A DNA stretch of 64,000 nucleotides, taken from the NCBI GenBank assembly GCA_022702545.1, contig JAHRBC010000006.1, positions 2,790,001-2,854,000 of the forward strand. Reading direction: 5' to 3'. The translations under genes and the position numbers were made by a program. Of this stretch, positions 1-64,000 are shown in pieces. How positions within the stretch are numbered: the stretch's first letter is position 1; each line of letters opens with the position of its first letter. The notes under the pieces were generated by a model, which was not told the origin of the DNA, did no database searches, and saw only the letters and a program-made list of their open reading frames with translations. The DNA comes from Phycomyces nitens. Lineage: Eukaryota > Mucoromycota > Mucoromycetes > Mucorales > Phycomycetaceae.

Positions 1-350
1 TAACCAATACTATTGTTATCCAACACGCGGCCCGCATTTTTATAGTTTTATTTGTGCAAAAGTCTTGCGCTTTTGAAAAGTATGTACAAAAAGTTGATAT
101 TGAAGTCTGAACGCACCATATCAAAAAAAAAAGAGTAAAAACAGTAAAAGCAGTAGAAAGAGAAAAACAGATATTAAATTAGCATGAGATTTGGTGATTA
201 GCCACAGATGTAAAGCTATTCTCCATTTAATAGTTTACATTGCTTTATATTTCAAATTTAATAATTTATTTACAGTTAATTTTTGATAGTACAAATTATA
301 TATTTGGGATAATGAATTGTTGATGACTAGAGTATGAACCATTTCCATCC

Positions 351-1228
351 TCAAAAAGCTTTTTCGGGTCGACCGTTTCCTGGGTACCGTCTGGGTATCG
401 GGAATGTAGCCGAGAGTTGTGCCGCCAAGTCTGATATTATCGGAATTCCTTGTCTCTGAACCTGGACCTGGATATACTTGAAAGAACTTGGAATCACTGT
501 GTCCTGTAAATCTTTTCTTAAAAAAAAAAGAAAAATACCAAGATGAGAGCATAGAGAGAAAACGTTGATAATAATAATACTACTTACCTAATCCCCGGCC
601 GTCGGCTCCGGTTTATCTGCAAAACAGTAATACAGAAAGCAAAAACATGAAAGCAAAAACTGGGAAGCCAAAACTGGGGAGCCAAAACTGGGGAGTCAAA
701 ACTGGAGAGCCAAAACTGGAAAGCAAAAACAGGAAAACAAAAACTGGGGTGCCAAAACTGGGGTGTCAAAACTGGGGAGCCAAAACTGGGGGTGCCAAAA
801 CTGGAGAGCAGAACTAAGGATTCATGGACTTACATTGAATGGTGGCCGGTTGCGGATACTGGTATGGATGGTAGGCGGTGGTGTCAAAATATCTTGATTG
901 ATGACTGTAGGCTAGTTTGACATGTTGGATGGATATCAACAGACGGATGCGTGTCAAACACGCTTGTAAATGAAAAAAGACATACAGATGTCAGAGATGG
1001 ACTACTGGTCGTGTAAATTTTGAGGAAGTATGGTACTTTTTGGGTACAAACCGTAGAGGGCGAGAAAGAGAAAGAAAAGAAAAGAAGAAAGGCAATCAAA
1101 ATGGATGTATTTATAAGAAATACCATTATTCTGGTGTGTGTAACAAAGCTGTGGGAAGGAATATGACGCTTATCACTTTCTTTACTGCTTTCGTCCATGT
1201 TGCTAGTGGGCATGGTGTATATGGCCAT
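351..1228 (-). CDS. Putative four-exon small protein, unrecognised
   Basis: Tentative model. Exons on the minus strand, 5' to 3': 1228-1124, 911-834, 616-588, 516-351. All junctions are GT-AG (two donors are GTAAGT) and the 125-residue frame closes on a TGA. The start region is Ser/Lys/Asp-rich and hydrophilic. The last exon reads KDLQDTVIPSSFKYIQVQVQ and continues in similar amphipathic style. I know no family for it. The intron at 617-833 holds a minisatellite. A second frame is also open across the last exon, so both the frame and the existence of the gene are uncertain. The first exon could be preceded by others. Confidence 0.35.
640..812. repeat. Minisatellite, about 15-base unit
   Basis: About eleven diverged tandem copies of a unit close to GGGGAGCCAAAACTG, with variants such as GGAGTCAAAACTG and GGTGCCAAAACTG. 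It lies wholly inside the proposed intron 617-833 of the putative gene around it, or in plain spacer if that gene is not real. Confidence 0.85.
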
Positions 1229-4200
1229 TTCTATTGGTCAGATTTTTGTACTGATGGGAATAGTCGGTAGTAGGCGAGAATATTGGTATTTTGTTAGAAA
1301 GAGTGTAAAGAAGATCAAGGCAACAAAGGAATGAAAGAGAGCTGATTTAGATTGATCAACCAACTTTAAAGACAGAGTACAAGAGTGTCGATTTTTGATT
1401 TTTGCGTTACTTTAGAGTGGTCCGTGCACTTGTTGATGAGCAAGAGGTTGCTGGACAATAAAGAGCCAGTCCATACATACAATGACAGGCAAATAGAAGA
1501 AAAACAGATATATCTTGTACTATACTGTGGAAAATGTGATTCCAGATTGTTTATTGAAATGAGATTAGAAATGACAAGATGGTCTGCATTGGAATGAGCA
1601 ATGGGCATCGAATGCAAAGGATGGAAGAAGAGATGATGCATTTATGATGAGTGTTTTAGAAACGACATGAATCTACTTGATGCCGGTATATTTGATGGCT
1701 TGTATATTAAAAATAAATAAATACTGTGAGAGTATTAGCTATTAAAATAATAACACTTTGGTAGATAGCCTAGCATTTCTATAGTTGAGCTGCATGTATT
1801 TTCTGTTGTAGATGAAAAAGTTCCAGAGTTTATTATCCATTATATTTTGATTTTTTATGGTGAGATGTAAAAGTAGGAAATAGAACTGATGGATCCTTTT
1901 GTTGAATATATTTCAAAAGAAAATATATATATTACTTTTTGTTTTCTTTTGGCTTTAAAACCAAAGCTACATTAACAAATCCCTCGTTTCTTCAGTTGAA
2001 AAACGATTCAAAAGAACTGTACCTCGCTGCGAGTTGTGAGAGTTTCTTTGTGGAGGAATTATTCTTCTGCACAAGGCCAACAATTCCTCAGGAGGTATAG
2101 TCTTCGAGTACAGCAAGCATAGCGTTGCAAAGGTTGCTACCGAAAATTCTGCTTGCACCAGTTTTATTATACATGTGAACAATTAACCGAAATCCTTCCA
2201 AGATTCACAAATCATAGGCAAGAAAAAAATAAAAAAAACAGTATTGGCCCAAATATCTTGGCGATACTCCCATGTTGTATTTTTCTCCATTTTTAATGAT
2301 TTTAAAGCATGTTGCTTTTTTTTATTAAAGAAAAAAGAATCGAGACCCCACTTTTCCAAGGTGTGAGTATATTGCCTTTAATCAATGCTAATTCCGTTTG
2401 TTCTGATTTTATATATTTTCAATTTAGTATCAATACAACCATGAGCAATGCATTTATCAAAAAGAAAACTTTGGACCGTTTTATTATTACACTTTATTCA
2501 GGTTATCGCATCTCTTTCTGAGGAGTAGTTTTATTCACCATGGTAGGGACTGGCAGAATTTTATTAAACTAGTAAACTCTTTCTATTTATTCTTTTCTGT
2601 CCTTATATTTTTGGATGCTTTGGCATAAAGACATCATACCGCATACCAATATACAGTTGTGCTTTTTTTTAGCACCCAACTTGGCTCTATTGGTTAAAAG
2701 ATCAATATTAACAACAAATGTCTCGATTCCTGCAATTTCTTGGCTTGGCCAGGATTTGTTCAAGTTTCTTTTTTTTAAAAAAAAAAGAAAGGCTTTGTAA
2801 AGAAGTTCGAAAGATCTTTCCAAAAAAGAAAAGCCGGGGTCATGAACCAATTCTTAAAAATATATACTTTATAAAGGAGGGTGTATGCAACACACTGATA
2901 TGAATCTTAACTACGAGCGCCCTGAGTAGGAGAGTAATGTTGCGGATCCCGTTTAATTCTAGAAATTGATCTTTTAACTGCTGGAATATTTAAAAATTGG
3001 CTTTAATAAGAAAGAGTAAAGTCGAATTGATATTATTATTATTATTATTATTGTTATTATTCTATAAATATCACAGTATTGTCTTTACCAGCATCTCTTA
3101 TAATATTAATCTTTCAGGATTTTACCAAGTCTGTTTTTTTTTGTTCAATTTAGTAAATAACTTGGAGATCTACAGTAGTTTGTACTATAAAATTACAAAA
3201 AGTTGAATAAGGAAAACAGTTTATTGTTCCATCCAAGGTCGTTTCTCCCAAAGAAAAGGTTGCTATAGAAAAATCATGCGGATAATACAGACTACCACCC
3301 CATCATGAAGCAAAAATAGACCTAATTCCTTGGCCAGTCTTCTCAACTAGATATCTAGTTTATAAATATACTTGTAGGGATCATCGCTAACATAAACTCT
3401 GCACCTCTTGTATAGATGCTTATAATACAAGAGTAGCTAAATAAAACATGGCCATTTCAGAGCCAATGTTAAAAAGTTAATGCTATGCGCAGACAATTGC
3501 TCAGTTGGTTTTTATAAAAAAGAAAGTATGTATAGGAATTGAATCTAGAGATCCTTTGGCTTACGAAAATTACTGTCTATTCTGGCGTGTCTATCTTGGT
3601 TTGTTCATCATCTCATTCTGGCCTAAAATACTGTATGAAAATACGGAAAGCACTAAATATAGCCCGCTTAATATGGACTATAATCCCATCCCTCTGTTAC
3701 ATTTAAAAAAAATATAATGACTATGCATCCTATGTGCAATGTTAATAAGATAAGAAGGAAATTACTATTGTCATCCCTTATTCTGAGCATATTCAGAAAA
3801 GAAATAAAAATAAAACTGTTTGTGGTTCTCCTTGTCATAAAAGCTTAAGCTCAAATGCATTTACAATCTTTTGGATATTATGGTTTGATCAAATGCACAT
3901 TTGGGGGGAGATAATTAATCTTGTATGCTTGTTTCTTAATAAATATATATAGATATATAAGAATACGGGGTTGTATCAAGAGTGTATTACTTTTTATGCA
4001 AATGGCTAGCTGTAAGCTTTATTTTGTCCAAGGAGACTTGTATTATGGGTTATAGCTGTGAGGGGTGTATTTGGTCTCATAAAGTACTATTAAATAATGA
4101 TATTTAAACGCATGTACTTGAAATATTAAAGGAAAAGCAGAACAAAAAAAAGATTGTTGTTCAGAATATGGACAAGAGAGACTCCATGGATCTGACTTGT

Positions 4201-7200
4201 AGTAAAAGAAAAAAAGGGAACAATGGCTGCAAAAGGCATTTAATACACTTTTCTTTCATGACATTGTCCATCGATCATATAATTAAAAGGGGTGGCGATC
4301 ACAACCTAAATGTAAGGCTAAATCCGAAGAAGTACTTGTCATATCCACCCTTAAATGGACAAGATACCCATTTATATACATATCCCAAAGTCAGAGAAAA
4401 CACCTGCTTTATTCATTTCTATTACTCTTCTTTATTAAAAGCGTCTGAATCATAATAGTTGTGGAGAGCACAATGTGCCTAGACGTTCTTCTTGTTCTTT
4501 TTATCTAGCGAATACCTGTATTTAAACCCTCACATATACCTGTACGAATAAAAAAACCTTCTCAATTGAAGTCTGGGGTTTCAATAGTGCACATATTCAG
4601 AAACGATAGTAAGGGTAAACGATGGGGTCAATGGAACCAAAACTATCTCTTGTATCTTTAGCAAAATTCTAACCGGTTTATATGTACAAGTAATCGGGAG
4701 CTTCTAGTCAAAGGGAGGCCGACATAGACACATACCGAATATATATAAAACACTAGTTTAAAGAGAAGGGGCTCCTCGAAAGATTTGCAAAAGTACAATT
4801 GGAAAGCATAAATTGATCAGATGCTTATTGAAAGATCTCGAATTCACAAAAAGGCAATGGCTTATTGTCAAAGACCGGAGGATTTTACTGGTTCCATGCC
4901 ATTTCAAATGTTTCTGGATTCAAGATGGGATTTACAACCCTAGGTTAGAGAGTATGTACAAACTCGAAATAAGATCAGAAATGTAAATAGAGATCTCAAA
5001 GGCACTAAACCAATATACGTTGCAATATTTTCTTTTTATTTGTGTTTATGCATATGTTTAAAGTTAACTCTTGTAAAGAGAGATCTGGAAAGACTATGGT
5101 TATTGGGGTAAAGAAGAAATTATTAATCTGAGAAATAATGGACTTCTTTGTCTAATAAAAGTACTGCTTCCAACAGCATCATACTGGTAAATAGTCTTTA
5201 TAAATGTCCCTAAAAATGGTTGAGCCCTATGGCTGTCAATATGCTTTAATCTAAGATAACTATAGTTCATAAAGCATGTTAGAGTTCTCTGTATATGTCT
5301 TGCACCCCCCAAGTTTATTATGGACCGAGGGGTAAATCTTGCGACAGAGTTAGAAGGTACAAAGCAAGGTGTTTTTCTGCACTAATATTAATTAATGCAC
5401 TCATTTTCAAGAATCTCAATTGAGGAGTGGTGCCTATTTTGCAGTCGACAGTATTAACTCTCTTTTTTTTTGGATAGCAAAAATCATTGAATACACAATT
5501 TCTGGTTCATTCCTTATTCTTCTCTGGGCGCTTTTCCCTTGACCTGTTTTTTTTTATATCTCATGGAAATTTTAGCCTTTGTGATGTCTGTTGTAATTTC
5601 TTAAACTCTCTGTTGATCCAGGTTACATCTTACTCATATGCAATCTTATCACTAGCTCCTTTTTGCCATTTATACTTTATTGGAAAAGACATGGTTTACG
5701 GGTACTCCAGATTTGCTTTATAAATATTAAAGTTTGAATACTGAGAGGCATTTCAGGCGATCGTCAAAGAAAAAGAATTCACATCAGATAAACCAGTCGT
5801 AATTGCATATACACACATTTGCTCAAGTGCATTCAAGTCTCTCCTAACTTTGACAATGATTATTGATGCGTCAATACCAATAAAGAAGAAATAGAATGTT
5901 CAGCAAAGATTTAAGCACTGATTCCTAATGCTCGTTTCAAAAGACATCTTGAAAATCTTGCCTGCAAATGTTGCCTTGTCTTTTCAGAATGTTATGGATA
6001 ATAATAATAATCATACGATTGATGAGCATAGTGTATTTCTCTCCTCAAGCTGCTTTGATTTGTATTAAACCTTTCTGTTTGTTGTTTATTTCTCTAACAA
6101 GATGTTTATACATTTCAAACAAACACAGTTTCAAATCAGCCATTTACTTTTTTTTCTCAATGACAGGATTATCTTTATTTATCGAGCGATACAAAGGCAA
6201 AAAGATGCCTTGAAAATATGGTTAGACTTTATGAATACAGACACGGACACAACAACAGTTGTATTTTGTCACTTTAATGCAATCTTCTTTTTTTTAATCT
6301 AGTTGTAAGAAAGACCCTTGGCGGCTTGCGCCCTATCTGGTATTTCAAAGCGTGAACTTGTCTTGTTATGTCTCAAAATAAGATTGCTTTCAACATACCT
6401 TCTCTTTGGGCTTGTTCAGTTGACTGCATTAACCCCCTAGTCAGAGTTAACCGACCAGTCGAACGGTACAAGGATATACATTGCTAGAATGCTAAAAATG
6501 GATCTCTTGCAAGAATCTATATACACAGCATCTTGATATAATCAAAGGAGAAGTTTTTTATGATTATAATTTTTTTTCTTAGATTTATTGAAACACTTTT
6601 ACATGCTGAACAAACCTATCGATCTTGTGCTTTATAAACATGAAATCTCAACAGTGAGCTATCGATAAGGACCCAAGATTGTGTCTGAGATCTCAATTAA
6701 AGATCATGATGTTAGAATGGTGGGGTGTACATTGATCATTAGACCAAATCACAACCAGCTTTACTGTCAAAGATGTATTGACATTTGTATATTTTGGCCG
6801 CCCAATGCTTTAATTTTTATCTGCAAAACATATATGTTACAAACAACGGTGTGTACAGATGCACTTCATGTTTATTAATCAAATAGCAAATTTGAACATG
6901 GGATAAGCCGTGGCCATTCCTTGGCCCAGAGCTCATTTGCTTTTTGCTGTCCACATGTGTGTGTGTGTGTGTGGGTGTATATGACATTAAGCATTAAACT
7001 CAGATGCGAGGGGTACTTTGGTGTTATGGACCCTGTTATTTATTGTTATTTTCTCTCTGTTTACACTAGAGATTGGTGAGAACATGTTGCAAGGGGCTAT
7101 GAGCTTCAGGTCTCTCTGTCTTGCAGCCAACCATGTCTTTTGAGGGCATCATTTTATTTTATTTTATTTTCCTATTTATCTCTCAATCTATCTCTCTATC

Positions 7201-8940
7201 AAATAACCCCAATAAACACTTGGCTGATCAATGTCTGAGCCTCTGGTTATTGGAACCATCGGAATAATAAACTCTGTATGATCTTCTATATTATTACAAA
7301 GTCCAGACATTGCCAAGCCTTCTGATTTGCTCTGTTGGTCTCTAAAGAAAAGCGTATACTTGGTTTTGATATCTATTCAAAGACCCAATAAAATAAATAC
7401 CTACTTGCAAATGTATACAAAATATACTTTTAGTGGTCTAAAGAGCAAGTTTATTATCCACAAACACAAATGTCCACATACTGTAACCAAAAACATCTTT
7501 CTTTTATTATTTTGGGCCACAAAGAAAAGAAAGAAAGAAGAAGAAAAAATCTTATTAGAATATAGATATGTAGAAAAGGAAAAGCCTTGTTTACAAAAAG
7601 TTAAAATCTTTATTTGTTTTCTAAATGAGAATGACATTTGCAACAAGATTGTGAGAAACAAATATCACTAGACTTTGGTATTCTAAATGCTGCATTCGAG
7701 ATTCCGACTTTAAAGAAGCATTTGAATTCATTGCCTTTTCTTTTTATTTCGCCAGAAAGCTAGTATCGTATTACAAAAGCCCATGTTTGGTTAGATAAAC
7801 GTGGTCAAATAGAGAAAATTTGGGTGTAACTTTTATTGCCTATAAAAAAAGAGAGAGAGTACAAAACAAAAGAGCAATATGATACCAAGCTTGGAGAATT
7901 AGACAAAATAGAATGCGGCAGTGTCATTGCTCCTGGCGTATATTTAACCCGAAGTTGATACGCCCCTTGTCTCACTCAAAGCCTTTTCGAAATAAACAAG
8001 CACAAGACACTAGCCCATTTGGTGACAAACCATTAAAACCAAACACTAGAACTATTGTCCTTGATACTAGACTGCAAAACTATCCAAGACATGGGTTTAT
8101 CAAGACTGTCTTGTATCAATGTTATTTTGTGTGCAAAATAAATAAATAAATAAAATAAATGGTTATGGACAAGAGGCTATTTAAAGCCCTGGATAAATAA
8201 AGAGAGTTTCTTAAAGAGGGCAAAAAAACAATAAATATAGATCCTTGTGTAAATATTGCTTGCACTGCATGGCAAATATTCGGAAATCATAGGGTCAGCA
8301 ATCTCGAGAACAATTCGAGAAGCTTGTAACTGGGAATTCATCTTAAGTTTCGGGGCAAGAGCACAGACTTGCTTTAAACGATATTTTCCATGTAAAATAC
8401 AATTTAAAATAATCCCAGAGATCTTCATTTCCCTACAACACCCGGACCCTCCATCGGTATATTTTACCATCCTTGACCATTTTATTAAATCTTATAATCT
8501 TTTTATATTCCCAAACGTCATTCTCGCCTTGTGTCCAGTAGATAGAGTCTCTTTAGTGTCCTAAAGAGGTACCGGACAGGGCTTCTGATCAACGGCTTTC
8601 CGATCTCACCCTTTTTCTAGACACCCTGGATCCTCATATCCTACAATCTGGATACTGCGGTTGTACACCTACCAATTCGTTTCTTGAAAACAGACACTGG
8701 CATTGGAGCGTCCTATGCCATTCAACATACCCCTGTAGTTTTGTTCCTTGCAAATAGAATAGCCTTGTAAGCCCTTTTAACCCCATGCTTCATGTGATGG
8801 CGGGTACCAATATATTATTTCAAAAATGAAAATATCAGATATTTGCAAAAGAGTATAAAGATCATTGTCGCGCACGGCTTCAAAAAGAAAAAAGACCTTA
8901 ATCTACCTCTTTTATTCACCCCTCTCTTTTTTACTTTATC
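1229..8940. other. Gene-poor AT-rich stretch
   Basis: About 7.7 kb in which I recognise no gene. Open frames are short, rich in Phe/Ile/Lys/Tyr, and match no family known to me. The only frame with mixed composition is a minus-strand run at 2182-1967, which reads partly like protein (contains KTIPPEELLALCRR) but has no visible splice partners. Short simple repeats occur: ATT at 3031-3055, GT at 6957-6973, ATTTT at 7152-7170. Decayed mobile elements are possible but cannot be shown by eye. Confidence 0.5.
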
Positions 8941-9980
8941 ATGAGTACCCAAGACTCCAACAAGTTTGTTATTGTGTGTACTATAGATCAATCACTCTTT
9001 GAATCTCATATACCAATTTCAATAATTAGAATTTCCTGATGGGTGGTGTCTCTGCCGCCGTCTCCAAGACTGCTGCTGCTCCAATCGAACGTGTCAAGCT
9101 CTTGATCCAAAACCAGGATGAGATGATCAAGCAGGGTCGCCTTGATACTCCTTACAAGGGTATCAAAGACTGTTTCGCTCGTACACTCAAGGACGAAGGC
9201 GTGGCTGCCATGTGGCGTGGAAACACCGCAAATGTTATCCGCTACTTCCCCACTCAGGCCCTCAATTTTGCATTTAAAGATCAATTCAAGCTCATGTTCA
9301 ACAAGGACAAGAAGAAAGATGGCTACTGGCCCTGGGTGGCTGGCAATGTTGCTTCTGGAAGTGCTGCTGGTGTCTCTTCGCTCGTCTTTGTCTACTCTCT
9401 CGATTTCGCCCGTACTCGCCTAGCCAACGATTCCAAGTCATCCAAGAATGGTGGCGAGCGTCAGTTCAAGGGCCTCATTGATGTCTATCGCAAGACCATT
9501 GCCTCTGATGGTATTGCTGGTCTCTACCGTGGTTTTAATGTGTCTTGTGTTGGTATCATCATCTACCGTGGTCTCTACTTTGGCATGTACGACTCGATCA
9601 AGCCTATTATGCCCAAGGATTTCCAAAGCAGTTTCTTGGCTACTTTCCTGCTTGGCTGGGCTGTTACCACTAGTTCCAGTCTTAGTAAGTTGTTTATGTT
9701 TTTTGAAAAAGAGATTCACAGATGGCTTTATTGACATGCATTTTATGATTTAGTCTCGTACCCCACTGACACTGTTCGCCGTAGAATGATGATGACCTCG
9801 GGTGCTGCTGTCAAATATGACTCTGCTTTCCATGCTCTAAGAGAAATTATGGCCAAGGAAGGCATACGATCTCTCTTCAAGGGCGCAGGTGCCAATGTTC
9901 TTCGTGGTATTGCCGGTGCTGGTGTTCTCTCTGGCTATGACCAGCTTCAATTGATCATGTTTGGCAAGAAATTTGCTTGA
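8941..9980 (+). CDS. Mitochondrial ADP/ATP carrier (AAC/ANT)
   Basis: Exchanges cytosolic ADP for matrix ATP across the inner mitochondrial membrane. Exons 8941-8973, 9030-9684 and 9754-9980 give 304 residues, the normal length. The first exon codes [11 protein letters not shown] and joins in frame to [13 protein letters not shown], the conserved start of the first helix. Three carrier repeats follow, with PIERVK in the first and a Tyr-Pro-Thr-Asp start to the third. The RRRMMM nucleotide-carrier signature falls just after the second intron. Both introns are short GT-AG (56 and 69 bases). A CT-rich tract lies directly upstream of the ATG, as is common before strongly expressed fungal genes. 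The GC-rich, biased codons also suggest high expression. The gene shares its strand with the MutS gene 315 bases downstream. Confidence 0.97.
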
Positions 9981-10185
9981 AAGCTTCATAGCAGTAATCC
10001 ACTGCCCATCTTTTTATTATTATTATTTTAAAAAAAGGGTAGAGAACAACCATAAAATCTTGTCATGTTTTATAAAGCAAGCCAAGGTAGTGAAATAAAG
10101 ATAGGCTTTCGCTGTCACGTCTTGTTTTTTGTTTGTTTGCATCGTCTTGCTGCTTTGCTTTAAACACCTTTTTTTTTAAAAGCAA

Positions 10186-10247
10186 ATATATATATATATA
10201 TATATACACGTATATACACATACACATACACATATGTATATATTGCT
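10186..10247. repeat. TA/CA dinucleotide tract
   Basis: A run of TA units followed by CA-containing units, ending about 50 bases before the MutS start codon. It is an AT-rich promoter-proximal microsatellite with no other content visible. Confidence 0.8.
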
Positions 10248-10294
10248 GTCCAAACAAACACAAAAGAGACAGAATTGGTTATAGAGAAACACCA

Positions 10295-13200
10295 ATGCTT
10301 AGACACTGCAGACGTCTTAATCTTGCCCGAATCCGACCAGTTGTTTTATCTCGTCTATTGAGTAATTCACCACCAATCCACAAACGCATCACCAATGCCA
10401 ATGCCGAGGAATTGTTTGCTGAATTGCCTCCGCCATTGCCTCCATTGGAATTAAGACAGGTCGCAACTGGATCCATAGTCCTGGATACCGTACGAGAATA
10501 CACAAAAAAGTATCCATTGTGTGTACTGTTGATTCAAGTTGGAGACTTTTACGAGGTAAAAAAATTTATTTTTCTTGACAAATTCAAATGACAATTGCCT
10601 CCCCCTTTTTTTGCATTATACGCTTTTTACTATTGTTTTTGTGCTCCCCCCTTTTTTTTGTGTGTGTGTGTGTTTTCGTATTCCTAAGCCCTGGTTGTTA
10701 CTATTGCACCAAAGCTCTATGAATCTCATGCTACTCATTACGCAGCCCAACTGGATCTCAAGTTGACAAAGAAGGACATGGCATCAGGTGTAACCGTTGA
10801 TTTTGCGGGATTTCCGTTACGGTCTTTGGATCGCTATTTAGACATGCTCGTAAACAAGCTGGGATGCAGGGTAGCCCTGTGTGAACAGCATGGAACAGCC
10901 ACTAGGGACGATGGATCTATCATGGGAAAACGGAGACGTATAACACGAATCATCACACCTGGCACCGTAATTGAAGAGAGGTTCCTAGACGCAACATCTA
11001 GCAACTATCTCTTGGCCGTCCTGCCGTCTGTTTCAGCTGTTGGACAGGATGGACAGGATGGACAGGATGGACAGGATGGCGATGAAGTTGGGCTGGCATG
11101 GATCGATTTGTCTGTTGGAGAGTTTGTCCTTCAGCAGAGTCAATTACAAGCATTCAAAGACGATGTGGCACGTATTCGACCACGCGAAGTTATTCTTCCC
11201 ACATGGATGAAACCACGCACAGGCATAGACAACCATCCAATCGTACATATCCTGAGCCAAGACCCTTCTGTGGCCCTGACTTATCAGTCTGATTCAACCT
11301 TTGATTCTCAGAAAGGCCAAGAATTCTTAAAGGAAATCATCAGTACAGATCCAACAGATACCACCAGCACTTGTTTTGAAAAGGAAGAAGAAGCAGATGT
11401 GTCGAGTGGTCCAGATGTAGCAGCCGCCATGGCACTCTTGCACTATGTCGACAGCACTCACATGGGGGAGCGCCCAAGACTACAGCGTCCGGTACGGTTT
11501 AGTCCGGAAGCAATGTTGCGGATCGACAGTGCAGCAATGGGATCATTAGAGATCGTCCGGAGTCTCAAAGATGGCAGAAGAGCAGACAGTCTGCTGGGAA
11601 CCATAGACTGTACAATCACAAGCGCCGGGTCAAGGTTACTGACCAGCTGGCTGACATCACCACTCACATCCATGGGACGAATCAACACACGGCTAGATAT
11701 AGTAGAGTTCTTTGAATCAGAGCCTCATATCCTGAATGGCATCCGTCGCACCCTCCATTTGAGCACAGACGCACAACGGGCCCTCCAGCGCCTAGCAGTC
11801 CGGCGTGGGCAAAGGTCTGATCTGGTTGAGATTAGCAGTACATTCGAGGCAATAAGAGCACTGCAGAACCAAATGTCTTTGGTGTTTGATGTCAAACCAC
11901 TTGGCAAACATGCATCAGCAGTAAAGAGGCTATTCCAGACCCTAGATCCCCACCAGGACCTTGTTGAGTTTATTCAGAGTGCTGTAAATCCCATCTGGAT
12001 TCCAGAAAAAGAAAGAGAAAGAGAATTTGGATATGTGAACCGTAACTTTAACCCAGAGCTAAAAAAGATACACAAACGTCTTGATGAACTCGAAAGTAAC
12101 CGAGACAAGATTTCCAGTGAACTAAAGGCAATATGTGGCAATTCAGTCACCCTTGTGAGCCAAGGTCCTTACAAACATATCGTTGAATTGAACGCATCCC
12201 AGGCCGAGAAGCTCACAACAATCTATGCCTGCACCCTCGTCAATAAAACCAAAAGCAAGCATCGTTACCAGACCGATTTCTGGACGCCATTGTCGGTCCA
12301 GATAGAAACAAACCAGAACCTGTTGGTGGAAATGGAAAGAAAAGTGTTTGAACAAGTGGTTCAGCGGATACTCGACCAATCTTCTACAGTACTTGACAGC
12401 TGCAGAACAATGGCACAACTGGATGTCCTTACTTCCTTTGCTTGGCTTTCGCGTGAAAAACGCTACGTGAGACCAAATCTCAGCCTGGCAAACCAGACAT
12501 CGATTGTCGAGGGCCGACACCCGGTAGTAGAAGCACACCTGGCTCGCAAAGGACGCGAGTTTGTAAGAAATGATCTTTACCTTGGACAGGACCAGAGTGT
12601 CTGGCTGCTCACAGGCCCTAACATGGGAGGAAAGAGTACCTTCCTGCGTCAAAATGCAGTTATTGTTCTTCTGGCCCATATTGGATGCTTTGTGCCTGCA
12701 AAACGTGCAGATATTGGGATCACAGACAGAATATTCAGTCGAGTTGGTGCATCTGACAACCTTGCCCAGGATCAATCGACATTTATGGTCGAGATGGTCG
12801 AGACAGCCACGATATTGCAACAGGCAACTGCACGCTCAATGGTCATTATGGATGAAGTCGGTAGAGGAACATCCACTACAGATGGCTTCTCACTTGCCTA
12901 TGCGATTCTCTATGATCTCTGCAGTCGAATTGGCTGTAGGACGCTGTTTGCAACCCATTATCATGAATTGGCCAAAGAGCTTGATGTCAAAGAGAACTCT
13001 GCCTTTGATAAGATCAAATGTTTTATGACCAGTCTACACGAGAGTGAGGACGGTAGTTTTACATTTTTGCATCATGTTCGACCAGGTGTGTGTACTCAAT
13101 CTCATGGACTAAAGGTGGCTCAATTGGCTGGTAAGCAAGCATTATAATATCATATTTTTTCAAGATGTTTGGCATTAAGATGTTTTATTATCAGGCCTAC

Positions 13201-13310
13201 CACCTTCTGTGGTTCATATGGCACAGGGAATGTGGACCCGCTTGAACCAAACAGGGTCCATGCGTCCCAAGCCCTATTCCATCGGTACACAACAGGAAGA
13301 ATCAAAATAA
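10295..13310 (+). CDS. MSH1: Mitochondrial MutS homologue (MSH1-like)
   Basis: DNA mismatch recognition ATPase, probably for mitochondrial DNA. Exons 10295-10555, 10715-13130 and 13195-13310 give 930 residues, close to yeast Msh1. The start was chosen for its Arg-rich presequence without acidic residues (MLRHCRRLNLARIRP), typical of mitochondrial import. The mismatch-binding domain begins with GDFYE at the first exon end and continues LYESHATHYAAQLDL in the second. The ATPase domain shows Walker A GPNMGGKST, Walker B DEVGRGTSTTDG and ATHYHEL. The last intron interrupts the conserved VAQLAG segment, and the third exon supplies LPPSVVHMAQ. Odd feature: four tandem copies of a nine-base unit add Gly-Gln-Asp repeats between mismatch and connector domains. 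The first intron (159 bases) is longer than most here. Assignment to MSH1 rather than another MutS rests on the presequence and domain order. Confidence 0.93.
11042..11077 (+). repeat. In-frame 9-base tandem repeat in MSH1
   Basis: Four identical copies of GGACAGGAT encode consecutive Gly-Gln-Asp units. Because the unit is a multiple of three, copy-number change would not break the frame. Confidence 0.9.
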
Positions 13311-14074
13311 AATAACTATAAATGTGTATATGGGGGAGGGGGAAGCTTGATACTTTGCCAATATTTCACTAGATGGTAGTTCAGAGAGAGAGACAAAAGG
13401 TGGTCATCTAAGGCTCTTGACCAAAACATTTTTAAAAACCAAGATGTGCTTTGTAAAGTTGTATATGAATGAAAAATAAAGTGTCTGGTACGATGACCAA
13501 GGTGTTGCATGGCTCATTTCACGATCGACCCTCTTTCTATTTGGTAAAATGATAATTACAATAAAGATTTGGAAACGGTTGAATTGACTTGAACTCTGAC
13601 GGCCTTTGATTACTCCTTATCAAGCACCCCGCGCGCCTCTTTGGCCTTTGGAATCGAGAAATGAAGAATGACCTGCAAACCCCCCCTTTTTTTTTGAGGA
13701 AAGAAATATAATATATATATATATTTCCAGTCCGTTCATCACGTCAAGCAATATTAACTTTCGATCGTAAAGACACATTTGACCAAAAATGTTAAACAAT
13801 GACCTATTCACGGATCTTGTTTCCAAAATGACTCTTTTTTTTTTCTTTTGGGTTTGAAAGCAAAGTATATCTATCCGCTTGGGTCTCGTCCCACATTAGA
13901 TGCATATTGTAATGCCTATATACTTGTACTCTTCAATGGTGGTTACAGGTAAAGATGATTAAAGACACTGAATAGATTATATAAAGTCAAAAAGGACCTC
14001 TGGACTGCTGTATTTCTTTTAGCCTTGTGTCTTAGGACTGATGAGGTGCATGTAATGAAGATGAGACCAAAAAA

Positions 14075-14112
<38 letters not shown>

Positions 14113-14879
14113 TAAAAAAGACAATCATTGTATCGAACAGGACTGATGAGAAACAGCTTGTAAGACGCACAAGTGCTTCTATTGGGAATGTTAAATGCAA
14201 TATAGAACGATGGGAATGGTATTAAAGGCCATTGAGACGATAAACAGAAACTTGGGGGGTTGAATTGACATGTCAAGGCGTATTACAGATTCAATCATAG
14301 CTTCTCAGATATTATAATACGCAAATAAATAAATAAAAAAACAACAACAAAAACTGGCTGAGTAGAGTGTTACCCATGGTATCTTTATAAAACCTGTATT
14401 CTTTTCATTCAGAATTCTAAATCCATTTCACCCGGCCAAAGGAGAACATATTCGGATACGATCCGGCTAAATGAGTTCATGAAAGCATGCTGGTCTGTAC
14501 CTTGAGCAGACTAGCAGTTCTTTGATCGATTTAAACGTCCTTTTAAAACAAATATAGGGAATATAGGAAAGTACAAAAATATCCCGAAAACAATATTAAT
14601 TATTGCTGTACCAGTGACCCAGTTAAAATATTACTTTTTTGTGTCAGACACGTTGATAATGTAATATAGATTAAAGCTGAGTAAGTCCCTAAAAGGCTTT
14701 GATCTAACCAGCGATCAAGACACGCGAATGTAATTACTATGATCGATCGTTCAACAACACATAATAATCATGCTGTCTAACCTTGATTTTTGAGGCTCAA
14801 GATATTACACACATATTAGCTTTTTATTATTTATTGGATACAATCCATTTATATATATTAAATATCATATACATATTTA
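13311..14879. other. Spacer after MSH1
   Basis: No gene recognised. Contains a poly-T run near 13687, short TA tracts and an ATT run near 14083-14114. Open frames over it are short and low in complexity. Confidence 0.5.
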
Positions 14880-14918
14880 TTGTACATATACATATATATA
14901 CATACAAACATACATGAA

Positions 14919-15121
14919 TATTATATTATATTATATTATATTATATTATATTATATTATATTATATTATATTATATTATATTATATTATATTATATTATA
15001 TTATATTATATTATATTATATTATATTATATTATATTATATTATATTATATTATATTATATTATATTGTATTGTATTGTATTGTATTGTATTGTATTGTA
15101 TTGTATTGTATTGTATTGTAT
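14919..15121. repeat. TTATA to TTGTA pentanucleotide array
   Basis: About thirty uninterrupted copies of the pentamer TTATA run to near 15066, then about eleven copies of TTGTA follow. The change of unit happens once, with no mixing. The long open frames here (Ile-Leu-Tyr repeats) are products of the repeat and not genes. Confidence 0.95.
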
Positions 15122-15325
15122 TTATACATGCTCTTTCAATAGGGTCTTTCTACTTTTAGCACCAAGTGCATTTCAAAGATGTGCCTGAATGGCAAAAATT
15201 CACAACTATAAAAATCGCACAATGTTTTTATTCGAGAAGAAGAACAATTTATTGCCATAATGGAAATATATTTATTCTCCGACAATATCGATTTAAAAAA
15301 GAAAAAAAGAAAAAACCATGGCTAA

Positions 15326-15916
15326 TTAATTTGTAGTGAGCATGTCAATGTCAATATCATAAGAGATATTGCACCCACAGCTATGTTTTGCATTTGGATT
15401 GTCAACAACCTGAAAGGTAGATCCGATCAATTCCTCTACAAAATCAACATTTGAACCTCTGATAAACTGAAGTGACACACCGTCTACGACCACTCGGACA
15501 CCTTGTTTCTCAAACACACTACAATATGATTTATTACTTGCTGTTCATAATGCAATTTAAAGAAGAAAAGAATAACAAGCTTACATGTCGTCTTCGTCAA
15601 TCTTTTTTGTGAGTTCCATCTTATTTTGGTATCCATGGCAACCACCTGATTCTACCATTACACGTAAAAAGTGATCGTGTTCATTGTCTCGTTGGGCGAT
15701 CATTGTTAATTGCTAGTTATAAAATTAGCATTCAACCACATAGCCTTTATCTTTATCTCCTTTTACCTTTATGGCCCGGTCGGTTATGTTCAACTCACCG
15801 TCATTAGCCTGTTTGAGGGTTGCCCCAGAAAGGGGATCTATAACCTCTGTAGTGAATCTACGTATGAATGTTGGGCGAATTGGGATGGAAATCAAAGAAC
15901 GAATGAGACTCTGCAT
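15326..15916 (-). CDS. ISA2: ISA2-like A-type iron-sulfur assembly protein
   Basis: Mitochondrial A-type Fe-S protein needed in yeast for making [4Fe-4S] clusters on aconitase-type and radical-SAM targets. Exons on the minus strand: 15916-15767, 15712-15585, 15518-15326, giving 156 residues. The start is chosen at MQSLIRSLISIPIRPTFIRR, an Arg-rich import sequence; an in-frame ATG further upstream would add an unlikely Tyr-rich extension. The three ligand cysteines of the family are present: SGGCHGYQ in the second exon and the Cys-Gly-Cys pair in KHSCGCNISY near the C-terminus. The end follows the usual short tail. Both introns are GT-AG (54 and 66 bases). ISA2 is preferred over ISA1 because of the GCHGYQ context, but this is a judgement from memory. 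Confidence 0.9.
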
Positions 15917-16620
15917 CTTGGTAATAGGATATAACAAATAATGATAATAATATTTTTGCCACTGTTGTTTGGGACCTGGAAAAGGATAATCTTTATGTGT
16001 CACGTGCTCGAGGTTAAATCTATTCTGTTGTTATTTTTCTGTCTATTTGGCTGTCTATCTTGGCTCACAGGCTTCCGAATGTTTATTTGGATTTCAATAA
16101 CAACAAAACCTTCTTTTGTGTGTTACATGACCAAATGAGAAGAAGAAGCATCTTGGATCTATTAGAGGAAAGAAGGGGGGTTTTTCTTTTTGGGGGGTGG
16201 GGAGGGTGGGGGAGTGTCAAGCTTAAAAAGATTTAAAGAAATATACATATATACTTTACATGTTACCAAAATGTTCTGATTCTCATTGTTCCCCTCTTTA
16301 CACCCCAATTTTCTCAATTAGCCAATCTCTCCCTCTTTATGTTATATATTTCTATTAAACCCCCCCAATGCACCGCACCTTTCTTTCTTTTTAGTTATTT
16401 ATTTATTTATTATTATTATTTATTATTATTATTTATTTTAAAGCTCCTTGTTTGGAATAATTTGGAATTCAGAATCCAAGATCTCTTTAATTCAAATCAA
16501 CTCGTCTATTCAACTTCTCTTCTTTCTCTTGATCATCCTAATAATATTGATATTTTATAGTCAATAAAATACACGCTGTAGAAACCATTTTACCTGTACA
16601 GATTAACTAGTATTTAAAGA
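15917..16620. other. Spacer between ISA2 and simple repeats
   Basis: This is the 5' flank of the ISA2 gene. It holds a G-rich run at 16176-16212 and an ATT-rich tract near 16394-16440. No gene is recognised. Confidence 0.5.
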
Positions 16621-17127
16621 GTGTATACATATACATATATATATGTATATATATATATTCTTTTATATAAATACATATATACATACACACCCACACCTAT
16701 ACCTACACCCACCCACACACCTACACACCTACACACCTACACCTATACCCACACCTCTCTCCCTCTATACACTATATCTCCATACCTATACTCATATACA
16801 TATATATATTTTATCTATTATATATATATATAGATATATAATTGTATAATTATATATAAATATATATATAAATATACACACACACACACACACACAGATA
16901 GATAGATACACACATATACATACATACACCTACACACCTACACACCTACACACCTACACACCAACACCTACACCAACACCTACACATATACATACATACA
17001 TACATACATACATACACACATACATACACACATACGTACATACATCTATATATACATCTATATATACATACATACATATATACATATACATACATACATA
17101 CTCTCTCTCTCTCTCTTTTTATATATA

Positions 17128-17171
<44 letters not shown>

Positions 17172-17272
17172 TTTATACATTACATTACATTAAATATAAA
17201 TATAAATTTATTATATATATATATATTTATATTTGTGTGTGTGTGTGTATGTATATATATATATATATATAC
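16621..17272. repeat. Compound microsatellite block before WD-protein gene
   Basis: About 650 bases of nearly pure TA, CA, TACA, CACACCTA, CT and GATA-type repeats, ending about 18 bases before a start codon. Frames over it encode only Tyr/Ile/Thr/His repeats. It must contain or border the promoter of the gene at 17291. Confidence 0.95.
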
Positions 17273-17290
17273 ATTCAACATCAAATTCTG

Positions 17291-19084
17291 ATGGCAGATC
17301 CAAATCACCAAACCTCTTCCTCTGATCCAAACGACATTGACAGCGACTCGGACTACTCACTAGACTACGAATTTATTGGCCCACGAGATCCCAACTACCG
17401 AGACACTGATGATCCAGACAGCGACTGCTCAGAACTATCAGACGAACCTCCTTCACGCACCCTTGGATTCGATATGTGGGACGAAGACCTCCACAGCACA
17501 AACGACTACACCTGGCAATCAAACGACATTCGCCTAACTCATTTCATACGACACCACCACGCGGCCAGACATCAACCCGGGCCGAGTTTCTGGCGCAAGG
17601 ATCGTGGTTGGCCTAGGCAGCTCCCCTGTAGCCGTTCCACAACAAACCATGACCAGAGTGCAAACGCAATGTGCCTCGTAGTATCGAATTATGGCCTAGA
17701 AGAGCAGCTGTTTGCCGTCTACCGAGACAGGATTCTCGAGTGTGGCCGGCCTCCCCAACCTCGAACAATAAAAAAAAAGATCACCAGCCCTCGACAGACG
17801 ACCTGGCTAGAAACTTCTTCTAATCAGTCGCTTGTCCCACCACCAACCAAAAAAAAAACCTTTATTGAAACCCATGCGTCTTCTGTACATCCTCCCAAAC
17901 GGGACAACCTTCCAAACACTGTCTGTCCAGACAAGTTCAAGCGGTTCACAAAGTACGTTCGCCGACAAGACTACCCAGCCCTGCCGGCCGGGGACGCCTA
18001 TCTAGCTCTCGGATTCGAGCCACTCTGCCTGGCCCAGAAATACGGTTACATGGCGATCGGTGGAATAGAGGGCGAGTTTGAACTTTATTGCTGCATGGAC
18101 CGCAAACAGCCCATCAAGATCTGGGGAACCAAGTTCAAGGGCAAAAACAATATCATGCTCATGACCAATTCAGTCCAGATCTTTCGCTGGGAACTCGAGC
18201 CAGGAATCTACCAACACCTCTTGATTGTGTGCCTCAACGAAGCAGGCGTATTGATCTACAGCCTGCCCCCTCACTCTGGGTGCCATGGCAACCTCGCTTC
18301 AGTCAAGCAGCACAGTCACCTTCGCCATTTTGACCGGGTTCCTATCAACGATGCCCAGGTCAGTCCAAACGGGAAACACATGGTTTGTGTCGGGGATGAC
18401 TATGCCGTCTTTTTCATCGACATCCGGCTCGGAAACTCAGTCACCTTTGGTTCTCCCACGAGACTACCGATATCCACAACAAAGCTGGGCTCCTTTACCA
18501 CCACACCCGCCCTGGCCTACTCATCCCAATACGTTGCCTGGAACACTTCTTCAACCCAATTCGCACACACTTCTGATTCACACCACTGTGTACTCGTCTG
18601 GGACGTCAGTCAGCAGCAGATCATCAGGACCATTGACAGTGCGGGCTACACCTATGCGATCCAATTCCACCCTCTCTTAGAAAACCTGCTTGTGTTCACC
18701 AACCGGTATGGCTATTTCCACACCGTTCAGTGGGAAAACAACCATTCGGCTGCTCGTCATGAAATATCCCTAGTCTCCTTTCGTGGCGAAAAGGATCGTC
18801 GACTACGCATCCTGGCCAAGATCAATGGTATCCAATGGTCGCACCACGGAAAGTGTCTCTATGTGTCTACCAAGCGACGGGTGCTTGCCTATGAACTCCA
18901 GTTATTTCAAAAGGTGCCTTCTCTGGCCACCATTGCTTCCAAGCAAGCCAAACAGCATCTGGCCAGCCCAATTCCCCTCAAACGCAAACGGTCTTGGCAG
19001 TCTCCCAGTCATCCGCATTGGGAATCAATACCACTGACCATCAAAGACCAGCTATTTCGAGAATCATCCCTTTCCAGTCATTAA
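17291..19084 (+). CDS. WD40/DUF2415-like protein, intronless
   Basis: A 597-residue single-exon protein with no close named homologue that I can give with certainty. The first 70 residues are acidic and Ser/Asp-rich and predicted disordered. The second half looks like a beta-propeller: there are WD-like blades around HHCVLVWDVSQQQIIR and IQFHPLLENLLVF, and a segment containing SPNGKHMVCVGDDYAVFF resembles the short DUF2415 motif of fungal WD proteins (recalled, not verified). The start at MADPNHQ is chosen because upstream in-frame codons are only translated microsatellite. The C-terminus has a basic patch with PLKRKRSW, a possible nuclear localisation signal. It is the only long gene here without introns. 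Its codon usage is GC-rich like real genes nearby. Confidence 0.85.
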   Translation: MADPNHQTSSSDPNDIDSDSDYSLDYEFIGPRDPNYRDTDDPDSDCSELSDEPPSRTLGFDMWDEDLHSTNDYTWQSNDIRLTHFIRHHHAARHQPGPSFWRKDRGWPRQLPCSRSTTNHDQSANAMCLVVSNYGLEEQLFAVYRDRILECGRPPQPRTIKKKITSPRQTTWLETSSNQSLVPPPTKKKTFIETHASSVHPPKRDNLPNTVCPDKFKRFTKYVRRQDYPALPAGDAYLALGFEPLCLAQKYGYMAIGGIEGEFELYCCMDRKQPIKIWGTKFKGKNNIMLMTNSVQIFRWELEPGIYQHLLIVCLNEAGVLIYSLPPHSGCHGNLASVKQHSHLRHFDRVPINDAQVSPNGKHMVCVGDDYAVFFIDIRLGNSVTFGSPTRLPISTTKLGSFTTTPALAYSSQYVAWNTSSTQFAHTSDSHHCVLVWDVSQQQIIRTIDSAGYTYAIQFHPLLENLLVFTNRYGYFHTVQWENNHSAARHEISLVSFRGEKDRRLRILAKINGIQWSHHGKCLYVSTKRRVLAYELQLFQKVPSLATIASKQAKQHLASPIPLKRKRSWQSPSHPHWESIPLTIKDQLFRESSLSSH

Positions 19085-19432
19085 CATTAAACCCATATTT
19101 TTTCCTTCCTTCCTTCCTTCTTTCTATCCATCCATCTATCTATTTTACAACATCAATGTATTAAAAAATAAACACTTGAATTTATTATTATTATTATTAT
19201 CATTATTGTTATTATTATTGTTATTGTTATTGTTAATATTATTGTTAATATTATTATTATGATTGTTAAATGCAAGACACATATATTTTTTATAAATATA
19301 TATTTTCAAAATAAATTTGTTCGCATTGCATTTCTAGTGCACACACACACACATACACACACATAGATACAATTCAAAAAACACAAACCACCCAAAAAAT
19401 GGTTTTTTTTAAAAGATGAGGCACAACAGAGC
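19085..19432. other. Convergent 3' spacer with ATT repeats
   Basis: Lies between the convergent ends of the WD-like gene and the elongation factor gene. It holds TTCC/TTCT repeats near 19103-19122, a long impure ATT tract at 19180-19262 and a CA run near 19339-19362. No gene is seen. Confidence 0.7.
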
Positions 19433-22199
19433 TTAGAGCTTGTCGTAGTACTTGTCGAGACCGGGGATATCCTCGACGAGACCCTTTCTCTTACGGACAG
19501 CACGGATGATGTCGTAGACCTTGTTTCCGGGCTCGAGAGGGTTACCGCTCATTCTATCCCAGTGATCAAAGACAGCCTGGGGGAAGGCCTGGCCACCAGT
19601 GGCAGCACGGAGATCGGCGGTGAAACCAAAGGACTCGTTAATGGGCAAGTGAGCCTTGACGGTGACAATGGGGGTACCGACGCGAGGCTCTTCAGAGATG
19701 ACCGTACCACGACGTCTGTTGAGGCAAGAGTAGATACCACCAATGACGGAGTCGGGGCACTGGATCTCGACAAGGTAGACGGGCTCCTGGATACCAGGGG
19801 TGGCAGTCAAGACTGAGGCGTAGATGACACGGCGACAGGTGGGGATGATCTGTCCACCACCTCTGTGGATAGCATCAGCGTGGAGAACAACATCGAGAAT
19901 GTTGAAACGGATACCACGCATGTTCTCCTCAGCAACGGGACCTTCCTTGGTGGCCCACTGGAAAGCGGCAACGCAGGAATCCTTGATTTCGTTGAGGTAC
20001 TGGACGGCCTTGGTGACATCGATCAACAAGTTGGGGCCAGTGCCATCAGGACCGAAACACCAGATCTTACGGGCCTCGGTAACATCCCAATTGTAATTGT
20101 CAGCGAGAGTACGGGCACGGATCTTGAAATCGTCCTTGGGACCAATCTTGCCAGCATCGATTTCGTTGGCAAGATCAAGGTCAAGGGGAAGAGCACGCAT
20201 GAAGATACGGTTGTGCTTGTTGGGGGACTTGGAAAGACAGTCGATGGTGGACTCGGCAGTGACGGTCTCACGGTACTGGACAACGGGGTCACCGAACTTG
20301 AGGGGAACCTGGGCGTGGTCCTCCTCGAGATCCTTCAAACAGATCTCCAAATGGAGCTCACCAGCACCGGCAACAATGTGCTCACCAGAGTCAGAGGTGA
20401 AGGTCAAGACACAGGGGTCAGACTTGGAAAGACGCTTGAGACCCTCGACGAGCTTGGGCAAATCGTTGGCGTTCTTGACATCAACGGCAACCTGGACGAC
20501 AGGGGAGACAGAGAACTTCATGACCTTCATGTTGTGGGCAACCTCGGAGGTGGTGATGGTTCCGGACTTGACCAAGAACTGATCGACACCGACAAGACCG
20601 ATAATGTTACCGGCAGGGCAGTCATCAATGGCCTCGACGTTACGTCCCATCATGAGGACGGTACGCTGGATGGACTTGACGGAAAGGTCGGACTTGGAGC
20701 CGGGGACGTAGTTGGGACCCTGGATTCTGACCTTGAGACCGGCACGGACGGTTCCGGAGAAGACACGACCGAAAGCGTAGAAACGACCCTTATCGGAGGT
20801 GGGAACCATCTTGGAGACGTAGAGCATCAAGGGACCGTTGGGGTTGCAGTCTCTGATACCAATGGCACACTCATCGTCCATGGGACCTTCGTAGAGGGAG
20901 GTAACACGGTATTTCTGAGCAGTGACAGGGGAGGGAAGATGGATACAGATCATCTCCAAGAGAGCATCACCAGCGGGCAAGAACTTGCGCATGACAACCT
21001 TGAGGAGCTGCTTGCCCTCAAGATCTCTCTCCTCAGCCTTGAGTTTGATCTCGAGCTTCTCGAGAAGAGTGGTGACCTGGTCCTTCTTGAAGTTCATGAC
21101 AGAGTCAAAGATCTTGAAGATGGGGTCGAGGATGAACATGTTAAAGGCACGCTCGAGGGGCTTGCCAGCAGCATCAGTGGACTTGGAAGACCACTTCTTG
21201 GTCTTGGGGTTGAAGTAGTTCTCACCCCAGAGCTTCTGCATCATCTTCTCCTTATCGACACCGAACTTCTTGGAGTAACGGACGGCGAACTGACGGAGAG
21301 TGAAACCCCAGCCGTGGAGACCAGAGGCAAAGGCAACGGTACCGCGCTCGGGGTAGACCTGGACATCACCAAGAGCCTCATCGAGGTAGGTGGAGATGAT
21401 GACGTTGACGGACTCGATGGTACGGGCAAAGGTCTATTCAACAATACATTTTTTTTGTTAGATTTCAATTGACAAGACTGACCCAAAGACCAAAAAAACT
21501 TACGTTGTACAACTCCTCCTTGCCCAACTGCAACTCAAGAAGAGCACGATCGACCTTGTTGATGACAATGACGGGCTTGATGCGCTCAGTCAAGGCCTGA
21601 CGAAGGACGGTCTCGGTCTGGACACAGACACCATCGATACAATCGACGACGACAAGGGCACCATCAGTGACACGGAGGGCAGCGGTAACTTCAGAAGAGA
21701 AATCAACGTGACCGGGGGAATCGATCAAGTTGATCAAGAAGGAAGAACCATCGGTCTTTTGGCCCTTGATCTCCTTAATGTCATCAGGGTTCTCCATCTG
21801 GAAGTACATGGAAATAGCGGTAGACTTGATAGTAATACCACGCTCCTGTTCATCCTTGCGGGTGTCCATGAAACGGGTCTCACCAGCACGACCAGCAGAA
21901 ATAATACCGGCCTTGGAGACAAGGGAATCAGTCAGGGTAGACTTGCCGTGATCGACGTGAGCAATGACGGACATGTTACGGACATTGGTAACCTTGTCCA
22001 TGAGATCACGGATCTCCTCAATAGTAAAGTTCTACAATATAAATAGATTAGAAATAGTCTTGTTATTTCACTAGACACTTTGTGCCTTGCAAAAAGTTGT
22101 CTACATACCACTAAACCATATAGTTAGTAAACTGTTCAATACCCAAGACCATCAATCAATAGGATTGATGCTTATCACGGTCTGAGTCGACTTACCCAT
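19433..22199 (-). CDS. EFT1: Translation elongation factor 2 (eEF2)
   Basis: GTPase that moves tRNA and mRNA through the ribosome after each peptide bond. Exons on the minus strand: 22199-22196, 22110-22109, 22031-21504, 21433-19433, giving 844 residues, the normal size. The start [16 protein letters not shown] is only obtained by joining ATGG, a two-base exon TG and the third exon. G1 is AHVDHGKST (residues 26-34), and DSPGH and NKVDRA mark G3 and G4. The diphthamide loop [13 protein letters not shown] has the modifiable His near the C-terminus, and the protein ends DKYYDKL. Introns are 85, 77 and 70 bases. Codon use is highly biased, which also keeps a long frame open on the other strand. 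Upstream lies a short AT-rich tract with TATATA boxes at about 22321-22358. The gene symbol follows yeast usage. Confidence 0.97.
22109..22110 (-). other. Two-nucleotide exon of eEF2
   Basis: On the minus strand the order is ATGG, donor GTAAGT, then a perfect TACTAAC branch site (22129-22123), TTTAG, the dinucleotide TG, and a perfect donor GTATGT leading to the acceptor TTGTAG before AACTTTACT. Joining ATGG+TG+AAC gives Met-Val-Asn, the expected eEF2 start. Direct joining of the first and third exons would be out of frame. Confidence 0.85.
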
Positions 22200-22669
22200 A
22201 GTGCCGTTCTTGGAATGGATGGAAAAGAGGGTGCGGATGGATGCAAGGGCGAATGGAATCAAAAAAAATGGTTTGCGTTGTACGTGACGTCACTTGAAAA
22301 CATCGGTTTTGTTGTCAAACGTATATATATATATAAATATATAAATATATATATATAAGCCCATCCTCTTGTTCGGACATCCCACTTTTCGGCACAGCCC
22401 CCAAATTGCCTAATCCGGATTAAATGGCGAATCAACATGATAATATATTAGTCAAAAATATATAAGAATGGTTGGATTTGAAGGGTTTAAAAGATGCAAA
22501 AAAATATCGTATTCTATTCTATATTTTTATTTGACTGTTTACTATGAATTAGTGGTTGTCCTTTATCGTTGTTGTTGCTTTTTTTTTGTTCACAAGGAAG
22601 CTCGAGAATAATACAAAAATACAAATAATAATAAAAAGGACTAAATGCTATGTTACATAATGTACACGA
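22200..22669. promoter_or_regulatory. Upstream region of eEF2
   Basis: Separates the eEF2 start from the 3' end of the transporter gene on the same strand. It should hold the eEF2 promoter. Visible items are an alternating TA tract at 22321-22358, a TGACGTCA palindrome at 22284-22291 (perfect CRE/ATF-type octamer) and an AT-rich remainder. No gene is recognised. Confidence 0.5.
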
Positions 22670-23712
22670 TTAGTGGGGTTTAATGGCAGTCTTGAAATCG
22701 ATGCCGTAAAGATAGGAAGAGACCATGACGGTTGTTGCACCGAGAACAAAGGGGATAGTTGGTTGGAAATCAAACAAATAGAAACTGATGATTCCCGAGA
22801 CAATAATCGACAGACTGGTAGCAAATCCCTTTAGGATATTGTCAGCGTACTTGACCACAATGGCCACCAGCAATCCACCCAAAGCCTGGTTCATTACCAC
22901 CACCCAGGTCAACCAGTCATATCCCTGGAGCATACCACCTGTCCATATAATCTCTCGGTCATAGGCAATCATGCCCACCAGTGAAAAGAATGCTCCAGAC
23001 AAGCCCAACTGGATATTGCGCACCCACATGGAAGTATCAGAGGTCTTTAGGATCTTTTCAAAATAGCAGCCAGCAAAACCAGAAGACACGCAGCTCGTCA
23101 GCACAGCCAGCAGGCCAACAATAGGGCTCTGTTCGTCAGACTGACTTGGTTCACTCTGGATGCTCTGGGACTGGACCAAAGTGACGCCCACCATCAATAA
23201 TACCAAGGCAAACCAGCGCTCACGGGGTAAAGACCTTCCCAACAATAGGACCGAAAATAATGCTGTCGAGAGGATCTTCATCTGATAGGTGACCTGAAAC
23301 GTGGCCGCCTCGAGATTACTGAGTGCAACATAGAGCAGGTTGTTTTGAAGTGCATAGAGTCCCGAAGGAATCAGCATCGTGAGGGTGTCGCGAGGCTTGG
23401 CCAAGATGTCTTCTTGGACCATTTGCCGAAAGTTTTTCCAGCTGCCTTGTTGATGGTACATGACTGCCAGACAGGCGATTATCTTGAGAACCTCGGCCAA
23501 GAAAACAGCGGTGGATGCAACGTACATTGACTGATCAGGGCGTTGTATGATGCGAGAATACCGCATCATCAAGACCAGTGTGCTGTTCTGGACCACCAGG
23601 ACAATCAGTGACAATTGCTTCCGGCTCAGATGGAAGATTGTGTCCTCTACACCATCATGTCAGCATCATCTTCTCCTCTTCTCTCGAATCTGTTTACCCT
23701 TTTGTGGTCCAT
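22670..23712 (-). CDS. Nucleotide-sugar transporter (SLC35A family)
   Basis: Golgi or ER membrane antiporter that brings UDP-galactose or UDP-GlcNAc into the lumen in exchange for UMP. Exons on the minus strand: 23712-23698 and 23644-22670, giving 329 residues with about ten hydrophobic segments. The first exon codes only MDHKR; the 53-base intron has a GCTGAC branch-like site and ends TAGAG. The family motif LVLMMRYSR comes early, followed by SSTAVFLAEVLK-like text (here ASTAVFLAEVLK). Further conserved blocks are LYALQNNLLYVALSNLEAAT, FQVTYQMKILSTALFSV and GFAGCYFEKILKTSD. The C-terminal part contains KGFATSLSIIVSGIISFYLF. Substrate cannot be decided between UDP-Gal and UDP-GlcNAc. Confidence 0.92.
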
Positions 23713-24333
23713 TGTTATGTGTCGGTAAGAGATCACGCTTTGCAAATGTCCGTCGTGTATGGTAAGCGGACATGGCGTGAACATTCAAAAACTACAAATT
23801 TTTTGGTTACGCCAATGATATGAGGCGGGGACTTGAGAAAGGGGGGTGACAAAAGTCACTTACTTTCTTATTCCCTCTTTTTTTTTTTTTTTTTATTGTT
23901 ATTTTTTTTTCTTACTTTTTTTGGGCTGTGGAGGTGTAGGAAGAGGTTTGTATTGGTTCCTCTGAATGATTTTCACGGCCAGAAATTGCAGGCAACAAAT
24001 ATATATATATATATATATATATTGTTATTATTTATCCATGATTATCAGGTTCGTCATACCCCACAAGCCTTTTGGGTCGATCTCTCTCAAAAAATAAAGA
24101 ATATTGACTTTGGAGAATTACAAGAAATTACAAAGAATTACAAAGAATTACAGAATCACAGAATTACGGAATTTTATTACTTGTCTCTCTGTATTTTTTT
24201 TTGTATTGCTTTTTAATCTCCCCCCAATAAGCGCATGAATCATATACACACATAATTATTATTGTTTTTTGGATAGAAATCCAACACACTTTTTATATTT
24301 CCATTCACATTATTATATTATTATGATGATTAT
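23713..24333. other. Spacer between transporter and Gtr1
   Basis: Contains a 20-base poly-T-rich tract near 23877-23895, a TA run near 24000-24020 and tandem ATTACAAAGA-like repeats at 24117-24150. No gene is recognised. Confidence 0.5.
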
Positions 24334-25669
<1,336 letters not shown>

Positions 25670-26154
25670 GGTGCAAATAAAAATATAATAAAATAGAAAT
25701 TATATATATGCTATATAGCTATTTTTTTTCTCTGTTTGGTTTCCTTGACCTATTTTTTTTTTATATTATTATTATTATTATTATTTATTTATCTGAATAA
25801 AATAATAAAAAATCAACCTTTTTAGCAACCAGAATTCGACTTTGATGTCAACCCTCTCACTATCTCTTTTTTTTGGGCCTAAAACTGTTCGTGACTCGTT
25901 TCATGGACGTCATGGCTCGCCCTAAACCGCCCGCAGTGCTCACGATCCTCACCGGAGGTTCATTTAATGTCACAAGTATTTAGAGAGCCGCTTGTAATAC
26001 ATATGGCAAGAAAGACTGATCAAACCCCAAGGCCACAGCTTCTCATCCATTTATTTCTTTGAGTTTCTCTACCTACTCCACCCACTCATTATTATTCCTT
26101 TGACCTTTATCTCAAGTCTATATTGATGGCAAACTAAAAGCCACACGGTTTGCG
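25670..26154. other. Spacer upstream of Gtr1
   Basis: 5' flank of Gtr1 with an ATT run near 25767-25790 and a GC-richer stretch at 25880-25960 that contains CACGATCCTCACCGG. No gene is seen. Confidence 0.5.
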
Positions 26155-26511
26155 TCACGGCAGATCAATAAAATTAAAGTCTTTTGCCTCGGTCTTTAAG
26201 CACTCAAGTTCATCGTGGAGATCGGGCACTCTTGGGGTCGAGCACTTGTTTATATCATGCTGTACCTCCATTGTATCCGACCCTTGCCCATTGTGACCTT
26301 TGATGGCAGGTTCAACCTCTTTAATCATCTGGCCACACTTTTGCATCAAATACTCAAGGCCAGATACAAGGCTAGTTAGATAGTCCAAGACGAGACCATT
26401 CTTGGACTCATTTGGGAGATATGAGCTTGTCAAGAAAGATCCTAAACATGCTTTAACAGGCATACTGATATGAAATATCCATTGACAATTTGAGATTGTT
26501 ATACGCAGCAT
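26155..26511 (-). CDS. Hypothetical small protein
   Basis: A 118-residue open frame with mixed, non-repetitive composition that is better than the surrounding spacer. The middle is helical (LVLDYLTSLVSGLEYLMQKC) and the C-terminus acidic (ELECLKTEAKDFNFIDLP). The likely start is either the first ATG or the internal MPVKACLG 16 codons later. I recognise no family. It could also be the last exon of a longer gene. A TA repeat lies upstream at 26638-26670. Confidence 0.4.
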   Translation of the reverse strand: MLRITISNCQWIFHISMPVKACLGSFLTSSYLPNESKNGLVLDYLTSLVSGLEYLMQKCGQMIKEVEPAIKGHNGQGSDTMEVQHDINKCSTPRVPDLHDELECLKTEAKDFNFIDLP

Positions 26512-26633
26512 GTCAGATGTTAAATACCATTATTACTTTTTTTGTACTTGCGGAGTTTTATCAAATGAAATTGAAACAAATTCGAGAAAAGTCGATAGTT
26601 TAAGCTAAATGCACCATGCCAACCATTGTCAAT

Positions 26634-26671
<38 letters not shown>

Positions 26672-27267
26672 GTATCAAGACTCGCGCAAGATACAAAAGT
26701 CTCTATTTACCCCAAGGCCACTGTAATTAATCTGTTTTAGCCATCCCCATCAGATTGGCCAGCAACCACAGTCAGCCGTCATTGTTAATTGGCAAGAGTC
26801 GCGAAAATAAAAATAAAGATTGTAAGAATCGTAATTACCGTGTTTTTATGCCCAGCAAAAACCTCTTTAACAATCTCTCCTGCAATAATGCCAAGGGATT
26901 CCAAGACACACTCTTTGCCAACAATCACAAATCAACCCAGGCACTTGTAGCACCCAAAAACAGCTATCCAACTGGCATCATATCTATTCTACACCAATGT
27001 TCTTGTATTATTGATCATTGGCATAACAAGTCTGTGACGCGAATTCTCCAAGAGATTAAATTACAATACCCTTTTTTTTATTATTTTTCCACATATTTAT
27101 TATGTGTATATATGTTTATATATATATATATACATAAATACATAAATACATATATATTTAAAACTCGGACCTTTTTGCCATATTAATCTGCTTTTATTAT
27201 TTTATTTTATTTTATTATCATTACTACTACTATTACTACTACTATTACAACAATCGATTCCAAGACA
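26512..27267. other. Spacer before USP25/28-like gene
   Basis: Holds a TA repeat at 26638-26670, a further TA/TACA run at 27118-27155 and ATT/ACT runs at 27197-27248. A plus-strand frame at 26755-27186 has Asn/Lys/Ser-rich composition and no known family. I do not call it a gene. Confidence 0.45.
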
Positions 27268-27393
27268 ATGTCGACAGAGACCTACGAAGACGCGATTCGC
27301 CAACTGATGGATCTTGTAAAGCAAAATTTTAAAAAAAAGCATGGCATTTATGCCTGTTGTTTTTTTCTTTCTTTCTTTATAAATTATATATAT

Positions 27394-27433
<40 letters not shown>

Positions 27434-30400
27434 CTTCAGTATCGTTAACCTGCAAAATAAAAATAAAAATATAAACTTGAATGTAGGGCATTAGCCAACA
27501 GCAGGCCCAGAAAGCCTTGGCAGTAAGTGACAAACCAAATCAGTTTACATTTATATATATATATAAAAAAATTGAAAGCATGTTAAAATTCGCAATTATC
27601 ATGAGCCTGTTACAAATAAAAAAGAATTCCAAAACTCTAGCGATACAATCATGACGTGGCTCGTGCGGCAGACTACATATTCTCGGGAAATGCAGACGAT
27701 GAAGAGGTGAGGAATGGCTATGAATTAAAAGAGCATGTTGATCCACTGCTTGGAATTCACCCAACTAAATGACACATGTATTTATTTACTTGAAAACATA
27801 AAAAAAATAAAAAAACTATATATATAAAGCCCACGCCCATTGTCGACACGAGCAACGAATGGCAAGAGCAGAATGAATGGCCCGTCTGGGATGCAAAGGA
27901 TACTGCAATCGTCCAAGACACGCACTCGATGGACTCAACAAGAGGAAGTGCAGGGTCTACTCAAGGTATATACATACATACATACATATATATATATATA
28001 TTTAAGCTTGCGACCCTAATCTAATTTAAATTATAGTTCTCCAGGACAGCGAATACGACGAAGAGTCTGCCAGAGTAGAGTTTAGCAATCCAGATGAATG
28101 GAAAGTTGTGCCATTCGTGGGTCCAACCATGCCATCATCAGAAGAGGCCTATACGCCCTCTGCTCTGGCCAGATGGAGAGATCCCGAGGATCCACACGAC
28201 AGACTGGCCAAGGAACACATGTGAGCCTTTGAATGACTTTATAGGCACACAATTGATACTGTATTCTAGACCTCTTGGGCTGTGTCCTCCTTCGCACCAC
28301 TTTTCGTACACGCCTGCTCTGTTCCAAGCCTTGTTCCATATACCCTTGTTCAAAAGGGCTGTGCTTGACTTTCGTCCAACCCCAGTCCAGTGGGGAAATC
28401 CATTGAACTATTGGAAGGGGTTTGGAGACGCCGTGTCGCCTTTGATCTATTCCCAGGACCAGGCTGGAGCGGATCCAGACACATACGAAGAGGACAGCAC
28501 TAGCTATACTCAGCCGCAAGAGAGGATTGCAGAGACAGAGGATGGCTGGCCAGATATTAGCAATCCAGCTCTGAAATCCAAGTTGGAAAACGACCTGGTG
28601 TCAATGCCAATGTCCCTTCGAGGTAAAAGAAATACACACACACACAAATAGAGGGGGGGTTGGCTTGAATCTTTATTTTTAAAACAAAAATACCTGTATA
28701 TACAAACCATAGTCATGGCCGAGACCCAGAAGCTGTTTGGGTTCCTGAGCCTGTCCAAAAGGCGCTATGGAAATGTGTCTCCTGTGATCCGTGCATTGAG
28801 TGCCAGGATGGCCTCACCTCACTGGGAATTCAGTGACAGAAATGTGGATGGTAGGCAAAGAAAGAATGGACTGGAAGCACTGGTTTGTAATAGATGGCCA
28901 TTACTTTGTAGGATTCCTGGACATGTTTATTGGCTGTCTGATCGAAGCAGACAGTCTGGCAGCAGGGCCAGAAAGGACAACACCCATGTTTCGCGAGTAA
29001 GTCCTCGAAAAGATACAAGATACAAGATAAATGTTTGTGGGTCCTAATGACAATCATCTCATAGTCTGTTCCTAATCAAAGCCCTGGTGGAATACTCTAC
29101 AGAGACCGAGATTGAAGAAATATTCTACCTCATATCCTTTTTCTTTTTATATATAAAAAGATTACCAAGGCAACATATATTTACTAACATTGTCCTTGAC
29201 TTTATCAATACACTTTGGGAATCGAGTACAATACAAAAAACATCCATGAATGCCTAGACCCTCTGGTGTACGAGAGCGAAAGCTTCAAGGCCGAATCAGA
29301 TGGTGAAGTGGTTGGCGACGGTGTTGGTGTTGGTGCTGGTGATGACACAGAGCAGACAAGATGCAAGGTCACGACATTTGAGCAGATTCCTCCAATCCTG
29401 ATTGTCACTCTAGAAGACAGATCCGAAGCAACAAATTCGTCGGTTGATTTTGATTCAATAGAGACATTCAATGTAGACCATACCATATACCTCGACAGGT
29501 ACCTGTCCTCCAACAAGGCACATGCAAAGACAATGTATCGGCAGGCTGAGCAATGGCGCACAGAAATTGCGCAAATCAAACGCAAACAACGCCATCTCAA
29601 TGAGGTCAAGATTGATGACCACCTAAAGTACTCTAGCCAGAGCATCCTCCAAGACACCCTGAGCTATCTAAAGACCAAGCCAGCCAAGGTTCCTGAGGAC
29701 AGAGCCAAGTTGGAGGCCACCGAGTCACTTATTCTGTCTGCAAGTGAACATATCAAGGAGGAATTAAAAGGTAATCTAATCAAATGGGGGTTATCTGAGC
29801 CCGCCAGCCATCTAATTTCTAGAGGTATAATAGATCTCGCAAATGAAGAAAAGGAGCTTGTGCATCGTCTAGATAGCCTGTTTAGTGAGCCAGAAATGCA
29901 AAAAGCCCGCTATGACCTCCATTGCTCTGTCCATACTGATGGCCTAGACGGCAAGGGACACACATGGGCCTATATTAAAGTCAACCACACCGAGTCCGAG
30001 GCACATTGGTTCCGGTTCAGTGATGCGGCTGTTGAGCCGGTGAGCGAAGAAAGAGTGAGGGCTGAAACAATGCCTACCCTGATGCTGTTCTATGTCTCGG
30101 CCGATGCAGAAGTGCCAGAGACATTGACAGGGATTCCAATGGACCTGGTGGTGAGTCATTGAAAAAGTCAATACTGCCACTCATTTCTTTCCTTTCTAGA
30201 CGTTTGTTTGCCAAGACAATGCCCAGTTTGAAGACGAAATCTACTCGGCCACGGCTTGGCAGAATATCGAGCGGATTCCGATCAGTGCCACGACTTCGGA
30301 AGGATCCCTGGTGTTTGAGGATGGAGACTCGGTCGGGACTGCGGTGGGATGTGGGCCTACTAATGCGGATAGTGATACTAATGATGGATCGGCTGATGCT

Positions 30401-31448
30401 CCGTTGTCCCCTCATCCGTTTGATGAACTCTGGGAACGGCGGGAAAGGCTGGTCGAGGTGGCCAATCAGAGCACAGAGACAGAGATTTTGGAACAGCAAG
30501 TATATTTTTCTTTTAAGAAGAAAAAAAAACATGTGGTGATTTTTTTACTATTATTAATATCTCATGGCATGGTAGCTTTCATTTGTTCCTGGCCAAAGCA
30601 GGCAATAAGGATGCCCTTGACCACTATATTGATCTATATTGGCATGATCCCAATGTAAGCCACAAGACGACAGTGATGAAAATAGATTGTTTTAATTAAA
30701 ATTAATTAAATAGAATCGTGAGGATGACAAGGCCAGGAGAGACGAAGAGCTGTCCTGGGTGCTCGGTCAATTTGACAGCTATGTGCGGGTTGGCAAGCGG
30801 GTTGCGCGTGGGCTGATTTATTTTGGTCAAGGTGACCATCGCAAGGCCCTCCAGGCATTTGTGGAAGCCAAGCGAGAAGAAGGAGTATGGAAAACCGACT
30901 TGTTGGTCAATAGTCTGAGTGTGTCCTACCCCGGTCTAGAGACACTTGGATTTAGCGCAACAATCGAACGATTCGGAAAGCAGTGTCTCAAGGCAAGAGA
31001 TTATTAGATGATGATGGATGGATGGTCTGGAGAAACCCAAATTAACACACCACTTTTATTATAGATTCTGAATGCGGCTGCCTATCAAAAGGTGAAGCAC
31101 CCATCATACCGTACTCGTGGACTAGAGGACGCTCTCTGGATTGCCCACCAGGCACACACAATCATTGGCCCAGAACTACTTGGAATTGACCCTGTGTTTG
31201 GCCAACTGGGCGAGATCTGGTTTGGGCTGACAGACGAAATAGGGGAACAGCCAAGCACGGGCCTGACTGCTGTCCAGGCGGAGTTGCTGAATACATTGAT
31301 GATGACATACTTGGATGGCCAGACCGGCTATGTAAAGGAGCCCGAGGTGACAGCTGAAGAGGACAGCGATGGTGTTGCAGTGTGGGAGATGTATAGACAG
31401 GGCTACAGGGATGCCAACCAGGTCTTGGAGCAAATTAATAAACAATAG
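27268..31448 (+). CDS. USP25/28-like deubiquitinase homologue, catalytic Cys box lost
   Basis: Member of the USP25/28 branch by order of parts: an N-terminal UBA (IRQLMDLGISQQQAQKALA then RYNHDVARAADYIFSG), a USP fold split by the family's coiled insertion (IYLDRYLSSNKAHAKTMYR after FEQIPPILIV), and the His box GHTWAYIKVN (His near residue 621). Fourteen exons give 1029 residues: 27268-27315, 27487-27522, 27641-27706, 27830-27965, 28037-28220, 28270-28622, 28713-28850, 28912-28996, 29065-29131, 29212-30150, 30200-30495, 30576-30654, 30714-30992, 31065-31448. Where active USPs have GLxNxGNTCW, this protein has PLGLCPPSHHFSYTPALFQA, so the nucleophile column appears to be Ser 169. It is therefore probably a ubiquitin-binding pseudoenzyme. 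The ninth intron is U12 AT-AC; the eleventh and thirteenth are GC-AG. Confidence 0.9.
29132..29211 (+). other. U12-type AT-AC intron
   Basis: The 80-base intron begins ATATCCTTT, the exact minor-spliceosome donor, has the branch motif GTCCTTGAC (branch A at 29199) and ends ATCAATAC with AC twelve bases after the branch A. It joins IEEIFYL to TLGIEYNTKNIHECL in phase 0. No GT-AG or GC-AG alternative keeps the frame between these two conserved segments. Confidence 0.93.
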
Positions 31449-31742
31449 TAATCATTTTTTATATATATATTTTTATTTTATTTTTATTTTTATTACTATT
31501 TTTTATGTGTGTAATTATACATATATATATATATTTATATAATTGAAACAAGATCATCAATCTCTTTAGCTATATGTACAGAGTTAGGATTATGAATGGG
31601 GGAATAGAAAGAGTCTAGAGATCGTTTGTTTGCTTATATCTAATGAAAATGTTATGTAATGTAATGTAATGTGGTGTGTGGTGTGTAGGTGTAGTGTGGT
31701 GTAGTGTTATGCAATGCAGATAAAAGTAAATCCTTGCTCATC

Positions 31743-33022
31743 CTAATGGGTCAACAGAGTGTCTGGCCGTTGTTCGTAGCGAGGAGTGTATTCTGGCAAG
31801 TCAAAGTCAACATAGGCACCATCATCTCCACCTGCCATGATGGGAAAGGTTTGAAGGGATGGCTGTGATGCTGCTGCTGCTGATGCTGATGCTGCTGATG
31901 CTGATGAGGATTGGATTTGAGACAGGGTGAGATTATTGTCATTTGTGACAGGATAGTCAGTGATGATGATGGGGAACCTCAACACGAGGGGTTCGATTGC
32001 AGGTGAGTCAAAGTGAAGGGTGAGTTTGCATCTGTGGGCAATTTCGATAAAGGGACTAAAGTGGTGGGTGCGGACGGGCCGTTTGATGGTCGATGATTTT
32101 TGCAGGGGAATTGGCGTACGGATAAAATGGGTCTCTGAGCTGGTTGTTGCACCAGAAGGATGGTAGGGGGCAGAAGGAAAAGCGGTTATCATTGGAGGCA
32201 GGCTATGGACACCGACCTTTGTACAGAATCTATATAGTGTAGTAAAGTGTATTGTGAGCAAGGATTTTCATTCATTCTTAAAGTGTATATATGATATTCT
32301 TACCTGTAGGTCTCTACTTCTTCAAGGCTCAGTTCTGCTTGGCTCAATTCAACCAGTTCCTTTTCAACACTCCAGCGAAGTGCAATCACAATTTCGCCAG
32401 ATTCAATTGCTACTGCCTTTGGCACATCAGCCGACCATTCGAACCACTCTCGTACTCCATGGTACTCCATACTAGGAATCATTGCACTCGAACTAGGCAG
32501 ATAATGGCGGCAGATCTGGACTGGTCGCTGGATACGGTACTTCTTGAAGAATGTTCCAGCAGAAAAGTTGGCCACCAACATGTACTCCACAAATGCATGA
32601 TCAGTCTTGACACTTGGGGGCAGGTTGGCTGGCAAATGGAGTCCAAAATCAATCTTTCCCTCCCCTGAAAAGATCAATTCCTTTTCGATTTCACACACAG
32701 GAACTGTGGTCTGGAGATGGGTAAGGACATTTTCGTCTTGGAGATCGTGAGAGTTGAAGGCATGATCACGTGGAAGAGCAGAAGGTGGGGCATCAATAGA
32801 AAGTCCTGCTTTACCCACGAGGGTAAGCGTAACACGGTTCCATTTGATCTTGCGGTCATGAAAGTGGACAGTGCCCATAAGTTTAGGGCGGATATGAGAC
32901 ATTGGATTCTCAGTGGTGGCTGGGCCAATATAGAACACAGGGCTCGAGACCGTGACATCAACAGGAGGAAGATTCTTGGCCTTGTAGACCGAGTCTGAGG
33001 AAGAAGTTGTAAATCGCTTCAT
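31743..33022 (-). CDS. Arrestin-fold protein (arrestin-related trafficking adaptor-like)
   Basis: Exons 33022-32304 and 32229-31743 on the minus strand give 401 residues. The first half has arrestin-N features: an early strand PVDVTVSSPVFYIGP, the segment KLMGTVHFHDRKIKWNRVTLTLVGKAG, and FGLHLPANLPPSVKTDHAFVEYMLV. The second exon has arrestin-C-like strands ending PLVLRFPIIITDYPV. The tail is Ser/Ala/Gln-rich and carries LPEY near the C-terminus, a possible LPxY contact for WW domains of Rsp5-type ubiquitin ligases. By family analogy it may link membrane cargo to ubiquitination and endocytosis; no cargo can be named. The second intron end uses AG|A with a 74-base GT-AG intron. Confidence 0.85.
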
Positions 33023-33865
33023 TGTTATTATAATTGTTATTAATATTAGAGTGTATGTTGTAAATATAAAAGAAAGGTGGAAAAATAATATGAAGAAGAA
33101 GAAGAGAAGGATAGCAAAAAAAAATATTCAGAAATAAATAAATAAAAAAAATAAACAATTGGGCGATTACCATAAATAGAAATATTCGCACCGGTTTGTA
33201 GAGTACAAGAACACAAGAAAACACACTGGCTTGGAAAATATCAGGCTGTGTGACCTGTTTTACAAGAGACGAGAAAACAACAAGCCAATAATCAATCACA
33301 CCGTAGGAAAGTAGGCTGCCCATTCGTCAAACAGAACACAAAAACGTGTTTCTCCAGTAACATTCCTTTTCCCATTGTGCTCTTGAGCACAAGAAGGCGG
33401 ATGACGTAGGACAAGTGTATAATTGCAAGTGTGGAGCAAGAGGTTGTCTAGCTTATTTGTTTATCCTTGCCGTGCATCAAGAAACACCTCATTCAATAGA
33501 AAACAGCAAAGCAACAGCCTAAAAGAAGGAATTAGAATGCTGGGTATATAAATGGCAATTAGTTCATTTAAAGGACAAGGAAAATTGACGGTTCATAAAG
33601 AGCAATATTCGCCATTTGTGCTCTTGATTTCACCCTCTTTTTTTGCTTTTTTCACAGAATCAATTTCTATTGCTCCATTTCTATAAAAAGCGCTTTATTT
33701 GATTGGTAACCAGGTCCTAAAAATATACAATTCGCCAAATTGCGGTCTTGCAATAACCTATATTTTGACTCAAAAATACCCTAGAGACTGCAATACACAC
33801 ATATTATATATATTATATTATATATATATATGTATCCATATATATATTTTGGAAAGGGTTACTCT
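33023..33865. other. Spacer between arrestin and SR-type genes
   Basis: The 5' flank of the arrestin gene. It contains CATAAA/TTCGCCA motifs repeated three times (33543-33760), TA tracts near 33802-33850 and no recognised gene. Confidence 0.5.
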
Positions 33866-34897
33866 TTATCGACTTCTTGTCCTTCTTCTCGACGTTACCC
33901 TTCGATCCCTCTCTCGATCCCTGCCTCTATCCCTCTCTCGATCTCTATCTCGATCTCTGTTTCTACTCATACTCCTTCTACTCCTTCTATCATCATCTTC
34001 TGGTCTTCTAGAATAGCCTATTAAAAAAACCAAAAACCAAAATAAATCATCAATGTTTTTTTTACTCGTCAATCGATTCTTACTATCGTCGATCCTGCGA
34101 GGACGATACTCTCTTTCGTCTTGATGGCGTATTGGCCATTCAGTACGACGATGTTGGTTATAATGAACGGGTGCTGCTACAACAGCCTGTCTTTGAGGAA
34201 CAACTATTTCCTTGACTTTTGATACTCGATCCATACTAGAAAACCAAATGATTGATTAGCAGCCAACCAACATTTAAATGAATGTTGGGAATCGTGGTTA
34301 CCGAATGGGATGCCATCCTCCAAATGGATGAGATTGCATGTGCAAGGCTGCTTCTGCCTGTTCTGGAGTCGCAAACGTCACTATTGCACGATCATGAGTA
34401 CGATCAATAGAAACTGGATTTAGCAGTCGAAAGAATTGTTGAATGTCATGCGATGTCGTGTGAGCTGGAAGATGGGATATCTTTACACAGTTGTCCAGAG
34501 TGCCTTCGACGATTGGCATTGGTATCCATGGCGGCGATGCCAATGGAGTTGATTTGAGGTGGCCCAGCAGCCCAATCACCAGAATCTTGTCGCCCATTAG
34601 TGTGCCTGACAGATGGAGGGCAGTGTTTGCGGCAGTGCAAGTGTCAAAGGTGACCATGCAATTGTGGGATCCATCTAGTCCACTGATTTTTTTTAAATAT
34701 ATATAAATATATATATGTATATATATATATACACGTATATACATATTAGAATTGCCGTAGAGCTCTTACGTCTTGAGTTCGAGGTTGAGGATGGTGCCAA
34801 AGATTGAAAAGAGCTGTACGAGAGATTGCTGGTCTATCTGTGTAGGTAGGTTGATGGCCTGTACTGTGGTGTCCAGTGGACGGATATAGCTAGACAT
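33866..34897 (-). CDS. SR-type splicing regulator with two RRMs (SREK1/SFRS12-like)
   Basis: Exons on the minus strand: 34897-34770, 34682-34302, 34235-34084, 34017-33866, total 270 residues. The first RRM spans the first two exons: VQAINLPTQIDQQSLVQLF then GLDGSHNCMVTFDTCTAANT. The second RRM starts NCVKISHLPAHTTSHDIQQF and includes RAIVTFATPEQAEAALHM. The C-terminal third is a basic domain of alternating Arg/Asp/Glu and Arg/Ser, ending in RRRTRSR. This order (weak RRM, linker, RRM, RS-like tail) resembles SREK1, an SR-related regulator of splice-site choice. The SREK1 name is an inference; a general SR-like protein is the safe call. Introns are 87, 66 and 66 bases, all GT-AG. Confidence 0.85.
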
Positions 34898-35114
34898 GTA
34901 GAGTATCGAAAATTAAAAAAAAATTAAAAATTAAAAATTACATAAAATAAATATATATAAAATATATATATATATAAAAATATATATATAAAATATAAAT
35001 ATATTATTATTTTTTATATTAAAATTATTTATTTATTTATATTTATTTAATTGGTTTATTTGTTGATGTTAATTGACAGTCAATACATATATATTATATA
35101 TAAAAATGTATGTC

Positions 35115-37024
35115 TTAGGATCTTTGACTATGCCATTCGGGAGCATTTGGGTTGAGGCCCTTCTTGGGATGCAGTTTGCGCAAAAACTGAGGAGATGCTG
35201 AGCGGGTCATTGGAGGTGTGAGATAAAGGGGTGGGGTTGGTGGGCCGGGGGGAATCTTGACACGGCAATGAATAAGCTCGCCATTCATGTGCGTATCAAA
35301 TACGAGGTAGCCGCCTTCTTCTTTGAGGGTTGTGGTTGGATTGGAGGAAAACGTCGATCCGTTTGGAGAGGTAGAAGGGGAGGCGCGTGGGGTTGGTAGA
35401 CGCGTCGCAGGAAAGCGTGCCAGCCCTTCATGCTGATAGTTGTTGTTGTTGTTGTTGTTGTTATGCTGTTGGTTGTAAAGGTGGTATGGAGAGTTGGTTC
35501 TGGAGCTCTTGTCGACTGGGACAAATGTTCTCGGCCGATAGGATGGTTTGGGGACATCCATATCAAGTGGCCGCTGGTGCCGGGATGGTTCAACCGGAGG
35601 CGCCTTTTGTAAGAGTTCATGTCGATTGTGATAATGATGTTGTTCATGGCGTTGAGGATATTTGGGCATGTCTTTTGGGTGCCTTTTTTGCCTTTGGTCC
35701 ATTATTTCATGCTGGGTATTTGACATTTGCAGCATCATACGCTGCTTGTTGTTGTTGTTGTTGTCTTGGTCTGGTCTCTGTTGCTTTTCGGCCAGCCGCC
35801 TATCTACAACCACCACCGGCTGTTGCTGTTGAAGATGCTGCTGATGCTGTTGTTGTTGTTGTTGTTGTTGCTGTTGTTGATGTTGCTGTTGCTGTTGCTG
35901 TTGGTGCTGTTGCTGTTGATGCTGCTGCTGCTGCTGTTGCTGATGGTGCTGCTGCTGCTGCTGTTGGTGCTGTTGATGGTGCTGCTGTTGCTGTTGGGGC
36001 TTGTGGTCCTGGTCTAGTTTCTGCTGATACTGTTGATGCTTCTGCAGAGTGACGTCCTGTTCATCTTGGCGGAGTCGTTGTCGAAGCTGGGCAGTCAAAT
36101 CTTTGCAATTTGCTTCTAGTTCTTTCAGGGCTGCTTCACGGTCGATACTTGTGTCCAGCAAGACCTGGTATTTTACCTGTAGTTTGGAGTGGTTGATGAG
36201 TAACTCTTGGTAGAGTTTGTTGTGGTCCTCTAGCTTTCTGGTTGCTTCTTCGCACCCTATCCAATGAGACACACGCTGATTCTGGGGTGATACGATGCCG
36301 GAAGACAAGGGTGTCACTTGATTGTTAATTTGAGCAAGAGGTGTGTTGGCAAGGTCTTTTTCTAGTTTGTCCAGTCTGGCTTCCATGGCAACGTTGATTT
36401 TCTCTAGGTCGCCCGTCTTCTTTTCCAGAATCCTTAGGTCCCTGTCAATATGCGGCATCGAATCTCGGGTCAAGTCTTTGATCTGTTGCTTGTCAAACGA
36501 GCAGGGATCTTCTGATTCGAGATGTTTGACAACTCGTAAGATGGCCGGGTCATCGTAGGCACGTTCCATACTATTGCTCGTGCTACCAAGCATATATATA
36601 TATGGATATAAATATTATTTACTATAAAATAAAATTATGGTTATTTACCTTGTAACATCGTAACAGTCTTCGTCGTCTTCACTTTCGCTTGAATCATCCG
36701 GCCCTCCGATACGCATCGGACAGCTGACACTGGGCTGTACGATAGAAATAATAATAATAATCATAAAAATAATAATAAAAATAATAATACTAAATGGTTA
36801 AACCAATTATCCTTAACAGGCTCTTTGACTTATTACTTTGATCTTTCCAGAGATGAAACTATGAGAGAGCGAGTCGTATATCGATGGAGTATGGATATCG
36901 GACTATATTGAAATGTTAGTCGCTTAAATATTTAAATATTTAAATATTTTATTTTATATTATATTACCTGTCCCAGTTGTGATAAGAGTCTTTGGACATT
37001 AGTGTGGATTGGAGAATTCAGCAT
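35115..37024 (-). CDS. Poly-Gln coiled-coil protein, unrecognised
   Basis: Exons on the minus strand: 37024-36968, 36902-36837, 36734-36649, 36582-35115, total 558 residues. An acidic stretch (DDSSESEDDEDCYD) is followed by a coiled coil (around DRDLRILEKKTGDLEKINVA and EEATRKLEDHNKLYQELL), then about 80 residues of Gln with His interruptions, then a basic Pro/Asn/Arg-rich tail. Near the end a short folded-looking piece GGYLVFDTHMNGELIHCRVK precedes a Pro-rich end. I know no family. Gln/His-rich tracts next to coiled coils are common in scaffold and RNA-granule proteins, but that is only analogy. All three introns are GT-AG. The antisense Leu/Val and Ala-rich frames over the repeat are shadows. 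Confidence 0.8.
35822..36030 (-). repeat. CAG/CAA repeat tract coding poly-Gln
   Basis: Mixed CAG and CAA codons with scattered CAT (His) interruptions over about 200 bases inside the coiled-coil protein gene. The codon mixture suggests a tract under protein-level selection or old enough to have diverged, not a fresh pure trinucleotide expansion. Confidence 0.9.
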
Positions 37025-40000
37025 TTTTGAAATTGAAGAGAAAGAGAAAGAAAGGAAGGGAAGGGGTGGAAGAAAGAAGTCAAAGGGAGCAAGAGAGGGT
37101 TAAGTTGGGGGATGATGATGAAAAAGGGGGGGGGAGGGGGAGGGGGGGGGGAGGGTAAGAGGGTTTATTTTACAAATATATATATATATATACTTTATAT
37201 ACTTTATATATAATATATATATGAAACTGCCGACAGGCTCTCTGTCTTACCAATTCCTCGTGTTCTATTTTGTACTTTCTGTGTGGGGATAAGAAAGTGT
37301 CATTTATATATCATTGCAACGTTTATTTTAAAAATTATTCTTAAAAATACGATGAGCTCGAGATTGCAATGCAAAAGGAGATTCCAATGACATTCATCAC
37401 CAACACTATTATTCTTTTTTTCTTTTTTCTTTTGTCAACCACACGAGTATGCTCTCTATCAAAAATATATAAAATAAAATAAAGATCAAAGGAGGGGGAG
37501 GGAAGGGGAGGAAGGCCAAGTGATTATCAAGAATTGAAAGGGAAATTACGAGGAGTGAGTGTGTAATGAACAATACCATGAATTTCAGTACAGACAAATG
37601 ATGGCTCAATTTCTGGTCCTTGACAATCAATTCACCACTACACTGTGAAACCCAAGGATGTGTTGGAATTTATCCATCTAGCATACGCTTTGTAATGCTA
37701 TTTAGAAATAAATGCAATATAATTAATGATGAGCAATGTAAATCAGACCGGCTCAGCACCTAGTTACAACATTTATCAAGGACAAAATTAGTGTGATCTG
37801 ACATGATCTCTTTGGGACACGTTTTTTATACAATTATGACAATATATCGTACAAGCCTTGGGAGTGCACAAGGCCAGGCCTTAATCATCACCATCATCAT
37901 CGGTGTCACTGCAGGAACAATCATCCTCCCATACTCTTTAGATCTCCCTGTCGCACTCGCCATACCAGCCTGTCTGAATAAAGCATCTCCAATGACCAAT
38001 GTAACCCATATCGCCTGCCACGAGTCCATCGTTTTCTAAATGTGTTATAATCCGAGTCGCCCATATTGATGATATTTGTATTTATAGCTCAAGGCAGAAT
38101 ATAGACTTGCACATTCATGATTGTCTTTTTTACAATCTTATTCCATTTATTCAAAAACCATGGATACACATGCATTGATTGTGAATTGGATACATTTCTA
38201 CCATTGTTTATAATTGCACCAGTGTTATTAGTACAGATTATAAAGAATTGTATTTAATAAAAGACCAACAAGGCATCATTAGAGGTGGCTCTAGAGCACA
38301 GTAATCTGACATCACTGCAGTATATATAAGCTGCTCAAGACAATCATCAAAAAATAAAGAATCCAAACCCTGTTTAATGGTCACCTTAAAAACTTGTTTC
38401 TCGCCAGATTCAATCAAGAAATCTGGCCCCCTCCTTTTAAGAATCCTATCTCTCGGAAGACCACCCCAAAGTCACTTATCCAGAACATTTAGTGCAATTT
38501 ACAAGAATGCATTAAACCACCATTCACGTATCCCAATCCATTCTATCCTTTTGGGATTCCAGACAGTCTATAATTCTAGGGCGTCTTAATTTGACCAGTC
38601 TCTCTTAATAATCTCTTTAATGATTTCTATCGCACTGTGTCACTCACAGAACTTGGGATATTTGCAGGGAGATTCACTGTACCTCTCTTTGTCTGTCTCT
38701 GTCCGTCTATGTCTGTCTCTCTGTCTCACTGTCTCACTGTCTCACTGTCTCTGTATCTCCCCCTCTACGCCCTCCACCTGCTCCACCTTCTCCGCCTGCT
38801 CCTGATGGCTAATTTGGGCTAATGGATCTCTAGGGATTTAGATTTTTTCCAAAAAGATGTTAAAATGATTGTCTGGAGAATCGAATCAGTCCCTAGTCTC
38901 GAACCAATTCGAGGACTAGAATTCTGTACTCCACACATCAATCAGCCAAAGATTTTATTCCAAATGCACTTTGTAAGATCAAGATTTGTTCCGAGATTTC
39001 CTCCTGGATTTCACACTCTACATTCCTTTTATTCTTGAACCATGTTCTTGAACCATGTTCTTTAAATGTGTCTAGAATATCCTCGCCCATAGTGGCCTTT
39101 ATTTTTATTATTATCTACTTTGCTCTTGTCCACCTCATCAGGGTCCAAACATGTCATCCTTGATTTTTGGTCCAGACTTGCCGTGCCTGTTGTTCATCCT
39201 GGGTGTCTTGCAGACCTGTCAGGCGATCTGCATTAGGGCCCGTGGTATCGCGAGTCCATGTCTTTTTTTTGTTTTTTGTTTCTTACAACTATAGGCTATT
39301 ACCAAAATAGATCACTAGATCGAGATATTGTCAGTTTAACATCTCGTAAGGGTTCCTTTGGAGCATTACAATACCATGGGCCTTGGGTACTGCAAGACAT
39401 TCATGCCAAAATAACAAATCGTTTGCCTAGATTGAAAGCACAGACATTGGTAGGGAATATGGGTAGCATAGACAATGGTAACGAGATGATTTTGAATTGA
39501 CAACAAAATCCACCCAAAAGTCTCACCAAAGAAAAAAGACATTCTTTTAAAAACTCGAGTCTTTTTATATATTTTTATTTATTGGTATTGTCATTTCACA
39601 CCAGATGTATTAATTTCCCATTATTGATTCCATTTATATAATAATAATAATAATGCTAGACACTTGTAAGATCCAAAAAGATCTTGGAATCAATGCAATT
39701 TGAACAGTTACTAGTACAGTCTTTTATAGATAAACATCCTTGACATTATACTTGTAATGACATTAAAGACGATTGATAAAGTCTTTGTTTTTTTTCTTCT
39801 TCTTGATAACACATTGGCTGGGTTATAAACCCTGGCATTACTTTCAATGCAATCACTGAAATTGATCATATTCTTGCAAGACTCTTTATGGAGTCTATGT
39901 GTCCCCAAGTATAAAGACGTCTCTTGTGAAATCTAAACACTAATTTATGATTCAATTGTACATCTTCAAGGTTGCCATGGAGATGGCTCCCTTTTTATAT

Positions 40001-40696
40001 GGCACGAATTGTACGGGTTTTTATACTTTAAAGATAAATGAATCAGGGGTAACTCTAGGCATCGGCACAAGTATATAAATATACATATATAAATATATAT
40101 TTCTCCATATAAAACTATCGTGGCATTGGCACTGATCGATTTGGCCAAATGTTTTCAGATGAACATATACCCTGTTTACAGCGCACGAACTGATAGACAT
40201 GCCCAAAGCATTGGGAGCACCATGGACAATCTTTTTTGTTTTTTACAGTTTTGGTTGAAATCGTGTTTGGCTATCTGTTCTCCTATCCTGCTCTCTCTCT
40301 CTCCCATTTCACCCCCCCCCCCCCCCCCCCTCCCTTTTTTTTCTCACCCTAAAAGCATTAAATACCATAGTCCACTGTGGTAAACAGAGATCAGCAAGGT
40401 AAGCTAATCGAAATCCAATGGGTGAATAAAGAAAACGTACTCTGGCATATCGTTGTTCATATTTCCTTTTTGTATTTCACAAGCGCCAAACACTTGTACA
40501 ATACAATACAATATATACATACACACACACATACACACACATACAAACAGATAAAATCCAGGTTTACAGACGGCTCAGTGATAATAATAATAATAATAAT
40601 CATTTTAATAATAATCATTTTAATAATTTATTTAATTTTTAATTTTTAAATATATATTTTTTTTTTACATTTTAGTTTTTCTAATTGTCTCTTTCA
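37025..40696. other. Gene-poor spacer upstream of FHIP-like gene
   Basis: About 3.7 kb without a recognised gene. It contains a G-rich run 37126-37155, CTGTCT repeats at 38690-38755, an imperfect inverted repeat at 38893-38919 (CTAGTCTCGAA against TTCGAGGACTAG), a 19-base poly-C at 40312-40330 and CA/ATA repeats at 40515-40625. Open frames are short and of spacer composition. Confidence 0.5.
37126..37155. repeat. Poly-G tract
   Basis: Three long G runs broken by single A bases, about 100 bases upstream of the minus-strand poly-Gln gene start, so the tract lies C-rich on its coding strand. It could form a G-quadruplex, as judged from composition only. Confidence 0.8.
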
Positions 40697-43600
40697 ATGT
40701 CCATGTTCCTATCCAAGTTCCTGACCGGAAGGAACATCTCAAAGTCCAATCTAGAACTACTTAGTGATGCCTGGCTAAGCATTCAAAAGTATTACGAGAC
40801 TGCAGCCGGTAGAGTGTTGCAATTGCAAGGTTACGAAGCCCTTGTTATATGTTCATCCTTTATAGAAGTATACTTGCAAATATAGTTGATAAGCATGCAC
40901 ATAATGATTAGAAAGCTTTTTCACATTATTATTATTATTATTATTTTAAAATTACATCACACAATATTCATCAAAATGTTCTTCTTTTTTTTTGTATATA
41001 CATTTATAAATCCAAAAAAACCACACGCACACACACACACACACGCTAGATCCTCTCAAAGATGCAGTCGATCTCACTCCAATCCCCTGTTGCCTTCAAA
41101 ACATCGTCAAACTCATCCAGGCAGAAGAACTCGAATACGAACGTGCCCCTGACAGTCTCGAAACCGGCCCATGTCTTGAATTCCTACTTCACAAACGAGT
41201 ACTAGAGGAACTGGTGGAATTCGCCAAAGTGGATGCAAGTAAAAAAAAGAAAAAAAAACCTAGTGCTAAATAACAAGTAAAACTAACAATCGGTGTCTAC
41301 TAGACTCCTTATGGAATGCGCATTCACTGTCTAAGATTCTTTTGCTCTCTTGTCACCAATGTCCAAGCCCAGCTGCTCCCCGAAAGAGCTGTGCATGTGC
41401 CACTCCACAAGCTCATCAACTCTTGTCATCGTTTGATTGCTCATCATTATGAACAACTGGCCACGGATGCAGATGGATGTTCAGAGGAACGCTATGCAGC
41501 AATCTCTGAACTTTCTCTTGAACTAGTCAAACTGATGCACGGCGTGTTTTCTCATTTCAAAGGCGCCAATGCGGCCCTGATGGATTTGTTTTTTGAGCGA
41601 GGCTGGTGTCGTGGCCTGGGTGAGAATGTCTGGAGGAGCAGCAAGGACGGAAAGACATTTCACAAGAGACGAGAGAGTATGGATGAAAAGATTGCCTGGA
41701 CAATGTTCCTTATGGTGAGCACTATAACCAGCGTGTTTGAATCAGCTAACCTAACCTAACCTAACCTGTGGGTAATCTAGCCAAGATTTGACATGTTTAG
41801 CTTTCTTATCGACTATATGAACATCCCAGGAGAGACGGGTGAGATTGCACGAGAGGCAATCCTGTTTGCCTTGCGTCTGTTGGATGGCGACCCAGAGTAT
41901 GTGTGCTATGTAGTTGAATACTCTGGCCTGTGCGAAGTCATGGTAAACCCAAGAAACCTAGACTTGGCTTGGCTCTCTATTTAACATGAATGATTATTGA
42001 TTACTAGGCCGAGCGTCTGTCGCTTTCGTTTGCAAGCCTTCCAAAGAACGTCGGGTCCTTTACCATCTCTGCAAACAATCGTGTGGTCCCTACTCGTCCT
42101 CCAAAGCGTCCAATCCACTTTTCTGTACCGGCAATGATCACAAACCATAGTCTAATGATCACTGTCAATGTTCATAATAGCTTCAAGAAGAAGCGCAGAA
42201 AGAGAAGCCCCTTTGACGTCAACTTTGTCCGCACCTTGGACCCCGTCCGAGAGGGAGAGCGTGGTGTGGATGAATTCTACAGCTTTTGGGAGTATCTAAA
42301 CGATGTGGCCAGAGTAGCCGATCGTCGTCTGATGATTGCGCTGATGGCTCAGCTCACTACGATCTTTTGGCATCCTGTGGTCTGTACTGCCCTAAGCTCG
42401 TCTTCTGCAGAGGCTGCTACGGCTGCCACAGCCTATACAACCGAAATGATTCGCTCCCTCACGGACCAGAAATTGCTGCATGCATTCTTGGTGGTCCTGG
42501 TCGGTGAAGAGGGAGGAATTGGCAAGGATCTCGAGCCAGAGATCAGAACCCTAAAGACATACCATGATCTTATTGAAGATGAATCGGTTATTGCTGCAGA
42601 TGATGACCAGTCTGAACGCACCGAATCGGACAAGGAGGACAAGACGGATGACAATGATGATACTAGCAATGAAGCCATGACCCTTCGTGTCTTGCTGGTT
42701 ACCCGTATAGATTCAGATTACCAAGAACTGTCTCTGGCCACCCTCAGGCTGTTTGATACTGTCCTAGAGACTTACAACCAGTTTGCAATCTACAACCTCG
42801 TCTTGCGAAACTTTTTGGACATTGCGCCTGATGGTGAATACATTGAAGAGAAACACGATGGCAAGGACATGACAGATAGTTCCTCAATGGGATCAAAGGC
42901 CATTGATGATCACGCGAGTGCTACAGAAGAAGACAGTGGAAAGATTGATGATTTGGCCATTGCAGAGCCAGAGAATGAAGAGCAGGCCACGACCCACGTC
43001 AAGGACAACAAGACCGAAAAGGTTCGCTGGTTGGTCGAGAGAGTGCTGTCTCTGTTGCCTTTGGAAGATGAGCTGGAACGTATGAAGACACCTCCTCTTT
43101 GCTCAGTCATCCCCTCGGATTCATTTGCATCGACTGTCCATGGCCGGGACAATATCTGTGGCCCAAGTATAAGCACAAGTACTGCAGGAGGGACCAATGG
43201 GAGCAACAATAGCCATCACAGTAGTCTAGAAGAAACTGCCACCAGCCCTGCCTCAATTCATAATGTGGTTGTGCCTGGAAACAGTTATGATGACTATTTC
43301 CACGAAGCCCAAGAGAGGTTCCAATATGGTCTGTTGGCCAGAAATTTCTGGCAGACACCTTACCCTCCTCCCAAGACCCGCAGGGATTATGAACGTGAGA
43401 GCGAAGATCAAAAGGGCCGGCCTCCTCGTCCTACAAAGGCAGATGACATTAATGACAGTTCTGCAGACGAACATGGAATTGAAGTCAGTAGCAGCCAGGG
43501 AAGTGTAATCAGCAGCCATCCCGAGGGATTTGAAGGACTGTTCCTTAGCCAGATCTTTGATCAGTTCTTCAAGATGCTCGAGTGCACAATGGAACAGAAC

Positions 43601-44701
43601 CTGCTGGTCACCAGTATCCTGCAAAAGATTGCTGGTATTGTCGACCGAAGAGTAGACGGTGTGATTTGTGATTGGCGTGCGGTCAGGGTAGGCATTGATG
43701 GTGCACTCTACGGAGGTGTATGGACACTGCCGAGTGCAAAGAACAATCGCCGTAGTCTGTACTCCTTGCTTGAACAAGTTACCTTTGAAGCTCTGAAACG
43801 TGCCCAACTTGTGCCCAACTTTGAAACCCGGATCTCGTTGGCAAAGAAGCGAGGTGTCATGACGGGTGGCATAATTGGAAGCACAAGCAACAGTACCAGT
43901 AGTGCAAATGGTCAATTGCAGCCTCCTCCTCCTCACCATCACCACCATAATCACCATCACCATCACCAGCCGCAGCTCAAGAACAGTCGTTCGGCCACTT
44001 CTTATACCCTCACACCTTCTATATCTAGTCCTCAGCGAGAAGTCAACAAGCAAATGGCACGGCATCCAAGTCTCTCCCAGCTTGTGTTTTCCAAGAGCGC
44101 GGCAGGTCCTCGCAGCAATAGCAGCCCAACCACCTCAATATCGACTCAGTCGACTAGTTTGCTTCCAGGAGGAAGATCTGGCAATAGCAATAATGGCACA
44201 AGAGCCATGCCACCCATGATACGAGAGAGTCTTTCGGTCAATACTAATCTACCCCCCGTATCTGCATCATCTTCAACAACCACAACCCAGGCCCTGTCGC
44301 CTTCTTCTTCCTTTTTCCAGCAGGCCCAACGCTCCAATGCCACACCAGTGACGATGACCAACCCGTTTGCCAAACTGTCGAATTTTGTGAATTCGTATAT
44401 CGTGCTTCAAGAGTTTTGCAAAGAATTGGCTGCAGTTATCTTGGTGCGTCATGCTACCAACTATGATGACATTGGGTTCGTTCGTTACCAGAACCAGCAG
44501 AGGCCCTCTGAACGGGTTGATGCCTGGGTGCATGAAGAGCGAGAAGATACTAATAATGAAGAGGACTATAAGCTGGGTCTGGACAAGTGGAAGAACCGGA
44601 TCTCGATGGTGTCGACACTTGCAGATTGGAAGAGTGTCCGTAGTATGGATACCATTGACGAAGCCATTACTTCTCGAGTGTCAAACTCATCTCATCACTA
44701 A
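40697..44701 (+). CDS. FHIP-like protein (FTS-Hook-interacting; RAI16 family)
   Basis: Subunit of the FTS-Hook-FHIP complex, which links early endosomes to dynein. Exons 40697-40808, 41050-41234, 41304-41714, 41781-41942, 42008-44701 give 1187 residues. The first exon codes LLSDAWLSIQKYYETAAG, the second ETGPCLEFLLHKRVLEELVEF, the third TPYGMRIHCLRFFCSLVTNV, the fourth GEIAREAILFALRLL, matching the helical N-terminal core of the family. Near the C-terminus VLQEFCKELAAVILVRHA is the other family hallmark. A long acidic and Ser-rich linker, with a His-rich run near codons for HHHNHHHHH at about 43935, separates the parts. The second intron (41235-41303) starts GCAAGT, and the third holds four CTAAC copies. 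The start was chosen at the second of two nearby in-frame ATGs (MSMFLSKFL). Confidence 0.9.
41746..41765 (+). repeat. Four tandem CTAAC units in an intron
   Basis: Within the 66-base third intron of the FHIP-like gene, four exact CTAAC units end 15 bases before the AG. CTAAC is the core of the fungal branch-point consensus, so the intron has up to four candidate branch sites. It could equally be a chance short tandem repeat. Confidence 0.85.
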
Positions 44702-44831
44702 GGGCAAATGCGTCTTGGTTATGATATCACTATTATTTTACCCTTTCACAATTATATTATTATTATTATTTTTGAATAAAGTCAATTATTGCGTATGTAT
44801 AATTTAATTTTGTTTTTAGATTTTTGTTTTT

Positions 44832-46192
44832 TCAGAATTTTAGTAATAGGTTAGAAACCAGCACTCCTACTGCTACACCCACATTCAGACTGTCGACTTC
44901 TCCTTTGAAAGACGTAAAGTCTGATCTCTGACGAGGAATGGTGACAAATGAATGGCACAGGGCTTTGATAAGTGTCCGCAATCCGTTTCCTTCATTGCCA
45001 AACACCAGGATCATTGGCTGTTGACCGGTCTCAGAGGTTGGATCGTTTAGGATTCTCTTTAGACCACAAATGTCATAGTGGGTCTGGTTGTGTTGGTTTG
45101 GAGTGTCTGTGACGGACAGATCACCAGCAGCACCTACAATGTGCCAGCCTTGATCCGAAGTGGCCTGGATTGATATTTAGTATTTAGAGCCAAAAGAATG
45201 CAATTTTGTTACCTTGAGGAACTTTCCAAGATTGTTTGTAGAATAGATATCCATAACCTCCATAGCACCTGCACTCACTTTGGAAACAGTAGGACTCAGT
45301 GGTGCACTACAAGATATTGATATTAAACCACCAATTCAATTCAATCCAATTGATACCTTTACCTGTTCTTATTGCACAGCAGTATGCCATCTACACCAAA
45401 AAAGTGGGCTGTTCTATAGAAACCATGGCAAGTTAACCAGAATGCCAGCATTATTGTCTATTGATCCTACCTCAGAATAGATCCAAGATTCTACACAGAT
45501 TTGCACCAAATATTTTAGTCTATGTCTTGAATTCCAGGACATCTCTCTCTCTCACCTGTGGATCCTGGACCTCATCCAATGCAATCCAGAATGGTTTACG
45601 GTTCTTGGCTGGAAACACGATTGGTGTCTTGTTTCTTCGGGTTGCAACCGGGGTGGCTTCATAGCTACCATTGCTTTCTGGTGCATTGAGACTAGCGATG
45701 CCCTCTGTATAACGTTGGGTGGCCTTGAGAACAATTCCCTAGAAAGAACATGATTTGTAAATTACCAACAAAGAAAAATCCAAACTTTGATATCTCTCTA
45801 AATTTTATACCTGGTGGGGCCGGTTGCCTGTCAGATTATTCAAGGTACCCTTGTCGACGATCTCGGTTGGAATTGATCTAGCGATGCATTCATCCTTGAT
45901 CTTTTGAAGAAATGATCTAGATCGATTGGTGAGATTCTCTACATCGATCTTCTGGTCTCCCCTCCCCTTACTCGTCCTTTTTCTTTGTATAGGGATTCAC
46001 GGCATCTTGTTGAAAAAACACTTTTTTTAATCTTTGACGTTTCTTGGCTTCCAGGGCGCCGAGTACGCTCGTGTATCCATACACAAAATCGTTGGCTGGT
46101 TCGTCAGGTCCAGCAGCAGCTTGGTAGGTTCGTAGGCCAAACGATGGACGGCAGTACACAGCAGATCTTGGTACCCGACGAATGAGAAGCAT
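44832..46192 (-). CDS. MRM1: Mitochondrial rRNA 2'-O-methyltransferase (MRM1-like, SpoU family)
   Basis: SPOUT methyltransferase that in yeast methylates the ribose of one G in the large mitochondrial rRNA. Seven exons on the minus strand: 46192-45972, 45916-45811, 45738-45556, 45490-45471, 45413-45363, 45306-45213, 45164-44832, total 335 residues. The start MLLIRRVPRSAVYCR is an Arg-rich presequence; an ATG seven codons upstream is an alternative. SpoU motifs: RPHQGIVLKA ends the substrate-binding part, DPQNLGSILRTAHFFGVDGI is motif 1, LVFGNEGNGL motif 2, and SLNVGVAVGVLVSNLL motif 3. The fourth exon has only 20 bases. The first intron (55 bases) uses GTAAGG and TCTAG; an apparent early stop exists if it is not removed. 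Confidence 0.9.
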
Positions 46193-46479
46193 TTTATGAA
46201 AACAAGACAGCAAATTGCAACAGCTTACTTAAAACCGGATGAAATTTCGATTGAGCAGTCCACAAAACAATACAAAAAAACAACAACACACAATCATGCA
46301 AATCATTTAAAATTATATATTATTACTTAAGTTTTTTGTTGTTGTTGTTAAGCATCAAAGTATGTTATATTCTTAAAGGTCAGGGAAGCCCCATAAAAGC
46401 TGCAAAAATATTGATACTTTGTGTAATATACAATTGCCAAGAATTAACTGAGAAATCAATAAACAGTTTGTGCATTTTC

Positions 46480-47134
46480 GTTTTCTTTTTTAAATCGTTA
46501 ATCTTACGGGACACCTGTAAAGTACAGGATATTACACGAAATATTTTCAATGTTCCGGCAAAAAAGCGTAAGCGTGAATACTTGGCTTATGTCTGGCTCG
46601 CGTCAAGAGATCTGGTCGTGTGTAACTCTGTCCCCTAAAACAATGAGAAATATCGCTTCAAAGATGTACAAGCCGGAAAGCAGAAAAATAAGCTCCTTAC
46701 CAACTGGATTCGTCTGGTGGAGACTGATACCTCAAAAGATTCCATGTCGCCAAAGGTTATATGACAAGAGAGTCAAGGATGTTGAAAGTCCAAATTGTGT
46801 AATTTGCAACAATCCAGAGGATAGCCAGCATATATTTTGGGATTGCCCTTCAAAACGATCAATATGAAATACCATTGCCAACAGATTCATTTCTAACCCT
46901 GCTACACTGCAATTTGAACATCTCACCCTGCCTTGCCCTCCAACATCAATACAGCTCACAAACACCACTGCCAACATACACACTGTACTAGGCTGCACTC
47001 TGAGTGCGATCTGGTCTGCTCATTTCAGACTAGTGTTCGATGATACACCGTTTAACCCCAACTTGACAGCCGCAATGGCTACCTTGGCTATTCGACGGGT
47101 TGAAGCAGAAGAGTCTTTAGACCTAGTCCTCTAA
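46480..47134 (+). pseudogene. 3' remnant of a LINE-type retrotransposon
   Basis: The text FVWWRLIPQKIPCRQRL and the cysteine/histidine set CVICNNPEDSQHIFWDCPSK is the zinc-binding domain found after reverse transcriptase in non-LTR retrotransposons. The frame from about 46550 continues to 47134 with one in-frame TGA at 46865-46867, at a place where a Trp is likely, and upstream parts run in another frame. There is no reverse transcriptase core. It is a broken fragment, probably truncated at the 5' end like most LINE copies. The reader can treat it as non-functional. Confidence 0.8.
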
Positions 47135-47240
47135 ATATATATGTTACACACTGTTAATTTAAATCCAATAAACAATACAAAAAAAACTGGATTAGTGTCC
47201 CATAAGATCGCTGATGTATGTATGTATAGTTCTTATTGGC

Positions 47241-47438
47241 TTAGACATCAAAACCATCTTTGCCATCTCTTACGAGTCTGATGCTCTTGAATGCATTGCC
47301 ATTTGGTCGCTTGTCTTTGGATACCTTGCCATTTCCATCAAGAATCTTGGTTTCTAATGCAGTAGGCGTTTCAAAATCTTTGAATCGTCGACCATCCAGT
47401 TCAATAGAGATACCCGATTTTCCTGTTGAGTCTACAAC
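47241..47438 (-). pseudogene. Exon-like open frame, parent gene not found
   Basis: A 65-codon open frame with a good acceptor (CTTGTAG) at its 5' end and a TAA stop. It reads like a folded hydrophilic domain (GISIELDGRRFKDFE, KDKRPNGNAFKSIRLVRDG). No start codon or upstream exon is visible in the 130 bases before the Tc1-type element. It may be the 3' end of a gene cut off by that insertion, or a chance frame. Unrecognised. Confidence 0.35.
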
Positions 47439-47570
47439 CTACAAGGTCTAGTAAAAACCTGTGCTGGTTTTAATGTCTGATAAAAAAGAAGATGAAAGTC
47501 TTGTATCTTTAATCATGTAGTAAAGAATGTAAAGACTACATATACCCATGAGATTCATAGAGACTAATCT

Positions 47571-48668
47571 TCAATGTATGAAGTTTACAGTGGTAAAAAA
47601 ATGGGGTATGCTTAATAAGTAATGGATGAATTTATTCGCTTTCAAAGCAGCTAATCTGTTATCCATATGGAGACAGTATCGTTCACAAACATCTACTGTC
47701 ACCATTCTCCAGCTTTCTTGTAAAGCCTCCTTCAACTCATCCAGAGTGGTAGGCTTGTGAGGCTTCATCCTCAAAAGGTCATCCAAAAGACTCCAAATGT
47801 TTTCGATTAGGCTGAGGTCTGGACTGTTTGTACGCTCCAAGACCTTCAGCCCAAGGTCTTCTTTACACCTTTCTGACATGGCTGTTTTATGGGAGGTGGC
47901 ATTGTCTTCTTGGTAAATGTAGCCACCACCCTCGTCATGGGGAAGATTCTCATAGAAGGGCAAAAAAGAATCTTGTAAAACCTTTACATACTTCTTGGCA
48001 TTCATATTGCCATCCAAAACAACAAGTGGTCCAACCCCTCCTGCCCAGATACACCCCCAGATCATGATCGAACCTTCATTTCCTTGCACTCTTGAAGTAA
48101 GGCAGTCAGGGTGGTACTTCTCATTAGGCTCACGCCAAACATGGGCACGGTCATTCTTCTTGAAGAGAGAGAACTTAGACTCATCACTCCAAATCACCTT
48201 TTCCCATTGCTGATCCCAGTTTTTTACAGCATTGTAAAAAGCGCGGCGCTTTGCAATGTGCTCCTTAGTCAGGAGAGGCTTCGCGAGAGCTACACATGAA
48301 TGAATATTCATTATGTGTAAAGTCGTGCTAATAGTCTTTGCACAAACAGATTTTCCCGTCTCTTCCTTTATGGTGCAAGCCATGTCACCCAAAGTCTGAT
48401 GACGATCTCTCTTCAAGTTGAACATGAGATGTCTTTCTTCTCTGGGAGTAAGTCGCTTTGGTCTTCCTGAACGGCTCTTGTCAGCAACAGACCCAGTTTC
48501 GTTGTATTTTTTAATAATACGAGAGATTGTAGTAGGTGGGACGTTTTCGTGTCTCGCAATGTCGGCAACTTTCATTCCGGCCATGTTAAGCCCAATTAAG
48601 ATTCCTTTTCTCAAATCTGAAAGCTTTTGCAAGGTCTTGTGGGGTTGAGTGTTTTGTACTTTAGGCAT
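47571..48668 (-). mobile_element. Tc1/mariner-type transposase, frame intact
   Basis: A 365-residue uninterrupted frame. The N-terminal half has paired-type helix-turn-helix domains (LIGLNMAGMKVADIARHENV; SGRPKRLTPREERHL). The catalytic triad is complete: Asp in VIWSDESKFSLF, Asp in YIYQEDNATSH, and Glu in SPDLSLIENIWSLLDD, with about 34 residues between the last two. At the low-coordinate end a TA at 47586-47587 is followed by CAGTGGTAAAAAAATGGGG, a plausible terminal repeat end into which the C-terminal codons run. I could not find its inverted partner on the other side up to 49000, so the element may be truncated there or the partner has decayed. Tc1 elements insert at TA by cut and paste. 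Confidence 0.88.
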
Positions 48669-49036
48669 GATGATAAAGTTATTAATGAAATTTAAGAGAT
48701 TAAGAAAAGCAAAGTGTAAAGGTGTCTAAAGAGATGAAAATATGAGATTCAAAGTGAAGAACTTGTTACCCGACCCTGCACTTGGCTTGAATTAATTGAA
48801 TTAATTGATATGGGACTGTTCCCTCTCTCTCTCTCGAGTGATGGATAACTGTTGGAATTTCAGGTTTAAAATATGGTTGATGGGAAGGATGTTTATGTGT
48901 ATATATTATAAAAAAAGTGAGATAAAGGTGGAGAGTAGAATAGAATAGAATAGAGAAAATAGAGGGGGTGGTTTGGTGAAGGTATTGGTGTTGATTCTTC
49001 TTCTTTTTTGTCCCTTTTTAGCATCTAATGGGAAGT
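48669..49036. other. Spacer between transposase and septin
   Basis: Holds an AATTAATTGAATTAATTGA repeat near 48793, a CT run near 48823-48834 and GAATA repeats near 48938-48952. The second terminal repeat of the Tc1-type element should be here but is not seen. Confidence 0.5.
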
Positions 49037-50688
49037 CTAGCGACGGATAGTGCCACGCATCTGGTAAACGTTCTCCAACTCGGATTCCATAGACTTGATC
49101 TGGGCATGCTGTGCCTCGAGATCCTTGTTGAGGCGATCGCGCTCGGCAACCAACTACAACACAACTTGGTTAACTTGCTTATGAAACTCTGGTTCCCTTA
49201 CCTGTGCTTCCCACTGACGGAATCTGTTTTCTTCCTTCTTGACCTGCTCGGTAAATGCCTGGCGAAGCTGCTCTTCCTGCTCCTTGAACTTGGGGTTCTC
49301 GTATTTCTTGGACCTACACAACACAGTTTGTTAGAATGCTTTGGGCTTTTGGATCAAACTTGACGGCTTTGGGCTTACTTTGCTTCTCCAAACTTGCGAG
49401 TCTCCATCTGGGTCTGTCTATAGTTTTCATAGTGGATCTCTTCAGAGGTAGAGATAAGATCGTGCATGTGGGATCTGACAAGGAGGTTTCTGAGTTTCTT
49501 AAAGTCGCAATGCTCTTCATTCTCGACTTCAGCAACACCCCAAGAGTACTGGCGACCCTTGACGGTGCGGCCATCATGAGTAACGACATCGTCAGTCGAG
49601 CCAATGATCGAGAAGGGCATGGACTGCATAATGCTCTTGTTCATGGTTGTCACTGTCTCGTCGTCGCTCTCGATAGGGCAGGAATAGACTCGGATATCTT
49701 GGGCAGAAATGACATCGAGGATCTATGTATGTATGACAAGAGTCAATTATCTTTTCTATCTTTCTAGTGGGTCTGGACAAGTATTACATTTCGCTTGAAT
49801 TTAGCAAGGTCCTTGGGAGTGAGGGTATCGGCCTTTGCGATTACGGGGATCAGGTTGACACGCGAGCCGAGGTGCTTCATGATCTCGATATCCAAGGGCT
49901 TGAGTCTAGAGGACAATTGGCATCAGAACCCTCCACATGAATAATAATCTATTAATCGCAATCAAGGCTTACGTGTGGCCAGTAGGACGAATGAAGTACA
50001 GACAGGCATGAACACGAAGATCAATGATACCAGCACGGGTCGGCTGCTGTTCCTGAGCCATGTAGGCCTCGTGCTGATCGTCGATAAACTCAATGATGGG
50101 CAACCAGCTCTCGCGGTTGTTCACATAGTCACCAAAGCCGGGGGTATCAATCACAGTCAACTTGACCTTGAAGTTCTTTTCCTCCAACTCTACAACAAAA
50201 TAATAATAATGTTAATAAAACTAATAATCACTGTGTGGGGCTGAGTGTCAACTCCTCCTCGTGGCAGGCCTTACCAGCTTTGGTAATCTCTATTTCGACA
50301 GTCTTTTCAATCTGCTTGGAATGGCGAGCCTTGAGCTTCTTGGGCTCTTTGATGGCAGTGGTAAAGAGGGTATTGACAAAGGTGGATTTTCCTACACCAG
50401 ATTCGCCTGGATATTTTAAAAAAGGAAAAAGGAAAAATTGTACAAAGTGTCAGCAACAATCAACACCTTTTTATTTTTGGGGGTGATGAACAATAGCGCA
50501 GAGAGAGAGAGAGAGAGACCAATGAGTCCTGGACCTCTTGTTCATTGTCCAGATTCCAATGATTCTATAGAATACTTGCCGCAAACCATGACAGTAAAGT
50601 TGGCACCACGCTTGGAAACAATCTTGTGGCGCTGGTTGGGCAGATGGGCGATACCAACACCATCAGAAACGAGTGCAGAGGGAGACAT
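49037..50688 (-). CDS. Septin, Cdc12-like group
   Basis: Filament-forming GTPase of hyphal rings and septa. Seven exons on the minus strand: 50688-50580, 50406-50275, 50189-49973, 49905-49788, 49722-49379, 49313-49202, 49153-49037, total 382 residues. The polybasic start region contains [20 protein letters not shown]. The P-loop is GESGVGKST (residues 37-45); DTPGFGD is G3 and AKAD is G4. The septin unique element is present before a C-terminal coiled coil ([20 protein letters not shown]). The first intron (173 bases) starts GCAAGT after TTTGCG and splits the P-loop Gly codon; only the GC donor restores the motif. Placement with Cdc12 comes from the NLPNQR-type start and coiled coil, from memory. 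Confidence 0.93.
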
Positions 50689-51685
50689 ATTGTGGCAAGA
50701 TACAGAACAGAGAAAGAAGGAAAGATGGAGAGAGAAAGAGAGAGAGAGATAAAGAGAGAAAGAGAGAGAAAGAGAGAGATCGATAGGTGAGCAAGAGGTG
50801 CTTTATTTTTTCCTTTATTTTTGTCTTTTTCTTACTTTTTGTACTTCCATCAAATAAAATACAAAAAAAGATCCAGCACCTCATTAAGGTCCCGGCCACA
50901 CCGTGTAACCATTACGGCCATCATTTTGGCTTTTTACCTCATGCAGTAACGATAAAGAAGACCTGGATCCCCAAAAGAAGAAGCCAGGCACCTTTGACAA
51001 GGCCTGTGTTTTTTGGGTGCCTTCAAGATCATCCGGCTTATATTTAGCTTATATTATATACACGCTAATTCACCATTGAATATATTTAAATATTATTATT
51101 ATTATCATTATATTTAATACAGACAATTGTTTGAATCATTAAAAATAAAATGATTTATATACATACATGTATAAATAAATAAAATAATTATAAAATTTAA
51201 TGCTTTATAGAAATATATCTATACACATCTTTACATTCTCCACGTTTCCGAGTGACCCAGTCCACAAAAAGATCACTTTTGCACTCTTTCTGGAACCAAA
51301 CGTCTCACAGGCAAGATTGCCACATTTGCCTAATTCATGTTAATTTCCAATCGTACAGTCACAATCACAGCCATTTCAAACCATATTAACCACCTCGACT
51401 ATCGCAGGGCACTTTGGGTTTGATACAAATGGTGTGTATTTTCTAGTGCCTGCAATGTCACTGGAAATCATATACAAATGATGGCGGTTTTTTTTTTGAA
51501 ATTTGTAAAATAAAATAAAATAATATATTTATATGTGTGATATCCAAATTGATGACGTTGCATCTAATTATTTTTTGTGAGCGCTGTCCCAGAGATAGAA
51601 GGGGGATCCCACTGTTTATTTTTTTCAAACTACGTTCATTTTTTGATATATTTTTCACCCACCACTCTCTCTTATATACTACATT
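50689..51685. promoter_or_regulatory. Divergent promoter region, septin and complex I gene
   Basis: About 1 kb between two divergent starts. It contains a GA-rich tract at 50713-50780 just upstream of the septin start (read as CT on its coding strand), ATT repeats near 51090-51115 and AAATA repeats near 51504-51523. No gene is recognised. Confidence 0.55.
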
Positions 51686-52483
51686 ATGACCGCCAACAAG
51701 GACCCCATTGCTGAAGCCGGCAAGACCGCTGCCATCACCGGTGGTCTTGGTCTGTTTGTCTCGGCCATGCAGAACACTGTCCAGAAGCACACTGAGGGTG
51801 CCAAGGGTGTGTTTACCCGCACTGGCTCTACAGTCGCTACCTTTGGTAAGGCCAATTATGTTTTTTGTATAGATAGATGGTAAAAACTACAGTACCCGCC
51901 TCCCTCCCTCCCCGAAATGACTGCAATGTCCACTATCGACCACATGTTCGCAACACCAACAATACAAATAAATCGATAATGCATATTTTATCCACGTCCT
52001 CGACCATCCAAAACAACAAGACGCGTCTATATCGAATACATTGAATTGTATTTTTTGTTTTTTTTTACAATATAAAAAATATAAATATAAATATATCCAT
52101 CTTGTTGTAGCTGCCATGGGTGGTATCTTTTCCCTGGGTGAGTCCATTGCCCACTCTGTTCGTGGTGAGGACGATGCCTTGAATGCTGGTATCGGTGGCT
52201 GTGCCGCTGGTATGATCTCTGTCTTGAGCAGTAAGTATATCTAATTTTTTTTTGCAATTTGGGCGATAAAAGTAAGCTGTGTGCCGGGAAATTTAATTTC
52301 TGCGTTGTAGCCAAATCCATTGCCAAGATGTGCGCTGCCTGTGCTGGTGTTGGTGCCACCATGTACGCCTATGAGTACTCTGGTGGATTGAAGGGTTCTC
52401 TTGTTGGCAAGTCTCTGCAGGAAAAAAAGGAGATTCGCGACTCTTTCTTCACCCAGCCCAACAAGGTTGAGGAAGAGGCATAG
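51686..52483 (+). CDS. Complex I accessory subunit, NDUFA11/B14.7 type
   Basis: Small membrane subunit of mitochondrial NADH dehydrogenase, of the Tim17-like fold. Exons 51686-51845, 52111-52230 and 52311-52483 give 150 residues. There are four glycine-rich helices: around TAAITGGLGLFVSAM, AAMGGIFSLGESIAHSV, NAGIGGCAAGMISVL and MCAACAGVGATMYAYEYS. The charged tail ends NKVEEEA. This pattern matches NDUFA11 better than Tim17, Tim22 or Tim23, but those share the fold, so the call is by overall likeness. The first intron (265 bases) is among the longest here and holds poly-T and TA tracts. Codon use is strongly biased. Confidence 0.8.
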
Positions 52484-52794
52484 ACGAGAAAAGAGAAAGA
52501 AAAAAAATCGAATAAAACAAAACAGCACCAGAAACGAAACATGCGTATGATATATATATATATATAAAGAAGGAAGGGCAACAGAAAATACCCACGTACC
52601 TACAACTAATATACATGAAAGAATGGATAATATTTGATAAAGCCGGGAAAGAATTGTCTTTTTTTTAATATATATATACATATACATATATATATATATA
52701 TAATGTTTATATGTTTTGTGTTGCATGTATTTATTTTCTACTTGTTTTCGAAAATATAAGAGTATTGCGGCTTCTTCTTCATTTTTTTTTGGTG

Positions 52795-55105
52795 CTAGGT
52801 AAAGTATCGTCGAGGGGATCTTAGGAACTTTGAACTAAAGGACACCTCTGAGAATCGGTCGGAAGCAGAGGCACGGGCATTGGAAGCCATGGCTTCGTAT
52901 TCAGCCAGACTCAGGGACAAGGCAGCATGAAGACTGGAAGCAAAACTGTCGACCGAATCAGCCAAATAACCTAGTATTCCAACAAATAAAGTCGATTGTC
53001 AATCAAACAGGTCTTGGAATTGCACGGGTGGTCCTATTTACCTGTCTGCTTTCCAGCATAATCTGTCACAATATCAAGTTTTGGACCAGCAGAATTATGA
53101 GCCACTGGAATCAATCCTGCAGCCTGTCAAAAAAGATGATAATCATTAACGAACAAATCAATGACAAGCCATCGCATCCTTACCATGTATTCCACAACCC
53201 CAATTCCAAAGTGCTCATTCCACATTGTGTGCAATCCGACCTTTGCCTTTCCTAGGCTGGAGACCAGGACATCATAAGGAGCATTGATTTCAAACCGAAC
53301 ATAATCCTAGTTGGATTTTTAGCAATTTATCCACTATAGACCACCAATAACCAATACCTGGATCCCCAAGCTGGCAACCTCTTGACGCAATCTCTTTATT
53401 CTGTCTTCGTCTCCCTGGTTTCTTGAACTTCCGATCAGCACCAATTCAAACCCTTTGCAGGTCTTCCATTCTGGGTGCGTCTCAAGTAAACGTGCCACAG
53501 CCTTTAGTTGCATAGAATGGTCCTTTTCGGGTCTATTATTGCAAGATTAAGAAAACAATATATATCGTTGATTTGAAACCGTTCTTGCTCTTGTCATCAA
53601 ATAATAGAGCCTCTTTTTTGTTTTTTTGTTTCAATTCTAGTTTTTATGATTACCTAAACTGAGCAACGCTCACAATCATCGGCAGTCTGTCATGTAAAGG
53701 CAGCTCATTGAGACGGTCTGTATCGCACGGTGGATAGACAATCTGGGCATTCGTATTCCACAGCTGGTCAATATGACCCTTTGTCCAGGTCGAATTGACC
53801 ATGACAACATCCGCATAAGAACCACAGAATCCATAGACCTTTGCAAATATACGGTAATACCTAGCCAATGGTATATCAGTGACCAATTCCTGTCAAGCCT
53901 TTCAAACCATTTACACCAGTTTTCCGGTACTCCACAACCAGCCCTTGTTTGAAGCCTGAACTTCTTGGGTCTGTCTTTGCTCATAGACGCGCTGGAGCAT
54001 ATCCGAACTAAACCAATACTGTGTGAGTGGTGGTGATACAATCATAGTTTTTATTTACCTGATGGTTGGATAATGCACATAGGCAAATATCTTGACTTGG
54101 GCAATAAACGAAACAAACGGATAAGTGAATGCATATCCCATTGTATCTAAAATCCATGGTTAGATTGGGGTAGAGGGGGGGCCTATAAAAGTGTTTGTAC
54201 CAAAGTATATATCAGGAACTACTTTATTGACCGCCTCAAATCCCAACACAAGCGATGCCAAGCTCTGGAGAGCCAGAGTGAACCGAGGGTACCTATAGAT
54301 TGACCCCACATGATTATTATCGATTTTGCCTAATCGTATCCAAATATTCAAAAATATACCTTGAATCATCCACCAGGAAACGGGTGGTCAGATAGACAAA
54401 CATAATTTTATGCGGGTCAAGATCGATATTGAAGCTCATCTATAAATATTATATATATAAATATATATATATAGGTTGCTTAGCACTTTGACCAGTACCG
54501 TGCCTGGTCCAAAAACCTTCCCCCCCAAAAAAAGAATGACAGCCAATTATTTACCTTGACCTTGTGCAAGATCTGCTCTTTGGTGGCATCCAAGTCGCCA
54601 GTATAGATGACTGAAACAACATGTGGAAACTCCTTTTGGACATCACGTACTGCAGTCCACAGGACACGTTCTCCACCTCCACCAGCATTACTTTACAACG
54701 ATGTACAAAAAAAACAAGACAGGCAATAGATATATAAAAATTAACATGCCAGAACATTGTTGACTTTAGCAAAATGAGAAATTTAAAAAATAAATAAAAA
54801 AGTCTCCAGAGTTTTTACCAATAGGGATGAAAGAAGCCAAGAATTGCACTTGCAGGCACTTGTTGAAAGGGATCAGAATTAAGTTCCCGCAAGAGACTTT
54901 CACGTTTGTCTTCTTTGGTCATTGCAATACGAGATCGAATGGCGGATAGGATGCCTAATCCGATGAGAAGACAAATGGTCCCCCAAAAGGTAATTGCCAT
55001 TACGAGTGCAGTGAATGTAACGTATATAAAGAAAAGGAAAAGATGTGTAGATAACCAAGCTTTCCTCGTATCGTGACGGTCCTTTTGAATTAGAAGAGGT
55101 GACAT
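52795..55105 (-). CDS. ALG11: GDP-Man:Man3GlcNAc2-PP-Dol alpha-1,2-mannosyltransferase
   Basis: Adds the fourth and fifth mannoses to the dolichol-linked N-glycan precursor on the cytosolic face of the ER. Eleven minus-strand exons: 55105-54819, 54690-54555, 54439-54360, 54292-54201, 54146-54059, 54007-53936, 53860-53654, 53532-53358, 53306-53184, 53123-53042, 52970-52795, total 505 residues. An N-terminal membrane anchor ([16 protein letters not shown]) precedes the GT-B fold. ALG11 marks: [29 protein letters not shown], and the GT4 donor-site motif [16 protein letters not shown]. The last exon [14 protein letters not shown] is typical of the C-terminus. The junction between the sixth and seventh exons is uncertain: the model given uses donor GTGGAG and restores [11 protein letters not shown]. 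All introns are GT-AG. Confidence 0.92.
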
Positions 55106-56677
55106 TTGTTGGCAAATGAATCCAAGGTTTCAAGGTATTCAAACGTTGCAAAAAAACTGCTTTAAAAAATGGCTTTCAGACCCACAAAGTTACACGTCTT
55201 TTTGAGACAATTGATAAATGGGAGTCCAATGATTCATTTTTGGATAGCTGGTATGAAACCATATTTACATAACAATGGTTCGTCATCTGTCATTAGTCCC
55301 AGACCCAATAAATAAATAAAAAGAAGTCAAGATAACGTTGAATAGATGATATTGGAGTAAAGAGGCCAGTTGGGGAAGGCATGGCCACCTATGGCCCTGG
55401 GATTCATGACAGAACAAGATGGCAGGATAACAATGGGCTTACTTGTAAAGTCCTTGGCACTCTGGCTATTGTATAGCTTTGAATAAACGATCTATATAAA
55501 TTGAGGGTATGTGTATATTTAGAAAATATATATGCTGAGAGTAGCTGGGTGTCCAGAACGGCACTAATGTAAATGATATAGTCAAGATTGATAATCTTTC
55601 AGTATTGATATTTGACTTGTCCTTGTTGAATGGGCAAGAACTCCCAAAGTGGCATTGGGACCTTTTCGAGGTCTTTCTTATTGTTAAATACAATGGTTGA
55701 ACACCTACTTTTTGTCAAACATCAACATACATGTTTACAGCGTCTCAACCGGAATACCACCACATTTAAATCGCAACTACAATATATAATCTCCTATTCA
55801 GCGTATATAATCTCCGGTATTTGCTGTTATCTCAAAGATAAATACCTTTTAAAAATATATGATATTGACCAAAGATACCCATCAAGATTCTCTCTAAAAG
55901 AAACCGGGAGATAACCTGTTTGACTGTCTATTAGTCTTTAAACCCTTTATCTGAACAATCAACCATGGCCTGTACAAGATAATATAAGCGGGATCATTCA
56001 TTTTTTGCAAAAATATTGTCCAGACCATGGATCTCACTGTCATACAAGCAATGTATTGAGGAGGTCTTGATAAAAAAAAAGAGTACCTTTAATATTCTAT
56101 TAGTCATTGAGAGTTGAATACAGACTCCATACTATTCCAATAAAGAGAACGTTGGGGTAATTGCACTTTTTATCACTTTACAATTCAACTGCAAGAGTTA
56201 ATTCCAGATTAATACAATTCCTACTGATTATTATTATTATTTCTTTTGCAACAAAAAAGTACTTGATTCGAGAATTCCTTTTTAAAAATGCGTCTGTTAT
56301 CAAGATTCAATAATGTCTTCTCAATGATCTTTTGGATTGGAAATCAATCCAATTACATTTATGCCAGCTGTGTACATATATTGCATTAGCCTGCAGCTGA
56401 GCATGATAGCCGAATCTAATGGTTAAACAAAAATAAAGCTGGCATGGCTGTATGCAATGTCAGGATGTATCTAGAGTGTGTATGTGTGTATGTGTGTATG
56501 TGTGTGTTTGATAGGCCAGAGGTGCTTTACACTGACGATGACGTTTTGATTCCTGCATTCAGGTACTCCTACATAGCGCAGTCACAAGTTCAACGTGGCA
56601 ACCCAATTCGTTTCGCCCCAATGCAATTCTCTTGCTGCTTTTGCTTTGGTGAGCAGTAGAGTGATTTCGGATTGATT
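55106..56677. other. Divergent spacer between ALG11 and UBE2J genes
   Basis: About 1.6 kb, 5' flank of both genes. Short open frames have spacer composition. It contains GT-rich repeats (TATGTGTG) at 56478-56508. No gene is recognised. Confidence 0.5.
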
Positions 56678-58249
56678 ATGGAGGCAAAGTATAATCTAAA
56701 GAATCCAGGCAAGTCTAGAAATGTTTTTGCCTTTACAAAAACCTTGGGGAATCTCGCTCAAACATGTTTCTTTTTTCTTTTTCTTTTTTTTTGCTGTTCC
56801 AGCTGTGAAGCGTATTATGCAGGAAGCCAAAGAGCTTGCAGTCGAGGGCAGTTTTGATTATGAAGCACATCCTCTCGAGGCAAGTTGAGAAAATAAAGAG
56901 ATGGATCTATATACCCATAATCATAATAAATAGAATACAAGGCCATCAAAATGTGAGCTTGATAACTTGTTTAATTGATTCCTTTGTTGAAATAATATTA
57001 ACTTGCAATGGTCATAGTAATCAAAATATCCAAATATATATATACATATATATATATATAGGACAATATATTTGAATGGCATTTTACTGTCCGTGGCCCC
57101 TCTGAGACCGAGTTTGAGAACGGAAGGTAAGACGCCGTGAATATTTGGATTGGTGGGCTCCGAAGACAATTGGGCAGGCTTTAATGATTGTTAATTATCC
57201 ATAGGTACCATGGTCGTATTCTTCTCCCTTCTGAATATCCGTTCAAACCCCCTGAATTACTATTTCTTACGGCAAGTTTCAATAAAGTGCACGGATCAAT
57301 ATTGCTACATGTAATCAGCAGTGCTAACAAGAGAATACTTTCCTGTCCACAAACCCCCAAAAAAAATAACAGCCCAATGGAAGGTTTGAGCTCAATACAA
57401 AGATATGTCTAAGTATCACAGGCTTCCACCCAGAGTATTGGCAACCGGCATGGGGCAGTAAGTACCAATCGCCCTTTTTTTAAAAATAAAATAAAGTAAA
57501 ATAAAAAGTATATACATATATATATATATCTTCAAGTCGATCAAATCAATTAATTGCTCTTGAAAAAAAAAGTTCGTACCGTAATTTTGGCTGTAATGGG
57601 ATTCTTTCCTACGGAAGCAAGAGGAGCAATTGGTGGATTGGATTATACAAAAGAGGAGCGCATTGTTTTGGCTAAATCGTGAGTAGGGGCATAAATGATG
57701 TCTGTGTTAATAACATGTGTATATAGCTCAAAGGCATGGAAGTGCACCGTATGCCAAGTAGCCAACGATGAAGTCTTGAAAGATCTTGCTCCTGGTGTAC
57801 CGAAACCACAACGGCCACTTGAAGATATGCCAGACTTTTCATTGACTTTTAAGCCTGAGGAACAGCCATCAGAAACCCCCAAGGAGCCACTCACAGATAA
57901 TACCTTTATCACACAGACTCCCAAAGAGTTGACCCAACAAACAGGTGCCGATCCTGAGTCGGTAACTGTAGCTGAAGATTTGGCTTTTGAGAATAGAGTC
58001 GACGAGATTGTAAAAGAGACCCCAATTGAGGAACCACGATCCTCAAGATGCACAACACCGCAAACCCTAGTTCCATCCACGGAATCAGAGCTACTGGTAC
58101 AACAAACAAACACACCAAGACAATTGCCTGCTCGTCATGAATCGAATATCACATCAGTTCGGTCAGCAAGATCGCCCATTTGGTTAGACGCATTGATTGG
58201 TATCCTTGCCGTCTTGCTCTTTAGCTTGATTGTTCGCAGATATAGCTAA
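56678..58249 (+). CDS. ER tail-anchored ubiquitin-conjugating enzyme (UBE2J/Ubc6 type)
   Basis: E2 enzyme of ER-associated degradation. Seven exons: 56678-56708, 56803-56879, 57062-57126, 57205-57271, 57373-57457, 57573-57678, 57727-58249, total 317 residues. The start MEAKYNLKNPAVKRIMQEAK matches UBE2J closely. The fold continues with NIFEWHFTVRGPSETEFENG, YHGRILLPSEYPFKPPELLF and GRFELNTKICLSITGFHPE, with catalytic Cys 92 in KICLS. A disordered acidic region follows, then a C-terminal hydrophobic anchor (LIGILAVLLFSLIV) and a basic end RRYS. Introns 1, 2 and 4 all start GCAAGT, three GC-AG introns in one short gene; each junction falls at a conserved boundary, so they are firm. Homology is nearer to UBE2J1/J2 than to any cytosolic E2. 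Confidence 0.95.
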
Positions 58250-59002
58250 AGTCTAGTCTGTCTTGCCAGTCTTTTTGTTTTTTGTTTTGTTTTTTGTTTT
58301 TTAACCAAATGGCTTTATTTAACCTTTATCTTTTTCCTGTTTCTCATTTCAATGAATATGCACTGGTATATTGGTTGCATGCCAAGGATAAATGGAATTT
58401 GGATATTTGAATTGGACAAACATATTTGCTATTACCTATAAAATTCTGAACAGCAAAAGCGAGAATGGCATCATTTGAAATCAGTATTTACTCCAACTTT
58501 TTGCTATCATGTCTTGTTTTCGATAATATTGTACACCCTAATGATTGGACATTGTCCTGATATTGCTTATTGGCAATTCACTACTGATAACCATGCAACC
58601 AATGCTTTTGTGGACGTATAATCCAAAGCACCATGCCAATTCGACCCTTGTTTTTTTTTCTTTCAAAATGTGTATCTGGCCATTACATCCCAACAATATT
58701 GACAAGAAGGGCGAGATTTATGGCTGATGCAGAGTGATGCTATGCACTTTATTGTTAGCACTGCGCCATCCCTTATTTCTATAACTTACTTGTACTTGAC
58801 CCGCCCCCCTCTTTACGTCTCTGGCTACTTATTTTTGGGCCTTTCAAACGAATTGGTTTTTTTCTGTATTAAAAAAATAAAAAAATAAAAGTAAAGAACA
58901 CCTAATATTAAAGGGCAGCATAAAGAAAAATAAGGAATAAATCCTTGAAATTCTCGATTTCCCTCTTCTCTTTCTAGTATACTTTAGCCTACACTCTATA
59001 CC
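58250..59002. other. Spacer after UBE2J gene
   Basis: 3' flank with TTTTTGTTTTG runs at 58270-58300. It ends with a CT-rich tract (58952-58978) directly before a possible short gene. Confidence 0.5.
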
Positions 59003-59203
59003 ATGACAGCCTTTTCCAGTTCAACCTCTCTATACTCTATATGGTTTCTGTTCTCATTCATAACCCTGGTACTCTCAACTACCCTTCAAGCAATGCCGAT
59101 TTTTGATACAGACCTGGCCGCCAATCCATTTATCCATGACACGCGAATTGGCTATCGAATCGAACAGAGATCTGCCGAAATATTACGTTCGACCATTCTT
59201 TAA
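59003..59203 (+). CDS. Short secreted peptide candidate
   Basis: A 66-codon frame. The first 30 residues have signal-peptide form, with a hydrophobic core (IWFLFSFITLVLST) and a small-residue site near TLQAMP. About 36 mature residues follow, without cysteines (PIFDTDLAANPFIHDTRIGY). A CT-rich tract and TATACTTTAG lie just upstream, like a promoter or mRNA leader. No family is known to me. Frames this short also occur by chance, so the gene is plausible but unproven. Confidence 0.45.
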   Translation: MTAFSSSTSLYSIWFLFSFITLVLSTTLQAMPIFDTDLAANPFIHDTRIGYRIEQRSAEILRSTIL

Positions 59204-59750
59204 AAAAAGCAATATAATATTATCATTTACCTCGCATGTTACCCTTTTCTTCTTCCTTCTTCTTTAATGATTCTTGCAGCTCGTCTGCGTTTATGCTTCT
59301 CTTTAATTGCCATTGTAAACAGTTGGGGCATTGATCTAATGTGTCCTTGAAGATGTATTTACTTGTCGAACAAGACGGAATATTTTTCATCTAGATTTCT
59401 TCTTGTTGTTGTTTGTTGGAAACCTGATCTAGTTGAACTTTGAATCAGGTCCCAATCATAATGTCAATCTACTTTACAAATCGAACGAAAATTCTTGGCC
59501 CTTTGAGATATTTGGTACCTGTTTTATTAAATGCAAAGCGAATCTCTATAATATAAATACATCAAAATAACAATAATAATAATACGCCATCTCGACCCTT
59601 GGGTGGTTGAATGCGAAAATGAAATGATAATAATTATATATAGTCAAACAAGACAAGAACTTTTGTTATCTTCATCAACTCAACTCAAATCCTGTATTTG
59701 CGTGGAAAGCTATTGGGTAAAAAAAAAAAGGGTTGGTGTCAAAAGCGAGG
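59204..59750. other. Spacer between short frame and UBE3B 3' end
   Basis: No gene recognised. It contains AATAAT repeats near 59569-59583 and poly-A near 59719-59730. Confidence 0.5.
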
Positions 59751-62700
59751 TCATTCAACGATTGATTGTGTCAATTTACCATACAACAGCTTTTCTCTCA
59801 ACAGAGACTTTTTTGTATATGCTATTAAAAATGAAAAAAAGGCCATGATCAGCAAAAATATATGACATGATATATTTTGTTATAAACCATTGTCTTACCT
59901 GGCAGTTTCAAGAGATTAAAGCTGATACAAACATCATGTCAGTAAAGCTTGTTTTGGGTCAACCTGGATACCTTACCATGTCGAACTCGTAGGCAATCTG
60001 CCGCCTTTTTTCTGAAGGCTATTAATCTTGAAAAACGACTTTACGATCCCAATCCCTTCTATGGACTGCTGGTCTTTATCGGAAGAAACCATTCGAATCG
60101 TGAATGGAGGCTGGAGATAATCAAATCCACCCAATGGGGGCTAAGTGACAAGACAATAGATTCACGTACTCTTGTTAGTTCATCTCATATCATATCGTCT
60201 TATCTCATATCATCTCGGGCTTTATCTATAGTACTTCTTGCCTTTGGACAGCCAGTAACAAATTTGAGAAAAGCACGCTTCTCTTGGGATCCAAGGCCAT
60301 CCACAATTTGCCATAGCAACTTAATGACAGGGTGCTGATCAAAGTAGCCGTTTTGATAGTCGGTATGGCGTCTAAGATCATTTATATCTAATATTCGTAA
60401 GGTAATTTCATTAATACAAACATATACAGATCCAGAAAGATTGCTAATAATCAATAAACTTGCCAAAGTCCTTGTCTTCGCCTGATATGACCCTATTATG
60501 GAGGCATCTTATCAGTATACATCCAACCTCATCTATTTAAAGAAAAATGACCTACCTTTGCAACTCTGGAGGGGAGAATACCTTTATCCAACCATCAAAA
60601 ATCACGGATCGGAATCCATGAATAAATGCCTTTGTTTGTTCTTTGGCTTGCTGGTTAAGCTTATAATCGGCCATGAGGTAGACATATTCAACCTTGTTAT
60701 AGTCTGTAACTGATGTCTGTGATCCAAGCTACAGACAAAGAAATAGAAACATTGGTCGATATCACGGCAGATTAAGATAGGCTACAGTGCCTTACAAACT
60801 TGAGTTCGTGTGTCACCACTTTGCCATTAATCTGTTCATCTGTTGCAAAAGTAAGGCCAAGGTCCTCAATGTTGTCTAGAATCGCAAGTCAGTATCAACG
60901 GGGTTTGGAGTCTATCGAGAGACGATATCACCTTGATGTTTTACAAACGTCAGATTGCGCCATATATCTTCGTCCAATTCACGCAACTCTTCTAGAAAAA
61001 CATTTCGACCTAGAAGTTTTGACAGTAGAAAGCTGGCAAATTGAGCATCGATAAGAATACCCTCATAGACTGCCTTTCCGATAATCTAGACCAGAAGAAA
61101 AAAAAAGAAGCAAGTATCAATCCTAGACACTTTTAAGAGACGGATCCATGAGAGTAAGGATTGAAAAGTGAATTACCTTGCCAATGAGTTCAAAATATGC
61201 GATATGGCTGGCACCAATGATGTCGGATGAAGCAGCAGGATAAAAGAAATTTGTATTCGGTGTAGCCGCAAATAGTTTACAGGATGGTTTGAATACTTCG
61301 GCGACCAGCAGCGAAATAAAGTCTGTTGTCCCAGATGCATTGATATCAATTGAGTCTAGCAAAGGCCTCCTGTTTTTTTTTTAATATCTATACCTTTAAA
61401 GGGACCACCTTGATCTATACCAGCCTCTTCCATGCCTAAATATACTCAATTGTTAGTCCATCGATTGTTTTTGGTTGGATCTATAGTTTGTTTGTTTTTT
61501 TTTACACTACTAGACATTACCAAGCTCGTTTACAAAAGAGACTCGAATTGTGCCTTTCCATGCTGTAGGCGACAGGTTGGCCAATCCACGAAACCCGTCC
61601 TCAAGCACATTATTACGCCTTACACTAATAATTCTAGATCGTCCTGCATTGCTTGTAACTCGGTCCATATGAATCCAGTCGCGAAATATCTTGAGGCGGG
61701 TATCAAATGACACTGTATGTGGCATCAGTTGCAGAATACGTAATGGCAGCATATCTCCCTGTCTGAAATGGGCCAAGAACTGAGATGGTTTTGATGAATT
61801 GTTGAATAGAGATGAAAGCACATTGGATTTTGTACTTGGATCAGCAACAAGCAGCCAGTGCTTTGGAGGACAAAATGGGTGGCGTAGATCCAGATCATAT
61901 AGTTGCAACAACAGACGACGAACTCCATGGAATGAATGGACAGAGTCTGGAAGAGTAGTTGGTGTGTTTCCTTGTTGTTGAACCAATGCAAAATAAAAGG
62001 CGTTTAGAAAAGAGCTCAGTTCAATCAACACATTTGAAGAAAACGGGTGCTCTTTTTGAAAGATGTCGGTATCGTCTAATGTGCTACCCAAAAAAACAAA
62101 AAAATGCAATTAGCCAAGGATATTTGCAGTGTTGGGCCACTTACAGAAATATAAGGGAAGTGGCCTCACAGAATACTTTGAGAACCTTTATCAACGGCTC
62201 CTTTTCAATCTCGCTGCCATCCTTCTTGTTTGCCGCATCAAGGTAGATCAGCATCTGACCGCGTGGGCCAAATGTATTCATGACTTTCCACAACTGAGGC
62301 ATAAGTTCTGGTGTAAAGGTGATTCGTGCCAGGATAGACTTTTTATGGGCAGGAAAAAGTGTACCAAGGCTAATGTACATTGCAAAGATGTTTTCGATAT
62401 CCACAGAGAACCCGGCCAGGTGGCCATACAAGGCTTTTCTTTCAAGATGTTGCTGCAATTGCTGTTTCTTCTTGTTGAAGGCTGGAAATAAAGGTGCTCC
62501 ATTTGATCTAGTGCTTTTTCGTGCATCGTCGTTTGTACTGATTCTGCCCACAGGTTCAAATAGCAGAATTGGCTCAAATACTTTATCCATAAACTTTCTT
62601 GACCAGAGGAACTCGAGCTGTTGTATAACACGATCATAAACGTCCGAATGGATTCCGTTTCCCCAAGTGCATGAAGACCATTTAAAGACAGGATGGTATT

Positions 62701-63865
62701 TTGAATACGAGGAAGTCTGTCTATCGAGGTAAAATGGCATAATGATAGAGACTAGGACATTGGTTGATTGAGTCAAATCATTTTCACTTTGCTGGTTGGC
62801 ATCCATTTGCTGTTTTTGCCAGCCATCCACTACATTTGCCAGTAAGAATAAGGCACCGTTTCCTTCTAGTGTTTCAATCCAATGAAGATCGTTTATCTTG
62901 ATATTTCCATAAAGTGGCCAAGTAGGAAGATGGCCTACCATCATGGAATGAACCATCATAGTCAATAGCGGAACTTGCAATAGAGCATTTCCTATAAACA
63001 CAATAGCATCGGTCTTGGTCCACAGTTTATTGGTTTCGGATGAATGTTCCAAAGCAAACAAGGACAGGCGAGTAAAGGTTGTGAGCCATAGCTTGATGGT
63101 CTGGATAGTCTTTGATCCCTCTGCTGAAATCACACCTCTCGAATGCTTCTTGCTCTGTTCTTCGATCCTGACTATACGCTCAATACGAATAATGGCCGAG
63201 TCGCGCAAGGCTGTGGTCGAATAAGCCAAGATAGTGTCTTTGATGATTCGAAGACAAGACTGTTTCAAGACACTGGCAGAGTTGTCTATTGTGTTCTTTG
63301 AATCGATGGGTTTCTGGACTTTGAATGTATTTGGGTTCAAAAAGTGCAAGAGAGTATTAAGTTCAGTCGAGGTAGTGGAAAGGTCGATGTTTTTGTCTCT
63401 GGTCGTACGGTCAAGGCACTGATTGAGAATAAGGCAAAGATAACGTTGGGCTCGGGCCATATAGCGAGCATCGATCAACAGGGTGTGGAATGAGACGGGA
63501 ATCCGGTTGTCCTGATCTCCAGGAGCCTTGGAAATTAACAGTTTACAAATGATTGGGAGATGGTTTTCAATCTGCTCCAGGGTGCTCTTTCTACTGAACA
63601 GACAATAGAAACCAGCAAGAGAGAATATGTCGGTCATGGTGATTGGCTGATCATCAAGAGATAACTGTCGATCCCACCATTGCCAACATTCATCGATTGC
63701 TGTCTTTTGTCGTTGATGATCTCTCCACCAATGTTGGATTCGTAATGCAGCCGCCGTAATCGCCTTTTCTTTTTCTTTTTCAATCTTTTCTTGTTCTCGT
63801 TTCTTTCGTTCTGCTCTCGTGCGTTCTACAAACTCGCTCTTTTCTTGGCCATTGAGGGAAAACAT
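59751..63865 (-). CDS. HECT-type E3 ubiquitin ligase, UBE3B-like
   Basis: Twelve minus-strand exons: 63865-62145, 62083-61521, 61435-61394, 61322-61177, 61085-60932, 60875-60796, 60728-60556, 60492-60464, 60387-60242, 60140-59977, 59921-59899, 59821-59751, total 1103 residues. The N-terminus has a charged helix and an IQ-type calmodulin motif (AAALRIQHWWRDHQRQ), as in UBE3B and UBE3C. The HECT domain begins near WKGTIRVSFVNELGMEEAGI and has IIGKAVYEGILIDAQFASF, then RVISGEDKDFDINDLRRHTD. The catalytic Cys is in LPTSSTCFNLLKLP, its codon split by the tenth intron. The end YTKKSLLREKLLYG is normal for the family. Introns eight (GCAAGT) and nine (GCAAGA) are GC-AG and adjacent. UBE3B is preferred to UBE3C or Hul5 by the HECT wording, from memory. 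Confidence 0.93.
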
Positions 63866-64000
63866 AAAGTAAGGGCTATTTAGATAGATAGTGGATCTCT
63901 CAGATATTTGTATGGAAATAATAAATTAGAGATCAAAGTGCAATCGTTTTAAAGAGTGTATATATATATATATATTTATAAGGTGGGAGGGGAGGAGGGG
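63866..64000. other. Upstream of UBE3B-like gene, window edge
   Basis: 5' flank with a TA tract at 63959-63978 and a G-rich end. Nothing further can be said. Confidence 0.6.

What the first reader, a model, noticed from the sequence alone, without database searches (positions are those of the whole stretch)
22032..22199. Two-nucleotide exon at the eEF2 start
The conserved start Met-Val-Asn-Phe-Thr can only be built from ATGG + TG + AACTTT. The TG is flanked by TTTAG with a perfect TACTAAC branch site 12 bases further upstream, and by a perfect GTATGT donor. One- and two-base exons are extremely rare, and splicing across one poses a real steric problem; a stepwise (recursive-like) removal of the 85- and 77-base introns is likely. 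It lies in one of the most expressed genes, so it must be spliced efficiently.
Basis: partly seen in the sequence, partly recalled or inferred. Interest (0 to 1): 0.9.

Follow-up and report, generated by a model that had tools for sequence, protein, structure and literature searches.

The report
Two-base exon in fungal eEF2 gene
In a Phycomyces fungus, the gene for the essential protein-making factor eEF2 appears to contain an exon only two bases long, kept in both copies of the gene, which tests how small an exon the splicing machinery can handle.

Summary
On the minus strand eEF2 reads ATGG | 85-nt intron | TG | 77-nt intron | AACTTT; of 94 GT-AG models enumerated only this one gives MVNFT. 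The decisive new evidence is a second eEF2 gene on another contig: 97.6% identical in protein, with start-proximal introns that show no BLAST similarity, it has ATGG | 113 nt | TC | 107 nt | AATTTT. That is the same two-base exon with a silent change, GTG to GTC. A Phycomyces nitens database protein is identical to that copy and starts MVNFT. Among 43 motif sites in the genome I found one further well-supported two-base exon (sorbitol dehydrogenase) and one weaker case. Among 120 listed homologues, eEF2 models of related fungi fail at this start more often than the rest. Exons this short are known, down to one base in Arabidopsis and Fusarium, so this is a new member of a known rare kind. I favour removal of two ordinary short introns one after the other by intron definition; the order is undetermined. 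No RNA was available here.

The parts
22196..22199 (-). coding part of exon 1, ATGG (start codon plus first base of codon 2)
22111..22195 (-). intron 1, 85 nt, phase 1, GTAAGT...TTTAG
22123..22129 (-). perfect TACTAAC branch-site-like motif in intron 1 (presumed branch A at 22124)
22109..22110 (-). exon 2, the two-nucleotide exon TG (bases 2-3 of the Val-2 codon GTG)
   Evidence: paralogue has TC
22032..22108 (-). intron 2, 77 nt, phase 0, GTATGT...TTGTAG, branch-like TTCTAAT
21504..22031 (-). exon 3, 528 nt, begins AACTTTACT (Asn-3)
   Evidence: matches PDB eEF2
21434..21503 (-). intron 3, 70 nt, 59 of 65 aligned bases identical to the paralogue
19433..21433 (-). exon 4 with stop codon; completes an 844-aa eEF2

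Best explanation
Bases 22110-22109 (TG) are a constitutive two-nucleotide exon of the eEF2 gene of a Phycomyces species (P. nitens or a very close relative). It supplies bases 2 and 3 of the codon for Val-2. It lies between two short, conventional GT-AG introns, each with its own strong donor, branch-like site and acceptor. Most likely each intron is recognised across itself (intron definition) and the two are removed one after the other, because the acceptor-binding and donor-binding factors would overlap across two bases. Either order leaves an intact remaining intron. Shown from sequence: the sites, the frame, the uniqueness of the MVNFT model, and conservation in the paralogue with a silent change. 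Inferred: that splicing occurs this way in cells, that it is sequential, and that it is efficient.
For: Only 1 of 94 enumerated models gives MVNFT in the window copy, and 1 of 32 in the paralogue. The paralogue on contig C1 (L009) has ATGG|TC|AATTTT; its introns 1 and 2 give no BLAST match to the window copy, and similarity resumes at 22034, 3 nt before exon 3. Shuffles rarely produce the motif in either interval. A P. nitens database protein is identical to copy B over 844 aa and starts MVNFT. PDB eEF2 chains such as 7oya, 8q87 and 11hv align residue 1 of exon 3 with their residue 3, so two residues are expected upstream. Among the 120 listed eEF2 homologues, 24 of 36 that I grouped by name as Mucoromycotina do not start MVNFT, against 14 of 84 others that do not start MV[NK]F (Fisher p 2e-7). 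Eight of the 24 keep NFT and differ in what precedes it.
Against: No transcript was seen. The Mucoromycotina signal mixes paralogues, annotators and related sequences, and 12 of the 36 do start MVNFT; the 84 'others' include unnamed metagenome proteins. The P. nitens record may have been modelled by homology rather than from RNA. The splice motif on its own is not enriched in the genome: 14 found against about 29 expected from a Markov model trained on the window. So the frame and the paralogue, not the motif count, carry the argument.
Confidence: 0.93

Rival explanations
1. Another splice model joins ATG to exon 3 in frame without a two-base exon, for example one intron from a weak donor (GTGATA) giving MGKSTQT-NFTIEE, or a longer or different internal exon.
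For: In the window copy one one-intron model and 12 further two-intron models keep the eEF2 frame; in the paralogue one further two-intron model does (MAEPNFT).
Against: Each of these uses at least one donor that is not GTA[AT]G. The paralogue has no open one-intron model (0 of 7). The alternative starts are not shared between the copies and appear in none of the 120 homologue N-termini printed.
Confidence: 0.03
2. Translation starts at Met-13 (MDKVTNV...), so the 5' splicing does not matter for the protein; the upstream pieces are untranslated.
For: 16 of 36 Mucoromycotina gene models begin at this Met or at the later MSVIAH.
Against: MV[NK]F starts are found in 70 of 84 other listed homologues. 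Several PDB eEF2 chains carry the N-terminal residues. The TG-to-TC change is silent and the two bases are exactly what the frame needs in both copies. An internal start is what an annotator would produce when it misses a two-base exon.
Confidence: 0.02
3. The two introns form a nested unit: a stwintron or true recursive splice, in which removal of one intron creates a splice site for the other.
For: Introns 2 nt apart resemble stwintrons in layout; several stwintron papers concern fungi (abstract starts).
Against: Both donors, branch-like sites and acceptors are complete in the unspliced sequence. The -3 to +6 sequence of donor 2 is the same before and after intron 1 removal in both copies, and two exonic bases are retained.
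Confidence: 0.02

Closest known systems
Single-nucleotide exon of Arabidopsis APC11 (PMC4674806; parts 1 and 2 of 3 of the text read)
   Same: Constitutive exon below codon size between two introns, needed for the reading frame; the authors propose intron definition combined with stepwise removal.
   Different: One base, plant, proven there by cDNA and reporter constructs; not fungal, not eEF2.
Single-nucleotide exon of Fusarium CYP621A (PMC12940212, February 2026; whole text read in three parts)
   Same: Fungal; supported by frame and orthologue conservation; the authors report that nearly all gene models are wrong there.
   Different: One base, an Ascomycete P450 that the authors say is expressed only rarely, with RNA reads; described there as the first in a fungal gene. 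Here two bases, a Mucoromycotina fungus, a housekeeping gene and both of its copies, no RNA.
Plant 1-nt microexons of APC11 and VPS55 (PMC8831610; passages read)
   Same: Missing annotation yields proteins with a wrong or shortened N-terminus, as seen here in relatives.
   Different: Plants, one base; the main text has no '2-nt' term.
2-5 bp exons in Arabidopsis, Drosophila and human (sentence in PMC12940212 citing Volfovsky et al. 2003; that paper is not held)
   Same: The size class includes two bases.
   Different: I saw only the citing sentence; it names no fungus.
Sago palm genome note (PMC8760474; passages read)
   Same: Reports a shortest annotated exon of 2 bp.
   Different: An annotation statistic in an uncharacterised plant gene, in the same table as a 5-bp intron; no test of it in the passages seen.
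Stwintrons (abstract starts)
   Same: Two spliceosomal introns in contact, removed consecutively, in fungi.
   Different: In a stwintron one intron interrupts a splice element of the other; here all elements are intact and two exonic bases remain.

Membership tests
Ultra-short constitutive microexon (1-3 nt) | Internal exon of a few bases flanked by complete 5' and 3' splice sites | tested here: met
Ultra-short constitutive microexon (1-3 nt) | Needed for the reading frame; skipping destroys the protein | tested here: met
   Sequence: skipping gives MELYY* in the window copy and MEFYY* in the paralogue; enumeration
Ultra-short constitutive microexon (1-3 nt) | Conserved between related genes | tested here: met
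   Paralogue has TC at the same place with diverged introns; orthologous DNA of other species could not be seen
Ultra-short constitutive microexon (1-3 nt) | Included in mature RNA | not testable with these tools
   No RNA data held; indirect support from a P. nitens database protein
Stwintron / nested intron | An internal intron interrupts a splice element of the external intron | tested here: not met
   All splice elements are intact before splicing
Recursive splicing at a zero-length exon | AG|GT junction, with the 5' splice site regenerated by the first splice | tested here: not met
   AG-TG-GT and AG-TC-GT; donor unchanged by the first splice
eEF2 gene | Full-length eEF2 coding sequence | tested here: met
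   844 aa, best homologues annotated as elongation factor 2; PDB eEF2 matches for the exon 3 reading

The most novel reading that the evidence does not exclude
Mucoromycotina carry a recurrent, long-lived class of two-base exons in core genes. The one in eEF2 is ancestral to the group and preserved through gene duplication while the flanking introns diverged beyond recognition, and the splicing machinery of these fungi handles two-base exons routinely. Skipping would place a stop at codon 6 in both eEF2 copies, so inclusion efficiency could also act as a control on eEF2 output.
Probability: 0.45. Interest if true: 0.75.

Novelty: new member of a known kind. Interest (0 to 1): 0.64.

Why it matters
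Published models hold exon definition to be sterically infeasible across microexons (PMC8378409, passages). A two-base exon in what is normally one of a cell's most used genes is therefore a natural test of how far splicing by intron definition can go. Two natural copies with dissimilar introns (85/77 nt and 113/107 nt) in one genome let one separate what the spliceosome needs from accident. It may also explain faulty eEF2 N-termini in public Mucoromycotina annotations, and it suggests that other two-base exons are hidden.

Tried and rejected
Motif enrichment: the branch-YAG-NN-GTAWGT motif is not enriched in the genome (14 found, about 29 expected), so motif counts are not used as evidence. 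The tool's backwards-pattern control (261 matches) was higher still; I judged it not comparable and did not use it.

Other candidate two-base exons: of 43 sites (14, 29) I accept four: both eEF2 copies, sorbitol dehydrogenase L017, and (weaker) 3-hydroxyisobutyrate dehydrogenase L012. On viewing, L014 fits a 36-nt exon, L015 and L016 are ordinary exon ends, and L010, L013, L018, L019, L020, L022, L023 showed no supporting frame. Of the 29 CTGAY sites only five were viewed (L056, L058, L065, L071, L081) and none accepted; the other 24 were judged by an automatic frame scoring alone. That scoring is weak: it gave no model for 18 of 43 sites, eEF2-A among them, ranked eEF2-B tenth, and for L017 (first) and L012 (eighth) chose other intron ends than I favour. 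The 30 sites with GTGHGT donors were not examined. The 24 one-base sites were viewed and none accepted.

The 3-hydroxyisobutyrate dehydrogenase case rests on frame only: the P. blakesleeanus model starts downstream. For sorbitol dehydrogenase, Thr at the junction is not invariant: of 120 listed homologues a pattern count gave 51 N-T, 66 N-other (often Cys) and 3 unmatched. One moth gene model (P0135) also ends at this point, so broken models there are not specific to fungi.

Relatives' DNA: viral contigs gave no relative. Genome contigs gave 21 loci with prokaryote titles; L082 and L083 look like eukaryotic contamination by identity, none is evidently a Mucoromycete, and L082 has an uninterrupted MVNFT start (L083 not viewed). 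Intron RNA folds are unremarkable (z -0.71 and -0.96).

Literature: searches showed, in their (mostly capped) listings, no two-nucleotide exon of a fungal nuclear gene and no paper on an eEF2 microexon; subscription journals are mostly not held. The HLA-F paper matched '2 nt exon' only as table text on deletions. Two fungal mitochondrial papers that mention a single-nucleotide exon were not opened.

Full report
What was checked. The eEF2 gene lies on the minus strand of the window, with coding exons at 22199-22196, 22110-22109, 22031-21504 and 21433-19433, giving an 844-aa protein. The two bases TG at 22110-22109 sit between TTTAG and GTATGT; TACTAAC ends 12 bases before the end of intron 1. 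I enumerated GT-AG models with introns of at least 40 nt that start at the ATG and end at exon 3. Of 13 one-intron models two are open, and of 81 two-intron models 22 are open. Of these, one one-intron and 13 two-intron models keep the eEF2 frame. Only one, with exon TG, gives MVNFT, and it is the only one of the 13 with two GTA[AT]G donors. Exon skipping reads ATG GAA CTT TAC TAT TGA.

The paralogue. Searching the window's own genome (49 Mb, 11 contigs) with exon 3 found a second eEF2 gene on contig C1. Its 5' end reads ATGG|GTAAGG ... GCTAATC ... TATAG|TC|GTAAGT ... TACTAAA ... GTTAG|AATTTTACT. One of 25 two-intron models and none of 7 one-intron models gives MVNFT, and the one that does uses the two-base exon TC; one other two-intron model keeps the frame, with a weak second donor. 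The two proteins differ at 20 of 844 residues, the coding sequences at 56 of 2532 bases, and 15 of 411 four-fold sites differ; intron 3 is identical at 59 of 65 aligned bases. BLAST finds no match in introns 1 and 2. A forced alignment gives 35 of 74 and 38 of 72 identical columns, and upstream only short TA-rich matches appear. BLAST similarity starts at 22034, 3 nt before exon 3, and ends at the last base of the stop codon; beyond that there is only one 45-bp match on the opposite strand. I infer that gene conversion has kept the coding part alike, while the 5' introns have diverged for longer. That both diverged intervals nevertheless hold a two-base exon that gives Val at codon 2, once as GTG and once as GTC, is the strongest evidence. 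In dinucleotide shuffles the full motif appeared in 2 and 0 of 20,000, a looser form in 136 and 27, and bare AG-TN-GT in 2378 and 568.

Which organism, and what others annotated. The best homologue is eEF2 of Phycomyces nitens; it is identical to copy B over 844 residues and starts MVNFT. From copy B's DNA that start requires the two-base exon, by the enumeration. I could not see whether the record rests on RNA. P. blakesleeanus eEF2 also starts MVNFT. Among the 120 listed homologues I grouped 36 as Mucoromycotina by name: 12 start MVNFT, 16 start at Met-13 or later, and 8 have another start. All 8 keep NFT and differ in what precedes it, for example MNFT, MGNFT, or a partial model starting at NFT. 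Among the other 84, which include unnamed metagenome proteins, 70 start MV[NK]F. The contrast is large (Fisher p 2e-7), but the sequences are related and some are paralogues. It suggests, without proving, that the 5' end is hard to annotate across the group for the same reason.

More two-base exons in the same genome. The pattern branch site + YAG + NN + GTAWGT occurs at 14 places in the 49-Mb genome, and both eEF2 copies are among them. Two other sites fit a coding frame. In L017, a sorbitol dehydrogenase, the exons read GCC AAT|AC|A TAC CCC: A-N-T-Y-P, where human sorbitol dehydrogenase and L-arabinitol dehydrogenase have N-T-W-P. The P. blakesleeanus protein has NTYP, and 13 of the first 14 listed homologues have N-T there (P0133 has N-I). 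Over all 120 listed, 51 have N-T, 66 another residue and 3 did not match, so what is general is that one residue belongs there, not that it is Thr. Without AC the frame is lost. Two fungal gene models among the 42 rows printed fail at this point: Rhizomucor P0156 ends at FRYCNT, and Lichtheimia P0157 departs after RRYCN. A moth model, P0135, also ends there, so this sign is weak. In L012, a 3-hydroxyisobutyrate dehydrogenase, two bases (AT) restore the frame inside the presumed targeting sequence. The P. blakesleeanus model starts further downstream and gives no support, so this case is weaker. A second pattern with 29 sites gave no further accepted case, but most of those were judged only by an insensitive scoring.

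How it most likely works. Both introns are short and have complete, strong sites, so each can be recognised by pairing its own ends. Two bases are too few for donor-binding and acceptor-binding factors to sit side by side. A study of microexons argues that exon definition is sterically infeasible and that intron definition takes over, more easily when introns are short (PMC8378409, passages read). For the one-base exon of Arabidopsis the authors propose removal one intron after the other (PMC4674806, parts 1-2 of 3 read). The same fits here. The sequence does not dictate an order: the last base of exon 1 and the last base of intron 1 are both G, so donor 2 has the same -3 to +6 sequence before and after intron 1 is removed, in both copies. 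This is sequential splicing of two normal introns rather than recursive splicing or a stwintron.

Place among known things. One-base exons are documented in plants (PMC4674806; PMC8831610, passages) and in Fusarium CYP621A (PMC12940212, whole text), which calls itself the first fungal case and cites 2-5 bp exons in Arabidopsis, Drosophila and human. A sago palm genome note reports a shortest annotated exon of 2 bp (PMC8760474, passages). My literature searches showed, in their mostly capped listings, no two-base exon of a fungal nuclear gene. I therefore rate this a new member of a known, very rare kind. It is made notable by the gene, by its conservation in two copies with dissimilar introns, and by the sign that this genome has several.

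Noticed in passing
L017 about 1438-1590 (about G000:C5:6966390-6966540, +): Second gene with a well-supported two-base exon: sorbitol dehydrogenase, exon AC in the Thr codon of FRYANTYP, matching N-T-[WY]-P of some solved homologues.
   Followed up: yes
L012 about 1460-1590 (about G000:C1:7365236-7365370, +): Probable two-base exon AT in the presumed mitochondrial targeting region of a 3-hydroxyisobutyrate dehydrogenase; supported by frame only.
   Followed up: partly
window 19433-22034 against L009 2331-4934: The two eEF2 copies are about 97% identical from 3 nt before exon 3 to the last base of the stop codon, with no comparable match outside, suggesting gene conversion confined to the coding part.
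   Followed up: partly
L017, sorbitol dehydrogenase gene: Two introns of this gene appear to have GC-AG ends (GCAAGT donors), by my reading.
   Followed up: no
L082 and L083 (GTDB records titled Bacteroidetes MAG and Gluconobacter aidae): Contigs that encode eukaryote-like eEF2 (70% and 68% identity), so probably eukaryotic contamination in bacterial assemblies.
   Followed up: no
window 22670-23659, minus strand: Open frame of 329 aa that resembles a nucleotide-sugar transporter (recalled resemblance, not searched), upstream of eEF2 on the same strand.
   Followed up: no
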